Shown here: positions 1 through 64,000 of the stretch, in pieces | Layout of the letters: every line of letters begins with the position of its first letter | Position numbering within the stretch: position 1 is the stretch's first letter | Assembly (NCBI GenBank): GCA_016870275.1 | Contig: VGBZ01000002.1 | Coordinates: 1 to 64,000, forward strand | Direction: 5' to 3' | Source: Actinomycetota bacterium | Lineage (GTDB): Bacteria > Actinomycetota > Acidimicrobiia > Acidimicrobiales > Microtrichaceae | DNA length: 64,000 nucleotides | Made by a program: the position numbers and the translations under genes | The notes under the pieces: model-generated | What the model was told of the DNA's origin: nothing | Database searches by the model: none | What the model saw: only the letters and a program-made list of their open reading frames with translations

Positions 1-2296
<2,296 letters not shown>

Positions 2297-2331
2297 TTTC
2301 ACACACAAAGATGCTCGTGCTCGCTATGAAA

Positions 2332-2338
2332 TTCTCAA
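2332..2338 (-). promoter_or_regulatory. boxA-like antitermination element before 23S
   Basis: On the minus strand TTGAGAA lies about 36 nt upstream of the estimated 23S 5' end and is followed by the GAGCATCTTTGTG context seen before 23S in actinobacterial rrn operons. boxA recruits NusB/NusE to keep polymerase processive, and nusB is also in this window. The assignment rests on resemblance alone. Confidence 0.4.
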
Positions 2339-2391
2339 GGATCGACGGCCGGCGGAGTCGCCGGGAAGGGGCGGCCGAGCCCTCAGGGCTC

Positions 2392-2419
2392 GAGCGAACC
2401 TTCACAACGGAAGAGAGGA
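2392..2419 (-). other. 3' arm of the pre-16S processing stem
   Basis: This 28-nt segment is complementary to 4260-4287 upstream of 16S: an uninterrupted 16-bp core (TCCTCTCTTCCGTTGT on the minus strand), then a 12-nt extension with two mismatches and one G-U pair. Such long-range helices bring the two ends of pre-16S together for RNase III-type cleavage. Confidence 0.8.
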
Positions 2420-2535
2420 CGGGCCCCGGGTTCGTGCCCCTGTCGGGGCTTCGAGTGGTCCGTTGCCGGCGAGTGCGTCAACTGGGTGTCCATCTCCGTT
2501 TCGGTCCTGGTGGACCTCACGGATGGATTTGGACT

Positions 2536-4063
<1,528 letters not shown>

Positions 4064-4155
4064 GATCTCAGCCATCTTCCCGAGGGTTGATGACGTTCGA
4101 TCGGAGAGCCGGTGTCGGGCTGGCTGCCCTCCACCGACTGGCACAGTTCTGGCTT

Positions 4156-4174
4156 CCCTCCGTGAGACGGAGGG
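4156..4174 (-). other. stem-loop in the 16S leader
   Basis: CCCTCCGT and ACGGAGGG form a perfect 8-bp stem with a 3-nt loop, roughly 95 nt before the mature 16S 5' end. No U-tract follows, so it is a leader structure rather than an intrinsic terminator. Confidence 0.55.
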
Positions 4175-4259
4175 ATGTCCGGAAAGTGCATAATTGAATT
4201 GAAAGGGTGTCTGTGCACCGGTGAACCGACGCGCAGACGCCCGCACTCGCCTTTTGGCA

Positions 4260-4287
4260 TCCTCTCTTCCGTTGTCAAGAATCGCTC
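4260..4287 (-). other. 5' arm of the pre-16S processing stem
   Basis: Pairs with 2392-2419 in the 16S-23S spacer (16-bp perfect core plus a 12-nt imperfect extension). Together the arms would close a loop containing the whole 16S sequence, as in other bacterial pre-rRNAs. Confidence 0.8.
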
Positions 4288-4383
4288 GGCCTCCCCGCAG
4301 GGGACCAGCAGGGACGTGGGGGGCCTGACGGCTCCTCAGCGGTCCCGACCTCGGCTGCTCATGGCTCACCGGGGCGGACGGCA

Positions 4384-4412
4384 AACCTACCTGCTGGACA
4401 CGGTGCGGTCAA
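4384..4412 (-). promoter_or_regulatory. rRNA operon promoter
   Basis: On the minus strand TTGACC (4407-4412) is followed after exactly 17 bp by TAGGTT (4384-4389), a good housekeeping-sigma pair with an actinobacterial-type -10. It lies between the tyrS stop codon and the processing-stem arm, where an rrn promoter must be. A start near 4376 is expected. Confidence 0.65.
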
Positions 4413-4459
4413 CTCGGTCCTGCGGACAGGCGTCACAGGTCGGAGCGGGTGCTCAGGAA

Positions 4460-5761
4460 TCAGTCACTGACGACGACAAGATGCCGAGCCTTGCGACCCC
4501 GTCCGAGGAGCACGTAGCGACCATCAAGGAGATCGGCCTCCCCCACCAGGGAACTCCGCTGTTCGAGATCCACGCCGTTGATCGAGTGACCCTTCATGTT
4601 CCGACGCACCTCGCTTCGGGATTTCGCCAGCCCGACAACCGGATCGGCGAGCAGATCGACAGCGTCGGCCTCGAGCACGTCGGCGAGGGATCGAGCCGAG
4701 GACGGGAGCTCGGTGGCGAGCAGGGTCAGCGTGGCTGAGTCGACCTCCGTGATCGGCCGGGAACCGAAGAGCACCTCGCCGGCCCGTTCGACCGCCGGCA
4801 GCACGCCCACACCGTGGACGAGTCCGGTCACCTCAGCGGCCAGACGCCTCTGTCCGATGCGCTGCGACGGGTCCACGTCGTGGGCCGACCTCACTGCGAC
4901 GCAGTCCTCCGGGGAGACGAGCGTGAGCCGGAGCAGCAGGTCGGTCACATCGTCGTCGGCGACGTTCAGGAGGTACTGGTACATGGCGAACGGCGACGTC
5001 CGCTCGGCACTCAGCCAGATGTTGTCGCCCTCGCTCTTGCCGAACTTGCTGCCGTCGGCCCGGACGAGCAGGGGCGCAGTCAGGCCGTGGACATGATCAC
5101 CGGTCCTCCGGCGGATCAGATCGACACCCGCAGTGATGTTGCCCCACTGGTCCGAACCCGCCACCTGGAGGTCGACTCCGTGGGAACGGTGCAACTCGAG
5201 GAAGTCGTTGGCCTGGAGGAGCATGTAGCTGAACTCGGTGAAGGAGATCCCGGTCTCGCGGTCGATCCGGCCGCGGACAGAATCCTTGGCCAGCATCGTG
5301 TTGACGGTCACGTGTTTGCCTACGTCACGCAGGAACTCGAGCAACGTGAGCGGCTCGGTCCACGTCCGGTTGTCCACGAGCATCCCGGGTCCGTCCGCAC
5401 CGACGTCGAGGAGACCAGCGAGTTGCTCGCCGATGGCCTCCCGGTTGGCGTCGAGGACCTCGGTGTCGAGGAACTGCCGCTCCACAGACCGACCGGAGGG
5501 ATCCCCGATCATGCCGGTGGCGCCACCGACGAGCGCCACCGGGATGTGGCCGGCGTCCTGGAACCGCCGCAGGAGCAGAATTCCCTGGAGGTTGCCGAGG
5601 TGCAGCGAATCGGCCGTGGGGTCGAACCCGCAGTAAAGAGCAGTCGGTCCGACAGCGAGTCGATCGCTGAGCGCCGTCCAATCCGTATGGTCCTGGACGA
5701 GCCCCCGAGCTCTCAGATCGGCCAGGACGACCGTTTCGGCCTCTCCGCTGGGCTCCAGCAA
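4460..5761 (-). CDS. tyrS: tyrosine--tRNA ligase
   Basis: Class I aminoacyl-tRNA synthetase that charges tRNA-Tyr in the cytoplasm. The Rossmann catalytic half has HLGN (residues 54-57, the HIGH motif) and KFGKS (239-243, the KMSKS motif). The C-terminal S4-like RNA-binding segment ends in RYVLLGRGRKARHLV. I place the start at TTG 5761: an upstream ATG would add about 130 residues unlike any TyrRS, whereas TTG is preceded by GGAGGTG with a 5-nt spacer and gives 433 residues, the normal family size. It is divergent from the penicillin-binding protein gene and followed by the rRNA operon. Confidence 0.95.
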   Translation of the reverse strand: MLEPSGEAETVVLADLRARGLVQDHTDWTALSDRLAVGPTALYCGFDPTADSLHLGNLQGILLLRRFQDAGHIPVALVGGATGMIGDPSGRSVERQFLDTEVLDANREAIGEQLAGLLDVGADGPGMLVDNRTWTEPLTLLEFLRDVGKHVTVNTMLAKDSVRGRIDRETGISFTEFSYMLLQANDFLELHRSHGVDLQVAGSDQWGNITAGVDLIRRRTGDHVHGLTAPLLVRADGSKFGKSEGDNIWLSAERTSPFAMYQYLLNVADDDVTDLLLRLTLVSPEDCVAVRSAHDVDPSQRIGQRRLAAEVTGLVHGVGVLPAVERAGEVLFGSRPITEVDSATLTLLATELPSSARSLADVLEADAVDLLADPVVGLAKSRSEVRRNMKGHSINGVDLEQRSSLVGEADLLDGRYVLLGRGRKARHLVVVSD

Positions 5762-5851
5762 CGCTGCACCTCCTCGGCCGGGCGAGCGTAGCGCCCGGCT
5801 CCAGCGGTCCCCTGCCACCGTTCTCCGGTCCCGAAGCGGCACAATCGTGGG

Positions 5852-8299
5852 GTGAATGGCGCTGCACGACGCTGTGACCGGCGCTCCGTTCCGGGCGTCG
5901 TCCGATCGCACCGCGCCCTCGCTGGGGCGGTCGTCGTGCTCGTGTTGCTGGCCTCGTCGCTGACTTCGTGCGGTCGGACCCAGCAGGCCCCGCCACTCGC
6001 CCTCCCCGTCAACGCTCTGGCTTCGGTGCTCCTCGACGCAGACGGTCGCGTCCTCACCGTGCTCCAGGAGCAGAACCGCTCGGTCGTGACCCTCCAGCAG
6101 ATCCCGACCACACTCCAGGACGCGATCGTCGCAGTCGAGGACAATCGATTCTGGGAACACGACGGCGTTGATCCGCGCTCGATCGCCCGTGCAGCCAACG
6201 CCAACGCCGAAGCCGGCGAGTTGATCGAAGGGGGATCGACGATCACCCAGCAGTACGTCAAGAACGCCATGCTGACCCCTGAGCGAACCATCCAGCGGAA
6301 GGTCGAGGAGGCCTCACTCGCCCTGTCCATCGAGCGGAACTACTCCAAGGAGGTCATCTTGGAGCAGTACCTCAACACGATCTACTTCGGCGACGGGGCC
6401 TACGGCGTCGAGGCCGCTGCTCGATCGTTCTTCGGGGTCCCGGCGATGCAGTTGACCCTCGCCCAGGCGGCGCTCCTCGCCGGCCTCGTCCGGGCACCGG
6501 GCACCTATGACCCCCGCGCGAACCCGAACCGTGCCGTCGAGCGACGGAACTTCGTCCTCGACCGGATGGTGGCCGTCGGCCGCCTCGATGCCACGGCCGC
6601 TCAGGCCGCTCAGGCAGAAACATTGGTCCTCGCACCACCGACGTCGACGCTCATGGACCAACAGAACTCTGCGCCGCACTTCGTCGACGAGGTCGTGCAG
6701 TCGCTGCTGCGGGAGTCGGACCTTCTCGGCGACACAGACGCTGAGCGGTACATCAACCTCTACCGGGGTGGCCTTCGGATCACCACCACGCTCGACCCGT
6801 ACCTGCAGTTCCTCGCCGTTGGCGCAGTCAACTCCGTTCTCCCCGATCAGGTCCGCAACCCGAGGACGCCGGATGCGGCGCTGGTCACCATCGAGCCAGG
6901 CACTGGTCACGTCGTGGCCATGGTTGGCGGATCGGACTACTACGGGGAACACTCCTATCGACAGGTCAACCTGGCCCGAGGCACGGGACGCCAGACCGGT
7001 TCCGCGTTCAAGCCCTTCGTCATGGCCGCAGCCCTCGAGGCAGGTGTCTCCCCCACCAAGGCCTACAGCGCACCTGGGTCGATCACGCACCGGCTCGCCG
7101 GCTCCGAACCGTGGACGGTGACCGGCGGCGGACTCGGACGGGCCACGATGGCGGAGTGCCTCGTCGTGTCCTCGAACACGTGTTTCTCCAACGTGGTGCT
7201 CGATCGTGCCGTCGGCGGCGAACGCTCGATCGAGTTGAGCCGGCGCCTCGGCCTCGACGACGCGTCGCTCGACGCCAACCCCGCAGCGGTGCTCGGAACC
7301 AACGACGTCACCGTCGAAGACATGGCTTCGGGCTATGCCACGTTCGCCAACGACGGGATCCACGTTCCGGCGGTCTACGTCACCAGGATCGAGCGGGCCG
7401 ACGGGACGCTCCTCTACGCACACGCACACCGACAGGAGAAGGCCATCGAGCCGGAGACCGCCCGGATCATGAGCGATGTCATGGGTCAGGTGATCTCCCG
7501 TGGGACCGGCCAGGATGCCGACATCGGCCGGCCGGCCGCCGGCAAGACAGGATCGAGCGAGAACAACGTGGACGCCTGGTTCTGCGGCTACACCCGCCAG
7601 CTCGCCACCGCAGTGTGGGTCGGCTTCGCAGAGCCACGGCGGGACTCGAGCGGAGAGTTCACGCCGGTGTCCATGACACCCCCGAACACTCCGATCGAGG
7701 TCATGGGTGGCACCTATCCGGCTCGTATCTGGGCAGCATTCACCAGAGCGGCGAGCGAGCAACTCCCTCCACTCCCTCTCTTCGATCCGGCCTCGATTCC
7801 CAACGCCACGACGACGACGACGACCCCGGGGTCCTCGCCGCTGCTCGCAGAACGAGTGCAACCGCCTGAGCGTCGCCGGGTCCCGGCGGTGGCCGGGGTC
7901 GATGAGGCAGACGCCGTCGGAGAGCTCGAGGAAGAGGGCTTCGTCACGGAGGTGATCCGAGTACCGGGGCGCGGTCGCACGGGCTCGGTACTCGCACAGT
8001 CGCCACCACCGGGCACACAGGCGCCGACAGGAACCGTGGTCGTGCTCGAGATCGTCTCCGGCCCGGCGGCCACCGGCCGGGCCGTCCCGGCAGTCGTCGG
8101 ACTGAGCACGATCGATGCTCGCCGCCGACTGCTCGACGCCGGCTTCGAGGTGATCGTCGCCGCTGGAACCCCTACTGACCCGACCACCGCCCCGGGCACG
8201 GTGATCGCCACCGCTCCTCCCGCTGGCGCCACGAGTCGCGACGGCCGAGTGACCGTAACGGTGGCCGCGGAACCGAACCGCTCGATCGACGGCGGCTGA
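5852..8299 (+). CDS. class A penicillin-binding protein with PASTA domains
   Basis: Bifunctional peptidoglycan synthase acting outside the membrane. The glycosyltransferase family 51 domain has its catalytic Glu in VEDNRFWEHDG (Glu96) and GGSTITQQ near residue 128. The transpeptidase domain has SAFK (Ser384, Lys387), SSN (440-442) and KTGSS (565-569). Two PASTA repeats follow a Thr/Pro linker from about residue 670. The N-terminus is odd: a hydrophobic stretch ends in LTSC (Cys40), a good lipobox, so the protein may be lipid-anchored rather than held by an uncleaved helix. It resembles mycobacterial PonA2 in architecture. Start is GTG 5852, with no strong ribosome-binding site. Confidence 0.92.
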   Translation: MNGAARRCDRRSVPGVVRSHRALAGAVVVLVLLASSLTSCGRTQQAPPLALPVNALASVLLDADGRVLTVLQEQNRSVVTLQQIPTTLQDAIVAVEDNRFWEHDGVDPRSIARAANANAEAGELIEGGSTITQQYVKNAMLTPERTIQRKVEEASLALSIERNYSKEVILEQYLNTIYFGDGAYGVEAAARSFFGVPAMQLTLAQAALLAGLVRAPGTYDPRANPNRAVERRNFVLDRMVAVGRLDATAAQAAQAETLVLAPPTSTLMDQQNSAPHFVDEVVQSLLRESDLLGDTDAERYINLYRGGLRITTTLDPYLQFLAVGAVNSVLPDQVRNPRTPDAALVTIEPGTGHVVAMVGGSDYYGEHSYRQVNLARGTGRQTGSAFKPFVMAAALEAGVSPTKAYSAPGSITHRLAGSEPWTVTGGGLGRATMAECLVVSSNTCFSNVVLDRAVGGERSIELSRRLGLDDASLDANPAAVLGTNDVTVEDMASGYATFANDGIHVPAVYVTRIERADGTLLYAHAHRQEKAIEPETARIMSDVMGQVISRGTGQDADIGRPAAGKTGSSENNVDAWFCGYTRQLATAVWVGFAEPRRDSSGEFTPVSMTPPNTPIEVMGGTYPARIWAAFTRAASEQLPPLPLFDPASIPNATTTTTTPGSSPLLAERVQPPERRRVPAVAGVDEADAVGELEEEGFVTEVIRVPGRGRTGSVLAQSPPPGTQAPTGTVVVLEIVSGPAATGRAVPAVVGLSTIDARRRLLDAGFEVIVAAGTPTDPTTAPGTVIATAPPAGATSRDGRVTVTVAAEPNRSIDGG

Positions 8300-8336
8300 C
8301 CCACTTCCCAGGGCACTGCGGTGCCAAGCTGTTTGC

Positions 8337-8867
8337 ATGGTCGACACCGAGGAACGCCTCACCCGATCGCAGGTGGTTGCTCGAACCTTCGGCGTGTTGT
8401 TCGCCGCCTCGGTGTTCGGGCTGTGGATCTACGCGTTCTTGATCTACGACCCCGGCCTCATGGTCGACGAACTCGCCGATCGGACGTTTCCCATCGCCGC
8501 TGAGGAGATCTGTGCGGAGACGTCCGATCGCCTCGACGCTCTACCGCCGGCGTTCCGGTCCCCCACGGCGGCCGACCGCGCCGACGTCGTCGAAGCCGCC
8601 AACGGTGAGCTGAGGACCATGGTCGGACGGCTACGCGGGATCGTCCCTCCCGATCAGGGCCAGATCACCACCGGGATCGGCGAGTGGCTCGACGACTGGG
8701 GCCGCTACATCGACGATCGGCAACAGTACGCAGATGAGCTCCGACTCGATTCGGAGTCGAGGTTCACCGAGTCGGTGAAGGCCAACCGGCAGATCTCCCG
8801 GGCGATCGACTCATTCGCCCAGGTCAACCGCATGAAGTCCTGCACGACCCCCGGCGACGTGGGGTGA
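8337..8867 (+). CDS. uncharacterised single-pass membrane protein
   Basis: A 176-residue protein with a short N-terminal cytoplasmic segment, one transmembrane helix at about residues 17-37, and a mostly helical, charged domain predicted to lie outside. The domain has two cysteines, one near residue 59 and one near the C-terminus, that could pair. I do not recognise the family. It lies 37 bp after the penicillin-binding protein on the same strand, so a role at the cell envelope is possible but only inferred. It converges with the Nudix gene with a 3-bp gap. Confidence 0.7.
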   Translation: MVDTEERLTRSQVVARTFGVLFAASVFGLWIYAFLIYDPGLMVDELADRTFPIAAEEICAETSDRLDALPPAFRSPTAADRADVVEAANGELRTMVGRLRGIVPPDQGQITTGIGEWLDDWGRYIDDRQQYADELRLDSESRFTESVKANRQISRAIDSFAQVNRMKSCTTPGDVG

Positions 8868-8870
8868 CCC

Positions 8871-9473
8871 TCAGCTGAGTCCGAGTGCACGACGGCCGGC
8901 GTCGTGGAGCCGCAGCACCCCCGGGTCGTCGGCGAGGCCCTCGAGTTCACTGCGCCCGACCCAGCGCCGATCGATCGACTCGTGGTTGCCGGGGGCATTC
9001 GCCCCGGCCGGGGCCACGACGACGAAGCGAAGATCGAGGTGGAGGTGTTCGCCGAGTGCATCACCGTGATCGACCCGATGGATGTCCACGTCGACAGCGG
9101 GTACGAGCACCTCGAGCCCCTCGATCCCGGACTCCTCGGTCGCTTCCCGCAGCGCCACACCGGCGAGTTCGTGGTCGCCGTCGGCGTGCCCACCGGGCTG
9201 GAGCCAGCGCCTGAGTTTGGCGTGGAGGAGCACCAGTACCAGCCCACTGCTCGGATCGATCACGAGCGCCGAGCCAGTGAGATGGCCGGGCATCGTCGTC
9301 CGATCGGCGAGCGCTGCGCCGTGCTCCTCGAGATGTGCGAGCACCTCGTGGCGCACGATGTCCCTCTCCGGATCATCGAGCGTTGCCTCGAGGAGTCGGC
9401 TCCGGGACCGGTGGGGATCCCGAGTCGGCCTGAGTTGCGGATCCTCAGCGGCGAGAGTGCGGAAGTCGCTCAC
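8871..9473 (-). CDS. Nudix hydrolase
   Basis: A 200-residue member of the Nudix pyrophosphohydrolase superfamily, which cleaves nucleoside-diphosphate-linked substrates. The Nudix box is GGHADGDHELAGVALREATEESGI at about residues 104-127; the REATEESG metal-binding core is intact, while His occupies the position of the first conserved Glu. The substrate cannot be told from sequence. I chose GTG 9473 because it overlaps the stop of the glycosylase gene by GTGA, the coupling used throughout this cluster, rather than the start 39 bp upstream. It is the last gene of the arginine transcription unit. Confidence 0.85.
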   Translation of the reverse strand: MSDFRTLAAEDPQLRPTRDPHRSRSRLLEATLDDPERDIVRHEVLAHLEEHGAALADRTTMPGHLTGSALVIDPSSGLVLVLLHAKLRRWLQPGGHADGDHELAGVALREATEESGIEGLEVLVPAVDVDIHRVDHGDALGEHLHLDLRFVVVAPAGANAPGNHESIDRRWVGRSELEGLADDPGVLRLHDAGRRALGLS

Positions 9474-10063
9474 CGGGACAACCCGCCGTGGTCGCGAACG
9501 GTGTAACGCCACAGACGATCCGTGGCCGCAGAGATCCCGATTCGTGGCGACGCCGGCGGTCGATCCGGTGGCAGCCGATGGTCTCGCCGGAGCCGCACGC
9601 GCGACGTGGCCGACAGCACGTCGGTGCCGTCGTCGTCATCGGTGATCGCCAGGGCGGCACAGAGCTTCCCGGGGCCGTTCGCCAGGTCCACGTCACGGCG
9701 CGCTCGGGGACGCGCCTGACGCATCTCCTCGATGCCGGCGAGAGGCTCGACCGCCCGAATGAGCACAGCGCCCGCTTCTCCCACTCGATCGCACACGACG
9801 TTGGCACACCAGTGGATCCCATAGGACCGGTAGACGTAGAGCGTCCCGGGTGCTTCGAACATCGAGGAGTTCCTCTGCGTGCGTCGCCGATGTGCGTGGC
9901 TCGCCGGATCGTCAGCCCCTCCGTAGGCCTCGACCTCGATGATCCGCCCGACGCGCCCCCCGCAGATGAGCAGCGCCTCGAGCAGTCGGGGAGCCACGTC
10001 GGCAGGATGGCCGTTGAGATCCGCGACGGGAAACGGTCTGGTCTCGCACGATCCGGACGTCAC
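9470..10063 (-). CDS. mpg: DNA-3-methyladenine glycosylase (AAG family)
   Basis: Base-excision repair enzyme that removes alkylated purines. The 197-residue protein contains the family landmarks IIEVEAYGG followed by DPASHA, then RNSSMFEAPGTLYVYRSYG and LIRAVEPL. The second Glu of EVEAY is the expected catalytic residue. The GTG start overlaps the argH stop by GTGA, and its own stop overlaps the Nudix start the same way. In mycobacteria mpg also lies between the arg genes and tyrS, so the position is conserved. Confidence 0.92.
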   Translation of the reverse strand: MTSGSCETRPFPVADLNGHPADVAPRLLEALLICGGRVGRIIEVEAYGGADDPASHAHRRRTQRNSSMFEAPGTLYVYRSYGIHWCANVVCDRVGEAGAVLIRAVEPLAGIEEMRQARPRARRDVDLANGPGKLCAALAITDDDDGTDVLSATSRVRLRRDHRLPPDRPPASPRIGISAATDRLWRYTVRDHGGLSR

Positions 10064-11478
10064 GATTCCGGGGCGCCGAATCGTCCTCTGAGATCAGCGA
10101 CGGCGGCGCTGATGCGCAGACGTTGTTCGCTCACCGGATCCGGTCCCCCACCACCTGGACTCGTGCGGCGCAGCACCGAGACTCCGGGCGCCAACAACGC
10201 CAGTGCCCGCTCGCCGAGCTCCGGGGCGGCGGCGACGAGGTCCGCAAAGGGCACACCGTCGTCGAGGGACGTCCGCACGAGGGCACCGACGATCGCATGA
10301 GCGGATCGGAACGGAACCCCCTCGGTGACGAGTAGTTCGGCCAGATCGGTCGCTGCGGCGTACGGGGAGTCGGCAGCGGCTGCCATCCTGTCGGTGTTGA
10401 AGCGAACCGTGGCGTAGAGCCCGGTGCACGCCAGCAGGGCGCCCCCGACGGTGTCGAGGGCATCGAAGACAGGCTCCTTGTCCTCCTGCAGATCTCGGTT
10501 GTACGCCAGGGTCAGTCCCTTGAGCGTGGCGAGGAATCCGGCGAGATCGCCGATGACCCGGCCGGCCTTGCCCCGGGCCAATTCTGCGATGTCGGGGTTC
10601 TTCTTCTGGGGGAGCATGGACGACCCGGTGGCGTAGGCGTCGTCGAGACGCACGAAGCCGAACTCCTCGGTGCTCCACAGCACGATCTCCTCTCCCAGAC
10701 GCGAGAGGTGCACGGCGATGAGACTGCAGACGAACAACGTCTCAGCAGCGAAGTCACGATCAGAGGTCGCATCGAGGGAGTTCTCGAATCGTGCCGCAAA
10801 GCCGAGCTCCGCTGCAGTGGAGTCGGGGTCAAGTGGTAGCGACGTACCGGCAAGCGCTCCGGCACCGAGGGGTGACACATCGGTCCGCCGACGGCAGTCG
10901 GCCACTCGGTCCACGTCGCGCAGGAGCGCCCACGCATGGGCGAGCAGGTGGTGGGCGAGGAGCACCGGCTGCGCCTGCTGGAGGTGGGTGTAGCCCGGGA
11001 GATAGGCCGAACCGGCGCGGGTTCCGAACTCGTCGGCCCGTTCGATCAACACGTCGACCAGATCGAGCAGGCGGCCGGCAAGCGAGTCGAGACTCCGGAG
11101 CACGTAACGCCGGAACGCCGTGGCCACCTGGTCGTTGCGGGATCGACCCGTGTGGAGCTTCTCCCCGGCCGGCCCGACGACCTCGGTGACCCGCCGTTCG
11201 ATCGCAGTGTGGACGTCCTCGTCGGACGCAAGGAAGTCCAACTCCCCGGCCCGATACTCCATCTCGACCGTGTCGAGGCCGCCGAGGATCAAGCCGAGTT
11301 CATCGGCATCGATCAGGCCGGCACGCTGCAGCCCTCGGACGTGCGCCTTGGAGCACGCCACGTCGTCGAACAGGAGTCGGACGTCGAAACCGAGGCTCTC
11401 GGTGAACGCCACGAGTTCGTCTGCGGGCGCGACCGAGAAACGACCGTGCCACAACTGACCACGCTCGTCAGCGGTCAC
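10060..11478 (-). CDS. argH: argininosuccinate lyase
   Basis: Last step of arginine synthesis: argininosuccinate to arginine and fumarate. The 472-residue protein has the fumarase/aspartase signature GSSMLPQKKNPD, the HTGRSRNDQ segment near residue 105 and the DEDVHTAIE segment. I start at GTG 11478, giving VTADERGQLWHGRF, because it overlaps the argG stop by GTGA and matches the family N-terminus. Cytoplasmic homotetramer in known cases. Confidence 0.96.
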   Translation of the reverse strand: MTADERGQLWHGRFSVAPADELVAFTESLGFDVRLLFDDVACSKAHVRGLQRAGLIDADELGLILGGLDTVEMEYRAGELDFLASDEDVHTAIERRVTEVVGPAGEKLHTGRSRNDQVATAFRRYVLRSLDSLAGRLLDLVDVLIERADEFGTRAGSAYLPGYTHLQQAQPVLLAHHLLAHAWALLRDVDRVADCRRRTDVSPLGAGALAGTSLPLDPDSTAAELGFAARFENSLDATSDRDFAAETLFVCSLIAVHLSRLGEEIVLWSTEEFGFVRLDDAYATGSSMLPQKKNPDIAELARGKAGRVIGDLAGFLATLKGLTLAYNRDLQEDKEPVFDALDTVGGALLACTGLYATVRFNTDRMAAAADSPYAAATDLAELLVTEGVPFRSAHAIVGALVRTSLDDGVPFADLVAAAPELGERALALLAPGVSVLRRTSPGGGGPDPVSEQRLRISAAVADLRGRFGAPES

Positions 11479-12668
11479 GGTGCACCCGGCCCCTGAATGC
11501 CCGACCAGGTCTGGACCCCGAGTCCCCAGATCCTGACGAAACCCTCCGAATCGCTGTGCCGGAACCTGTCTGCGGCGTCGTAGGTGGCGAGGCCGTAGTC
11601 GTACAACGATCGTTCGGCCCGTCGACCGACGACCCAACACCGATTGGGCTCCAGAGCCAGCCGAACCTCGCCCGTGACGTGCTCCTGGGAGGAGTCGACG
11701 AACGCATCGAGAGCCTCCTTCAGGGGTGAGAACCACAAGCCGTCGTAGATCAGTTCGGCGTAGCGGTGCTGGAGACGGATCTTCTCTCGTTGGAGGTCAC
11801 GTTCGAGGGTGATCGACTCCAGGTCGGCGTGGGCTGCGAGGATGGCCAACGCACCCGGGGCCTCGTAGGTCTCGCGGCTCTTGATCCCGACCCGGCGGTT
11901 CTCGACCATGTCCAGCCGGCCCCAGCCGTAGGACCCGACGAGGTCGTTCAGCCTCGCCACCAGCAGGTGGAGGGCGAGGGACTCGCCGTCGATCGAGACC
12001 GGGACGCCACGTTCGAATCCGAGCACGAACTCCGTCCGTTGGGTGGCCGTGGCCTGTGTCATCTGCCAGACCCCCGGGGGCGGTTCCGCCCACGGGTCCT
12101 CCATCTCTCCACACTCGATCGCCCTACCCCAGAGGTTGTCGTCGATCGAGTAGAGCTTTTCCTTGGTGGCTCCGACCGGGATGTTGTGTCGGGCGGCGTA
12201 GTCGATCGAGTCCTCACGGGAGAAGCCCCAGTTGCGAACGGGGGCGAGTTGCTCGAGATCGGGCGCGAGCGCCATGTAGCTGACCTCGAAGCGCACCTGA
12301 TCGTTGCCCTTTCCGGTGCACCCGTGGGCGACACCATCGGCTCCGTACGCCCGGGCAACGTCGACCTGCGCCGCAGCGATCAGCGGACGGCTCAGGGCTG
12401 AGACCAGCGGATACTTGTCCTCGTAGAGGGCGTTGGCCTTGATGACCGGAGCGATGTACTCATCGGCGAACACCGCACGAAGGTCGAGTTCCTCGTACGC
12501 AATGGCCCCAGCACCGAGCGCCTTGTCCCGGTTCCCCGCGAGGGTGCCCTCTTGGCCCACATCGGCGGAGAGACACACCACCTCGACCCCGAGATTCTCG
12601 ATCATCCACCGGACCGCCACAGAGGTGTCGAGTCCCCCGCTGTACGCCAGAACCACACGTTTTGCCAC
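11475..12668 (-). CDS. argG: argininosuccinate synthase
   Basis: Joins citrulline and aspartate using ATP. The 397-residue protein opens with the N-type ATP pyrophosphatase loop AYSGGLDTS and contains GCTGKGNDQVRFE and the EDSIDYAARHNIPV region typical of the family. GTG 12668 is preceded by CTGGAGGACGAC, a clear ribosome-binding site; an ATG 37 codons upstream would add unrelated sequence and overlap argR. It is coupled to argH by GTGA. Confidence 0.97.
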   Translation of the reverse strand: MAKRVVLAYSGGLDTSVAVRWMIENLGVEVVCLSADVGQEGTLAGNRDKALGAGAIAYEELDLRAVFADEYIAPVIKANALYEDKYPLVSALSRPLIAAAQVDVARAYGADGVAHGCTGKGNDQVRFEVSYMALAPDLEQLAPVRNWGFSREDSIDYAARHNIPVGATKEKLYSIDDNLWGRAIECGEMEDPWAEPPPGVWQMTQATATQRTEFVLGFERGVPVSIDGESLALHLLVARLNDLVGSYGWGRLDMVENRRVGIKSRETYEAPGALAILAAHADLESITLERDLQREKIRLQHRYAELIYDGLWFSPLKEALDAFVDSSQEHVTGEVRLALEPNRCWVVGRRAERSLYDYGLATYDAADRFRHSDSEGFVRIWGLGVQTWSGIQGPGAP

Positions 12669-12702
12669 GTCGTCCTCCAGTCGTTTCTCTCGTGCTTCCA
12701 GG

Positions 12703-13179
12703 TCACATCCGCTCGGCGCTGAGACCGGCGAGCGCCGAGAAGGCCTGGGCCACGTCCTCGCCGGCATCCTCTCGCGCAATCACCAGCACGGTGTCATCGC
12801 CGGCAACGGTGCCGACGACACCCGGGGTCCCGTTTCGGTCGATGGCCGATCCGACGACGTGAGCGGAACCCGGAGGGGTCCGCAGCACGACCAGGTCACC
12901 GGACCGATCGACCTCAACGACCCACTCCCCGATCACGCGCCGGAGGTGGTCCAGAGGTGCCACTTGGTCACGAGGGAGCTCCGGGACGGCGTAGACCGGT
13001 CCGCCCCCGGGAATCCTGACCTTGATGGCGCCGAGCTCCTCGAGGTCGCGTGAGACGGTGGCGGAGTTGACCGCAACCCCCTCGTCGGCGAGCAACTCGA
13101 CGATCTGGATCTGGCTCCCGATCCGGTGCTCCTCGAGGAGTCTGGCGATCCGGTGCTGACGTTGCGCCTTGCCGGCCAT
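12703..13179 (-). CDS. argR: arginine repressor
   Basis: Arginine-responsive regulator of 158 residues. The N-terminal winged helix contains the [13 protein letters not shown] recognition region; the C-terminal oligomerisation and arginine-binding domain contains [13 protein letters not shown]. Start ATG 13179 follows the argF stop by one base (TGAGATG), with GGGGAGG upstream. Sitting inside the operon it probably controls, it should be autoregulated through the boxes ahead of argC. Confidence 0.95.
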
Positions 13180-13180
13180 C

Positions 13181-14086
13181 TCAGTCCTCCCCGTCGAGCA
13201 GGAACAACAACAGGCCGCGTGCGGTGTGCATCCGGTTGTGCGCCTGGGTCCAGATCCGACTCTGTGGACCGTCGAGGACACCGTCGGTCGCCTCGTCACC
13301 ACGGTGGGCCGGGAGGCAGTGCATGAACACTGCGCCGGGGTCGGCTGCGGCGAGGAGCGCCTCGTCGACCCGCCAGTCGGCGAACACCGCCCGACGCTCG
13401 ACCTGCTCGGCCTCCTGCCCCATCGAGTACCAGGCGTCGGTGTAGATGACATCTGCGCCGCTCACTGCGGACAAGGCATCTTCGAACACCTCGACCGTGC
13501 CCCCGCCCGATGCGATCCGCTCGAGGTCGGCCGGTCGGAAGCCGAAACCCGGAGGAGATGACACCCGGAACTGCATCCCGAGGAGACTGCACCCGATTCC
13601 GAGGGATCGCGCCACGTTGTTGGCGTCTCCGACGTAGCTCACCGAGACGCCATCCAGTCGACCCAGGGACTGCCGGATGGTGAGGAGGTCAGCGAGCGCC
13701 TGCACCGGGTGGGCCTCGTCGGAGAGCAGATTGATCACCGGGACACTGGACGAAGCCGCAAGTCGCTCCACCTTGTGGTGTTCGAAGACCCGGGCACCGA
13801 TCGCAGCGCCGTAGCCGGAGAACAGGCGGGCGAGGTCCTCGGCGCACTCGCGGGTGTCGATGCCGACCTCCTCGTTACGCAGGGTCACGGGATGACCGCC
13901 GAGTTGCACCGTCGCCATCTCCACGGATGTCCGCGTCCGAGCCGACGGTTTCTCGAACAACAACACGACCCCGGTCCCGGCGAGGACCTCGGGCGGGTCA
14001 CTCAGCTCAGAGAGATCGAGAATGCGGCGCACCTCGGATGCGCTCAGGTCATCGATCTCGAGCAGGTGGCGCAGCGACGCACCCAT
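13181..14086 (-). CDS. argF: ornithine carbamoyltransferase
   Basis: Makes citrulline from ornithine and carbamoyl phosphate. The 301-residue protein has the carbamoyl-phosphate site SARTRTS near residue 47, the HPVQALADL segment and the ornithine-binding HCLPAHRG with its reactive Cys near residue 262. ATG 14086 is preceded by AGGAGG at 7 nt. Carbamoyl phosphate would come from carA/carB elsewhere in this window. Confidence 0.96.
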
Positions 14087-14097
14087 ACCGGTTCCTC

Positions 14098-15318
14098 CTA
14101 GGAAGATTGAGCCACCCGCTGGACCGACTCGATGACGGCGGAGACGCCGGCATCGATCTCGTCCTCGGTGATCAGCAGGCTCGGGGCGAGGCGGATGGCG
14201 CTCGGTGTGACCGCATTGACGATGACCCCGTGAGCGAGCAGGTCTGCGGCGACGGCGGACGAGGGAACGTCGAGTTCCACGGCGAGCAGCAGGCCCCGCC
14301 CCCTGACACTGCGGACCCCGGGTGCGCCGAGGAGTCCGGCCGTGAATCGATCGCCCGCAACCTGCGCCCGCTTTGGCACGTCCTCTCGTTCCATGATCTC
14401 GAGCACCGCTCGCGCTGCGGCCGTGGCGAGCGGCTGGCCCCCGTAGGTGGTGGCGTGGTCGCCCGGGGAGAACGCCGCCGCAGCTGTGGAGGTCGCCCAG
14501 CACGCCCCGATGGGCACGCCGTTGCCCAACGCCTTGGCCATGGTCACCACATCGGGACGGATCCCGGCGTGTTGATGGGCGAACCAGTCCCCGCAACGCC
14601 CGAGACCGGTCTGCACCTCGTCGATCATCAGCAGCGCACCACGCTCGTCACAGATGCGTCGAGCAGCCTGTAGGTACTCCACCGAGGCCGGTTGGACGCC
14701 ACCCTCTCCCTGAACGGCCTCGAGCAGGACTGCGGCTACGTCCGGGGTGACAGCGGCATCGAGCGCCTCGATATCGTCGTAGGCCACGTGCGAGAACCCC
14801 TCTGGCAGGGGCTGGAACGGTTCGTGCTTGGCCGGTTGTCCGGTGGCGGTGAGCGTGGCGAGCGTCCGGCCGTGGAAGCTGCCCATGGCCGAGACCACCC
14901 GGAACCGTCCAGCCGGGGCAGGGCCCCACCGCCGGGCCAACTTCAGCGCACACTCCACCGACTCGGCCCCTGAGTTGGCGAAGAACACCTGACCGCCTCC
15001 GCCGAGCAGACGATCGAGGTGTGCCGCGACGACCGGGGCGTGCTCGGTGGCATACAGGTTCGACACGTGGAGCAACCGATGGGCCTGCCGGGACACGGCC
15101 TCAGCCACCTCTGGGTGTGCATGGCCGAGCGATGTGACCGCCAGCCCGCTCAGCAGGTCGAGGTATCGGCGACCGTCGGCAGCGACGAGCCACGATCCCG
15201 CTCCACTGACGAACATGACCGTCGGCGGTGCGTAGGTACCCATGATCGGGCAGCGGTCGAGCGCGGGGTCAGCACCAACGGCCTGACGGTGGGCGGCCAC
15301 GATCTCCGGATCGATCAC
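14098..15318 (-). CDS. argD: acetylornithine aminotransferase
   Basis: PLP-dependent class III aminotransferase that converts N-acetylglutamate semialdehyde to N-acetylornithine. The 406-residue protein has the NSGAESVECALKLAR region, the LMIDEVQTGLGRCG motif and the PLP-lysine in MAKALGNGVP. GTG 15318 overlaps the argB stop by GTGA. The start 63 codons upstream lies inside argB and is not used here. Confidence 0.95.
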   Translation of the reverse strand: MIDPEIVAAHRQAVGADPALDRCPIMGTYAPPTVMFVSGAGSWLVAADGRRYLDLLSGLAVTSLGHAHPEVAEAVSRQAHRLLHVSNLYATEHAPVVAAHLDRLLGGGGQVFFANSGAESVECALKLARRWGPAPAGRFRVVSAMGSFHGRTLATLTATGQPAKHEPFQPLPEGFSHVAYDDIEALDAAVTPDVAAVLLEAVQGEGGVQPASVEYLQAARRICDERGALLMIDEVQTGLGRCGDWFAHQHAGIRPDVVTMAKALGNGVPIGACWATSTAAAAFSPGDHATTYGGQPLATAAARAVLEIMEREDVPKRAQVAGDRFTAGLLGAPGVRSVRGRGLLLAVELDVPSSAVAADLLAHGVIVNAVTPSAIRLAPSLLITEDEIDAGVSAVIESVQRVAQSS

Positions 15319-16184
15319 GACGACTCCGCAGTGACCATGGTTCCCACGCCGGCATCGGTGAGCAGTTCGAGCAGCAGCACGTGAGGGATCCTGCCGTCCA
15401 CGAGGTGGACCGAGCCCACACCCCGGCCGATCGCCTGGGCGCAACCCGCCATCTTGGGGACCATCCCGCCACTGATCGTGCCGTCGCCGATGAGGTCCTC
15501 GATGCACGAGACCGAGATCTCCCTGATCAGCGACTCCGGATCCTCGACCCGTGCGAGCAGACCGGGAACGTCGGAGAGGAACACGAGCTTGTCGGCCTGC
15601 AGGCAGGTGGCGATCTCCGTGGCAGCATCGTCGGCATTCACGTTGTAGGTCTGGCCGCTGGCATCGACAGCGATCGTCGCGATCACCGGGATCAGATCCA
15701 TGGCGAGCGTGCGGTCGATCAGCTCGGGATTGACCGCCGTGATGCTGCCGACGTACCCCAGTTCCGGATCGTGGGGTTCAGCCACGAGCATGTGCGCATC
15801 GGTCCCAGCGAGGCCGAGGGCCACGGGGCCGAAGGCGTTCAGCGCCGTGACGAGTTCGGCGTTGACCTTCCCCATCAACACCATCTGTGCGACCTCGAGC
15901 GTCTCGGCGTCAGTGACCCGTCGGCCATCGATGAACGTTGAGTCCTTTCCGAGCCGTTCGAGCCACTCCTCGATCTGTGGACCCCCACCGTGCACCACGA
16001 CCGGCCGGAGACCGATCCGGTGCAGAAGCACGATGTCGGCGGCGAAGTCGGCTGCGAGTTCCTCACTCACCATGGCGTTTCCACCTAGTTTCACCACGAC
16101 GACCGCCCCGCGAAAGCGCTCGATGTACGGGAGGGCCTGGAGGAGCACCTCCACGGTGACCCCGGGGGCGACGGAGGTGCTCAC
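15315..16184 (-). CDS. argB: acetylglutamate kinase
   Basis: Amino-acid kinase that phosphorylates N-acetylglutamate. The 289-residue protein has the VVVKLGGNAM phosphate-binding start, VVVHGGGPQI, and the C-terminal GTISGGMVPKM motif. GTG 16184 overlaps the argC stop by GTGA. In the mycobacterial, Streptomyces and Bacillus clusters argJ normally lies between argC and argB; here the two genes overlap, so there is no room for it. Confidence 0.96.
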   Translation of the reverse strand: MSTSVAPGVTVEVLLQALPYIERFRGAVVVVKLGGNAMVSEELAADFAADIVLLHRIGLRPVVVHGGGPQIEEWLERLGKDSTFIDGRRVTDAETLEVAQMVLMGKVNAELVTALNAFGPVALGLAGTDAHMLVAEPHDPELGYVGSITAVNPELIDRTLAMDLIPVIATIAVDASGQTYNVNADDAATEIATCLQADKLVFLSDVPGLLARVEDPESLIREISVSCIEDLIGDGTISGGMVPKMAGCAQAIGRGVGSVHLVDGRIPHVLLLELLTDAGVGTMVTAESS

Positions 16185-17248
16185 GGCGTGACCCCCGCCA
16201 ACGGGAGGCCGACGACCTCGGGAAGTCCAAGAGCCAGGTTGACGCACTGCAGAGCCTGACCCGATGCGCCCTTGCCGAGATTGTCGATCGCAGCGATGGC
16301 CAGGACCGTGCCAGTCCGATCGTCGTATCGCGCTGTGACGTGGGCGGTGTTCGATCCGAGGGTCGCCTTGGTCGATGGCGATCCCCGGGTCACGCTCACG
16401 AACGCCTCGTTGCCGTACGCGGCATCGAGCGTGGCGAGGAGTTCCTCTGTCGACAATCCGGAACGGGCCGGTTGGGCGTAACACGTCGCCAGGATGCCTC
16501 GGTTCATCGGGACGAGATGTGGGGTGAAGAGCACCGACGCCTCGAGGTTGATCTCCATCTCGACGGTGTGACGATGGTCGAGCAGTCCGTACGCCACCAC
16601 ATCGGAGTCGACGGTACAGAACGTCGTGTTGGGCTTGGGGGGTCGGCCGGCGCCAGAGACTCCGGAGACCGCGTCGACGACGATCCGGCTCGGATCAGCC
16701 AGCCCAGCGGAGATCAGGGGGTGCAACGCCAGGGTGGCGGCGGTCGGATAGCAACCGGGAACCGCAATGGCGGTCGCCGATCGCAGCGCATCTCGGTGCA
16801 GTTCCGGGAGCCCGTAGACGAACCGGTCGAGCAGGTGAGGTGCAGTGTGCGACTCGTGATACCAACGTTCGTAGGTGTGCTGGTCACGGAGGCGGAAGTC
16901 GGCCCCCAGGTCGACCACCAGACCGACCTCGTCGATGATGCCCGGCACGATCCCCTGGCTCACGCCGTGCGGCAGGGCGATCACGACTGCGTCCACCCCC
17001 TCGAGGAGGTCCCTGCGCCACTCGGTGTAGGTCAAACCCGGGTACGCCGGACCGAGCCCGGGGTGCAACGAATCGATCGCCGTTCCGCTGTGGGAGTCGG
17101 CAGTGGCGAACGCCAGCTCGACCTGCGGATGACCGGCGATGAGCCGCAGGAACTCCGCCCCGGTGAACCCTGACGCCCCGATCACGCCGATCCGATAACG
17201 CCCCGGTGCGGACCGGAGAGCAGACGGTGCGCTCGACGGATCAGCCAT
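16181..17248 (-). CDS. argC: N-acetyl-gamma-glutamyl-phosphate reductase
   Basis: NADPH-dependent reductase, third step of arginine synthesis. The 355-residue protein has an N-terminal dinucleotide fold (IGVIGASGFTGAE) and the catalytic cysteine in AVPGCYPTA. ATG 17248 is chosen over an in-frame TTG at 17266: a TATGCT hexamer lies exactly 6 nt upstream of the ATG and there is no ribosome-binding site, which fits a leaderless mRNA. First gene of the operon argCBDFRGH-mpg-nudix. Confidence 0.95.
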   Translation of the reverse strand: MADPSSAPSALRSAPGRYRIGVIGASGFTGAEFLRLIAGHPQVELAFATADSHSGTAIDSLHPGLGPAYPGLTYTEWRRDLLEGVDAVVIALPHGVSQGIVPGIIDEVGLVVDLGADFRLRDQHTYERWYHESHTAPHLLDRFVYGLPELHRDALRSATAIAVPGCYPTAATLALHPLISAGLADPSRIVVDAVSGVSGAGRPPKPNTTFCTVDSDVVAYGLLDHRHTVEMEINLEASVLFTPHLVPMNRGILATCYAQPARSGLSTEELLATLDAAYGNEAFVSVTRGSPSTKATLGSNTAHVTARYDDRTGTVLAIAAIDNLGKGASGQALQCVNLALGLPEVVGLPLAGVTP

Positions 17249-17254
17249 GTCCAG

Positions 17255-17300
17255 AGCATAACGCAAAATAATGCATTGTGCTGCAACTATTTGCTTATGC
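17255..17300 (-). promoter_or_regulatory. argC promoter with two ArgR-type boxes
   Basis: The -10 hexamer TATGCT (17255-17260) sits 6 nt before the argC ATG. Two related AT-rich sites overlap or flank it: GCATAACGCAAAATAATGCA (17256-17275, plus strand) and GCATAAGCAAATAGTTGCA (17282-17300, minus strand). They share GCATAA and TGCA ends and stand out from the GC-rich surroundings. Position and symmetry fit repression by the ArgR encoded in the operon; binding is inferred. Confidence 0.6.
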
Positions 17301-17301
17301 G

Positions 17302-19719
17302 TCAGCTGCGGAGGTCGACGCCGAGCGACGTCGTCACCGACTCGATGATCCGCTGCCGGAGATCGGCCACCTCACGATCGTTGAGCGTTCGATCCAGGGC
17401 CTGGAACCGCACGCTGTAGGCGAGGTTCCGGCAATCGGCTCCGAGGGCGTCGGAGCGGAACACGTCGAAGAGACGCACCGCCACCACGAGCGCACCCCCC
17501 GCCTCCAGGATCGCCTGACGGACAGCGATGGCGGGCACCGAGTCGTCCACAACGAACGCCAGGTCGACATCGGCGGAGGGATACCGGCTGACCGGCTGGG
17601 CCCGGCGGGCGACGACAGGGAGGGCGAGAATCACGGACAGGTCGAGTTCGAGCCACGCCACCGGCTCATGGATCCCGTGTCGGGTGAGGACCACGGGGTG
17701 AAGTTCACCGACGACGCCCACGTCGGTCGAACCGTCGCCGACGTCGATGACCACCCTCGCCGAACGTCCCGGATGCAGCCCCGGTACGGCCTCGTTGAGA
17801 AGCGACGGTCGCAGGATGCCGATCGACTCGAGCACGGCCTCGAGGAGATGGACCGAACTCGGTGCCGTGCGACCGGCGAGCGCCACTCCGAGGACCTCAC
17901 GCTCACCATCGAGTACCCGGCCGGCATTCACCGAGGCCTCGATATCCGTCGTCGCCCGGGCGCCGACACCGAAGACCCGACCGATCTCGAACAGACGGAT
18001 GCCCTCGGATCGATGGGTGACGTTGTAGGCCACTGCTGAAACGAGGCCAGGAAGCAGGGACGTCCGGAGGACCGACTCCTCGCTGACCAGCGGATTGGCG
18101 ATCAGCAATCCATCTGCCGGCAGGTCACAACGTTCGAGGTCGCCGGGCGCGAGGAACGGCAGCGGCATCGCCTCGCTCACGCCCGCACCGACCAGAGCCC
18201 GACGGATCGCCCGTCGTCGGCGTTGAGCCTCGCTCAGGTGTCCGCGCTGCTCGATCCGTAACCGCCGTCGAGGCAGCCGGGACATCCCGTACATGCGAGC
18301 GACCTCTTCGGTGAGGTCCACCTCGATGGTGCAGTCCGGACGCCAGGTCGGGACGGTGACCCGGAGCACCTCGGCATCCTCCGGCGTCGTGGAGCCTCGC
18401 TCGACGACGAACCCCATCGACTCGAGGATCGTCGTCACCTCAACTGCAGAGAACGCAGTTCCGAGCCTGCGATTGAGTTGCTGCAGTCGGAGGTCGATCA
18501 CCGCCGGAGCTGGGAGATCACCGAGAACCTCGAGCATCCCGGGGCGCACCCGGGCCCCGGTGAACTCGACGAGCAGCGAGGCGATGCGTTGCAGGGCGAG
18601 CGGGCCGATCGCAGTGTCGACTCCCCGCTTGAACCGCAACGACGCCTCGGAGTGCAGGCCGAGACGCGCCGCAGTGGCGGCGATCGACGGCGGATCCCAC
18701 CACGCCACCTCGACGAGAACGCTGCTGGTGGACTCGGAGATCTCCGTGGATGCCCCGCCCATGACCCCAGCCAGGGTGAGCACCCGATCGTCCCGGTCGA
18801 CGACCACACCGTCGGAGGGCTCCAACCGCCGCTGCACGCCGTCGAGCGTGGTCACCGTCTCGCCCGGGCGTGCCCATCGGACGCCGAGATGGCCTTCGGG
18901 CACGCACTCGAGATCGAAAGCGTGGCTGGGCTGTCCGAGTTCGAGCATCACGAAGTTGGTGACGTCCACGACGACGTTCACCGGACGCATCCCTGCGCTC
19001 TTGAGCCTCCGGATGAGCCAGTCCGGCGAGGGTCCAGACGTGACGTCATCGAGGACACAGACGGCGAAACGACCACAGAGGTCGGGTGCGTCGACGGCGA
19101 CACTCACCCCCTCGATCGGACCGCTCGAGAGGACAGGAAGGGGACGGGGTTCGACGATGGCAGTCGCTCGACGGGCAGCGACGTCCCTGGCGATTCCGAG
19201 GACACTGAGTGCATCGGGCCGGTTGGGTAGCACGTCGACATCGACGTGGACGTCGGGCTGAATCACCAAGGCCTCGGCCAGCGACTCGCCGACGACCAGG
19301 TCGGCGGGGAGGATCATGATTCCCTCGTGATCCTCCCCCAGCGTGAGCTCCCTCGCCGAGCACAACATGCCGTCGCTCACCTGACCCCGCATGCGCCTGC
19401 TGGCGATCTCCATTCCGTCGGGCATGGTCGTCCCGACCGGTGCCAACGCCACGAGATCACCCGGCGCCATGTTGCTCGCTCCACAACAGACCTGCACGAT
19501 CGTTCCGTCGCCGGGGTCGACGTCGACCAACCGGATGCGATCGGCATCGGGATGCGCACGGACATCCGCGACGCGAGCGACCACGACCTCCCTCGGCACC
19601 CCACCGACGACCACGAGATCCTCGACCTCGAGGCCGAGATCGCTCAACAACGCCGAGAATTCCTCCGGCGTGTCCTCCACAGGTGTGTACTCAGACACCC
19701 ACTGACGAGAGAACTTCAC
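17302..19719 (-). CDS. pheT: phenylalanine--tRNA ligase beta subunit
   Basis: Large subunit of the alpha2-beta2 PheRS. The 805-residue protein carries the N-terminal tRNA-binding (EMAP/OB) domain with VCCGASNM, the B3/B4 editing domain, the B5 domains, a catalytic-like core and the C-terminal ferredoxin-fold anticodon-binding domain (SRYPSADVDLAFVVDD to the end). GTG 19719 overlaps the pheS stop by GTGA. Length is normal. Confidence 0.96.
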   Translation of the reverse strand: MKFSRQWVSEYTPVEDTPEEFSALLSDLGLEVEDLVVVGGVPREVVVARVADVRAHPDADRIRLVDVDPGDGTIVQVCCGASNMAPGDLVALAPVGTTMPDGMEIASRRMRGQVSDGMLCSARELTLGEDHEGIMILPADLVVGESLAEALVIQPDVHVDVDVLPNRPDALSVLGIARDVAARRATAIVEPRPLPVLSSGPIEGVSVAVDAPDLCGRFAVCVLDDVTSGPSPDWLIRRLKSAGMRPVNVVVDVTNFVMLELGQPSHAFDLECVPEGHLGVRWARPGETVTTLDGVQRRLEPSDGVVVDRDDRVLTLAGVMGGASTEISESTSSVLVEVAWWDPPSIAATAARLGLHSEASLRFKRGVDTAIGPLALQRIASLLVEFTGARVRPGMLEVLGDLPAPAVIDLRLQQLNRRLGTAFSAVEVTTILESMGFVVERGSTTPEDAEVLRVTVPTWRPDCTIEVDLTEEVARMYGMSRLPRRRLRIEQRGHLSEAQRRRRAIRRALVGAGVSEAMPLPFLAPGDLERCDLPADGLLIANPLVSEESVLRTSLLPGLVSAVAYNVTHRSEGIRLFEIGRVFGVGARATTDIEASVNAGRVLDGEREVLGVALAGRTAPSSVHLLEAVLESIGILRPSLLNEAVPGLHPGRSARVVIDVGDGSTDVGVVGELHPVVLTRHGIHEPVAWLELDLSVILALPVVARRAQPVSRYPSADVDLAFVVDDSVPAIAVRQAILEAGGALVVAVRLFDVFRSDALGADCRNLAYSVRFQALDRTLNDREVADLRQRIIESVTTSLGVDLRS

Positions 19720-20762
19720 AACTGCTCCAGGAACCGGATGTCGTTGGCCACGAAGTCGCGGAGATCCTCCACGCCGTGCCGAATCTTGGCGAGCCGGTCG
19801 ATTCCGAAGCCGAAGGCGAATCCCGACCACTCCTCCGGATCGAGACCACAGGCAGTGAGCACGTTGGGGTGGACCATCCCGCATCCGCCCACCTCGAGCC
19901 ACGAACCATCGGGCTGAGAGATGTCAACCTCGGCGGAGGGCTCGGTGAACGGAAAGTAGGAGGGCCGCAGACGACTCGTGAGGTCGCCACCGAAGTACGC
20001 CTTGGTGAACGCCTCGATCGTGCCGGCGAGGTCAGCCATCGAGACGTCGTGGTCGACGACGAGCATCTCGATCTGATGGAACACCGGGAGATGGGTCGCA
20101 TCCGCAGTATCACGGCGATACACCCGACCTGGGCACACCACGTGGATCGGCGGGCCGGTCCCGGACCTGACCGCATCGATCATCGTCCGGATCTGGACCG
20201 GCGAGGTGTGGGTGCGCAGCAGCAACTGCTCCGCAGCAATGCCGTCGAGGTCGTCCGAATCTAGGTAGAGGGTGTCCCACAACGATCGGGCAGGATGTGT
20301 CGGCGGGAGGTTGAGGGCCTCGAAGTTGAACCAGTCCGTCTCGACCTCCGGGCCGTCGGCGACGGTGAAGCCCATGCCGACGAAGACGTCCTCGAGCTGC
20401 TCCCACGTCTGGGTGATGACGTGTAGGTGGCCGTTGCGTTCACGGCCGAGCTCCTCGGTCAGGTCCAGGCGTTCAGCGGCGAGGCGCCTGCCGACAGCGA
20501 GCTCATCGAGGTGCTGGCGCCGAACCTCCACTGCGTCCTCGAGTTGGGTACGGGCCGCATTGAGTGCTTCACCGAGCGTTGACCGGTGCTCGACGGCGAG
20601 GTCACGCAGCCCGGCCTTCAGATCTGCGAGTCGCGACTGCTTCCCGAGGAACCTCGAGGCTGCGGAGCCGAGATCCTTCAGATCGTCGATTCGCTGCAAC
20701 TCCGCAACACCATCAGCAGCGAGACCGGCGAGCTCGTCGAGGATCTCATCGTGTTCACCCAC
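19716..20762 (-). CDS. pheS: phenylalanine--tRNA ligase alpha subunit
   Basis: Catalytic subunit of PheRS, 348 residues. An N-terminal coiled coil (about residues 1-90) precedes the class II core with GPEVETDWFNFEALN, HTSPVQIRTM, and the C-terminal GFGIDRLAKIRHG (motif 3). GTG 20762 has GGGGGG about 5 nt upstream. It follows the methyltransferase gene by 42 bp and is coupled to pheT. Confidence 0.97.
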   Translation of the reverse strand: MGEHDEILDELAGLAADGVAELQRIDDLKDLGSAASRFLGKQSRLADLKAGLRDLAVEHRSTLGEALNAARTQLEDAVEVRRQHLDELAVGRRLAAERLDLTEELGRERNGHLHVITQTWEQLEDVFVGMGFTVADGPEVETDWFNFEALNLPPTHPARSLWDTLYLDSDDLDGIAAEQLLLRTHTSPVQIRTMIDAVRSGTGPPIHVVCPGRVYRRDTADATHLPVFHQIEMLVVDHDVSMADLAGTIEAFTKAYFGGDLTSRLRPSYFPFTEPSAEVDISQPDGSWLEVGGCGMVHPNVLTACGLDPEEWSGFAFGFGIDRLAKIRHGVEDLRDFVANDIRFLEQL

Positions 20763-20804
20763 GATGACCCCCCGTACCAGCAGTGCTCCGATCCATCTCT
20801 CCCA

Positions 20805-21665
20805 TCATGGCGCACCGTCCCGGTTGGTCGAATCACCGATTTGCGACCCCCCGCCGCCGAGCTGCCGACGCTGCCGCGCCGCTTCGAACATCACGATGGA
20901 ACCCGCAACGGCTGCGTTCAACGACTCGACGCGACCTTCCATGGGAATGGTGATGAGCATCGCAGACTGATCCACCACGGGAGCGGGGAGGCCGCGGGCC
21001 TCGTTGCCGATGCAGAAGGCTGCGACGCCGCTGAGGTCGAGTTGATCGGGCGGGGATCCGGCTCTCGGGACCGTAGCGATCATCGGAATCCCCCGTGCTG
21101 CGCAGACGTCGAGCAGGCTCGAGATCTCGACGTCGAGTGCCACCGGGAGCCGAAACGACGACCCGGCAGCAGCGCGGACCGCCTTCGGGCCCCAGACGTC
21201 AGCGGTACCGCCCGTGAGCACGATCCCGGCAGCACCAGCGGCCTCGGACAACCGGATCAGCGTCCCGAGATTGCCGGGATCCTGTATCTCCACACCGACG
21301 ACGAACGGTCGAACGACAGCGGTTGCGCAGTCGAGCACCTCCTCGATCCCCGCTGTCGGCTGGCGGACGACCGTCACCAGACCCTGCGGTGTCACCAGGT
21401 CGAGCACCCGGACCAACTCGCCCGGAGCTACCGAGCGGACAGGACACTGGACATCGACCGGGACGTCGACGTCGGCCTCGCAGAAGACCTCGAGGACCTC
21501 CACCCCGGCGCCGACCGCCTCGGCGAGCAGTACCGGACCGTCGACGAGCACGACTCCCTCCGATCGCCGGGCCTCACGGCGTCGGCTGAGCCGACGCAGC
21601 CGCGCCAGTGCCGGATGTGAACGCCGGAGCGGGCCGTTCGCCTCGGGGTGCGGCGGGGCCGCCAC
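20805..21665 (-). CDS. TrmH/SpoU-family RNA 2'-O-methyltransferase
   Basis: SAM-dependent SPOUT-class methyltransferase of rRNA or tRNA ribose. The 286-residue protein has a weakly conserved N-terminal substrate-binding part, then the three SpoU motifs: GVEIQDPGNLGTLIR, FCIGNEARGLP and IPMEGRVESLNAAVA. The knotted fold is implied by these. It lies between rplT and pheS, its usual place in actinobacteria. Which nucleotide it modifies cannot be read from sequence. Confidence 0.93.
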   Translation of the reverse strand: MAAPPHPEANGPLRRSHPALARLRRLSRRREARRSEGVVLVDGPVLLAEAVGAGVEVLEVFCEADVDVPVDVQCPVRSVAPGELVRVLDLVTPQGLVTVVRQPTAGIEEVLDCATAVVRPFVVGVEIQDPGNLGTLIRLSEAAGAAGIVLTGGTADVWGPKAVRAAAGSSFRLPVALDVEISSLLDVCAARGIPMIATVPRAGSPPDQLDLSGVAAFCIGNEARGLPAPVVDQSAMLITIPMEGRVESLNAAVAGSIVMFEAARQRRQLGGGGSQIGDSTNRDGAP

Positions 21666-21676
21666 CGACGACGGCC

Positions 21677-22057
21677 TCAGTCGGTCGGGACGGCCACGGC
21701 GTCGGCGACCGCCGAGTCGGCAACGCCCACGAGCGCCGCGAACGCCTCGGGCTCACTCACGGCGAGCTCGGCGAGAACCTTCCGGTCGACCTCGACGCCT
21801 GCGAGCTTCAGGCCGTTGATGAATCGGTTGTAGCTAGTGCCGTTTGCACGGCAGGCGGCGTTGATCCGCTGGATCCACAGCTTCCGCATCTCACCCTTGC
21901 GGGCGCGACGATCACGAAAGGCGTACTGGCCAGCGTGCATGACGGCCTCGTTGGCAGAGCGGAAGGATCGGCTCCTGTTGCCGTAGTAGCCCTTAGCCTT
22001 GCTCAGAACGGCGCGACGCTTCTTCTTGGAGTGGACACTCCGCTTCACTCGTGCCAT
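21677..22057 (-). CDS. rplT: 50S ribosomal protein L20
   Basis: Early-assembly 23S-binding protein, 126 residues. The basic N-terminal extension ([15 protein letters not shown]) and the globular segment [13 protein letters not shown] are diagnostic. A short acidic C-terminal tail rich in Val, Ala and Asp follows the conserved core. It follows rpmI by 37 bp, in the usual infC-rpmI-rplT order; no L20-binding leader is evident. Confidence 0.97.
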
Positions 22058-22094
22058 CTCGACACTCCTCTCAGGTAGGTTCCCAGTCGTCCGC

Positions 22095-22289
22095 TCACAT
22101 GCCGAGTTGCCGGCGTGCCCGCTTGCGATCGCCGCCGGAGACCTCGGTGGTGCCGGCGAGACGGCGGGTTCGCTTGGACGGCTTCTTCTCGAGGATGTGG
22201 TTCCTGTTCGCCTTCCGGCGGAGGATCTTGCCGGTGCCGGTCACCTTGTAACGCTTGGCGGCACCTCTGTGGGTCTTCATCTTCGGCAT
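22095..22289 (-). CDS. rpmI: 50S ribosomal protein L35
   Basis: A 64-residue basic ribosomal protein. [13 protein letters not shown] and [16 protein letters not shown] are typical. ATG 22289 is preceded by AGGTGA 6 nt upstream, so the in-frame start three codons earlier is not needed. Between infC and rplT. Confidence 0.96.
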
Positions 22290-22340
22290 GTCGTTCACCT
22301 GACGTTGCGTTGAGGCTCAGGACTCCTCCCGAGCGGGGAT

Positions 22341-23030
22341 CTAGCTGCTCTGGCTGGCAGTCGGCTCGGTCGTGTGAGCCTCGTCTGTGTCCACCGTTGT
22401 GGCGCTGTTGGCAGTTTCGACAGAGTCGTCGGCTTCGTCGGTCCCGAGCACGTCGGTGGCCTGGGACGCTTCGGTCTGCTCGGCGGCCTTGGCGTGCGCC
22501 GCCTGGGCCTTCTTGTCCGGCCCGAGGACCATGGTCATGTTTCGTCCGTCCTGTTTGGGCATGACCTCAACCCGGCCGACGTGGGCCACAGCCTCCGCCA
22601 CACGGTCGAGGATCCGCCGGCCGAGCTCGGGGTGCTGCATCTCCCGGCCACGAAACATGATCGTCACCTTGACCTTGGACCCTTCGGCGAGGAACTGCTC
22701 CACCTTCCGGGTCTTGGTGTTGAAGTCCCCTCCGCCGATCTTCGGCCGGTACTTCATCTCCTTGACGACGATGTTGGTGGCCTTCTTCCTCGATTCCTTG
22801 GCGCGTTGCTGTGCCTCGTACTTGAACTTCGTGAAGTTCATGATCCGACACACCGGTGGGTTCACCCCGGCTGCCACCTCGACCAGATCGAGCTCCATCG
22901 ACTGCGCAGTCGACAGAGCCTCTGGAACGGCGACGATTCCGAGTTGTTCGCCGGAGGGCCCGATCAAGCGGACCTCACGGGCCCGGATCTGCTCGTTGAC
23001 CCGGGTGTCATCTCCCGATGACGCAGCTAT
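22341..23030 (-). CDS. infC: translation initiation factor IF-3 with an ATA start
   Basis: Binds the 30S subunit and controls start-codon selection. TRVNEQIRAREVRLIG, SMELDLVEVA and the C-domain MFRGREMQHPELG are clear. The conserved N-terminus lies upstream of the first ATG/GTG/TTG-type start (TTG 22967). An in-frame TGA two codons before 23030 closes the frame, and the only plausible initiator between is ATA 23030. infC genes elsewhere use rare starts (AUU in E. coli) for autoregulation. This gives 229 residues, including a Thr/Asp/Glu/Ala-rich C-terminal tail of about 50 residues not found in E. coli IF-3. First gene of the infC-rpmI-rplT unit. Confidence 0.9.
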   Translation of the reverse strand: MAASSGDDTRVNEQIRAREVRLIGPSGEQLGIVAVPEALSTAQSMELDLVEVAAGVNPPVCRIMNFTKFKYEAQQRAKESRKKATNIVVKEMKYRPKIGGGDFNTKTRKVEQFLAEGSKVKVTIMFRGREMQHPELGRRILDRVAEAVAHVGRVEVMPKQDGRNMTMVLGPDKKAQAAHAKAAEQTEASQATDVLGTDEADDSVETANSATTVDTDEAHTTEPTASQSS

Positions 23031-23240
23031 GGCCGATCACTCTTCAACAGCTCATCCTCTTCGTGATGCTCCTCGTGTCGTGCCGCCAGCGGCGGCTCCA
23101 ATCGAACACCGGATCGTTCACCCGGCATCACACCACGATGGGCACCACGACGTGGTCGATCGACATCAACCACGATGGTCCGCTGGCGCAGTCGACATGC
23201 TCCACCGGAGGGGCGGCAACCCACTTGCTGTGACGGCGCT

Positions 23241-23246
23241 ACCGTA
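23241..23246 (-). promoter_or_regulatory. candidate -10 of the infC operon
   Basis: TACGGT on the minus strand in a TGGTACGGT context, the same hexamer as ahead of pyrR. It would give a 5' leader of about 200 nt before the infC ATA. The leader contains several GTGGT/ACCAC segments able to pair. No convincing -35 was found. Confidence 0.4.
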
Positions 23247-23300
23247 CCAGTCGAGCGCTCTGGCAATGGCATCGGAGCCAGAACGAGGGGATCAGCGAAC

Positions 23301-23825
23301 ATGGGAACACTGTGGACACCGAGCGGCGAGCACCCCGTGGACCCCGAACGATCCGACGAGCCGACCAGCAGCCCGGCCGGTGGGTCGCCGGGTGCACCGG
23401 GGTCTCCGACCAGCGACGTGGCCCTGGCCCAGGCAGCGCAGGCACTCGGACTCGATCTCGAGGCCATGACGGCCGAGGAGCGTGAGCAACTCGCAGCCGA
23501 GCTCACCGAGATGGCTCGGGTCCGAGCCGAGGTCGCCTCCACTCCGGTCGCCGAGGTCCTGACGTCCTACCTGACGCGGTTCTTCGATCTGGCGCTCATC
23601 TACCTCGACACCACACCACCCAAGTTCAACGATGCCGCAGTGGTGATCGAGTCGTTCCGTGCGGTGATCGACACCGTCGGCAACGAACTCGGTGAGAACG
23701 AGGCCGTGCTCCGCCAGGCGCTCGCACAGGCCCAGATGGTCTTCGTGAAGGTTCGGGAATCGATCGAGCAGTCCGACGACGTCGGAGGGGACGCCGAGAC
23801 CGAGGGAAGCTTCAGCGCTCCGTGA
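23301..23825 (+). CDS. DUF1844 domain protein
   Basis: A 174-residue protein with a Pro/Ser/Gly-rich N-terminal third followed by an all-helical DUF1844-like domain: PVAEVLTSYLTRFFDLALIYLD, then ENEAVLRQALAQAQMVFVKV. No enzymatic motif is visible and the family has no established function that I know of. Streptomyces carries a member next to infC, matching this divergent arrangement. ATG 23301 is favoured over the in-frame start 126 bp upstream because the added residues look non-conserved. Its last 14 bp overlap the convergent cold-shock-like gene. Confidence 0.82.
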   Translation: MGTLWTPSGEHPVDPERSDEPTSSPAGGSPGAPGSPTSDVALAQAAQALGLDLEAMTAEEREQLAAELTEMARVRAEVASTPVAEVLTSYLTRFFDLALIYLDTTPPKFNDAAVVIESFRAVIDTVGNELGENEAVLRQALAQAQMVFVKVRESIEQSDDVGGDAETEGSFSAP

Positions 23826-24027
23826 TCCCAATCGCCTCCGACCGACCCGTCGGCCCGAGGCGCCGGAGGAAGCTCACCCGACGACCCTCTGTGGTGTGTC
23901 GGCTTCCATCTGCGAGCGCCACGCAATGGAACTCGATGTTGCTGCCGTCGTCGACGAGGATCGTCCCGACACCTGCGGCGGCGTCGAAGCGGGCGACAAC
24001 GCCGAACTCGGGCTGGGCGGCGACCAC
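23812..24027 (-). CDS. small cold-shock-domain-like protein
   Basis: A 71-residue protein that fits a single OB-fold of the cold-shock type: FGVVARFDAAAGVGTILVDDG, IEFHCVALADG, and EGRRVSFLRRLG. The first strand resembles the G-x-V-x-x-F-D segment of CspA, but the aromatic RNP motifs are degenerate, so nucleic-acid binding is uncertain. GTG 24027 lies 12 nt after the hisG stop and it is probably co-transcribed with hisG. It overlaps the 3' end of the opposing DUF1844 gene by 14 bp. Confidence 0.75.
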   Translation of the reverse strand: MVAAQPEFGVVARFDAAAGVGTILVDDGSNIEFHCVALADGSRHTTEGRRVSFLRRLGPTGRSEAIGITER

Positions 24028-24039
24028 GCTGAAGCAGCC

Positions 24040-24915
24040 TCAGTGGACGATCTTGGACAGTGGGAGCTCGATGATGTCGGTGGCGCCGGCGTCCTTGAGA
24101 GCCGGTACGAGCACGTTGATCTGCGACTTCGCCACGACGGTCTCCACGGCGTAACCCGCTGCGCCGTACAATTCGTTGACCGTCGGGGTCTTCATCGCCG
24201 GGAGAACCGCCACGACGGCTTCGAGATGTTCGGGAGAGACGTTCAACTTGACGAGCACCTGGCCGCGCGCCTCGAGGACGCCCTGGAGGAGGGTCATCAG
24301 CTGCTCCATGGCGTGTCGCCGCTGCGGGTCCGCGAACGAGGCCGGATGGGCCACCAGTTCGGTGTAGGAGACGAGCACCTCGTCGATGATGCGCAGGCCG
24401 GCAGCACGGAGGGCCGAACCCGTCTCGGTGATGTCCACGACGCAGTCAACGATGTCGGGAACCTTCGCCTCGGTGGCGCCGTAGGACAGGCGGAGGTCCG
24501 CCTCGACGCCTCGGGACTCGAAGAATCGACGCGTGAGCTCCATGTACTCCGTCGAGACCCGAACGCCCTGAGGCAGGTCCGCAACGGACTGCACGGCGGA
24601 GTCCGAGGGAACCGCAACGACGACCCGGATCGGATTCGCCGTGGCCTTCGAATAGCGGAGCTCGCCGAGGGACACGACGTCAGATGACGTCTCGGCGATC
24701 CAGTCCCGGCCGGTGATGCCCAGGTCGAATACGCCGTCAGCGACGTAGTGCGGGATCTCCTGGGGCCTCAGGATCCGGACCGACTCGATCCGGGGGTCCT
24801 CGATCGTTGCGGAATAGGCCACCGACGACGATCGGAGCACCGGGAGGTCGGCATCCGCGAACAGGGTGAGCGTGGCGGCCTCGAGGGACCCCTTGGGCAG
24901 GACCAGTTTCAACAC
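24040..24915 (-). CDS. hisG: ATP phosphoribosyltransferase, long form
   Basis: First enzyme of histidine synthesis, joining ATP and PRPP. At 291 residues it is the long form, with catalytic domains (LVLPKGSL, GITGRDWI, and the PRPP loop VVDITETGSALR) and the C-terminal regulatory ACT-like domain that senses histidine. I use GTG 24915: LKLVLPKGS is the family N-terminus, and a TAGGTT hexamer 7 nt upstream suggests a leaderless transcript. No other his genes are adjacent. Confidence 0.95.
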   Translation of the reverse strand: MLKLVLPKGSLEAATLTLFADADLPVLRSSSVAYSATIEDPRIESVRILRPQEIPHYVADGVFDLGITGRDWIAETSSDVVSLGELRYSKATANPIRVVVAVPSDSAVQSVADLPQGVRVSTEYMELTRRFFESRGVEADLRLSYGATEAKVPDIVDCVVDITETGSALRAAGLRIIDEVLVSYTELVAHPASFADPQRRHAMEQLMTLLQGVLEARGQVLVKLNVSPEHLEAVVAVLPAMKTPTVNELYGAAGYAVETVVAKSQINVLVPALKDAGATDIIELPLSKIVH

Positions 24916-24922
24916 GACAGCG

Positions 24923-24928
24923 AACCTA
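24923..24928 (-). promoter_or_regulatory. hisG -10 (leaderless)
   Basis: TAGGTT, identical to the rRNA operon -10, lies 7 nt upstream of the hisG GTG with no room for a ribosome-binding site. This geometry indicates transcription starting at or next to the start codon. Confidence 0.55.
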
Positions 24929-24986
24929 GCCGTCGGGCCGGAGGCCACCCGCAGGCATTACGGAGCGGTCCGAAGGGTTCGAGCAC

Positions 24987-25005
24987 CTCAAGATTGGCTC
25001 AAGAT
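24987..25005 (+). repeat. direct repeat CTCAAGAT with 11-bp spacing
   Basis: CTCAAGAT occurs at 24987-24994 and 24998-25005, start to start 11 bp, one helical turn, in the 191-bp divergent region between hisG and the acyltransferase gene. Same-face spacing suggests a site for a dimeric regulator or an activator-dependent promoter. No cognate factor can be named. Confidence 0.45.
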
Positions 25006-25106
25006 ACCCTGCACCTCTTGCGACAGGACCACTGAGAGTATTGCATCGTGGTCTGCCCAGCGCCGATGGAGCGCTGCTGGGGGGGCGTGTCGCCAAGGCG
25101 GGACAC

Positions 25107-25901
25107 GTGGCAATTCAGAGTATCGACCCGAGTTGGTCCGCCGAGACGCCGTCTCGTGAACGAGCACGAGAAGTCTACCTACGGCGGCCGCCCGGTGTCC
25201 TCGAGTCCCTTGACTCGCTCCGCGACTTCGACCCGGAGCGGCTCGAACCGGGGCTCCACACGCACTCCACGGACCCGGGGACCCCCCTCGGAGCGAGCGC
25301 CGAGCGTTTCGTCTACGAGACCTACCGTACCAGCGGGTTCTGCGCTGAATCGTCTCGGCAGCACGTCGAGGAGACTGAGCTCTGGCGGCCGGGCAGCACG
25401 CTGCACGTCATCACCTCTGCCGACCCCGCCGGCACCACCTGCCCGGATCGGGAGGTCATCGGGGCCATTCGGACAATCGTGGGTCCGTTCTACGACCTCC
25501 CCACGGCCCGTCACGTAGAACAACGTCTCCCTCGGGGTGACGACACCGTGGTCTGCGAGATCGGATCGCTCGCAGTCCGGCCGAACCAGCGGGGAATCGG
25601 CGTGGCGAACGAACTCCATCGCATGGCGTTCCTCGCCGGGTTCCGGGCCGGCGTCAGCGGCTTCTGCTTCCTCGTCGAGCAGTGGATGATCGACTTCTTC
25701 AGCGAGGTCTACGGACTGCCGGTCCACCCGCTCGCCGAAGCACGGGAGTACATGGGAGGTCCCGTGGTTCCCGTGGCGATGTGGTTGCCAGAGATGCTCG
25801 ACGTGATCGAAGTGGAACGGCCTTTGGTCTATCGCTGGGCGATCGAGGATCTTGCGGAATCTCTACAGATGCGCCTCCATCAGCCGATTGGACATCGGTG
25901 A
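25107..25901 (+). CDS. GNAT-fold acyltransferase resembling FeeM/LuxI synthases
   Basis: A 264-residue protein. The middle YETYRTSGF, the central strand CEIGSLAVRPNQRGIG, and the end segment FFSEVYGLPVHPLAEAREYMGGPVVPVAMW follow the order seen in N-acyl amino acid synthases (FeeM) and acyl-homoserine lactone synthases: substrate entry, E-x-x-x-L-A-V strand, then a second lobe ending in an aromatic-G-P-V segment. Substrate and product are unknown and no acyl-carrier gene is adjacent. GTG 25107 follows AAGGCGG; an upstream in-frame TTG (25041) is an alternative. It is coupled to the next gene by GTGA. Confidence 0.6.
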   Translation: MAIQSIDPSWSAETPSRERAREVYLRRPPGVLESLDSLRDFDPERLEPGLHTHSTDPGTPLGASAERFVYETYRTSGFCAESSRQHVEETELWRPGSTLHVITSADPAGTTCPDREVIGAIRTIVGPFYDLPTARHVEQRLPRGDDTVVCEIGSLAVRPNQRGIGVANELHRMAFLAGFRAGVSGFCFLVEQWMIDFFSEVYGLPVHPLAEAREYMGGPVVPVAMWLPEMLDVIEVERPLVYRWAIEDLAESLQMRLHQPIGHR

Positions 25902-26347
25902 CGTCTCTCGCTGAGGGGCCCCGCCGGCGGCCGAATTGGACCAACGATGTGCGTCAACTCGGCGTGTTCGGTCGATCGTGGGCTGTGGGGATCTTCCTGT
26001 TCTCCGCGGCACGAGCGCTGCTGGCGTGGCCCACACTCGGTCAGTTCGGCGTCGACCCGTGGGTGTTCCTCGCCATCGATCTGATCACTGCGGTCCCGTA
26101 CGGCGTCGCTCAAGCTGTCACCGTGAAGATCCTCTGTCGTGACGACCGTCCCGCACGCGACGCCGCCGGATGGGGAATCATCGTCGTGGTCATGTTCCTC
26201 GCCCCGTACTCGTACATCTTCGCCGCCTCCGGTTCCATGCCAGCCGCAGCAACGATCGGGGTGGCGATCTGGATGGTCGTGTTCGGAGCATTCGCCCTGT
26301 GGCGCATGGTGCGCCAGGTGAGGTCAGGGCGGGCCGAGTCGCACTGA
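25898..26347 (+). CDS. four-helix integral membrane protein
   Basis: A 149-residue protein with four predicted membrane segments at about residues 25-43, 52-77, 87-110 and 115-138 and a basic C-terminus. No family is recognised. GTG 25898 overlaps the stop of the acyltransferase gene by GTGA, so the two are very probably translated together and may act in one pathway, for example in export or sensing of the acylated product. That role is inference from position only. A 20-bp tandem repeat begins directly at its stop codon. Confidence 0.7.
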   Translation: MTSLAEGPRRRPNWTNDVRQLGVFGRSWAVGIFLFSAARALLAWPTLGQFGVDPWVFLAIDLITAVPYGVAQAVTVKILCRDDRPARDAAGWGIIVVVMFLAPYSYIFAASGSMPAAATIGVAIWMVVFGAFALWRMVRQVRSGRAESH

Positions 26348-26447
26348 GCACCGGCACTGTCGGTGAAGCACCGGCACTGTCGGTGAAGCACCGGCACTGT
26401 CGGTGATGCACCGGCACTGTCGGTGATGCACCGGCACTGTCGGTGAT
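26348..26447. repeat. five tandem copies of a 20-bp repeat, each with a hairpin
   Basis: Unit GCACCGGCACTGTCGGTGAA (copies 1-2) or the same with a final T (copies 3-5), head to tail with no spacer, starting right after the membrane protein's stop codon. Each unit contains CACCG...CGGTG, a 5-bp stem with a 7-nt loop, so the transcript could form a row of hairpins. Copy number is likely to vary between strains. It may act as a terminator or mRNA-end stabiliser; function is inferred. Confidence 0.9.
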
Positions 26448-26454
26448 GCTTCAA

Positions 26455-26464
26455 CCCCCCCCCC
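26455..26464 (+). repeat. C10 homopolymer
   Basis: Ten consecutive C residues in the 54 bp between the tandem repeat and the GGDEF-EAL start. Such tracts slip during replication and could alter promoter spacing (phase variation), but this is also a place where assembly error is common. Confidence 0.75.
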
Positions 26465-26501
26465 AGTCACCTGAACGCTCGTCGGTCTCAGAGTCGATCC
26501 G

Positions 26502-29500
26502 GTGCGACTCACCACCCGAATCGCCACAGATGTCCTCACATCAGGACGCGCTCAGCCGATCAACACGGTGAGGTCGATCCCGCTGGGGGTTCGCCCGACC
26601 GAGAAGGCTGCTGGGGCACGACGTCGCCCGCTCTCCATGGACAGAGCACCGGGAAACCAACAACATCGCGTTGCTTCGAGCGCAGAGGAACTGCATCAGG
26701 AGACGCATCTGCGTCGCGTTCATCTGCTCCTCACCGCGGGCGTCGTCGGGATGGCCGCTCTTGCGATCCTGCCGGAATCGGCCGGCATCGTGGTGTACCT
26801 GACGCTCAGCACCGTGATGGTCGCTGTGGCGGGCTCACACGCCCGCCACCTCGACCCACCTGTGCGTCGACCAGCGATCTGGATGATCACCGCCGGAGGA
26901 AGCTCCCTCCTCGGAACCGTCGTCCGTGGAGCTGAATCGATCGTCACCGGGGAGAGCTACCCGTTTCCCAGTTTTGCGGACGCTCTGACGATCCTCTCCT
27001 ACTGCTGCTTCATCGGCGCAGTGATCTTCATCATCTGGAAGCGGGTGGGGCGTCCAGACCTCGACCTCGTCATCGACGCCCTGGTCGCCGCAGTGGCGGT
27101 GGCGCTGTTGCAGTGGCAACTCGTGCTGCTCCCCACACTCGACGTGGCCACTGCTGACCCCGGCGGTGTAGTGCTCAACATCGTGTACTCGATCCTCTCG
27201 ATCGTCCTCGTGGCATCGGCGATCGGGATCTCAATCGCAGGCGGCCACCGGTCGACCAGCAACCGCTTCCTCGCCGGAAGCCTCACCGGAATCGTCCTGC
27301 TCGACCTGACAGCGGCCTTGGTGACCACCGGGCAGGTCCCCGCTCAGCTCCGGCTCCTCCCAGCCGCAGCGGTGTTCGTCCTCGGAGCTGCCGGACTCAT
27401 CCACCCGAGTGTCTCGAGCCTCCTCCGGCGCCCCTCCTCCCGGGCGCACCTGCGTCGACTCACCTACACCCGAATCGTTGTCCTGGGCCTCGCCCTGGTG
27501 GTGCCCCCGGCACTGATCGCCGTCACGGTGCTCGACGGCGGCCGGGTGACGTTGTGGCTGCCCTTGATCGGGGCGTTCCTGCTCACACCGATGGTGGTCG
27601 TCAGGTTGGGGAGACTCGTCCAGCGGAATGCGCTCGTTGCCGACATCGAATCGGCGGTTCGCTCGTTGAGCGAGGATCTCGTCAGCGCCGCATCAGTCGA
27701 CGAGATCGGTGCCATTGCGGCTCGCGGAGTCACCGCAGTCACCGGCTCGAAGCTCGGGGGACCTGAGTTCGTCGTGGTGGAGGAAACACCACGATCCACA
27801 GGAGTGCGTCCTACTCCCGGAGGGCACCCCGCCACGGCACCGCTCATCCAAGCTGCTGTCGCAGCGCGACGACGTGAGGGAAGTGCGCCTGCTTCCGGCG
27901 AGATCATCGAGTTGGGTGTTCCCGGCTGGGCAGCGGTCGCAGTCGTGACCGAGGGCCGACTCCGCGGCGCAGCGCTCATTGAACCGTCATCGCTCAGCAT
28001 CGACCAGATTCAGGCGGTCCAAACCGTGTGCCGCGACGCTGCTCTGGCCCTCAGGTCGATGGACCGCACCGAACGCACAGTCCAGCGGCGATCCGAGGAG
28101 CGCTTCGGGGCCCTCGTCGACAATTCCTCAGACATCATCGTGATCCTCGATGCTGAGCGTCGACCGGTCTACGTGTCGCCGGTCGCCGCTCGACTTCTCG
28201 GCTACCCACTCGACTACCTGGACCGGCTTGACGTCACCGAACTGGTCCATCCCAGCGACGCCGGAGTGCTGGAGAGGTTCGAGGACTCCGTGGCCGAGGG
28301 CCAGCGATTGAGTTTCGAGGTTCGACTGCGTCACCTCGCCGGCACCTACCACTGGTTCGAACTCATCGGCGTCGACCTGAGCGACGACCCGAACGTTGCC
28401 GGGATGGTCATCACCGCCCGGGAGATCGGCGACCGGAAGAGCGCCGAGGACCAGTTGGTACTCTCCGAAGCGAGGTTCAAGGCCCTCGTGCAGCACTCGA
28501 GCGACGTCATCCTCGCCGTCCTTCCCGACGGAGAACTGCGCTACGCCAGTCCCTCCGTGGAGGTCGTCACGGGCCGAGGGCTCGATGATCTTCACAGTGT
28601 CACGATCAGCGAGATCTTCCCCTCGAGTGGCATCGACTGGGGATCGGCTCTGCGCACGACGGCCCAGGCCAGCGATGGCCGCCTCCACTTCTGGTTCGAT
28701 GACGCCGGTGGGCGTCGCCGCCACATCGAGGCCACGGTTCGCGACCTCAGGGCCGAGCCGGCCATCGGCGCATTCGTCCTCAACGGTCGTGACGTGACCG
28801 AGCGAACCGCCATGGTGGATCGGCTCGAGTATCAGGCAAGTCACGATCCACTCACGGGTCTGGCAAATCGCAATGCCGCCGGAGTCGCCCTCGCCGGCAT
28901 GCTCAATCGGAACCCGGGCCGGAGCACCCTTGCGGTCATCGCCATCGATATGAACGATTTCAAGGACGTCAACGACAGCCTGGGACATGCCACCGGTGAC
29001 CGGGTCCTGACGACAGTGGCGCAACGCCTCGCTCGTGAGGCCGACGCCGAGGACGTGGTTGCTCGAAGCAATGGTGACGAGTTCCTCTTCATCGTGGAAC
29101 GGGCCCGAGGCGAGGAGGCGGTGCTGCTGATCGCGCAACGACTCATCGAGACCGTCAGCGCACCCATCGTCGTGGACGATCGAACCGTCACGCTCTCAGC
29201 CGCTGCCGGTGTGGCCTTCGATCACGATCGTTCCAATTCCGCAGAGGACCTCCTGCGAGCCGCCGACACCGCCATGTACCGGTCCAAGGTGGGTGAACGG
29301 GGTGTCGGCAGGGCCCGGATCGTGACCTTCGAGCCGTCGATGCACATCGACAGCATGGCCCTGTTCGAGCTGCGAGGTGACCTCGCAGCAGCGATCGCCA
29401 ACGATCAACTCGAAGCGCACTACCAGCCGGTGGTCGACCTGTGCACCCAGCGGATCATCGGCCTCGAAGCGCTCGCCCGCTGGGAACACCCGACCCGGGG

Positions 29501-30146
29501 CAGCCTCAGTCCAGGGGTCTTCATCCCCATCGCCGAAGAGCACGGCCTGATCGCTGAAATCGGTCGATGTATGCGGCGGCGAGCGTGTCGAGATCTAGCG
29601 GAGTGGCGGCTGACCCAGTCAGAAGCCACAGCGGACCTCACGGTGGCGGTCAACGTCGCCGCCGCCGAACTCGGCGACGACGAGTTCGTCGAGTCGATCC
29701 GCGAGCTCCTGAGCGAGTTCGCCCTGCCCCCGGGCTGCCTCACGCTCGAGCTGACCGAATCGTCGCTCCTCACCGAGACCGAGGTGGTTCGCAGCCGGAT
29801 GGAAGCTCTCTCTGAACTCGGCGTCCGCCTGGCGATCGACGACTTCGGTACCGGGTACTCCTCACTCGGCTACATCCATCGGTTCAGCTTCGACGTACTG
29901 AAGATCGATCGCTCGTTCGTCAGCGCCCTCGAGCACGCAACGAACCGCCAGATCATCACCGCCGTCACTGAACTCGCTGCCCAACTCCAGGCCGCAGTCG
30001 TGGCTGAGGGGATCGAAACCGTCGAGCAGGAATCGGTACTGAGTGACCTCGGGGTCGAACTGGGACAAGGCTTCCTCTACTCCCGGCCCGTTCCCGCCGA
30101 CGCCATCCTCCGCCTGCTCAGCGCTCAGCAGATCGACCTGACCTGA
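26502..30146 (+). CDS. membrane PAS-PAS-GGDEF-EAL cyclic-di-GMP protein
   Basis: A 1,214-residue signalling protein. A hydrophobic N-terminal sensor of about eight helices (residues 70-375) is followed by a GAF-like region (about 385-530), two PAS domains (about 535-650 and 655-775), a GGDEF domain (about 780-940) and an EAL domain (about 965-1210). The cyclase signature is NGDEF (857-861), with Asn for the first Gly, and no RxxD inhibitory site precedes it. The phosphodiesterase half looks complete: EAL (989-991), DDFGTGYSS, KIDRSFV and EGIE. It therefore probably degrades c-di-GMP, with the GGDEF domain weakly active or regulatory. Start GTG 26502 is uncertain; ATG 26637 is an alternative. 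Confidence 0.9.
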   Translation: MRLTTRIATDVLTSGRAQPINTVRSIPLGVRPTEKAAGARRRPLSMDRAPGNQQHRVASSAEELHQETHLRRVHLLLTAGVVGMAALAILPESAGIVVYLTLSTVMVAVAGSHARHLDPPVRRPAIWMITAGGSSLLGTVVRGAESIVTGESYPFPSFADALTILSYCCFIGAVIFIIWKRVGRPDLDLVIDALVAAVAVALLQWQLVLLPTLDVATADPGGVVLNIVYSILSIVLVASAIGISIAGGHRSTSNRFLAGSLTGIVLLDLTAALVTTGQVPAQLRLLPAAAVFVLGAAGLIHPSVSSLLRRPSSRAHLRRLTYTRIVVLGLALVVPPALIAVTVLDGGRVTLWLPLIGAFLLTPMVVVRLGRLVQRNALVADIESAVRSLSEDLVSAASVDEIGAIAARGVTAVTGSKLGGPEFVVVEETPRSTGVRPTPGGHPATAPLIQAAVAARRREGSAPASGEIIELGVPGWAAVAVVTEGRLRGAALIEPSSLSIDQIQAVQTVCRDAALALRSMDRTERTVQRRSEERFGALVDNSSDIIVILDAERRPVYVSPVAARLLGYPLDYLDRLDVTELVHPSDAGVLERFEDSVAEGQRLSFEVRLRHLAGTYHWFELIGVDLSDDPNVAGMVITAREIGDRKSAEDQLVLSEARFKALVQHSSDVILAVLPDGELRYASPSVEVVTGRGLDDLHSVTISEIFPSSGIDWGSALRTTAQASDGRLHFWFDDAGGRRRHIEATVRDLRAEPAIGAFVLNGRDVTERTAMVDRLEYQASHDPLTGLANRNAAGVALAGMLNRNPGRSTLAVIAIDMNDFKDVNDSLGHATGDRVLTTVAQRLAREADAEDVVARSNGDEFLFIVERARGEEAVLLIAQRLIETVSAPIVVDDRTVTLSAAAGVAFDHDRSNSAEDLLRAADTAMYRSKVGERGVGRARIVTFEPSMHIDSMALFELRGDLAAAIANDQLEAHYQPVVDLCTQRIIGLEALARWEHPTRGSLSPGVFIPIAEEHGLIAEIGRCMRRRACRDLAEWRLTQSEATADLTVAVNVAAAELGDDEFVESIRELLSEFALPPGCLTLELTESSLLTETEVVRSRMEALSELGVRLAIDDFGTGYSSLGYIHRFSFDVLKIDRSFVSALEHATNRQIITAVTELAAQLQAAVVAEGIETVEQESVLSDLGVELGQGFLYSRPVPADAILRLLSAQQIDLT

Positions 30147-30179
30147 CCTGCCCCGGCCGGCCCCGAGCGCAGTCGCTCC

Positions 30180-30683
30180 TCAGCCACGGTTGATCGACCG
30201 CAGGACCGTCACCATCTCGATGGCCACGTCTGCGGACTCCGCACCCTTGTCGTCGCCGACGACGTCGCCGCGAACTGCGGATCTCACCAGCGCCTGACGG
30301 CGATTCTCGGTGGTGAGAACTCCGAAGACGACCGGAACGCCCGTGTCGAGCTGCACCCGCATCAGACCGTCAGCCACTCCCCCGGCGACGAAGTCGAAGT
30401 GTGGGGTGTCGCCCCTGATCACGGCTCCGATGGCCACGACGGCGTCGTAACGACCAGTGCGAGCCAGAGCTGAGGCGGTCAACGGTAGCTCGTAGGCACC
30501 CGGCACCCAGGCGACGTCGATGGCGTCTGCATCGACTCCGAGCGTCGTCGCTCGCTGCACGAACCCCTCGAGGAGACGATCGGTGATGACGCGATTCCAT
30601 CGGGCACACGCCACCGCCAGGGTCATTCCCGAGCCGTCGAGCTCGACGACTCCCGGATCTCCGGCGGTGAAATCACGTCCCAC
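30180..30683 (-). CDS. ribH: 6,7-dimethyl-8-ribityllumazine synthase
   Basis: Penultimate riboflavin step, condensing the ribityl-uracil amine with dihydroxybutanone phosphate. The 167-residue protein has WVPGAYELP, the AIGAVIRGDTPHFDFV segment with the active-site His, and FGVLTTENRRQAL. GTG 30683 is preceded by GGGGGTG. Last gene of ribD-ribE-ribBA-ribH. Confidence 0.96.
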   Translation of the reverse strand: MGRDFTAGDPGVVELDGSGMTLAVACARWNRVITDRLLEGFVQRATTLGVDADAIDVAWVPGAYELPLTASALARTGRYDAVVAIGAVIRGDTPHFDFVAGGVADGLMRVQLDTGVPVVFGVLTTENRRQALVRSAVRGDVVGDDKGAESADVAIEMVTVLRSINRG

Positions 30684-30707
30684 GACGTCACCCCCGACCC
30701 GTACGAC

Positions 30708-31955
30708 TCATGCTCCGTCCTCATCGAACACGTGGCCCATCCGCTCGCGCTTCGTCCGGAGGTACTCCACGTTCTCCGGGTTGGGTTCGGTCACGACCGG
30801 TTCCCGACCGGAGATGGCCAGACCGAAACCCTCGAGCCCGCCGTACTTGGCGGGGTTGTTGGTCATGAGACGCATGGTCGTGATTCCGAGGTCGTTGAGG
30901 ATCTGTGCGCCGATTCCGTACTCACGCGAATCCACCGGCAGGCCGAGTTCGACGTTGGCATCGACCGTGTCGTGGCCTTGCTCCTGGAGGCTGTAGGCCC
31001 GGATCTTGTGTCCGAGACCGATGCCACGACCTTCGTGCCCGCGCAGGTACACGAGTACGCCGAGACCCTCGTCAGCGATCCGCTTCAGCGCTAGGTCGAG
31101 TTGGACACCACAGTCACAGCGGAGCGAGCCGAACACGTCCCCGGTCAGACACTCCGAGTGCACCCGGACCAGCACATCCTCCTCGCCCTGCACCGCCCCT
31201 CGCACCAGGGCGACGTGCTGCTCGCTGTCGAGTACCGATTCGTACACGTAGCACGTGAAGTCTCCCCACTCCGTGGGGATACGGGCCTCGGCCACACGCC
31301 GGACGAGCTTCTCGGTCTGTCGTCGGTATCGAATCAGCTGAGCGATGCTGACCATCAACAGGCCGTGTTCCTCACAGAAGCCGACCAGATCCGGAACCCG
31401 GGCCATCGTGCCGTCGTCATTGACGATCTCGCACAGCACCCCAGCCGGCGCTCGCCCAGCGAGTCGCGCCAGATCAACGGCGGCTTCGGTGTGCCCAGCC
31501 CGCTTCAGGACCCCACCCTCGGCGTATCGCAGCGGAAAGATGTGCCCCGGTCTCGCCAGGTCGCCGGGCCGGGTCTCGGGGTCGGTCAGGGCCAGCAGCG
31601 TCGCCGAGCGATCAGCAGCCGAGATCCCGGTGGACGTGCCGTGGACCAGATCGACGGAGTAGGTGAACGCCGTGCGATGCGACTCCGTGTTGTCACGAAC
31701 CATGAGCGGGATCTGTAGGGCGTCGAGGCGCTCGCCGGTCAACGGAGCGCAGATCACCCCCGAGGTGTGCCTGACGAAGAAGGCGATCTTCTCGGGCGTC
31801 GCCGCATCAGCGGCCATGATCAGATCGCCTTCGTTCTCCCGGTCCTCGTCATCGACGACCACCACGATCTCCCCGCGGGCCATGGCCTCGACAGCGGCCT
31901 CGATCGAGGCGAACGCCGATCCGGCCGCCCCCTGCTCCTCCACTCGCTCACGCAT
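30708..31955 (-). CDS. ribBA: bifunctional DHBP synthase / GTP cyclohydrolase II
   Basis: Supplies both precursors of riboflavin. The N-terminal RibB domain (residues 1-210) has DDEDRENEGDLI and the GHTEAAVDLARLAG metal/substrate site. The C-terminal RibA domain has RVHSECLTGDVFGSLRCDCG (Zn-binding cysteines) and GHEGRGIGLGHKI. ATG 31955 overlaps the ribE stop by 8 nt; total 415 residues, the usual length. Confidence 0.96.
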   Translation of the reverse strand: MRERVEEQGAAGSAFASIEAAVEAMARGEIVVVVDDEDRENEGDLIMAADAATPEKIAFFVRHTSGVICAPLTGERLDALQIPLMVRDNTESHRTAFTYSVDLVHGTSTGISAADRSATLLALTDPETRPGDLARPGHIFPLRYAEGGVLKRAGHTEAAVDLARLAGRAPAGVLCEIVNDDGTMARVPDLVGFCEEHGLLMVSIAQLIRYRRQTEKLVRRVAEARIPTEWGDFTCYVYESVLDSEQHVALVRGAVQGEEDVLVRVHSECLTGDVFGSLRCDCGVQLDLALKRIADEGLGVLVYLRGHEGRGIGLGHKIRAYSLQEQGHDTVDANVELGLPVDSREYGIGAQILNDLGITTMRLMTNNPAKYGGLEGFGLAISGREPVVTEPNPENVEYLRTKRERMGHVFDEDGA

Positions 31956-32565
31956 CACGAGGCACGCCTGTCGGGCCTGAATCGTTCTGCTGCACTTCCC
32001 CGGTGTACCCCACGAGGAGCCGTTCGGCGTACTTCGCCATGACGTCAACCTCCAGGTTGACCGGATCACCGCTCTGACGCACTCCGAGGGTGGTGACCGA
32101 CATCGTGTGGGGAATGACTGCGACGCTGAAGCTGTCGGCGAGCACATCGACGACGGTGAGACTCACTCCGTCCACGGTCACCGAGCCCTTCTCGACGAGG
32201 TACCGCATCAGATTCGCAGGAACCCGGATCACCAGGTCGGGCGCAGCGACCACGACCTCGCCGACTGCGTCGACGTGTCCCTGCACGAGGTGTCCGCCGA
32301 GACGATCAGCGAGCCTGACCGGTCGCTCGAGGTTGACGGGATCGCCGGGCACCAGACGGTCCAACGATGTCCGCGACTGCGTCTCCGAACTCAGCTCCGC
32401 CCGCCACCAGCCCTCGTCCCACTCCACCACGGTCAGACAACATCCGTTCACCGCAATCGAAGCTCCGAGAGAGACGTCCTCGAGAACCTGCGTAGCGGCG
32501 ATCACGAGATCGCAGCCGTCGCGCCGCTGCACCGTTCCGAGTTCCTCGACGATTCCCGTGAACAT
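31948..32565 (-). CDS. ribE: riboflavin synthase alpha chain
   Basis: Dismutates two lumazines to riboflavin. The 205-residue protein starts with the diagnostic MFTGIVEELG and contains two repeated beta-barrel halves with VNGCCLTVV and VDGVSLTVV at equivalent positions and GHVDAVGEV. ATG 32565 follows the ribD stop by one base (TGAGATG), the same junction as argF-argR. Confidence 0.96.
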   Translation of the reverse strand: MFTGIVEELGTVQRRDGCDLVIAATQVLEDVSLGASIAVNGCCLTVVEWDEGWWRAELSSETQSRTSLDRLVPGDPVNLERPVRLADRLGGHLVQGHVDAVGEVVVAAPDLVIRVPANLMRYLVEKGSVTVDGVSLTVVDVLADSFSVAVIPHTMSVTTLGVRQSGDPVNLEVDVMAKYAERLLVGYTGEVQQNDSGPTGVPRDA

Positions 32566-32566
32566 C

Positions 32567-33631
32567 TCAGGCTGATCCGGCACTCGGATCGGACGGAACC
32601 GTCTCGAGGGTCGTGAGCTCGAGGCGGAGGTCCTCGCCGATGCGCTCGGCGCTGGTGAACCGGCCACGCCACACCTCGGAGATGTCGAACGCTCCGTGCC
32701 CACCGAAGAGTCCGGGTGCATCACTGCCACCGAACAGTGCCGGAGCGAGGTACAGCACGTAACGATCGACCAGGCCGGCGCGATGGAACTCACCGGCCAC
32801 CTTGGACCCTCCCTCCACGAGCAACTGGATCACCCCTTCGTCACCGAGTTGGTCGAGGACGTCGCCGAGTTCGCCCTTGACCTCGGTGCAGGGGTGCACA
32901 GCAGCATCGAGGGGGATCGAGCCGAGGACGATACGCCGGGGGTCGAGGCCGCCACGTTCCGGTACGGCCGGATCGTGGTAATCACGGACGGTCAACGATG
33001 GGTCGTCACGTCGAATCGTGCCGGCGCCGACGAGGATCGCATCGGACTCGGCTCGCAGACGGTGCCCGTCGGCGCGTGCCTCGGGCGAGGTGATCCACTG
33101 ACTGGTGCCGTTCGGAGCGGCCGTTCGACCATCTGTCGAAGCTGCAAGCTTCAACACGACCCACGGGCGTCCGGTGATCCTGTGCTTCAGATAGGGCCGG
33201 AGCTGGTTGACCACCTGGGCCGCCTGGACGCCGACGTCGACGGTGATCCCTGCTGAGCGGAGTGCCTCCACACCGGTGCCAGCCACCAGTGGGTCAGGAT
33301 CCTCGATGCCGACGACCACTCGAGTGACTCCGGACGCCATGACAGCCTCCACGCAGGGTGGGGTCCGTCCGTGGTGAGAGCACGGCTCGAGCGTCACGTA
33401 CAGAGTGGATCCCACAGCGTCGGTTCCGGCGGCGTCGAGGGCGACGATCTCGGCATGACGGCCTCCCACCTGCTCCGTCGAGCCCTCGTACATGGTGCCG
33501 TCTCCGGTCCGCACCACAGCGCCGACCCACGGGTTCGGCGGGGCCAGGCAGCGGGACCGGGCCCCGGCAGTGATCGCCCGGGTCATGCACTCACGATCGA
33601 CGGCATCGCCTGCGGATTCGGGTGACATCAC
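32567..33631 (-). CDS. ribD: bifunctional riboflavin deaminase/reductase
   Basis: Deaminates and then reduces the pyrimidine intermediate. The N-terminal deaminase domain has GGRHAEIVAL and the Zn motif EPCSHHGRTPPC. The C-terminal reductase has VVLKLAASTDGR, ITSPEARADGH and LLVEGGSKVAGEF. GTG 33631 (354 residues) lies 6 nt after a TAGGCT hexamer, suggesting a leaderless start; the next codon, ATG 33628, is an alternative. No FMN riboswitch precedes it. Confidence 0.95.
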   Translation of the reverse strand: MMSPESAGDAVDRECMTRAITAGARSRCLAPPNPWVGAVVRTGDGTMYEGSTEQVGGRHAEIVALDAAGTDAVGSTLYVTLEPCSHHGRTPPCVEAVMASGVTRVVVGIEDPDPLVAGTGVEALRSAGITVDVGVQAAQVVNQLRPYLKHRITGRPWVVLKLAASTDGRTAAPNGTSQWITSPEARADGHRLRAESDAILVGAGTIRRDDPSLTVRDYHDPAVPERGGLDPRRIVLGSIPLDAAVHPCTEVKGELGDVLDQLGDEGVIQLLVEGGSKVAGEFHRAGLVDRYVLYLAPALFGGSDAPGLFGGHGAFDISEVWRGRFTSAERIGEDLRLELTTLETVPSDPSAGSA

Positions 33632-33637
33632 CCATCA

Positions 33638-33643
33638 AGCCTA
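33638..33643 (-). promoter_or_regulatory. ribD -10 (leaderless)
   Basis: TAGGCT on the minus strand, 6 nt upstream of the ribD GTG, in the 44-bp gap after mogA. The gap is too short for an FMN riboswitch. Confidence 0.5.
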
Positions 33644-33675
33644 GACCCCGGTACGCCCCCGGGAGACCTCCGCCC

Positions 33676-34200
33676 TCAGTCGTGCCGACCGTGCGAGCCG
33701 CCGAGCAGGTCGACTGCGTGCTCCACCACGTCGAGGATCGCCTCGAGCATCTCCACTGCTCCCGACGGGTTTCCCGGGGTGTTGACGATGAGCGCGGCCC
33801 CCCGGATTCCCGCGAGTCCCCGAGAGAGCCGACCGAGCGGGTTCACCGCCCGCATGGCCTCGGCCAGGCCGGGAGCGGAGCGGTCGATCACCCGTGCGGT
33901 CCCCTCCGGGGTGACATCACGCGGGCCGAAGCCGGTCCCCCCGGTCGTCACGATCAACCCGTTGAACCCGTACGACATGTAGCTCAGGGCGTTGGCGACC
34001 TCCTCGACCGAATCCGCCACCACACGATGCTCGATCACGAGGAGCCCAGCATCTCCAAGCCGGTTCACCAGCGCCGCACCGCCGAGATCCTCCCGGGTAC
34101 CGGCATCGACGCTGTCGGAGACGGTCAGGACCTTCGCCCGGTGCACCGCCGAGGAGTTCCCCGCTGCTCGTTCACTCACGTCGCTGATCGTAGGTGACAT
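33676..34200 (-). CDS. MogA/MoaB-family molybdenum cofactor protein
   Basis: Molybdopterin adenylyltransferase-type protein of 174 residues. After a polar N-terminus the MPT-binding fold shows KVLTVSDSVDAGTRED, IVTTGGTGFGPRDVTPE and IVNTPGNPSGAVEMLEAI. MogA and MoaB cannot be separated safely from sequence. ATG 34200 shares one base with the rsmB stop (TGATG). It occupies the place where rpe lies in mycobacteria; no other cofactor genes are nearby. Confidence 0.9.
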   Translation of the reverse strand: MSPTISDVSERAAGNSSAVHRAKVLTVSDSVDAGTREDLGGAALVNRLGDAGLLVIEHRVVADSVEEVANALSYMSYGFNGLIVTTGGTGFGPRDVTPEGTARVIDRSAPGLAEAMRAVNPLGRLSRGLAGIRGAALIVNTPGNPSGAVEMLEAILDVVEHAVDLLGGSHGRHD

Positions 34201-35336
34201 CAACCCCGTCGATACCGGAAGACCGCCATGCCGTCGTATTCACCACCGATCGGCAGGAGCAACGCCCCCCGGCCCCAGGGGATCCATGGTGGACCGGGTG
34301 GTGGCAACGGTTCGAGATGGCAGTCGTCTGCGGCGATGGCGTCGTCCACGCCGAAGGTCTCGGCCCGAGTCAGGGTGCACACGCTGTAGGTGAGCTCGCC
34401 CCCCGGTCGGAGGAGCCGCACGGCGGCACGCAGCAACTCGACCTGCTGCCCTGCGAGGCGCTCTGGGGCTTCGGCGTCGATCCGCCAACGGGCGTCCGCC
34501 CGGCGGGCGAGCACACCGAGCCCGGAGCAGGGAGCATCGAGGAGGACCCGATCAGCGACACCGGAACGCATCGGCGGATAGCGGGCATCGGCGGAGATCA
34601 CCCGCATCGCCCCCGGCCCGGCGTCGAGCGCCGCCGAGCGGAGCAGGCCGAGCCGTGAGCCGCCGGGCTCCCCGGCGATCACCGTGGCTCCAGTCGCTGC
34701 GAGAGCGGTGGCCTTCCCCCCCGGAGCGGCACACAGATCGACGACGAGGTCGCCCGGGCTCGCACCCACAACCTCGACGACCCACTGCGAGGCGAGGTCC
34801 TGGACGTACCCGTCGGCCCGGGTGTGGACCCGGGGCGGCACGTTCATGGCCTCCATCGCAGCAGTGGCCCGAACCGGACCGAGATCCTCGACCAAGCGGT
34901 CGTGGATCCAGTCGGGGTAGCTCAATTCCTCGGCGGGGCTGGCAAAGTGCACCGGGGCATCGGCCACCCGCCGCAGAACAGCATTGAGGAGACCCCGGAA
35001 TCGCTGCGGGACCGCCTCGACCGTGGTGGACACCACGGCGTAGGCCGGGAGGTCGTCTCGATAGATCAACTGGTACGCACCGAGACGGAGCGCACGCCGA
35101 GCCGTTGGCGGCGGTGGACGCTCGAGGTGGACGTCGACGAGGGCGTCGAGCGACCGACGACGGCGGAGGGTGCCGGCGACGAGGTCGGTGACCAGACGCC
35201 TGTCGGCGACGGACAGGGAAGAGGCATCGAGCGCATGACGAAGCGCCAGGTTGGCGTACGCCCCGTCGTCCTCGACCCGAGTGAGCACGTCGAGGGCGAG
35301 GCGCCGTGCAGGCACGCCCGTTCGGTCCTCACCCAC
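34200..35336 (-). CDS. rsmB: 16S rRNA m5C967 methyltransferase
   Basis: RsmB/Sun family. An N-terminal NusB-like RNA-binding domain (residues about 8-130, starting RRLALDVL) precedes a SAM-dependent methyltransferase domain with DLCAAPGGKATAL, DAPCSGLGVL (motif IV Cys) and YSVCTLTRAE (motif VI catalytic Cys). Both cysteines are present. GTG 35336 gives 378 residues, a little short for the family, and overlaps fmt by 8 nt (GTGGGTGA). Longer starts run back into fmt in another frame. Confidence 0.92.
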   Translation of the reverse strand: MGEDRTGVPARRLALDVLTRVEDDGAYANLALRHALDASSLSVADRRLVTDLVAGTLRRRRSLDALVDVHLERPPPPTARRALRLGAYQLIYRDDLPAYAVVSTTVEAVPQRFRGLLNAVLRRVADAPVHFASPAEELSYPDWIHDRLVEDLGPVRATAAMEAMNVPPRVHTRADGYVQDLASQWVVEVVGASPGDLVVDLCAAPGGKATALAATGATVIAGEPGGSRLGLLRSAALDAGPGAMRVISADARYPPMRSGVADRVLLDAPCSGLGVLARRADARWRIDAEAPERLAGQQVELLRAAVRLLRPGGELTYSVCTLTRAETFGVDDAIAADDCHLEPLPPPGPPWIPWGRGALLLPIGGEYDGMAVFRYRRG

Positions 35337-36210
35337 TGAACGTCTCACCGGGCAGCAGTCGCGCACCGTTCCTGAACTGCGATGCATCCTGCTCCTTGCG
35401 CCCGGCTGGCCGCAGGGTGAGCACCTCGAGTGCGGAACCATCGCCACAGGCCACTCGGAGACCTGTGCGGCCGAGAACCTGTCCGGGGACGGCGTCATCG
35501 CTTCGCTCCGCCGACGGCTCGGCGGCCACGACCACGACCCGCTGGCCACGGAACGTCGACCAAGCGCCACCGATGCGCACCGTTCTGACCGCCTCGCTAG
35601 CTGAGCGGCTCCAGTCGAGACGGCGATCCGCAGCGGTGATCTTCTCGGCGTAGGTCACTCCCTCGGTCGCCTGCGGGACCGGGTCACCGAGACCACGGGA
35701 GAGCGCATCGACGAGCATGCCGGCGCCGAGATGACCCAACTCGGCAGCGAGCGCCGCAGCCGTGACATCCGGGCTCACGGTGTGTTCGATGCTGCAGAAC
35801 ACCGGACCGGTGTCGAGCGTCGGCTCGACCTCCATCAGGCACACTCCGGTCACCGAGTCACCGGCGAGGATCGCCCTTTCGACGGGGGCGGCGCCACGCC
35901 ATCGCGGGAGCAACGAGAAGTGGAGGTTCACGACCGGGAACGCTGCGAGCACCTCCGGCCCGAGGATCCGGCCGTAGGCGACCACCACACCGAGTTCGGC
36001 CGATCCAGCGACCGCATCGAGCGGATCGCTCGTCACCGTCAACCCGAGTCGTTCTGCTGTCGCTCCGACCGGGGTGGGCGTGCGAGCACTCCCCCGCCCC
36101 CGGCGCCGTTCCGGGTTGGTCACCACCACGACGATGTCGTGGCCGGCTTCGACGAGTGCGTGCAGCGGCTCGACGGCGATCTGGGGCGAGCCGAAGTAGG
36201 CGAGCCTCAC
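35329..36210 (-). CDS. fmt: methionyl-tRNA formyltransferase
   Basis: Formylates initiator Met-tRNA. The 293-residue protein has the folate-binding N-terminal domain (MRLAYFGSPQIAVEPL, NLHFSLLPRWRGAAPVERAI, with catalytic Asn and His) and a C-terminal OB-like tRNA-binding domain starting around residue 205. GTG 36210 overlaps the def stop by GTGA, keeping formylation and deformylation genes together. Confidence 0.96.
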   Translation of the reverse strand: MRLAYFGSPQIAVEPLHALVEAGHDIVVVVTNPERRRGRGSARTPTPVGATAERLGLTVTSDPLDAVAGSAELGVVVAYGRILGPEVLAAFPVVNLHFSLLPRWRGAAPVERAILAGDSVTGVCLMEVEPTLDTGPVFCSIEHTVSPDVTAAALAAELGHLGAGMLVDALSRGLGDPVPQATEGVTYAEKITAADRRLDWSRSASEAVRTVRIGGAWSTFRGQRVVVVAAEPSAERSDDAVPGQVLGRTGLRVACGDGSALEVLTLRPAGRKEQDASQFRNGARLLPGETFSG

Positions 36211-36749
36211 CGGAGCCGGAACCGGGACCCGAGTGAGGGCTGTGGTTCGCCGGCACCGAGTTGCAGTTCCCGCACAGCCCGACGCGCACTGCGGCGCTGA
36301 TCCTCGTCGAGTCGGTCCAACATGAGCACGCCATCAAGGTGGTCGAGTTCATGTTGGATCACCCGGGCGAGAAAATCATCAGCTGTCAGGCTCACCTCGT
36401 CACCGTCGAGATTCCGACCAGTGACGTGGATGGCCTTGGGTCGAACGATGTCGAAGTGGAGTCCGGGGATGCTCAAGCAGCCCTCGAAGAACTCGAGTTC
36501 ACCGTCGGTCTCCGTGATCACGGGATTGATCAGGACCTGCGGTCCGTCGCCTTCGCCGAGGTCGTAGACGAAGAACCGCTTCTGGACCCCCACCTGTGGG
36601 GCTGCGAGACCGACCCCCGGGGCGGCGTACATCGTGGCGAACATGTCCTCACAGAGCCGGGCCAGCCGACCGTCGATCTCACTCACCTCAGCGGAGCGTT
36701 CGGTCAGGACGGGATCGCCGACGATTCGAATCGTGTGGGGACTCAACAC
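36207..36749 (-). CDS. def: peptide deformylase
   Basis: Removes the N-formyl group from new proteins. The 180-residue metalloenzyme has all three motifs: GVGLAAPQVG, EGCLSIPG (metal Cys) and QHELDHLDG (metal His pair and catalytic Glu). GTG 36749 lies 6 nt downstream of TAGCCT, consistent with a leaderless mRNA for def-fmt-rsmB-mogA. Confidence 0.96.
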   Translation of the reverse strand: MLSPHTIRIVGDPVLTERSAEVSEIDGRLARLCEDMFATMYAAPGVGLAAPQVGVQKRFFVYDLGEGDGPQVLINPVITETDGELEFFEGCLSIPGLHFDIVRPKAIHVTGRNLDGDEVSLTADDFLARVIQHELDHLDGVLMLDRLDEDQRRSARRAVRELQLGAGEPQPSLGSRFRLR

Positions 36750-36755
36750 CCATTC

Positions 36756-36765
36756 AGGCTACCGT
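36756..36765. promoter_or_regulatory. overlapping divergent -10 elements of def and the rsmC-like gene
   Basis: On the minus strand TAGCCT (36756-36761) sits 6 nt before the def GTG. On the plus strand TACCGT (36760-36765) sits 7 nt before the rsmC-like GTG at 36773. The hexamers share two base pairs and only 23 bp separate the two start codons, so both genes look leaderless and polymerase could not occupy both at once. Confidence 0.5.
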
Positions 36766-36772
36766 CACCGTG

Positions 36773-37372
36773 GTGTCGGGATCCGACCACTACTTCACCG
36801 GCGAGCCCAACTCCGCCCCCGTCGAGCGAAGCGTTCGCATGAGACTCGGTGAGGAATTCGTTGCTCTCACCACGTCGAGCGGCACGTTCTCCCCGACACG
36901 GATCGACGCCGGAACGGCCCTCCTCATCGAATCACTGCCCGGAGTCTGCGAGGCTCCTGCGGGGGCGGTGCTCGATCTGGGGTGCGGTTACGGGCCCCTC
37001 GCCCTGACGGTTGCACAGAGATGGCCAGACCGGCCGGTCTGGGCGATCGACGTGAACCAACGGGCGCTGGCGGACTGCAGGAGCAACGCGCAGCGGCTCG
37101 GCCTGCCGGTCGAGGTCGTCGATCCAGAAGCGGTTCCGGCCGACCAGGGTTTCGCAGTCATCGTCTCCAACCCTCCTGTGCGGATCGGGAAGGCGGCCCA
37201 ACACTCCCTGCTCTCGACGTGGGTCGATCGGCTGGTGCCGGGCGGCGAGGCATGGCTGGTGGTCTCGCGCCACCTCGGGGCCGACACGATGGCATCGTGG
37301 TTCGTCGACGGCGGCCGACACGTCGAACGGGTTCGTTCCCGTCGCGGTTATCGAATCCTCCGCATCACCTGA
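36773..37372 (+). CDS. RsmC-like SAM-dependent methyltransferase
   Basis: A 199-residue protein matching the C-terminal catalytic half of RsmC/RlmG-type guanine-N2 methyltransferases: DHYFTGEPNSAP at the N-terminus, the SAM loop VLDLGCGYGPLAL, and SNPPVRIGK in the place of the NPP(F/W) catalytic motif. It probably methylates rRNA. GTG 36773 is chosen for its match to the family start and the upstream TACCGT. Divergent from def. Confidence 0.87.
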   Translation: MSGSDHYFTGEPNSAPVERSVRMRLGEEFVALTTSSGTFSPTRIDAGTALLIESLPGVCEAPAGAVLDLGCGYGPLALTVAQRWPDRPVWAIDVNQRALADCRSNAQRLGLPVEVVDPEAVPADQGFAVIVSNPPVRIGKAAQHSLLSTWVDRLVPGGEAWLVVSRHLGADTMASWFVDGGRHVERVRSRRGYRILRIT

Positions 37373-37382
37373 GTCACCCGAT

Positions 37383-39152
37383 TCATCCCGTCCGGAGAGG
37401 GTCGACCCACAAACGGAGCCGGCCGGACGGCCGTTCGACCTGTGCCAGCGCATCGAGCAGCAGCCGCTGATCCCAACTCCGCAGGAGCCACTGCCCCGAG
37501 GCATCAGGACCGAGCCGTTCAATCCCCTCGATCGGAGCGAGGCGTTCCATGAACGCCGGTGCGGCCTCCCGACCGACGACGGCGATGGTCGCCGCAGGCG
37601 GATCCCCGAGCGCCTCACGTTCACGCCAGGTCGATTCGACCAGATCGGAGGGATCCCCGGCGGCCGCCGCCCGCAACACCTGATGCTCCGGGTCACGAGT
37701 TTGCACCAGCACCGTGCCTCCGCCGTGTCTGCGGCCACCAACGAGGCGACCGGCGGCAACGATCAGCCCGAGCGACTCCTCAGCGGCCCGGTAACGGGGC
37801 GCGAGCAACTCTGCGTCCACATCGAGCAGCGCCACCAGACCCGCTGCGTGGATCCGGTGCAGCACCGCCTCGGTGCCCACGACGACGCCGACGTTGTCGG
37901 CGATCGCGTCGCCGGGTGTCCGCCGAGACCCCCCGGTGACCGCGATCACGGGTTCCCGTACGAGCGCTTCGAGTTGCTCCCGCACCGTCGTCACCCCGGG
38001 CCGGAGGTTGGACAGCGCCGTCGAGCCGCAGGCCGCACACACCAGCGGACGGGTGTCGCCACAACGGAGACACACGAGTAGGCCCGCCTCGTCCTGTCGG
38101 ACCACCGCCCCGCACCGCTCACAGGCGGCAACGGTTCCACACGATCGGCAGGCGAGCAGGCGGGCCCGGCCGGTCCGGTTGACGACGCAGACGACCCGTT
38201 CTCCGCTGGCCCGAACCGTGCGGATGCGCTCGACGAGCGTCGGTGAGAACAGTCCGGTGCGCCCGCGATCCTCCTCCCGTCGGTCGACGATCTCGAGTCT
38301 CGGCCATGATCCCGCCATGTCGGCCGCGGCCGGCACCGGAGGTGCCGAGGCGGCCCGCCGGGCCTCGAGGGTGGGGATCGGCGAGACGAGGACGCACGGG
38401 ACACCCGCCCGACGGGCTCGTTCGATCGCGACCTCCCGGGCATTCCACGTGGGCGACTCCTCCTGTTGGAGGCGGGGGTCGTGTTCATCGATCACCACGA
38501 CCGCTGCGAGCGCCGGCGTCGGGGCGAACACTGCGCCGCGACCGCCGACGACCGTCGCCCCGCCCAGGGCGGCTGAGAAATCTCGGTTCCAGCGAGCCGC
38601 AGCAGCACCGGAGCGACGCAGGGCGGTGCCGACCGCCGTCACCGTGTCCGCGGCGCCCGCCACGACGAGCGCCTGTCCGAGCGACGCTGCCGCCAGAGCC
38701 ACCGGTGCCAGATCGGCGTCGACCGGCCACTCGAGCACCCAAGTTCCCGGGCCGCGGCGGAACAGGTCGAGCGCAACGGGATCCGGGATGCCTCGAGCCG
38801 GTGGGCGGGGATGAATCGGTGGCCGGGAGTGCACCCGCCGATCAGGAGTGCCATGACGCAACACGCTCGCCAGACGACCGGCCCATCGCCATGCGACCCA
38901 TCCGCAGAGGTCGATGACATCGGAGGACGGACCGATCCCGGAGACCTGCAGGATCGGCTGCAGAGTCACGCCGGGTGGTGTGGGTGGGTCGACCTCCAGG
39001 ACCCAGCCGTCCACACGCCTGCCGGCCAGGGAAACCCGTACCACGCTGCCCACCTCGACACGATCGACGAACTGTTCGGGTACGGCGTAGTCAAAGGCCC
39101 GGTCGATCGCCGGCACGTCGACCAGCACCGAGACCGACGTCGGGGCACTCAC
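37383..39152 (-). CDS. priA: PriA-like primosomal protein without helicase P-loop
   Basis: Replication-restart factor homologue, 589 residues. The N-terminal DNA-binding domain (VLVDVPAIDRAFDYAVPE), a Walker-B-like VVVIDEHDP, eight cysteines in four C-x-x-C pairs (about residues 333-375) and the C-terminal domain are present. The Walker A motif (GxGKT) expected near residue 150 is missing, as in other actinobacterial PriA proteins, so ATP-driven helicase activity is unlikely. GTG 39152 is the first start compatible with the family and lies 31 bp after metK. Confidence 0.88.
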   Translation of the reverse strand: MSAPTSVSVLVDVPAIDRAFDYAVPEQFVDRVEVGSVVRVSLAGRRVDGWVLEVDPPTPPGVTLQPILQVSGIGPSSDVIDLCGWVAWRWAGRLASVLRHGTPDRRVHSRPPIHPRPPARGIPDPVALDLFRRGPGTWVLEWPVDADLAPVALAAASLGQALVVAGAADTVTAVGTALRRSGAAAARWNRDFSAALGGATVVGGRGAVFAPTPALAAVVVIDEHDPRLQQEESPTWNAREVAIERARRAGVPCVLVSPIPTLEARRAASAPPVPAAADMAGSWPRLEIVDRREEDRGRTGLFSPTLVERIRTVRASGERVVCVVNRTGRARLLACRSCGTVAACERCGAVVRQDEAGLLVCLRCGDTRPLVCAACGSTALSNLRPGVTTVREQLEALVREPVIAVTGGSRRTPGDAIADNVGVVVGTEAVLHRIHAAGLVALLDVDAELLAPRYRAAEESLGLIVAAGRLVGGRRHGGGTVLVQTRDPEHQVLRAAAAGDPSDLVESTWREREALGDPPAATIAVVGREAAPAFMERLAPIEGIERLGPDASGQWLLRSWDQRLLLDALAQVERPSGRLRLWVDPLRTG

Positions 39153-39183
39153 CGATGCCGAGGGCCCGAGCTGGCGGTCACAC

Positions 39184-40380
39184 TCAACCGAGACCGAGGG
39201 CCGAACGCAGATCCCCGACCCGGTCGGTGCGCTCCCAGGTGAACGTCTCGTTGCGACGACCGAAGTGGCCGTAGGCAGCCGTCGGGCGGTAGATCGGCCG
39301 GAGAAGGTCGAGCTCCCCGACGATGGCGGCCGGACGCAGGTCGAAGATCTCCCGAACGGCGGCATCGAGTGCCACCGGATCCACCTCGTTCGTCCCGAAG
39401 GTCTCCACGAGAATGCTCACCGGGTGGGCCACACCGATCGCATAGGCCACCTGGATCTCGCATCGCGAGGCCGCTCGAGATGCGACCACGTTCTTGGCCA
39501 CCCAGCGAGCGGCGTACGCCGCTGACCGGTCGACCTTCGACGGGTCCTTCCCGGAGAAGGCCCCACCCCCGTGACGGGCCGCACCGCCGTAGGTGTCGAC
39601 GATGATCTTCCGGCCGGTCAGTCCAGCATCACCGACCGGACCCCCGACCACGAAGCGTCCCGTCGGGTTGACGATCACCTCGTAGTCATCATCGGCGAAT
39701 GCCTCCGGGACGACCGGTCGCACCACGTGTTCGATGAGGTCGGGACGGATCTCGGTGTCGCGATCGACCCCATCGTTGTGTTGAGCCGAGATGAGCACGG
39801 TACGCAACGCCACAGGTCGACCCTCGGCGTACTCGAAGGTCACCTGGGTCTTTCCATCGGGACGCAGGTACGGAACAATTCCTGCGCGGCGCACCTCGGT
39901 GAGACGCTCCGCAAGCCGGTGGGCGAGATGGATCGGAAGCGGCATGAGCTCGTCGGTCTCATCGACGGCGTAGCCGAACATCATCCCCTGATCCCCGGCC
40001 CCTTGCCGATCGAGGTCGTCGGTGCCGGCGGAGCCGGATCGTTGCTCCTCGGAGTTCTCGACGCCGCCGGAGATGTCGGTCGACTGTGGATCGAGTCCCA
40101 CCAGAACGCCGCAGGTGTTCCCGTCGTAGCCGTAGCTCTCGCTGTCGTAGCCGACTTCGCAGATCGTGCGTCGGACCGTGCCGGGAATGTCGAGGTAACC
40201 CGACGTCGAGATCTCGCCGCCGACGATGGCGAGCCCGGTGGTCACGAACGTCTCGCACGCCACCCGGGCCGCAGGATCGACTGCCAGGAGGCCGTCGAGG
40301 ACGGCGTCGGAGATCTGATCCGCCAACTTGTCGGGGTGACCCTCGGTGACGGACTCGGAAGTGAACAACCAGCTCGACAA
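39184..40380 (-). CDS. metK: S-adenosylmethionine synthetase
   Basis: Makes SAM from methionine and ATP. The 398-residue protein has [13 protein letters not shown] at the N-terminus, [10 protein letters not shown], and the P-loop-like [17 protein letters not shown] start at TTG 40380 (encoded [10 protein letters not shown]): no ATG or GTG is in place, and GGAGAG lies 5 nt upstream. SAM supports the several methyltransferases in this window. Confidence 0.95.
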
Positions 40381-40402
40381 CGCCGCTCTCCGATCGGTCA
40401 GC

Positions 40403-41629
40403 TCAGCTCGATCCGGCTGGACGCCGAACGGCGACCACGGCGTCGAGCACAGCGTCGGCCACAGCGGACTTCGAACGCAGAGCAACGTGGTCGACCTCAC
40501 CGTCGGGGCCGAGGATCCGGACCTCGTTCGTGTCGTGTTCGAAGCCAACATCCGGGGCGGAGACGTCGTTGACGACGATCAGATCAATGCCCTTCTCGGC
40601 CAACTTCGCCGAGGCGGAGGCGAGGACATCGTTGGTCTCGGCGGCGAATCCGACGAGCGTGCGCCCGGCAATCCGCTGTGCACCGAGCTCGGCGAGGATG
40701 TCGACCGTCGGCTGCAACTCGATCGTGGGGATCCCGTCGCGCTTCTTCAGCTTGTCACCGGCAGGTGCCACCGGAGTGAAGTCCGCAACGGCAGCGGCCA
40801 TCACGACCACATCGACGGTCGGGGAGTGGTTGCGGACAGCCGCAAGCATCTCCGCAGCGGTGTCCACCTCGACGAGGACGTCGACGGGCGGTGTCGGAAC
40901 GGATCGAGAACCGCCAGCAGTGGTGATGAGGGTGACCGTGGCCCCACGTCGGACGGCTGCAGCAGCGAGGGCATGCCCCTGTTTGCCCGAGGACCGGTTG
41001 CCGAGGAATCGAACCGGATCGATCGGTTCACGGGTGCCGCCGGCGGTGATCACGATCCGGAGACCGCTCAGGTCGTCGCATTGTTGAGTTCCGAACAGGT
41101 CATCGACTGCAGCGAGGATCGACGAGGCATCAGCGAGCCGGCCGGGACCGACGTCGCCCCCGGCGAGGCGGCCGGACTCGGGTTCCACCACGACCACGCC
41201 CCGGGATCGGAGGAGGGTGAGGTTGTCGACCACAGCCGGGTGCTCCCACATCTCGGTGTGCATGGCGGGACACACGATCACCGGGGCACGGGTCGCAATG
41301 AGGGTGTTGGTGAGCAGATCGTGGGAGTAACCCGAGGCGTAGGCGGACAGCAGCCGGGCCGTGGCCGGGGCGACGAGCACCAGGTCAGCGCCACGGCCCA
41401 GTGTCGTATGTGGAATCGGGTCACTGTCATCCCACAGCGAGCGACGCACTGGCTCCGACGCCAGAGCGGAGAACGTCACCTCACCGATGAACCGCGTGGC
41501 GTCATCGGTGAGCACCGGAACGACGTGGGCGCCGGCATCGACGAGCTGACGACAAACCTCGACTGCCTTGTACGCCGCTATTCCGCCGCAGACCCCGAGG
41601 ACCACACGACGGCCGGCCAGCGCCGGCAC
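40403..41629 (-). CDS. coaBC: bifunctional phosphopantothenoylcysteine decarboxylase/ligase
   Basis: Two consecutive steps to coenzyme A. The N-terminal flavin-dependent CoaC domain (residues 1-185) has [11 protein letters not shown] and [15 protein letters not shown]. The C-terminal CoaB ligase has [24 protein letters not shown] and the KLKKRDG segment. GTG 41629 follows rpoZ by 12 bp, the usual actinobacterial order. Confidence 0.96.
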
Positions 41630-41641
41630 GACCGCTCCGAC

Positions 41642-41992
41642 TCAGTCCTCGGTCCCGACCGGCCCGGTCGGGAGCACGGCGTCGAACTCCTCGGCGCCCT
41701 CGATCTCGACGACCGGGAGCAGATCAGCTGGAATCTCTCGACCGGTGGCACCGCCGACACCCTCGACCTTGTCGGCGTCGAGTTCCTCGAAGGCGATCGA
41801 CAGGGGCTTCCGCGCCGTCGAGGTCACCTGAGGGCCGGCGTAACGACCAAGCGCATCGCCGAGTTGTCCGTAGTAGCTGTTGATGTCGCGGGCACGCCGG
41901 GCGCTGATCGTCACGAGCGAGAACTTGGACCCCGCTCGCTCGAGGAGGCCCTCGATCGGCGGCGAGATCATCGAGTTGGTGGGATCGGACAC
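41642..41992 (-). CDS. rpoZ: RNA polymerase omega subunit
   Basis: Small structural subunit that chaperones beta-prime. The 116-residue protein has the family core: MISPPIEGLLERAGSKFSLV, then SARRARDINSYY, and an acidic C-terminal tail after RKPLSIAFEEL. GTG 41992 has GGAG 5 nt upstream; an ATG seven codons later is possible. Between the mIHF-gmk fusion and coaBC. Confidence 0.93.
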   Translation of the reverse strand: MSDPTNSMISPPIEGLLERAGSKFSLVTISARRARDINSYYGQLGDALGRYAGPQVTSTARKPLSIAFEELDADKVEGVGGATGREIPADLLPVVEIEGAEEFDAVLPTGPVGTED

Positions 41993-42077
41993 GGAGACTC
42001 CGCTCGTTCGGGGGTACTGACCATCCCAGACACCATCGGCAGGTCCGAGACGGCTTTGCGATGCTACCAGAGCGACT

Positions 42078-42977
42078 TCAGGCTCCGGTACCGGACCTCT
42101 CGGCCCGCACCCGTGCCGCTGTCCGGGCATCGTCGAGGATGCGCCGAACCTCGGCCACTGCGGATTCGAGGTCACCGTTGATCAACGTGATCGCCCCGAG
42201 GTCCACCGCCGCCGCCCGCTCCTCGATGGACCGCTCGAGTCGCTGGCGGATTCGCTCCTCGGAGTCGCCACGCCCACGGAGCCTCGCCTCCTGCGTGGCT
42301 GCATCAGGTGCGTCGACGAACACCAACACCGCCTCGGGGTAGCGCTCCCGGACAGCGGCGGCACCCGCCACGTCGATCTCGAACAACACGTCGAAACCGA
42401 CCGGTGGATCAGGGAGCGGACTCCCCTGCCGGTAGTCGAGGAACTCCACCCACTCGAGGAACCCACCCGCTCGAGCATGGGCATCGAACTCATCGAGCGA
42501 GGCGAAGTGGTACGCCTGGAGATCCTCTCCGATCCGAGGGTTCCGTGTGGTCCACGAGCGGGACAACCACAGCGTCGGCTCCTCGGCCAGCACGGATGCA
42601 GTGATCGTGCCCTTGCCGACACCGCCCGGACCCGAGATCACCATGACCGCTGTGGCCGGCCGAAGGACGCCGAGATCGTCCGAACCGAGGGGGAACACCG
42701 AACGGATCCGACGAGCCTCACCGACGTCGAGACCACCGACCGGCCGGCGCGGATCCACACGGAGTTGAGCGAGCGCTCGGCGGGTGTCGACCTTGCGGGC
42801 CCCCGGCAGCGATTCGAGCACGAAACCGATCGAGGTCGACGACCACGGGGCGCTCGGGGCCTGCTCCAGACACTCAGTGAGCGTCAGGTCGCTCCGATTG
42901 AGGGCCTCGCCGAGAGCCGCCCGTTGCGAGCGGACCTCCGAGGCCCAGGCGATCACCTTATTGCGATCAGCGGCCAC
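42078..42977 (-). CDS. gmk: mIHF-like domain fused to guanylate kinase
   Basis: One uninterrupted reading frame of 299 residues. Residues about 10-92 resemble actinobacterial integration host factor (mIHF): NRSDLTLTECLEQA, then FVLESLPGARKVDTRRALAQL and PRRPVGGL, the helix-two-turn-helix DNA-binding part. Residues 112-299 are a complete guanylate kinase with P-loop GPGGVGKGT (116-124), SRSWTTRNPR and DYRQGSPLP. In mycobacteria mihF and gmk are adjacent separate genes. GTG 42977 follows pyrF by 4 nt; internal ATG 42644 could also yield kinase alone, but the mIHF part has no stop of its own. Confidence 0.88.
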   Translation of the reverse strand: MAADRNKVIAWASEVRSQRAALGEALNRSDLTLTECLEQAPSAPWSSTSIGFVLESLPGARKVDTRRALAQLRVDPRRPVGGLDVGEARRIRSVFPLGSDDLGVLRPATAVMVISGPGGVGKGTITASVLAEEPTLWLSRSWTTRNPRIGEDLQAYHFASLDEFDAHARAGGFLEWVEFLDYRQGSPLPDPPVGFDVLFEIDVAGAAAVRERYPEAVLVFVDAPDAATQEARLRGRGDSEERIRQRLERSIEERAAAVDLGAITLINGDLESAVAEVRRILDDARTAARVRAERSGTGA

Positions 42978-42981
42978 CGAT

Positions 42982-43698
42982 TCAGATCGCCGCAGCGACC
43001 GCAGCGGCGGCGGCGATGGGGTCCGCTGCCTGTGTCACGGTCCGGCCGATCACGAGCAGGTCGGCTCCGGCCTCGGAGGCCGACTCGGGAGTGGCCCAAC
43101 GGGCCTGATCGTCGAGCCCGCTGCCCGGCAGGCGGATTCCGGGGACGACCCGTTTGAGTCGAGGGGCCAGATCGAACGCAGTCTGCAGATCGGCTGCAGC
43201 GAGCACCAGTCCACCGCAGCCGCCTTCCACTGCCACCCGCACCCGGTTGGGCACCACGTGGTCGGGTGCGGAGTCATCGCTGGTGAGCACCGTCACCCCG
43301 AGCGCGCACGGAGCCGGGAGACCGGCGCGGTCGGCGCCGTCGAGCAGGCCATCGACGCCAGCTCGGAGCATGTCCACGCCGCCCATGGCGTGCAGCGTGA
43401 GGTAGTCGACGCCGAGCGCTCCGAGGACTCGACAGGCCCGGTTCACCGTGGTGGGGATGTCCAACATCTTGAGATCGAGGAACACCTCGTACCCGAAGTC
43501 GCGCAATGAACCGATCGCATCGGGCCCGGCGGCGCTGAACAGCTCGAGTCCGATCTTGGCGACACCGAAGTAGTCACGGAGCGCTCCAGCGGTCCGCAGG
43601 GCCTCCACGAGATCGTCGACGTCGAGGACGAGCGCCAGCCGCTGGCGGACCTCGTCGGGCACGCCCGCACCCGTGGTGCGGGGATCGTCCTCAGCCAT
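42982..43698 (-). CDS. pyrF: orotidine 5'-phosphate decarboxylase
   Basis: Final step to UMP. The 238-residue TIM barrel has the catalytic DLKMLDIPTT (the K-x-x-D network) and the phosphate-binding GADLLVIGRTVT near the C-terminus. ATG 43698 overlaps the pyrD stop by 8 nt with CGGAGGAG upstream. Confidence 0.95.
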   Translation of the reverse strand: MAEDDPRTTGAGVPDEVRQRLALVLDVDDLVEALRTAGALRDYFGVAKIGLELFSAAGPDAIGSLRDFGYEVFLDLKMLDIPTTVNRACRVLGALGVDYLTLHAMGGVDMLRAGVDGLLDGADRAGLPAPCALGVTVLTSDDSAPDHVVPNRVRVAVEGGCGGLVLAAADLQTAFDLAPRLKRVVPGIRLPGSGLDDQARWATPESASEAGADLLVIGRTVTQAADPIAAAAAVAAAI

Positions 43699-44638
43699 GA
43701 ACTCCTCCGATCAACTCCCGCACGCTACCCACGCCGTGCTGCTCGCACCACGATGCCAATCCTCCGAGAACGTGTGCAGTGGCACGCGGGTCAGCGAACG
43801 TCGCCGTGCCGACCTGCACTGCTGACGCACCGGCGAGGAGGAACTCCACTGCGTGTGCTCCCGTCGTGATGCCGCCGACGCCGATGATCGGCAGGTCGGG
43901 GAGCGCAGCGCGAACGTTGTGGACGGCTCGCACGGCGACCGGGCGAATGGCAGGCCCCGACAGTCCCCCGCCGCCGGCGCCGAGCAGCGGGCGACGGTGC
44001 TCGACGTCGATCACCATGCCGAGCAGGGTGTTGACGAGGGTCACGGCCTCGGCACCCGCCTCTCCGACTGCTCGGGCCACGTCGACGAGCCGGTCGGTGT
44101 TGGGACTGAGCTTGGCCCAACGGGGTACGCCCGCAGCGGCGCACGCCGCGACCACCGCTGCGGCGGCGTCAGGGTCGTGCGCGAACAGGTGGGCTCCACC
44201 GTCGAGGTTGGGACAGGACAGGTTCACCTCGACTGCCACCACAGCCGACGGCAGGTCACTCAATGCCGCCGCCGCATCGGCGTAGTCCTCGACGGATCGT
44301 CCCCAGATGCTCGCCACGACGGTGGCACCGGCCGACACGAGCGCCGGGAGCTGCTCACGCCGCCAGGCCGCCACACCGGGTCCCTGGAGTCCGACGCTGT
44401 TGAGCATCCCGGAGTCGGTGCCGTGGACCCGCGGGGCGGCGTTGCCCGGCCAGGGTTCGGCTCCGAGCGACTTCACCACGATCGCTCCCACCTCATCGAG
44501 GTCGACGAATCCACTGAGCTCGGTTCCGTACCCGGCCGTTCCCGAGGCGGTCATGACCGGGTTCCGCAGTTGGACCGATCCGACATCGGTTCGCAGGTCG
44601 ACCGATGCCGACGTCCGGGGGCTCCGCTTCCGACTCAC
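43691..44638 (-). CDS. pyrD: dihydroorotate dehydrogenase, class 1B-type
   Basis: Flavin enzyme oxidising dihydroorotate. The 315-residue protein has [25 protein letters not shown] (class 1 catalytic Cys), and [15 protein letters not shown] for FMN phosphate. Class 1B enzymes use an electron-transfer partner PyrK; none is seen here. GTG 44638 overlaps the carB stop by GTGA. In mycobacteria pyrD lies elsewhere, so its place in the pyr cluster is a lineage difference. Confidence 0.92.
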
Positions 44639-47600
44639 CCGTCGTGGTCCCGATGGTAGGACTGGAGGCTCCGGACCTGCAGGTCCGCCGTCATCCACTC
44701 GGCGAGGCCGTTGGCGGCTGCGAGTGCCGCTGCTGCGGTGGTGAGGAGGGGAATCCCGGCTCGTCCGGCGGCACGCCGGAGGTGGGCACCGTCGGCCCTC
44801 GGACCCCGGCCCCTCGGGCTGTTCACCACGAGTTGGACCCGCCCTCCCTCGATGAGATCGACACCGTCGAGACCGCCCTCCGGGTCGCCTTCGGCGCGTT
44901 GCAGCTTGGCGACCACCTCTGCCACCGGGAGGCCCTCACGAACGAATGCCGCCGCGGTGCCCGATGTCGCCACGAGGTCGAATCCGAGCTCGTGGAAGCG
45001 CCGTGCCGCCTGCAGTCCGATCCGCTTGTCCCGGTCGGCGAGCGAGAAGAACACCGTTCCCGACTGCGGCATCCGGTCCCCGGCCGCCAACTGGGACTTG
45101 GCGAACGCCAGCGGGAACGAGCGGTCGATGCCCATGACCTCACCGGTGGAACGCATCTCCGGGCCGAGGAGGGCATCGATGTCGGGGAACCGGTTCCACG
45201 GGAGGACAGCCTCCTTGACGGCCACGTGTTTGCCGGCGCTCGGAGCCACCAGGAGGCCCTCGGCTCGCAGCTCGGCGAGCGTGGCGCCGCACATCACCCT
45301 GGCTGCAACCTTCACGAGAGGCACGCCGGTGGCCTTGGCCACGAACGGGACGGTCCTCGAGGCGCGTGGGTTGGCCTCGATCACGAAGACCTGACCGCCG
45401 GAACCGGACGCACTCTCGTCGTCACCGACGCGCTTGACGGCGAACTGCACGTTGATCAGTCCTCGCACATCGAGAGCCGCAGCGATGGACCGGGTGTGTC
45501 CCTCGATCACGGCGATCGTCTCGGGAGAGAGGCCGACCGGGGGGATGACACAGGCACTGTCGCCGGAGTGCACCCCCGCTTCCTCGACGTGCTCCATGAT
45601 CCCGCCGATGATCACCTCGCCGGTCGAGTCCCGAATGGCGTCGACGTCGACCTCGGTGGCGTCCTCGAGGAAACGATCGATCAACACCGGCCGCTCAGCG
45701 GCGAGTCCACCCTCCCGTCCGAGCGAACCGTCCGCAGCGATCGCCGACCATGCGCTCTCGAGTCCGTCGACGTCGTAGACGATCTCCATGGCCCGTCCAC
45801 CGAGCACGTAGGACGGGCGGATCAGGGCGGGGAATCCGATGCGTTCGACGATGCTCCGGGCGGCCTCGATGGTCGTTGCGGTGCCCCCCGCCGGCTGGGG
45901 AATCTCGAGCCGGGCACACAGCGAGTTCCAGCGGTCACGGTCCTCGGCGAGGTCGATGCTTCTCGGCGAGGTGCCGAGGATCAACTCCGGTGGGAGCGCT
46001 CCGGCGAGCTTGAGCGGCGTCTGACCACCGAGCGCCACGATGACTCCGACGAGTCGACCCCCACCAGCCTCGGCCGAACGACGTTCGGAGTCGATTACGT
46101 TGAGGACGCCCTCCACCGACAACGGTTCGAAGTACAGGCGGTCCGAGGTGTCGTAGTCGGTGGAGACGGTCTCGGGATTGCAGTTGACCATGACCGTCTC
46201 GAACCCGGCGTCGGCCAGAGCGAAACACGCGTGGACACAGCAGTAGTCGAACTCGATTCCCTGGCCGATGCGATTGGGTCCGGACCCGAGGATGAGGACC
46301 TTCTCGCCAGAGGATGGCTCCACTTCCGAGGTGTCCTCGTAGGTGCCGTAGTGGTACGGCGTCGACGCCTCGAACTCCGCAGCACAGGTATCGACGGTCT
46401 TGTAGGTCACCTCGACCCCGGCGGCGAGGCGCGCCGAGCGGACCGCGGACTCGTCTGTCCCCCACAGCCAGGCGAGTTGAGCGTCGCCGAAGCCGAGTCG
46501 CTTGGCGCGACGCCACTCCGGCGGGATCAGCGAAGCCGGTGCGCCCTCGATCGCCACGAGCGCCTCCCGCTCCTCGCTGATCGCAAGCATCTGATCGAGG
46601 AACCACGGATCGATTCCGCACGCCTCGTGGACCTCCGAGACGGGGACCCCACGCCGCAGAAGCGACTCGACTCCGAAGATCCGGTCGGGGCTGGCCACTG
46701 CCACGTCGGCGAGCAGATCACCGGTGGCGACGTCATCGACGAGCACCTCGGCCGGATCGGCGTTGAGCCCACTCCGGCCCTGTTCGAGGGACCGGAGCGC
46801 CTTCTGGAGGGACTCGGGAAACGTGCGGCCGATCGCCATGGCCTCACCGACGGACTGCATCTGCGTACCCAGTCTGGGCTCGACCCCGGGAAGCTTCTCG
46901 AAGGCCCAGCGAGGAATCTTCGTGACGACGTAGTCGATGACCGGCTCGAAGCTCGCCGGGGTCACCCGGGTGATGTCGTTCGGGATCTCGTCGAGCGTGT
47001 AGCCCACCGCGAGCTTGGCTGCGATCTTCGCAATGGGGAAGCCGGTCGCCTTGGAGGCCAGTGCCGAGGAACGGCTCACGCGTGGGTTCATCTCGATGAC
47101 CACCTGATCACCGTTGGCGGGATTCACGGCGAACTGCACATTGGAGCCGCCCGTCTCCACACCGACCCGCCGGATGCAGGCAAAGGCCGCATCCCGCATC
47201 TCCTGGTACTCGACGTCGCTGAGGGTCTGAGCGGGTGCGACGGTGATCGAATCGCCCGTGTGCACACCCATCGGGTCGACGTTCTCGATCGAGCAGATGA
47301 TCACGCAGTTGTCGGCGCGGTCCCGCATCACCTCGAGTTCGTACTCCTTCCATCCGGCGATCGAGCGCTCGATGAGGATCTCGGAGATGGGACTCGCCGC
47401 AAGGCCCCGCCCGGCGATCAGGTCGAACTCGGCGGGGGTCGAGGCGATGCCGGTACCTCTCCCACCGAGGATGTACGCGGGACGGATCACCACCGGAAGA
47501 CCGAGTCGCTCCAGAACGGCCCGGGCCTCGTCCATGGTGTGCGCCGTCCCCGAGGCCGGAACAGCCAACCCGATCTCAATCATCGCCTGCTTGAAACGCT

Positions 47601-47988
47601 CGCGATCCTCTGCGGTGGCGATGGCCTCGGCATCGGCTCCGATGAGTTCGATCCCCCGGTCGGCGAGGGCACCCGATTCGGAGAGTTCCATGGCCAGGTT
47701 CAGCGCCGTCTGCCCTCCGAGCGTCGGGAGCACCGCATCGGGGCGCTCGACGTCGAGGATCCGCTCGAGGACCTCAGCGACGAGCGGTTCGACGTACGTG
47801 GCGTCGGCGAAGTCCGGATCCGTCATGATCGTGGCCGGATTGGAGTTGGCGAGGATCACCCGGTATCCCTCCTCGCGCAGGACCCGGCACGCCTGGGTGC
47901 CGGAGTAGTCGAACTCGCAGGCCTGCCCGATGACGATCGGCCCAGAGCCGATGATCAGGATGGACTCAAGGTCACTTCGACGGGGCAC
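44635..47988 (-). CDS. carB: carbamoyl-phosphate synthase large subunit
   Basis: Makes carbamoyl phosphate from bicarbonate, ATP and ammonia delivered by CarA. The 1,117-residue protein has two homologous ATP-grasp halves, each starting with a G-S-G-P/N loop ([21 protein letters not shown] and [18 protein letters not shown]), and a C-terminal MGS-like allosteric domain. GTG 47988 is preceded by GAGGAGTAG. It is separated from carA by an opposite-strand gene. Confidence 0.97.
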
Positions 47989-48126
47989 ACCTACTCCTCA
48001 TGGATGCGGGACATGGATGCGGGACGCCGAGGCGGGCGACCGCCTCGGCTTCAGATTCGGAATGCGGGACCGGGGTCATGGCCCCCGATGCCGCCGAGGA
48101 CTGCTGTGGTGTGGAACGCTGCACCG

Positions 48127-48618
48127 GTGAAGTTCGGTTTCGAACAGCAGTGGAACGCCAGCGCCGAGGACGTCATCGAGGTCTACCTCGATCCCGACTT
48201 CTGGGGAACTCTCGATGGGCTCTCCGCCACCAGCGCTCCCGAAGTGCTCGAGGTCACCCGGAAACAGGACTCCGCCGTGGTTCGCCTGCGCTACCGACTC
48301 ACCGTCTCGTTGCCGTCGGAGGCATCGAGGTTCATCGACACCAACGATGTGGCATGGGTCGAGCAGACGTCGTGGGATCTGCTGAGTCGTAGCGCCTCGA
48401 TCAGCTTCGCTCCGGATCAGGCGGCCTCGCTGATGCGGGCTGCTGCAGAGGCGACGTTGATCTCCGAAGGCGACACGGCCCTGCGCCAGATCCGCGGCGA
48501 CATCAGGGTGCGGATCCCGCTGCTCGGCAGCCGGGTGGAGCGAGTCGTGGTGGAGGGTATCGGCGATCACCTCGGCGAAGAGGCCGACGCCGTTGCCGGA
48601 CGGCTCCCCTCGTCGTAG
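48127..48618 (+). CDS. DUF2505-like START-fold protein
   Basis: A 163-residue protein on the strand opposite to its neighbours. KFGFEQQWNASAEDVIEVYLDPDFW, then the strand pattern with VVRLRYRLTVSLP and the closing long helix with LLGSRVERVVVEGIGDHL, fit the actinobacterial DUF2505 family (SRPBCC/START-like ligand-binding fold). No catalytic motif is visible and the function is unknown. GTG 48127 is the best start; no strong ribosome-binding site. It splits carA from carB and ends 11 bp from the carA stop. Confidence 0.78.
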   Translation: MKFGFEQQWNASAEDVIEVYLDPDFWGTLDGLSATSAPEVLEVTRKQDSAVVRLRYRLTVSLPSEASRFIDTNDVAWVEQTSWDLLSRSASISFAPDQAASLMRAAAEATLISEGDTALRQIRGDIRVRIPLLGSRVERVVVEGIGDHLGEEADAVAGRLPSS

Positions 48619-48629
48619 TCCACAGGCGC

Positions 48630-49714
<1,085 letters not shown>

Positions 49715-49718
<4 letters not shown>

Positions 49719-51046
49719 TGCTGAGCCTCCCCGTTTCGGACTGTGACGACGCCTTCGCAGACCGTGTGGCGGACCCGCCCACGGACTTCCCGTCCCACAT
49801 AGGGAACGTTGCGGCTCCGGGATGCTCCACCGGAGTCGTCGATGGTCCAGGTGTGATGTGGATCGATGACGCAGAGATTGGCCGGTGAACCCGGAGCGAC
49901 CGGACGGCCGTGACGCTCCATCCGGGCGATCGCTGCCGGCTGCCAACTGAGCCGAGCGAGGACGTCGGCGAGCGACATGCTCGCCGGACCGTCGACGAGC
50001 TGCGTGATGGCGAGCGCCAACGCATACTCGAGGCCCAGCATGCCCGGAGGAGCCTGTTCGAAGGGGAGCTCCTTGTCCTCGGGACAGTGCGGGGCGTGAT
50101 CGGTGGCAATGGCGGAGATCGTGTTGTCAGCGAGCGCCCGACTGATCGCAGCCACGTCCGCCTCGCCTCGAAGTGGAGGGTGGACCTTGAACGTGGCGTC
50201 GTAATCAGCGCAGCAGGCGTCGGTGAGGGTGAAGTGGTGCGGTGCGGCCTCGGCGGTCAGATCCATCCCGCTGGCACGCGCCGCAGCGATGAGCGCCACG
50301 GATCCAGCCGTTGACATGTGGAGGAAGTGGAGGCGGGCACCGGTGAGTCGGCCGAGGGCGATGTCACGCATCACCATGAGCTCCTCGGCCTCTGCAGGCT
50401 GACCGGGTAAGCCAAGTCGTGCGCTCCACTCTCCCTCGTGCATGCAGGTCCCCGCAGAGAGGCTCGCCACCTCGCAGTGTTGCGCCAGAGTGACGCCGAG
50501 GCCCCGTCCGTACTCCATGGCCCGACGCATCAGCAGATCGTCCTGCACGCCGGCGCCGTCATCGGTGAAGAGCTTCACGCCGAGTGCGGCCATCTCGGCG
50601 AGGGGCGCCAGCCGATCACCAGCCCGGTCGACGGTGATCGCACCGGAGGTGTGGACATCACAACAGGCTGATCGACCGAGTTCGAGGACCTCACGGACGA
50701 CAGCGGCGCAGTCGATCGCCGGGGTCGTGTTGGGCATGGCCAGCACCGCCGTGTAGCCGCCGAGGGCAGCAGCACGCGAGCCGCTCTCGATGGTCTCCGC
50801 CTCCTCCTTGCCCGGTTGACGGAGGTGAGTATGCAGATCGACGAGCCCGGGAGCGACGATGCATCCCGAGACATCGATGACGTCGTTGCCGGAGAGGTCC
50901 TCTCCGACCGCCACGACGTCGCGCCCACGGATCACGACATCGGCTCGCCGTTCGCCCGAGGAGTCGATGACGGTTCCTCCCCGGAGCACCAGGTCGACGT
51001 CTTCGTCACCCCCGGGGCGCAGCGGTAGCTGGACGGGCTCACTCAT
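49715..51046 (-). CDS. pyrC: dihydroorotase
   Basis: Cyclises carbamoyl aspartate. The 443-residue amidohydrolase has the metal motif DLHTHLRQPG, AMPNTTPAI, and the catalytic Asp in AIATDHAPH. ATG 51046 shares one base with the pyrB stop (TGATG). Type I dihydroorotase as in other actinobacteria. Confidence 0.96.
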
Positions 51047-52008
51047 CAGATCTCCTCGATCCCCACCGGCTCGAATACTGATTGGGACGCCGCACCGGCT
51101 CGGCCCGGACCGAGCAACAGGAACAGCACGGCCATGCGCACCGCTACGCCGTTGGCAACCTGCTCGGCGACCACTGCGTTGTCCTGCTCGGCCACGTCGC
51201 CTGCGATCTCCACGCCACGATTCATCGGCCCGGGGTGCATGATCAACGCCTTCGAGTGGAGTCGACGGGCTCGAGCTGCGGTGAGACCGAAACGCGCCGT
51301 GTACTCCCGCAGACTCGGAACCAGCGCCTCTGATGCCCGTTCCCGCTGAATTCGCAGCAGGTAGCAGACGTCGAGTTCGGGAATCACCGAGTCGAAGTCC
51401 TCGGTCACCTCCACCGGCCAGCTGCTGAGAGCCGAGGGGAGCAAGGTGGGTGGGGCGACGAGGACCACGCTGGCTCCGAGGCGGTTGAACGCTTCGATGT
51501 TGGAACGTGCCACCCGCGAGTGGACGACATCGCCGACGATTGCGATGCGACGGCCCTCGAGGTCGCCGAGATGGTCCCGGATCGTGTAGGAGTCGAGGAG
51601 TGCCTGCGTCGGATGCTGGTGCCAACCATCACCTGCGTTCACCACCGAGGCCTGGGTCCATCGGGCGATCTGGGCCGGAACTCCCGAGTATCCGTGCCGG
51701 ACCACGATGGCGTCCATTCCCATCGCCTCGATCGTTTCGACAGTGTCGCGGATCGACTCACCCTTGCTGATCGAGGAACTCGAGACCGCAAAGCTCATCG
51801 TGTCGGCCGAGAGTCGCTTGGCGGCCGAATCGAAGCTCAACCGTGTCCTCGTCGAGTCCTCGTAGAACAACGACACCACGGTCCGACCCCGGAGCGCCGG
51901 AACCTTTGGGATCGAACGGCCGCTCACCTCGACCATCGACGAGGTGAGATCGAGGATCTCCTCGAGATCGTCCCGGCTGAGGTCGTCGATGGCGAGGAGG
52001 TGCCTCAC
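51046..52008 (-). CDS. pyrB: aspartate carbamoyltransferase catalytic subunit
   Basis: Joins carbamoyl phosphate and aspartate. The 320-residue protein has the carbamoyl-phosphate loop [10 protein letters not shown], the [11 protein letters not shown] segment, HPTQALLD, and MHPGPMNRG. No pyrI regulatory gene is present; control is probably through PyrR. GTG 52008 overlaps the pyrR stop by GTGA. Confidence 0.96.
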
Positions 52009-52589
52009 TGCTTCTGCAACTCCCCCAGCATCACTGCGGTCATGGAGACGTCGACGAGTTCATCGCGTCGCGTCGGGAGGTTCTTCCCCACGTAGTCGGG
52101 GCGGATCGGCAACTCGCGATGACCGCGGTCGACCATCACGGCGAGTTGAACCGCACGGGGGCGTCCGAAGTCGCACACGGCGTCGAGGGCCGCCCGGATG
52201 GTCCGGCCGGTGAACAGGACGTCGTCGACGAGAACGACAGTCTGACCGTCGAGGTCGACGGGGATGTCTGTGACCTCCTCGGGCAGGAGTGGCCGGATGC
52301 CGATGTCGTCTCGATACAGCGCCACATCGAGGGTGCCGACGGGAACCGGTGGATCGTCCTCGGACAACTCCTCGATCTCGCCGAGGGTGCGGGCGATGGC
52401 CATCGCCAGGTCGACGCCACCGGTCTGCAGTCCGACGACGACGAGACCGTCGAGGCCGAGGTTGCGTTCGAGGATCTCGTGGGCCATCCGCCGGATCGAC
52501 CGCTCGATCTCTTCTGGACCCATGACCTGGGAACGGGCCACGAACACACCGCCGTAGGGGCGCGTCATCCGTCGCTCTCGTTCTGCCAC
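52005..52589 (-). CDS. pyrR: pyrimidine operon RNA-binding regulator PyrR
   Basis: UMP-responsive RNA-binding regulator with a phosphoribosyltransferase fold. The 194-residue protein has the PRPP loop [18 protein letters not shown] and [14 protein letters not shown] at the C-terminus. GTG 52589 is preferred over ATG 52568 because AGGAGG lies 8 nt upstream. The leader contains a perfect match to the PyrR RNA site, so it should control its own operon. Confidence 0.96.
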
Positions 52590-52612
52590 CGGCAGGTCCT
52601 CCTGTCCGTAGG

Positions 52613-52626
52613 AGCCTCGCAGGACT
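52613..52626 (-). promoter_or_regulatory. PyrR RNA-binding loop in the pyrR leader
   Basis: AGTCCTGCGAGGCT matches the known consensus ARUCCNGNGAGGYU at every specified position. Outer bases GGAG/CTCC can close a stem. The site ends 23 nt before the pyrR start, and GTCCT in the loop could alternatively pair with AGGAC in the ribosome-binding region, so translational control as proposed for mycobacteria is likely. The mechanism is inferred; the match is direct. Confidence 0.82.
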
Positions 52627-52646
52627 CCCTTCACGGTCAGGTTTGG

Positions 52647-52652
52647 ACCGTA
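52647..52652 (-). promoter_or_regulatory. candidate -10 of the pyr operon
   Basis: TACGGT on the minus strand. Initiation about 7 nt downstream would give a leader of about 50 nt carrying the PyrR loop and the ribosome-binding site. The same hexamer lies ahead of infC. No good -35 is visible at 17 bp. Confidence 0.45.
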
Positions 52653-52689
52653 CCACGCCCGAGCACCCGGTTGCGCCACGAACCCCGAC

Positions 52690-53133
52690 TCACTCCCGTG
52701 TGCCGGCACCTCCGCTGCGATGACCCCGAACGTCCCGAGCGATCGCTGCGAGCACTCCGTTGACGAATCGGGCCGAGTCATCGGTTCCGTATTCTCCTGC
52801 GAGCCCGGTCGCCTCGGCGAGAACGACCTCGGTGGGAACCTCGGGCTCGCAGAGCAGTTCGTAGGTGGCGATCCGCAGCACGGTGAGGTCCAGCGCCGGC
52901 ATCCGATCGAGCGGCCAGTCCACGGAGCGTGCGGCGATCAGACCATCGAGCTCGTCGCGTCGGCCGTCCACCCCATCGGCGAGAGTCACTGCGTAGGGGT
53001 CGGGCGGGAGCGCCTGACCAGCCACGACCGAGGACACGTGCGCCGATTTGGCCTCCGCCTCGTAGAGGAGGTGGATCGCCCGTTCCCTGGCGTCACGTCG
53101 ACCACCGGGTGCGACTCCAGCAGCGGAAGTCAT
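52690..53133 (-). CDS. nusB: transcription antitermination factor NusB
   Basis: Binds boxA with S10 during rRNA transcription. The 147-residue all-helical protein has RRDARERAIHLLYEAE at the N-terminus and the PTEVVLAEATGLAGEYGTDDSARFVNGVL core. ATG 53133 overlaps the efp stop by ATGA. Followed after 100 bp by pyrR with its own promoter. Confidence 0.95.
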   Translation of the reverse strand: MTSAAGVAPGGRRDARERAIHLLYEAEAKSAHVSSVVAGQALPPDPYAVTLADGVDGRRDELDGLIAARSVDWPLDRMPALDLTVLRIATYELLCEPEVPTEVVLAEATGLAGEYGTDDSARFVNGVLAAIARDVRGHRSGGAGTRE

Positions 53134-53693
53134 GCCCGGGAGATGAACTCGGCGGTCCGGGTATCGACCTTGATGCGTTCGCCCGGCTCGATGAACAGCG
53201 GTACCTGAACGACGAGCCCCGTCTCGAGCGTCGCCGGTTTCTTGGCACCCGACACCCGATCGCCCTGCAGGCCCGGTTCGGTCTCGGTGATCGTGAGCTC
53301 GACCGATGCAGCGAGGTCGACGCCGATGATCTCGTCGCCGTACATGACGATCAGCGCAGTGGATGAGTCGACGAGGTAGTCCACCCGATCTCCGAGTACC
53401 TCGGGCGAGACCGTCAGCTGGTCGTAGGTGGCGTTGTCCATGAACACGTAGTCCTCGCCGTCCCGGTAGAGCAGCTGCATCTCCTTCTTGTCGACGATCG
53501 CCCGTTCCATCCGCTCACCCGCACGAAACGTCCGCTCGACGACGGCCCCGTTGCGGACATTCTTGAGCGTCGTGCGGACGAACGCACCGCCCTTGCCCGG
53601 CTTGACGTGTTGGAACTCCACGAGCGTGAACAGCCCGTCGTCGAGGTCGAGGGTCATCCCGTTCTTGAAGTCCGACGTTGCGATCTGCGCCAT
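53130..53693 (-). CDS. efp: elongation factor P
   Basis: Rescues ribosomes stalled at polyproline. The 187-residue, three-domain OB/KOW protein has the tip loop VKPGKGGAFVR carrying the conserved Lys, and the C-terminal GLVVQVPLFIEPGERIKVDTRT signature. ATG 53693 follows GGAGGACCC. The window's proline-rich protein (56923-58119) is the type of target EF-P helps translate. Confidence 0.96.
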   Translation of the reverse strand: MAQIATSDFKNGMTLDLDDGLFTLVEFQHVKPGKGGAFVRTTLKNVRNGAVVERTFRAGERMERAIVDKKEMQLLYRDGEDYVFMDNATYDQLTVSPEVLGDRVDYLVDSSTALIVMYGDEIIGVDLAASVELTITETEPGLQGDRVSGAKKPATLETGLVVQVPLFIEPGERIKVDTRTAEFISRA

Positions 53694-53749
53694 GGGTCCT
53701 CCGTCGTGGCTGCTCGATGGACCGAGGGACCCGGATCCGGGCGGGCTGC

Positions 53750-54886
53750 TCAGATCAGGACGGGGTCCTTCGGGGTCAACGTGAGCCGGTCGCAACCGTC
53801 CTCGGTGACGAGCACGGTGTCCTCGATCCGGACGCCGCCGACACCCGGGACGTACACCCCTGGCTCGACGGTCACCACGAAACCGGCTGACAACGTAGCA
53901 GTGGAGCGGACCGACAGCCGAGGGTCCTCGTGGATGTCGAGGCCGACGCCGTGGCCGGTCGAGTGGACGAACGTCTCGCCGAGTCCCGCTCGCTCGATGT
54001 GCTGACGACACGTGGCATCGACCTCGCTGGCCGGAACACCGTCCGCCACGGCGAGCACCCCGAGGTTCTGGGCCTCGAGCACGACCTCGAGCATCTTCCG
54101 TCGTTCAGGGCCCACATCACCCACGGCCACCGCTCTGGTCATGTCGGAGTGGTAGCCGTCGACGAGTGCACCGAAGTCGCAAACGACGAGGTCACCCTCG
54201 CTGATCCGCCGGTCACCTGGCCGATGGTGCGGCTTCGCACCGTTGGGGCCGGATGCGACGATCGTGTCGAAGCTGAGATCATCAGCCCCGAGGGATCGGA
54301 CCCGGGCGTCGAGTTCGAGGGCGAACTCGATCTCGGTCGGACCCTCACCGAGACGCGGGCGCACCTCGGCGAACGCCCGGTCGGCGATGTCGCACGCCGT
54401 GCGGATCCGGGACGCCTCGCCGATGTCCTTGATCAGACGCAGACCGGCAACCACCCCGGTGGTCGGGACGAGTCGATCGGCACCGAGTTCCTCGGCCCAT
54501 CGCCGCTGGGTCGACCACGACACGGTCTCGGACTCGAGTCCGATGGTGCCCGGACTTCCGAGGAGCCGCCTGAGCACCTCACCGTCAGGTTCGGCATCGA
54601 CGATGTAGACCTCGACGTGGGCTCCCGAATCAGCGATCTGTTCGGAGGACTGGGTTCGGTACCGACCATCAGTGGTCAACAGCGCTTCGTTCTGGGTAAC
54701 GAGGAGGAGGCCCGCCGACCCGGTGAAGCCGGTGAGGTAGCGAACGTTGGTCAGGTTCGCCACCACGAGCGAGTCGCAGCCGCAATCGGCGAGCGCAGCG
54801 CGGAGACGATCCAAACGGTGCGAGACCTGCAGTGGCGGGAGCTCCCCACCCACGGCAGTCGGAGTCAGGTGCTCGGTGACGGTCAC
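53750..54886 (-). CDS. pepQ: Xaa-Pro aminopeptidase/dipeptidase, M24 family
   Basis: Metallopeptidase that cleaves next to proline. An N-terminal creatinase-type domain (to about residue 145) precedes the pita-bread catalytic domain with the five metal ligands in DFGALVDGYHSD, HSTGHGVGL, VTVEPGVY and GGVRIEDTVL. Exact specificity is inferred from the family. GTG 54886 (378 residues) lies 6 nt after TAGTCT, which overlaps the aroQ stop. Confidence 0.92.
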   Translation of the reverse strand: MTVTEHLTPTAVGGELPPLQVSHRLDRLRAALADCGCDSLVVANLTNVRYLTGFTGSAGLLLVTQNEALLTTDGRYRTQSSEQIADSGAHVEVYIVDAEPDGEVLRRLLGSPGTIGLESETVSWSTQRRWAEELGADRLVPTTGVVAGLRLIKDIGEASRIRTACDIADRAFAEVRPRLGEGPTEIEFALELDARVRSLGADDLSFDTIVASGPNGAKPHHRPGDRRISEGDLVVCDFGALVDGYHSDMTRAVAVGDVGPERRKMLEVVLEAQNLGVLAVADGVPASEVDATCRQHIERAGLGETFVHSTGHGVGLDIHEDPRLSVRSTATLSAGFVVTVEPGVYVPGVGGVRIEDTVLVTEDGCDRLTLTPKDPVLI

Positions 54887-54892
54887 GTTGAC

Positions 54893-54898
54893 AGACTA
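54893..54898 (-). promoter_or_regulatory. pepQ -10 (leaderless) overlapping the aroQ stop codon
   Basis: TAGTCT on the minus strand, whose first three bases are the aroQ TAG stop codon, lies 6 nt before the pepQ GTG. It would let pepQ-efp-nusB be transcribed apart from the aro genes. Confidence 0.5.
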
Positions 54899-55360
54899 CG
54901 CCCGGTCTGCCCTGCGTCGGCCCTCGACCAGTCCGATCGTCGCCCCAACTGCAAGCGGATACCCGGCCGGCCCGAACCCGGCCACGACACCGTGCGCCAG
55001 AGGACTGATGACCGATGTCGACCGCCACGCCTCCCGACTCACCGGATTGGACAGGTGGAGTTCGACGATCACACCGTCGTAGGCCGCCAGCGCATCGTGG
55101 AGGCTCCATCCGTAGTGCGTCAGCGCCCCGGCGTTGACCACAACGGCGTCGGCCCTCCCACGCGCACCGTGGACGGCTTCGACGAGATCCCCCTCGTGGT
55201 TGGACTGGAGGTGCTCGAGGGCGAAACCACGTTCTGCAGCTGCACCCCGAGCGATTTCGACGAGCTCGGGAAGCGTCGTCCGCCCGTAGATCTCGGGTTG
55301 GCGTTCTCCCAGGAGATTGAGGTTCGGTCCTGAGAGCAACAGGATGATCGGATCGCTCAC
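54896..55360 (-). CDS. aroQ: 3-dehydroquinate dehydratase, type II
   Basis: Third step of the shikimate pathway. The 154-residue protein has the type II hallmarks GPNLNLLGERQPEIYG (catalytic Tyr), SNHEGDLVEAV, and VVNAGALTHYGWSLHDAL. GTG 55360 overlaps the aroB stop by GTGA. Confidence 0.96.
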   Translation of the reverse strand: MSDPIILLLSGPNLNLLGERQPEIYGRTTLPELVEIARGAAAERGFALEHLQSNHEGDLVEAVHGARGRADAVVVNAGALTHYGWSLHDALAAYDGVIVELHLSNPVSREAWRSTSVISPLAHGVVAGFGPAGYPLAVGATIGLVEGRRRADRA

Positions 55361-56400
55361 GTCACCACCTCCAGGGTGCGACGCACCAGGGCAGGGTCCA
55401 CACCGGCGACGACCTCGAGACCGTCAGGCCCGTCGAGGACGAACGTGAGTCCCCCGTCGAGCACCTTCTTGTCCCTCGACATGAATCGGATCAGCTCATC
55501 AGGATCGAGTCCGGACGGCAGATTGGTCGGGAGGCCGTACCCCGACACGACGCGGCGGTGCTCGACGACCGCAGCGCTGTCGATCCGGCCGAGTGACGCG
55601 GCGAGTTCCGCAGCAAACACGAGCCCCACAGCAACCGCCTCGCCATGACGAAGGTCGTGTGACCCGGCGATCTCGATGGCGTGGCCGAGGGTGTGTCCGT
55701 AGTTGAGCAGGGCCCGCTGACCCGACTCACGCTCATCGGCAGCAACCACCCTCGCCTTGATCTCGACACAGCGCGCCACACGCTCGGCGAGCGGGAGTTC
55801 ATCCAGGCGACCGCCGCCGAGCCAGTGGTACTTGGCGAGCTCGCCGAGGCCGCAGCGCCACTCACGCTCGGGCAGCGTGCGGAGCGTCTCGGTGTCACAC
55901 AGGACCGCGGCGGGCTGCCAGTAGCTGCCCACGAGATTCTTGCCCTGTGGCAGGTTGACGCCGGTCTTGCCTCCGACGGCGGCGTCGATCTGTGCGAGCA
56001 GTGTGGTCGGCACGTGCACCACGTCCACGCCGCGGTGGTAGACGGATGCTGCGAAACCGGCGACATCGGTGGTGAGTCCCCCACCGAGACCCACCACGAC
56101 ATCGGAGCGAGTGAGCCCCCAGTCAGCGAACGCCTCGCAGAGAGCCTCGATCGTCGTCATGGACTTGTTCGATTCTCCGTCAGCAATGTGGAACACACGG
56201 TGCTCCACCACCGGGTCGACCGCCACGCCGATGGAGGCCTGGGTCACGATTGCACATCGGCGGGGGCGCGATCCGATGAACTCGAACAGCCGGTGACGGA
56301 CCCCGTCTCCGATCACGACCGTGCTCGTCCGACCATCGGGGAGTTCGATCGTGACGCAGTACTCGCCGGACCCGATCTCGGCGAACTCGACCTCACCCAC
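55357..56400 (-). CDS. aroB: 3-dehydroquinate synthase
   Basis: NAD- and Zn-dependent second shikimate step. The 347-residue protein has GLGGGLTTDVAGFAAS, PTTLLAQIDAAVGGKTGVN, and the Zn-binding GHTLGHAIE with its preceding Glu. GTG 56400 overlaps the aroK stop by 8 nt (GTGGGTGA, the same overlap as fmt-rsmB). Confidence 0.96.
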   Translation of the reverse strand: MGEVEFAEIGSGEYCVTIELPDGRTSTVVIGDGVRHRLFEFIGSRPRRCAIVTQASIGVAVDPVVEHRVFHIADGESNKSMTTIEALCEAFADWGLTRSDVVVGLGGGLTTDVAGFAASVYHRGVDVVHVPTTLLAQIDAAVGGKTGVNLPQGKNLVGSYWQPAAVLCDTETLRTLPEREWRCGLGELAKYHWLGGGRLDELPLAERVARCVEIKARVVAADERESGQRALLNYGHTLGHAIEIAGSHDLRHGEAVAVGLVFAAELAASLGRIDSAAVVEHRRVVSGYGLPTNLPSGLDPDELIRFMSRDKKVLDGGLTFVLDGPDGLEVVAGVDPALVRRTLEVVT

Positions 56401-56899
56401 GGGTCACCTCCGACACCACCAGCCGAGCGACCTGATCCGGTTCGAGCGAATCGGTGTCGACGACGTGATCGGCGACCTCGGCGTAAAGATCTTCCCGCTC
56501 CAGAAGCTGTTGAGCCAAGGCAGTTCGGCCACCGTGCTGGAGCAGCGGTCGTGGTTCACCGCTCGCTGCGATCCGGTCGGCGAGCGTGGTGATGCTGGAT
56601 CGGAGCCAGACGACCTCACAGTGATCCCGGAGAAGGGACCGATTCGTCTCGGCGAGGACGATCCCACCGCCGGTGGCGATCACGGCGGGGGGCCCGCTGA
56701 GCAGGGCACGGAGGGCGCCACTCTCGAGTTCCCGGAACGTCGCCTCACCCTGCTCGGCGAAGATCTCCCCCACAGAGCGCTGCGCGACCCGGGCGACCGC
56801 GGCGTCGGTGTCGACGGCGACGAGTCCGAGGAGGTCTGCGAGAACCGGCGCCACGACCGTCTTGCCTGATCCGGACAGCCCGACGAGTGCGACGTGCAC
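56393..56899 (-). CDS. aroK: shikimate kinase
   Basis: Phosphorylates shikimate. The 168-residue NMP-kinase-fold protein has the P-loop GLSGSGKT, DTDAAVA, FRELESGALR, and the Walker-B-like ATGGGIVL. GTG 56899 gives a normal length; another GTG four codons upstream is possible. aroC, its usual upstream neighbour in mycobacteria, is absent here. Confidence 0.94.
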   Translation of the reverse strand: MHVALVGLSGSGKTVVAPVLADLLGLVAVDTDAAVARVAQRSVGEIFAEQGEATFRELESGALRALLSGPPAVIATGGGIVLAETNRSLLRDHCEVVWLRSSITTLADRIAASGEPRPLLQHGGRTALAQQLLEREDLYAEVADHVVDTDSLEPDQVARLVVSEVTRG

Positions 56900-56922
56900 C
56901 CGGCCGCTCAAGAGCACCGGGG

Positions 56923-58119
56923 TCAGACCACCACCACGCCGACACCGTCGACGAGTTGGACGATGGCTCCCTGCAACGGGACCTTGGGGCACGAGTGCGC
57001 CTCGAGGAGCACCGTCGCACCGTCCCGCTGCTGGATCACGATCGCCGTCGACTCCGCCTGGATACGAGTGCTGATCCGGAATCGAGCCTCGTCCGGGTTC
57101 TGCGCCTCGATGGACACGACATCGGTCCATGGGATGACGATGTGGATGCCCTTACCGGTGATCTCGATCGAGGTTCGTGTGAGCGTCCCGACGCACTTCT
57201 TCCGCTTGCGCTTGGCCGACGGGTGCCCTCCGATGTAGGTCACGTCCTCAACGACGAGCGCGCTCTCCGATTTGATCACCACGCCGCTGGCCGACGCCTG
57301 ATGCGCCGGATCCTGCAACCACATCGGAATCGACGCATCCGGCGGGAGCGCTCCGGTTCCGGAGTTCTCGGACGTGGCACCAGGGAACTCCCCCGCCACC
57401 GGAATGCCCAGCAACGGTTCGACTCCCGCAGCCTGCGCCACCGGCTCAGGGAACGCCGGTTCGATCGGCACGACCGGCTCAGAGAACGCCGGTTCGATCG
57501 GCACGACCGGCTCAGAGAACGCCGGCTCGACCGGCGCCACCGGCTCAGGGACCGCCGGCTCGACCGGCGCGACCGGCTCAGTCGGAGTTGCGGCGAAGGG
57601 GTTCGCACCGAGGACGGGTGACGGAGGCAGGCCCGACTCCCTCCCGGCGTCTCTGGGCAGAGGGGCCGCTTCCACCGGAGACGCCGCCGGCAAGTGCTCG
57701 ATCGGAGCATCATCTCGGGGCTCCGGCACGGGCCCGACCGACTCGGGCCCGACCGGCACGGGCCCTCCGGTTCGCTCGCTCATCGAAGCGACGAGTGCGT
57801 CGACGAGCGAGTCGCAGAACGTCTGCGGAAACGTCGCCACGAGCACCCGGCCGGAAACAGTGGAGATCTCGACGGTCGGCCCGTCGGGACCCGGCTCGCC
57901 GAGTTCATCGATGTTCACGATGTCGCTGAACTCGATCCAGACTGGGTCCTGGCCGGGCCCGAACCGTCCGAATCCGAAGACTGAACCGTGCCGGACGAAC
58001 GACACGACCTCCGGGGCGCCACCGGAGATCGACACGGTGCCGCCAGCGGTGTCCGCGTTTCCAGAGCCGCTGGCGAATCCGTGCACGGCGCCCGCTGAAC
58101 CGTCGGTCGGGAGGCTCAT
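56923..58119 (-). CDS. uncharacterised protein with Pro/Glu/Val repeats
   Basis: A 398-residue protein of unknown function. Residues about 30-115 form a beta-rich domain (VSFVRHGSVFGFGRFG, VWIEFSDIVNID). A low-complexity linker contains four 11-residue repeats of the type EPV-x-P-x-EPA-x-x at about residues 183-227. The C-terminal domain (about 290-398), with KRKRKKCVGTLTRTSIEI and IPWTDVVSIEAQ, resembles a PH-like fold. No signal peptide or membrane helix. ATG 58119 has GGAGCAGG close upstream. It lies between the DUF4388 gene and aroK, where mycobacteria have aroC. Confidence 0.72.
   Translation of the reverse strand: MSLPTDGSAGAVHGFASGSGNADTAGGTVSISGGAPEVVSFVRHGSVFGFGRFGPGQDPVWIEFSDIVNIDELGEPGPDGPTVEISTVSGRVLVATFPQTFCDSLVDALVASMSERTGGPVPVGPESVGPVPEPRDDAPIEHLPAASPVEAAPLPRDAGRESGLPPSPVLGANPFAATPTEPVAPVEPAVPEPVAPVEPAFSEPVVPIEPAFSEPVVPIEPAFPEPVAQAAGVEPLLGIPVAGEFPGATSENSGTGALPPDASIPMWLQDPAHQASASGVVIKSESALVVEDVTYIGGHPSAKRKRKKCVGTLTRTSIEITGKGIHIVIPWTDVVSIEAQNPDEARFRISTRIQAESTAIVIQQRDGATVLLEAHSCPKVPLQGAIVQLVDGVGVVVV
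57440..57571 (-). repeat. 33-bp coding repeats (4 units)
   Basis: The motif ACCGGCTC recurs at 57440, 57473, 57506, 57539 and 57572, exactly 33 bp apart, inside the proline-rich linker. Each unit encodes 11 residues, so loss or gain keeps the frame. Confidence 0.85.
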
Positions 58120-58216
58120 CCTGCTCCGCTCAGGTCAGGAGTCATGCGCGATTCACACACGCCAACACCGTATCGAACCGTCGACCCCCGGTTGCGCCAC
58201 GGCGCAACCAGCGCGC

Positions 58217-59044
58217 TCAGCGGAACGCCGGGTCCGTGCTGCTCGGCTCCGTCGTGGCGGGCGAACTCACCACCTCGGCGATCACCGACGCCACCTCTGG
58301 ACTCAGCCCGACCGACGGATCAGGGGCCGCCGGTGCCGGAGGCGAGCTGGGCTCGAACGGGGCCTCGACCCCGAAGAGATCGTCGATGGGGAAGCGATCC
58401 GGGGTCTCGCCGAACGGGTCCGCAGCAGGAACCGGAGCGGACAGGGGGGCGGGCGTCTGGGGTTCGAACACGACCTCGGGGGGCTCGGCGGTGGCCTCCG
58501 CCGGCGGCTCGACCACGATGAGACCCTCGCGAATCAGGCCGACGAGCACCCGGGCTCCTTCGAGTTCGCCCAGTCCGGACCGGGCCACGACCGACCCGAC
58601 GTCGTCGGACCGGCCCAGTCCCGTCACGAGACGCCAGCCGAGCGGGTCGAGCACTGCCCGGCCGTCGGGCGGCGTGGCGACCGGACGCACCCAGTGCCGA
58701 GACGACGGGAGCACCAACTCGATCGAGTTCCACTCGGCCCGGAGGTCGAGGGCGTCGTTCAACACAACGCTCAGAGGGCGCGGGGAGAGACGGAGCGGGG
58801 TCGAACCACCGTCGGTGAAGCTGAACGTTCCAGCCGTGAATCTCAGTGCCTCAAAAGCCGCTGAAACTGCGTCGTCGAGCATCACCGCTCCGGCTTCGGC
58901 GCCGGTGCACTCGCCGTCCTCGATCCATAGCCGCACCGATCCTCGGTCGCCGTCGATCTGGAGGACGCCGGTGCGCTGCGCCGTTGAGAGAAAGCGCAGG
59001 ATGTCGGCGAGTGGAAACGAATCGAGGGTGCCGTTGAGAGCCAT
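58217..59044 (-). CDS. DUF4388 (PATAN-type) domain protein
   Basis: A 275-residue protein. The N-terminal 100 residues match DUF4388: LNGTLDSFPLADILRFLS, RTGVLQIDGDRGSVRLWIEDGECTGAEAG. A middle winged-helix-like segment (LDPLGWRLVTGL to LIREGLIVVE) and a proline-rich acidic tail follow. Such proteins are often adaptors in signalling or gliding systems, but no partner is known here. ATG 59044 has a strong AGGAGGTG 8 nt upstream. It precedes the repeat protein by 97 bp and probably shares its transcript. Confidence 0.8.
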   Translation of the reverse strand: MALNGTLDSFPLADILRFLSTAQRTGVLQIDGDRGSVRLWIEDGECTGAEAGAVMLDDAVSAAFEALRFTAGTFSFTDGGSTPLRLSPRPLSVVLNDALDLRAEWNSIELVLPSSRHWVRPVATPPDGRAVLDPLGWRLVTGLGRSDDVGSVVARSGLGELEGARVLVGLIREGLIVVEPPAEATAEPPEVVFEPQTPAPLSAPVPAADPFGETPDRFPIDDLFGVEAPFEPSSPPAPAAPDPSVGLSPEVASVIAEVVSSPATTEPSSTDPAFR

Positions 59045-59110
59045 CGGGAGCGCACCTCCTTGGGTGTCCTCGTCCTATCGGCATCCGGGCGGCTCGACTT
59101 CAGTTGCTCG

Positions 59111-59992
59111 TCATCTCCGGCCACCGCTCAAGCCAGGAGCGGCCTCGAGGTGCGTTCGAACTGCGATCTCGATCGCCTCGAGCGGTGGGGCACATCCGGT
59201 CCACAGCTCGAACGCTGCAGCTGCTTGATGCACGAGCATCGGAATGCCGTTGATTACCGGAAGCCCCCGGGCGGCACAGGCTTCGAGCCACGCAGTGCGG
59301 ATCGGGTGGTAGACGAGGTCGACTGCGACGGCATGCTCCGGGAGCCGACCTGCGGGGCACGGCTGGCCCGGGTGAGCCTCCATCCCGAGGGGCGTGGCGT
59401 TGACGACCAGGTCGGCCCGTTCGACGTCGTCTGTCGATCCGCTCCGAATCAGCGCACCGAGCGAATCGGCAACGGCGTCGCACCTGGCGGGATCCCGACT
59501 GACGAGCCTGACCTCGTCCGCACCGGCGTCGGCGAGCGCAAACGCGACCGAGCGGGCTGCACCCCCGGTACCGAACACGACGCAGAAGCCCGCTGCCGAA
59601 TCGGCCGCTCGCCGACCCGCTGAGCGAAGACCTTCGATGAAGCCGGCCCCGTCGGTGTTGTGACCGACGAGACGATTGCCGTCGGGAACGATGCAGTTCA
59701 CCGCCTTGAGGGTCGACGCCTCCGCCGTGGTGGAATCGACCAGGTCCACGACTGCCTCCTTGTGGGGCATCGTGACGGAGACCCCACCGACCCTGAGGGC
59801 GCGCAGACCGACGAGCGCATCAGGCAAATCGACCATCGCCACCTCAAGTGCCACGTACACCCAATCGAGTCCGGCTTCGGCGAACGCAGCGTTGTGGATC
59901 ACCGGTGAGAGCGAGTGACGAACCGGATCACCGATGACACAGGCCAGCGTGGTGGAGCCGGTGGGACTCCACGGAGCAACGACGGTGCTCAG
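59111..59992 (-). CDS. aroE: shikimate dehydrogenase with a CTG start
   Basis: NADPH-dependent reduction of dehydroshikimate. The substrate-binding N-terminal segment IGDPVRHSLSP, catalytic VTMPHKE, the NTDGAGF segment and the nucleotide loop VVFGTGGAARS are all present. The shikimate-binding SLS lies upstream of the first GTG (59902), so translation must begin earlier. Between an in-frame TGA and that segment no ATG, GTG or TTG exists. CTG 59992 overlaps the mltG stop (CTGA) and has GGGGAG 4 nt upstream; it gives 293 residues, normal for AroE. Confidence 0.88.
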   Translation of the reverse strand: MSTVVAPWSPTGSTTLACVIGDPVRHSLSPVIHNAAFAEAGLDWVYVALEVAMVDLPDALVGLRALRVGGVSVTMPHKEAVVDLVDSTTAEASTLKAVNCIVPDGNRLVGHNTDGAGFIEGLRSAGRRAADSAAGFCVVFGTGGAARSVAFALADAGADEVRLVSRDPARCDAVADSLGALIRSGSTDDVERADLVVNATPLGMEAHPGQPCPAGRLPEHAVAVDLVYHPIRTAWLEACAARGLPVINGIPMLVHQAAAAFELWTGCAPPLEAIEIAVRTHLEAAPGLSGGRR

Positions 59993-61197
59993 AACACTCC
60001 CCGATCACGCGACTCCTGAGCGACCCGTTCGAACTCCTCAGCAGATGCTGTGAAGAAATGGCTCGGAGGGTCGTTGGAGACCAGCACGTAGTAGAGCCAG
60101 TCACCCACGGGAGCCCGGATCGCACCCTCGAGGGAGGCCTTGCCCGGGGATGCAATCGGCGTCGGCGGGAGACCCCGATTGAGGCGAAGGTTGTACGGAG
60201 ACTCCACGGCGAGGTCCGCCGCAGTCAACTCACCGGCGGTACGACCGAGTCCGTAGAGGTTCGACGCATCGATTCCGAGGATCTCGTCGGTGTCGAGCCG
60301 GTTGTAGATCACCCGGGCGATCTGGCCCCGCTCCTCTGGAGGCTCCCCGGCCTCGCGTTCGATCAACGATGCCACCTTGATGAGGTCGTAGGCCGACCGC
60401 CCCTGGAGCGCCTCGGCCCGGTCGAAGTCGAGGGAGTCGAGGATCTCGTCATTGCGATCCGCCAACGTCTGGAGGATCTGAACGGGCGTGGCATCGACGG
60501 CGAACTCGTAGGTGTCAGGGAAGAAGAAGCCCTCCCAGTTGCTCACCTCGTCAGGCCTGTACTTGGAGGTCACCTGCCCCGACCCCAGTGCAGCCAGGAG
60601 GTCCGCAGCGGTCACTCCGGGTATCGACTGCTCGATGATCTGGAGGATTCCGCCGAGATTGGTCCCCTCGGGGATGCGTACCACACGAGCATCGGGTGGA
60701 AGCGGGCCCTCGTCGAGAACGGCCGCAGCCTCGTCGAAGGACGAGTTCGACCTGAAGTTCACGTACCGACCGGCTTCCCACGGTCCACCACCGGTGATCT
60801 GGGCGTGAGAGCGGAACAGAGCAGCATTGGTGATCACACCTCGCTCGGCGAGGACGTCGGCGATGCCGTCGCGCGAGGTGCCGGGTTCGATCACGACATC
60901 GCCGACCAGCTCGCCCTGGGGCCCGCTGGGGTCCACCTGACGGGTGATCCAGACAATGGCGAGCAACAGCGCCACTCCGCACAGCGCAGCAACGATGGCG
61001 ACCAGCGCCACCAGGCGACGCCCGCCACGACCAGATGGATGAAGTGGAACGAACTCCTCTCCGGCGCGGACCGGACCCCCGGGAAGGCGTCGGCGAGGCG
61101 CTGGGGCGGGCCGGGAACCACTGGCTCCGCCTCTTCGCCTGACGACCCCCTCGGTCGGTGGCGTGGCCTCGGACCGGGTTTCCGTGGAGTCGCTCAC
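59989..61197 (-). CDS. mltG: endolytic murein transglycosylase MltG
   Basis: Membrane-anchored lytic transglycosylase thought to end new glycan strands. The 402-residue protein has a basic, proline-rich cytoplasmic N-terminus, a transmembrane helix at about residues 62-82, a LysM-like segment (DVVIEPGTSRDGIADVL) and the YceG domain with the catalytic Glu in VASLIEREAG. GTG 61197 overlaps the ruvX stop by GTGA; order alaS-ruvX-mltG-aroE is conserved in actinobacteria. Confidence 0.95.
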   Translation of the reverse strand: MSDSTETRSEATPPTEGVVRRRGGASGSRPAPAPRRRLPGGPVRAGEEFVPLHPSGRGGRRLVALVAIVAALCGVALLLAIVWITRQVDPSGPQGELVGDVVIEPGTSRDGIADVLAERGVITNAALFRSHAQITGGGPWEAGRYVNFRSNSSFDEAAAVLDEGPLPPDARVVRIPEGTNLGGILQIIEQSIPGVTAADLLAALGSGQVTSKYRPDEVSNWEGFFFPDTYEFAVDATPVQILQTLADRNDEILDSLDFDRAEALQGRSAYDLIKVASLIEREAGEPPEERGQIARVIYNRLDTDEILGIDASNLYGLGRTAGELTAADLAVESPYNLRLNRGLPPTPIASPGKASLEGAIRAPVGDWLYYVLVSNDPPSHFFTASAEEFERVAQESRDRGVF

Positions 61198-61709
61198 TGG
61201 GTGCCCTCCTCGCAGTGGCGTCGACGATCCAGCCAACTCTGGAGGATGGCAGCCGCAGCGGCGGCATCGACGACAGCCCGGCGGGCCCGCTCGTCGAGGC
61301 CGGCTCGGCGCAGGTGCTGGTGCGCCTCAGCCGTACTGAATCTTTCGTCAGCGCCGAACACCGGAACTCCGAGAACGCCCCGCAGTTCGGCGATCTCCGC
61401 CTCAATACGGCGTGCCGCAGGCCCGGTGGACCCATCGAGGCTGAGCGGTACGCCGACGACCACCGCAACCGCCTCGAACTCCTCCACGAGATCACGGATT
61501 CGCCGGTGGATCCTCCCCTGATCAGGATCCCGTTGCAGCACCTCCGACGGTAGGGCCAGTCGGCCCTGGTCGTCGCTGGTGGCGACTCCGATCCGCCGCT
61601 CGCCGAGGTCGAGCCCGATGACTCGGCCCTCAACGACAGCATCGTCAGGAGCCGGAGCATCCACCTCGACTCCGTCGAGGACAACTCGATGTCGGCCGGA
61701 GGCATTCAC
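61194..61709 (-). CDS. ruvX: RuvX/YqgF-family RNase H-fold nuclease
   Basis: Putative Holliday-junction resolvase or pre-16S processing nuclease. The 171-residue protein has the RNase H-fold GLDLGERRIGVA (catalytic Asp), VVGVPLSLDGS and DERFSTAEA. The first 25 or so residues extend beyond the usual start. GTG 61709 overlaps the alaS stop by GTGA. Confidence 0.93.
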   Translation of the reverse strand: MNASGRHRVVLDGVEVDAPAPDDAVVEGRVIGLDLGERRIGVATSDDQGRLALPSEVLQRDPDQGRIHRRIRDLVEEFEAVAVVVGVPLSLDGSTGPAARRIEAEIAELRGVLGVPVFGADERFSTAEAHQHLRRAGLDERARRAVVDAAAAAAILQSWLDRRRHCEEGTQ

Positions 61710-64000
61710 CGGGACACCACATTCCGCACGAGATCGAGAGCGGCATCGAGGTGCTCCGGATGTCGCCCACCGGCCACGGCCAGGTCTGCGCCCTTGCCGC
61801 CGCCCCCGCCGACCATGGTCGCTGCCTCAGCAATGAGAGCGCCGGCATCGAGACCGGAGGCAGGATCGACGGCCGCAACGAGCGCCACACCCTTTCCTGC
61901 GGGGCTTGCACCCAGGACGACGACGTTGATTCCCGGCCGGTCCCGGAGAGAGATCGCCAGGTCGCGAACCTGATCACGGTCATCGGCATCGACCCGCGCC
62001 ACGAGCACACCGTCGACTGCCGAGTCAGCGAGGTCCGCTGCCATTCCGCCGGCGAGCTGTCGGCGCAACTCCCCGACCTCCCGGCGCAGCGCCACCAGTT
62101 CGCCGAGTCGCTTCTCGACGCCGCCGTGTACGTCCTCGACTGGCACCCCAACGGCCTGCGCCACCTCAGCGAGCAGCGCCTGGTCGTGACGGAGTCGATC
62201 GATCGCCCCGGTGCCGGCCACGGCCTCGATCCGGCGGATGTTCGAGCCGATCGACCCCTCAGAGACGATCACCACGAGACCGATCTCGCCCAAAGCACCC
62301 ACGTGGGTCCCTCCACAGAGCTCCACGCTCTCAGGGCCGGCCCGGAGGACCCGGACGACGTCGCCGTACTTGTCGCCGAAGAACGCCAGGGCACCGAGGT
62401 CGCGGGCCTCGTCCATGGACATCTCGAGGTGCGTGACCGGCGCATCGCCGAGGATCTGGGCGTTCACGAGGTCCTCGATCTCCTGCAGCTGCTCAGGGGC
62501 GACCCGCTCGTGGTGGGAGAAGTCGAAACGCAGCCGCTCCGGGCCGACCAGAGAACCCTGCTGGGAGACGTGGTCACCGAGTACCGCACGGAGCGCCCAG
62601 TGCAAGAGGTGGGTCGCTGTGTGGTGACGGCGGATCGCCGCTCGCCGGGACGAATCAACCGAGACAGTGACGCAGTCGCCAACCTCGACCGCACCGTCGA
62701 TTACCTCGAAGGTGTGGCGGTGCAGCCCGCCGGGGGTCATGGTGGTGTCCACGACCGACAGACTTCCGTTGGGGCCGGTGATCGTTGCGGTATCGCCGAC
62801 TTGGCCGCCCGACTCGGCGTAGCACGGAGTCCGGTCGAGGAGAACGACGTCGTCGATGACGGCGAGGACGGTGGCAGTGCAGTCGAGTTGTTCCCGACCG
62901 ACGAACTCCGTCGGGCCGTGATCGGCGAGTACGGCCCGTTCGACCTCGACGGCGGACCCGGTTGCCACGATGCCCTTGCGGGTGGCGGCCCGTGATCGCT
63001 CCCGCTGGTCCTCCATGGCGGCATCGAAGGAACCGCGATCGACGCCGACCGAACGCAGGTCAGCCACCTCGACGGTCACCTCCAGCGGGAATCCGTAGGT
63101 GTCGTGGAGCTCGAATGCGACCGCACCGGAGAGTTGCTCGCCGGGTTCGAGCGTGTTGAGTTCCGACTCGAGCAGCGCCGATCCCCGGGCCAACGTCCGC
63201 CTGAACTGCTGCTCCTCACGCTCGATCGTCGAACGGATCCGATCGGCATCCCGGACGAGCTCCGGATAGGCACCGCCCATCACCTCGGCGTTCCGATCGA
63301 CCATCGGGACGAGCACACTGCGTTCCACACCGAGCATGTAGGCGAAACGCACGGCGCGCCGGATGATCCGGCGCAGGACATAGCCCCGTTCCTCGTTCGA
63401 TGGGACGACACCGTCGGCCACGAGGAACGCTGCTGTGCGAGTGTGATCCGCGAGCAGCCGGAGCGCCACGTCGGTGAGTTCGCTGCTCCCGAGTCGCTGG
63501 CCGGTGACGGCCTGGGCCTCATCGACGAGGAGGGCGAGCACGTCGGCGGCGTACAACCACCGACTGTGTGCGAGTACGGCGAGAATCCGCTCGAGGCCGG
63601 CCCCGGTGTCGACGTTCCTCGACGGGAGGTCGGTGAGGGATCCGTCGGCCTCTCGGAAGTACTGCGTGAAGACGAGGTTCCAGATCTCGACGAACCGTCC
63701 CTCGGCGCTCGGGTTGGCCGGACCGCCGTCGGGGCCGGCATCGGGTCCGTAGTCCCAGAAGATCTCCGATGAGGGGCCACACGGGCCGGTCTCACCCATC
63801 TCCCAGAAATTGTCGGCGCCGAGTCGCTGGATGCGCTCCGCCGGCAATCCGATCACCTCGGACCAGATCGCCGATGCCTCGTCATCAGAGGTGTGCACCG
63901 TCACCCAGAGACGGTCCGGGTCCAAACCGAGCGGCCCGGTCACGAACTCCCATGCCCACTCGATGGCCTCGGCCTTGAAGTAGTCCCCGAAACTGAAGTT
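61706..64000 (-). CDS. alaS: alanine--tRNA ligase, N-terminal part outside the window
   Basis: Class II synthetase with editing. The visible 764 residues start at the catalytic-core motif NFSFGDYFK and run through the rest of the core, the tRNA-recognition region, the editing domain with Zn ligands HTATHLLH and CGGTH, and the C-Ala domain with VGGGGGKGADLAVAGG. Only the first roughly 100 residues lie beyond the right edge. First gene of alaS-ruvX-mltG-aroE. Confidence 0.97.
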   Translation of the reverse strand, partial: NFSFGDYFKAEAIEWAWEFVTGPLGLDPDRLWVTVHTSDDEASAIWSEVIGLPAERIQRLGADNFWEMGETGPCGPSSEIFWDYGPDAGPDGGPANPSAEGRFVEIWNLVFTQYFREADGSLTDLPSRNVDTGAGLERILAVLAHSRWLYAADVLALLVDEAQAVTGQRLGSSELTDVALRLLADHTRTAAFLVADGVVPSNEERGYVLRRIIRRAVRFAYMLGVERSVLVPMVDRNAEVMGGAYPELVRDADRIRSTIEREEQQFRRTLARGSALLESELNTLEPGEQLSGAVAFELHDTYGFPLEVTVEVADLRSVGVDRGSFDAAMEDQRERSRAATRKGIVATGSAVEVERAVLADHGPTEFVGREQLDCTATVLAVIDDVVLLDRTPCYAESGGQVGDTATITGPNGSLSVVDTTMTPGGLHRHTFEVIDGAVEVGDCVTVSVDSSRRAAIRRHHTATHLLHWALRAVLGDHVSQQGSLVGPERLRFDFSHHERVAPEQLQEIEDLVNAQILGDAPVTHLEMSMDEARDLGALAFFGDKYGDVVRVLRAGPESVELCGGTHVGALGEIGLVVIVSEGSIGSNIRRIEAVAGTGAIDRLRHDQALLAEVAQAVGVPVEDVHGGVEKRLGELVALRREVGELRRQLAGGMAADLADSAVDGVLVARVDADDRDQVRDLAISLRDRPGINVVVLGASPAGKGVALVAAVDPASGLDAGALIAEAATMVGGGGGKGADLAVAGGRHPEHLDAALDLVRNVVSR

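Follow-up and report, generated by a model that had tools for sequence, protein, structure and literature searches.

To our knowledge, no established reason is known for the neighbourhood of mihF, the gene of the DNA-binding protein mIHF, and gmk, the gene of guanylate kinase (GMK). In the order reported as usual, the mIHF gene is located upstream of gmk-rpoZ, and due to polar effects the deletion of mihF needed gmk-rpoZ in trans (PMC6155035). mIHF is described as essential in mycobacteria (PMC10028186) and is counted among the ten most abundant proteins of M. tuberculosis (PMC6155035). For M. tuberculosis, GMK is likewise said to be an essential enzyme (PMC5686395), and bacterial GMK is reported to be a dimer (PMC6783271).

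In the window, i.e., the whole stretch of 64,000 nucleotides that was analyzed, both domains are encoded by one mihF-gmk fusion gene on the minus strand (42977..42078). It consists of a single frame of 299 codons plus stop, starts with GTG and has no stop codon between the domains, as had been noted in the initial annotation. The mIHF/sIHF-like domain (residues 1-94, 42696..42977) is followed by a linker (residues 95-109, 42651..42695), which was located by the junction DNA and a gap-free alignment and covers the region of the old mihF stop/gmk start overlap, and by the GMK domain (residues 110-286, 42120..42650). The free-standing protein of ~105 residues that characterizes the mIHF family was not found at this locus, where the mIHF is fused to GMK in one frame. 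The gene position is that of the mIHF family, downstream of pyrF and upstream of rpoZ, coaBC and metK. A pyrF gene upstream of the mIHF gene is the usual order. All neighbouring genes are encoded on the minus strand: pyrD (dihydroorotate dehydrogenase, 43691..44698, TIGR01037, 298.3 bits) and pyrF (orotidine-5'-phosphate decarboxylase, 42982..43698, TIGR01740, 117.9 bits), whose stop ends 4 nt upstream of the fusion gene, as well as rpoZ (RNA polymerase omega, 41642..42010 with a provisional start codon, TIGR00690, 49.9 bits), coaBC (40403..41629, TIGR00521, 378.2 bits) and metK (39184..40551, TIGR01034, 553.7 bits). On the plus strand, an open frame of 1337 codons (44605-48618) runs antisense to an ORF at 44635-47988 that was read by eye as carB; this long frame is likely a by-product of the high G + C content.

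The genome containing the window is a draft of 3.2 Mb in 137 contigs with a completeness of 96.3%. A profile search of this draft revealed one mIHF match, which lies inside the fusion frame, and one HU-type match. The fusion frame is also the sole strong GMK match, the next best match to the GMK model reaching 17.7 bits. Since the sole mIHF match is the fused one, the fusion would be the source of mIHF-type DNA binding, in line with the earlier proposal that it could be delivered in no other way.

The N-terminal region had been called mIHF-like on inspection, and a comparison of residues 1-95 with mIHF profiles had been proposed. This comparison gave a match of residues 4-86 to NCBIfam NF041260 (actinobacterial IHF) with an E-value of 2e-8 and 34.7 bits (36.8 bits in the genome scan), which misses the curated cut-off of 60 bits. 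For this reason, the head is filed here as mIHF-like, without certified family membership. The three members of the genus with separate genes also score under the cut-off (41.2, 31.5 and 29.1 bits). A Pfam search with E-values up to 1 yielded nothing for residues 1-95. In a sequence search of the PDB with residues 1-100, only mIHF (6tob, E 1.5e-4) and sIHF (4itq, E 8.5e-4) were found. NF041260 is of the NCBI type 'equivalog_domain', which may hint that the curators had met the IHF domain inside larger proteins.

Residues 1-105 were modeled with AF2 on the basis of 36 related sequences, resulting in five helices with a mean pLDDT of 90.4. Searching the PDB with this model returned four chains with E-values of 0.001 or below, namely sIHF 6bek (two chains), sIHF 4itq and mIHF 6tob. 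The sIHF matches have E-values of 1.1e-5 to 6.8e-5 and TM scores of 0.85-0.87 by target, and the next matches, ribosomal proteins and topoisomerase VI-B, follow at E-values of about 0.1 or worse. As judged from the model, the mIHF fold with its helix-two-turn-helix (H2TH) is present in the head. In the H2TH core (residues 55-69, ESLPGARKVDTRRAL, 42771..42815), E55 and R66 are invariant among 36 mIHF rows (alignment A3) and P58, G59, K62 and R67 nearly so; the window keeps all six. Several rows of family f1 carry GARKV instead of GVGKV in this core. Furthermore, the NF041260 match is weak (E 3e-6 to 2e-10) in the eight scored f1 genomes (G000, G087, G095, G256, G289, G414, G415, G416), whether fused or not. 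Among the matches listed, most other members of the order have E-values of 1e-30 to 1e-40.

For the C-terminal half, residues 110-281 match the guanylate kinase model TIGR03263 with 127.2 bits, missing the equivalog cut-off of 160.45, and residues 111-283 match Pfam PF00625 with 58.8 bits, passing the gathering score of 25.2. As both parts stay below the cut-off of their family model (34.7 of 60 bits and 127.2 of 160.45 bits), both halves are divergent. The P-loop GPGGVGKGT is conserved, and residues G116-T124, S141, T143-R145, R148, Y156, E175, D202, R232, R236, R246 and N267 are invariant in 36 rows (alignment A4); we take these columns to be P-loop, GMP/ATP-site and lid residues. The earlier reading of a complete guanylate kinase is borne out. 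Alignments A3 (mIHF) and A4 (GMK) were used for folding. In A2, which combines fusions and separate domains, the mIHF-only rows are less identical than in A3, a sign of misalignment, and A2 was left unfolded. The full-length model has a mean pLDDT of 93.2 and a pTM of 0.73, and all 50 PDB matches listed for it are guanylate kinases. The pLDDT drops to 67 in residues 91-100 and to 83 in residues 101-110. Together with the pTM, this dip points to two good domains with uncertain relative placement.

The genus is represented by six genomes, of which three are fused (the window genome, G095 and G289) and three are split into separate genes (G414, G415, G416), with the mihF stop and the gmk start overlapping in GTGA. 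Both fused relatives show the same uninterrupted, gap-free frame of 897 coding bases (67 and 63% identity), and the three linkers are equally long. Among the 33 genomes of the window's family, 30 loci were read (G406, G408 and G417 were left out of the count; G407 was represented by L080, taken from its length to be the contig of L046), resulting in four fused loci (the window, G095, G289 and G256) and 26 split ones, 22 of which have a 4-nt ATGA or GTGA overlap. Since three of the six genus members are split with the GTGA overlap, the fusion arose inside the genus. Re-splitting of an ancestral fusion is disfavoured, because it would need to recreate an overlap that is found in most of the family.

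The junction itself is informative: in G289, the GTGACC of the old gmk start is kept and now lies in the mihF frame (FPL-AP-VTDGRLRPGTAV), and in the window and G095 the old start codon has decayed by substitution. Judging by these junctions, the fusion most likely came about when the reading frame changed somewhere after the conserved FPL and before the former start of gmk. The initial annotation had called the mIHF stop missing; it was not plainly lost, the frame having changed beside the GTGA overlap.

That a frameshift error in sequencing or assembly had merely joined two real genes was considered in view of the 137 contigs of the draft, of another apparent fusion (G688) that proved to be an artefact, and of the fusions in G256 and J010, which are known from one genome each. 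It is exceedingly improbable, because two genus members carry a gap-free frame of the same length, the old gmk start is substituted in two of the three, and fusions of family f111 (see below) are present in single-contig genomes, e.g., G834, G781 and G823. For the window's genus, the two independent relatives with the same frame rule out the artefact, including the sequencing error named earlier as a possible refutation.

In a GMK tree of 98 rows, calculated with a quick method, the fused genes of the genus fall into a single clade (SH-aLRT 100), next to the split G414 and G415; the split G416 is placed less firmly near this clade. For the three fused genes, the dN/dS values of the mIHF part are 0.30, 0.40 and 0.30, and those of the GMK part are 0.23, 0.22 and 0.17, figures that are rough due to dS values of 0.74-1.27 in the two domains. 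The linker (16 codons; 0.93, 0.27, 0.66) and the tail (13 codons; 0.78, 0.40, 0.23) are so short that their ratios allow no judgement. From these ratios, purifying selection is indicated for both domains.

An internal ATG at 42644 had been suggested to give free kinase in addition. The codon exists (Met112, 42642..42644) and sits where the first strand of the kinase begins. A second, free GMK, made by initiation at this ATG or nearby or by proteolysis of the linker, is nevertheless unlikely. In the interior of the model, confidence is lowest in the linker, and G289 retains the old gmk GTG within the frame, as would suit either route, but the ATG is CTG in both G095 and G289, and the 17 nt upstream of it have no Shine-Dalgarno-like site, the predicted anti-SD pairing of -2.8 kcal/mol being no better than the median of the gene background (-3.2). 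The fusion's own GTG at 42977 also has no Shine-Dalgarno-like site (-2.1 kcal/mol), so that neither start is marked and internal initiation keeps a low probability. For a broader view, start codons were counted in 45 fusions of family f111, 43 of which were usable, two having no P-loop by pattern. Near the GMK start, 47 ATG and GTG codons were observed versus 39.5 expected. The excess is mostly due to a GTG that precedes the P-loop motif by two codons, lies in the strand and encodes its Val. Within the 17 codons surrounding the GMK start, an ATG is present in only two of the 43 fusions. On these sequences, one product is the better guess than two, and the free kinase proposed earlier found no support.

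A search of Acidimicrobiia genomes for the same fusion had been recommended. Among 395 genomes of the class, at least five full-length matches without stop were found (G000, G095, G289, G256, G339). G325 is a further fused genome of the class beyond the matches listed, and J010 (L066) is fused as well; the fusion thus occurs in genomes beyond the genus (G256, G339, G325 and J010). Within f51, the two g176 genomes (G339 and G325) are fused, and all six other genomes searched in this family are split. In a sample of 396 genomes of the phylum, family f111, probably the Microbacteriaceae, was conspicuous for fusions among the matches listed. From 80 f111 genomes searched, 79 gave a GMK match, of which 74 are fused. 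In 43 cases this was read from the locus, and in the other 31 one match spans the two domains without interruption. The fused count includes L157 and L181, where the mIHF lies in the GMK frame and the start of the match is beyond the upstream end of the frame. In 12 f111 genomes with one stop inside the match, the loci were read and all 12 were fused. The five exceptions are G784, with the mIHF in another frame, and G785, G788, G840 and G845 without mIHF beside gmk. Three of the latter (G785, G840 and G845; loci L218, L221 and L222) gave no NF041260 match in a genome-wide profile search, and the fourth has a weak mIHF match elsewhere in the genome. These four GMKs suggest that some lineages are able to lose the head. 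Furthermore, 21 genomes were probed with NF041260; each of the 13 fused ones (five of the window's class, eight of f111) has exactly one match, located in the fused frame.

On the GMK tree, the distribution of split and fused genes needs five label changes. The well-supported branches force only two of them, so independent fusions may number below five. With 74 of 79 GMK-bearing f111 genomes fused, the window is not alone in this design, and its recurrence in several other actinobacterial groups makes it look real and functional. Two sets of candidates were dropped. The fusion of G688 (family f101) has unknown bases at the junction, where its genus-mate G661 has TAG, and long frames around gmk in GC-rich genomes (e.g., f71, f69, f98) have the mIHF in another frame at the loci read. 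As to labelling, L066 (RFFY01000018.1) is titled Actinomyces sp., but its GMK clusters with those from the window's class. L077 (CAMDLX010000035.1) is titled Bifidobacterium breve, but its contig is exactly as long as that of G403, a genome with its GMK in the IMCC26207 clade. Both are probably mislabelled drafts.

Taken together, the locus probably encodes a true fusion protein of two domains, synthesized for the most part as a single polypeptide (~32 kDa) with an mIHF-like head, a linker of ~15 residues and an intact guanylate kinase, in which both jobs would be kept. A frame change beside the coupled GTGA overlap would have brought the two genes into one frame; the kinase half would still make GDP from GMP and the head would still bind DNA. 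Because bacterial GMK is dimeric and sIHF-type proteins bind DNA as monomers, the product is most likely a GMK dimer with two tethered DNA-binding heads, by analogy, and the activities would be held at a ratio of 1:1. The fusion most likely persists because joining is tolerated by either half and their co-expression is maintained, rather than because the nucleotide level controls DNA binding. Growth of M. smegmatis with an IHF-EGFP or IHF-mNeonGreen fusion is reported to be wild-type-like (PMC10028186). The abundance of mIHF in M. tuberculosis, where it is a top-ten protein, fits a 1:1 tie to GMK badly, and the role of the head may therefore be diminished in the fusion. Should mIHF be highly abundant in further actinobacteria as well, the tie to an enzyme would either limit mIHF or inflate GMK. 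The three f111 genomes without any NF041260 match likewise count against a major architectural role.

The initial annotation had raised the idea that the fusion could tie purine status to DNA architecture. Binding of GMP, GDP, GTP or (p)ppGpp by the kinase would then alter the lid or the dimer and, through it, DNA binding by the heads, or DNA would alter the kinase. The inhibition of GMK by (p)ppGpp, reported for several phyla, depends on dimer and lid contacts (PMC6783271), and most actinobacterial GMKs are said to be (p)ppGpp-inhibited, although not that of M. tuberculosis (PMC5686395). The recurrence of the fusion (five label changes on the GMK tree) and its retention in 74 of the 79 GMK-bearing f111 genomes would also suit such a link, but neutral joining of overlapping genes would give recurrence too. 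Moreover, the linker is short and of low predicted confidence, the pTM of 0.73 speaks for no certain domain interface, and the linkers of the separate fusions vary in length and sequence, a point against a single conserved allosteric contact. A regulatory fusion is hence rated as quite improbable. Similarly doubtful is the more specific version, a bivalent DNA-bridging factor that is built on the GMK dimer, has its DNA binding switched when guanine nucleotides or (p)ppGpp occupy the kinase pocket, and evolved several times independently; if true, a nucleotide enzyme would itself be a nucleoid-associated protein.

In the literature searched, at the level of titles and abstract openings, no description of an mIHF-GMK fusion was found. 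The parts are well known; their join is real and recurrent. The f111 fusions must be present in public databases, presumably under the name guanylate kinase. The repeated occurrence of the fusion, with no mIHF match other than the fused copy in the fused genomes that were probed, serves as evidence from nature that both activities can work 1:1 in one molecule. It also offers a clean test of whether the neighbourhood of mihF and gmk reflects a functional link, for which culturable species would be available if f111 corresponds to the Microbacteriaceae.

In comparison with the described systems, mIHF (Rv1388) and GMK (Rv1389) of M. tuberculosis, with the structures 6tob and 1znw, are homologues of the two window halves in sequence and fold, the mIHF half sharing 26% identity with 6tob in the structural alignment. 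In M. tuberculosis they are two proteins, whereas in the window they form one polypeptide. The best fold matches of residues 1-105 belong to S. coelicolor sIHF (SCO1480; DNA-bound 6bek and 4itq), which is described as a free-standing, DNA-binding monomer (PMC10028186), while the window head is fused. As in bacterial guanylate kinases (PF00625/TIGR03263), the kinase domain is complete, keeps the P-loop and matches GMKs in the PDB, but the protein carries an N-terminal mIHF head and its TIGR03263 score is under the cut-off. The fusions of f111 and of genus g176 in f51 share the domain order and the single frame with the window, and the 10 genomes probed have one mIHF match each, the fused one. 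However, they take separate places on the GMK tree and differ from the window in linker length and mIHF sequence, the f51 fusion having almost no linker.
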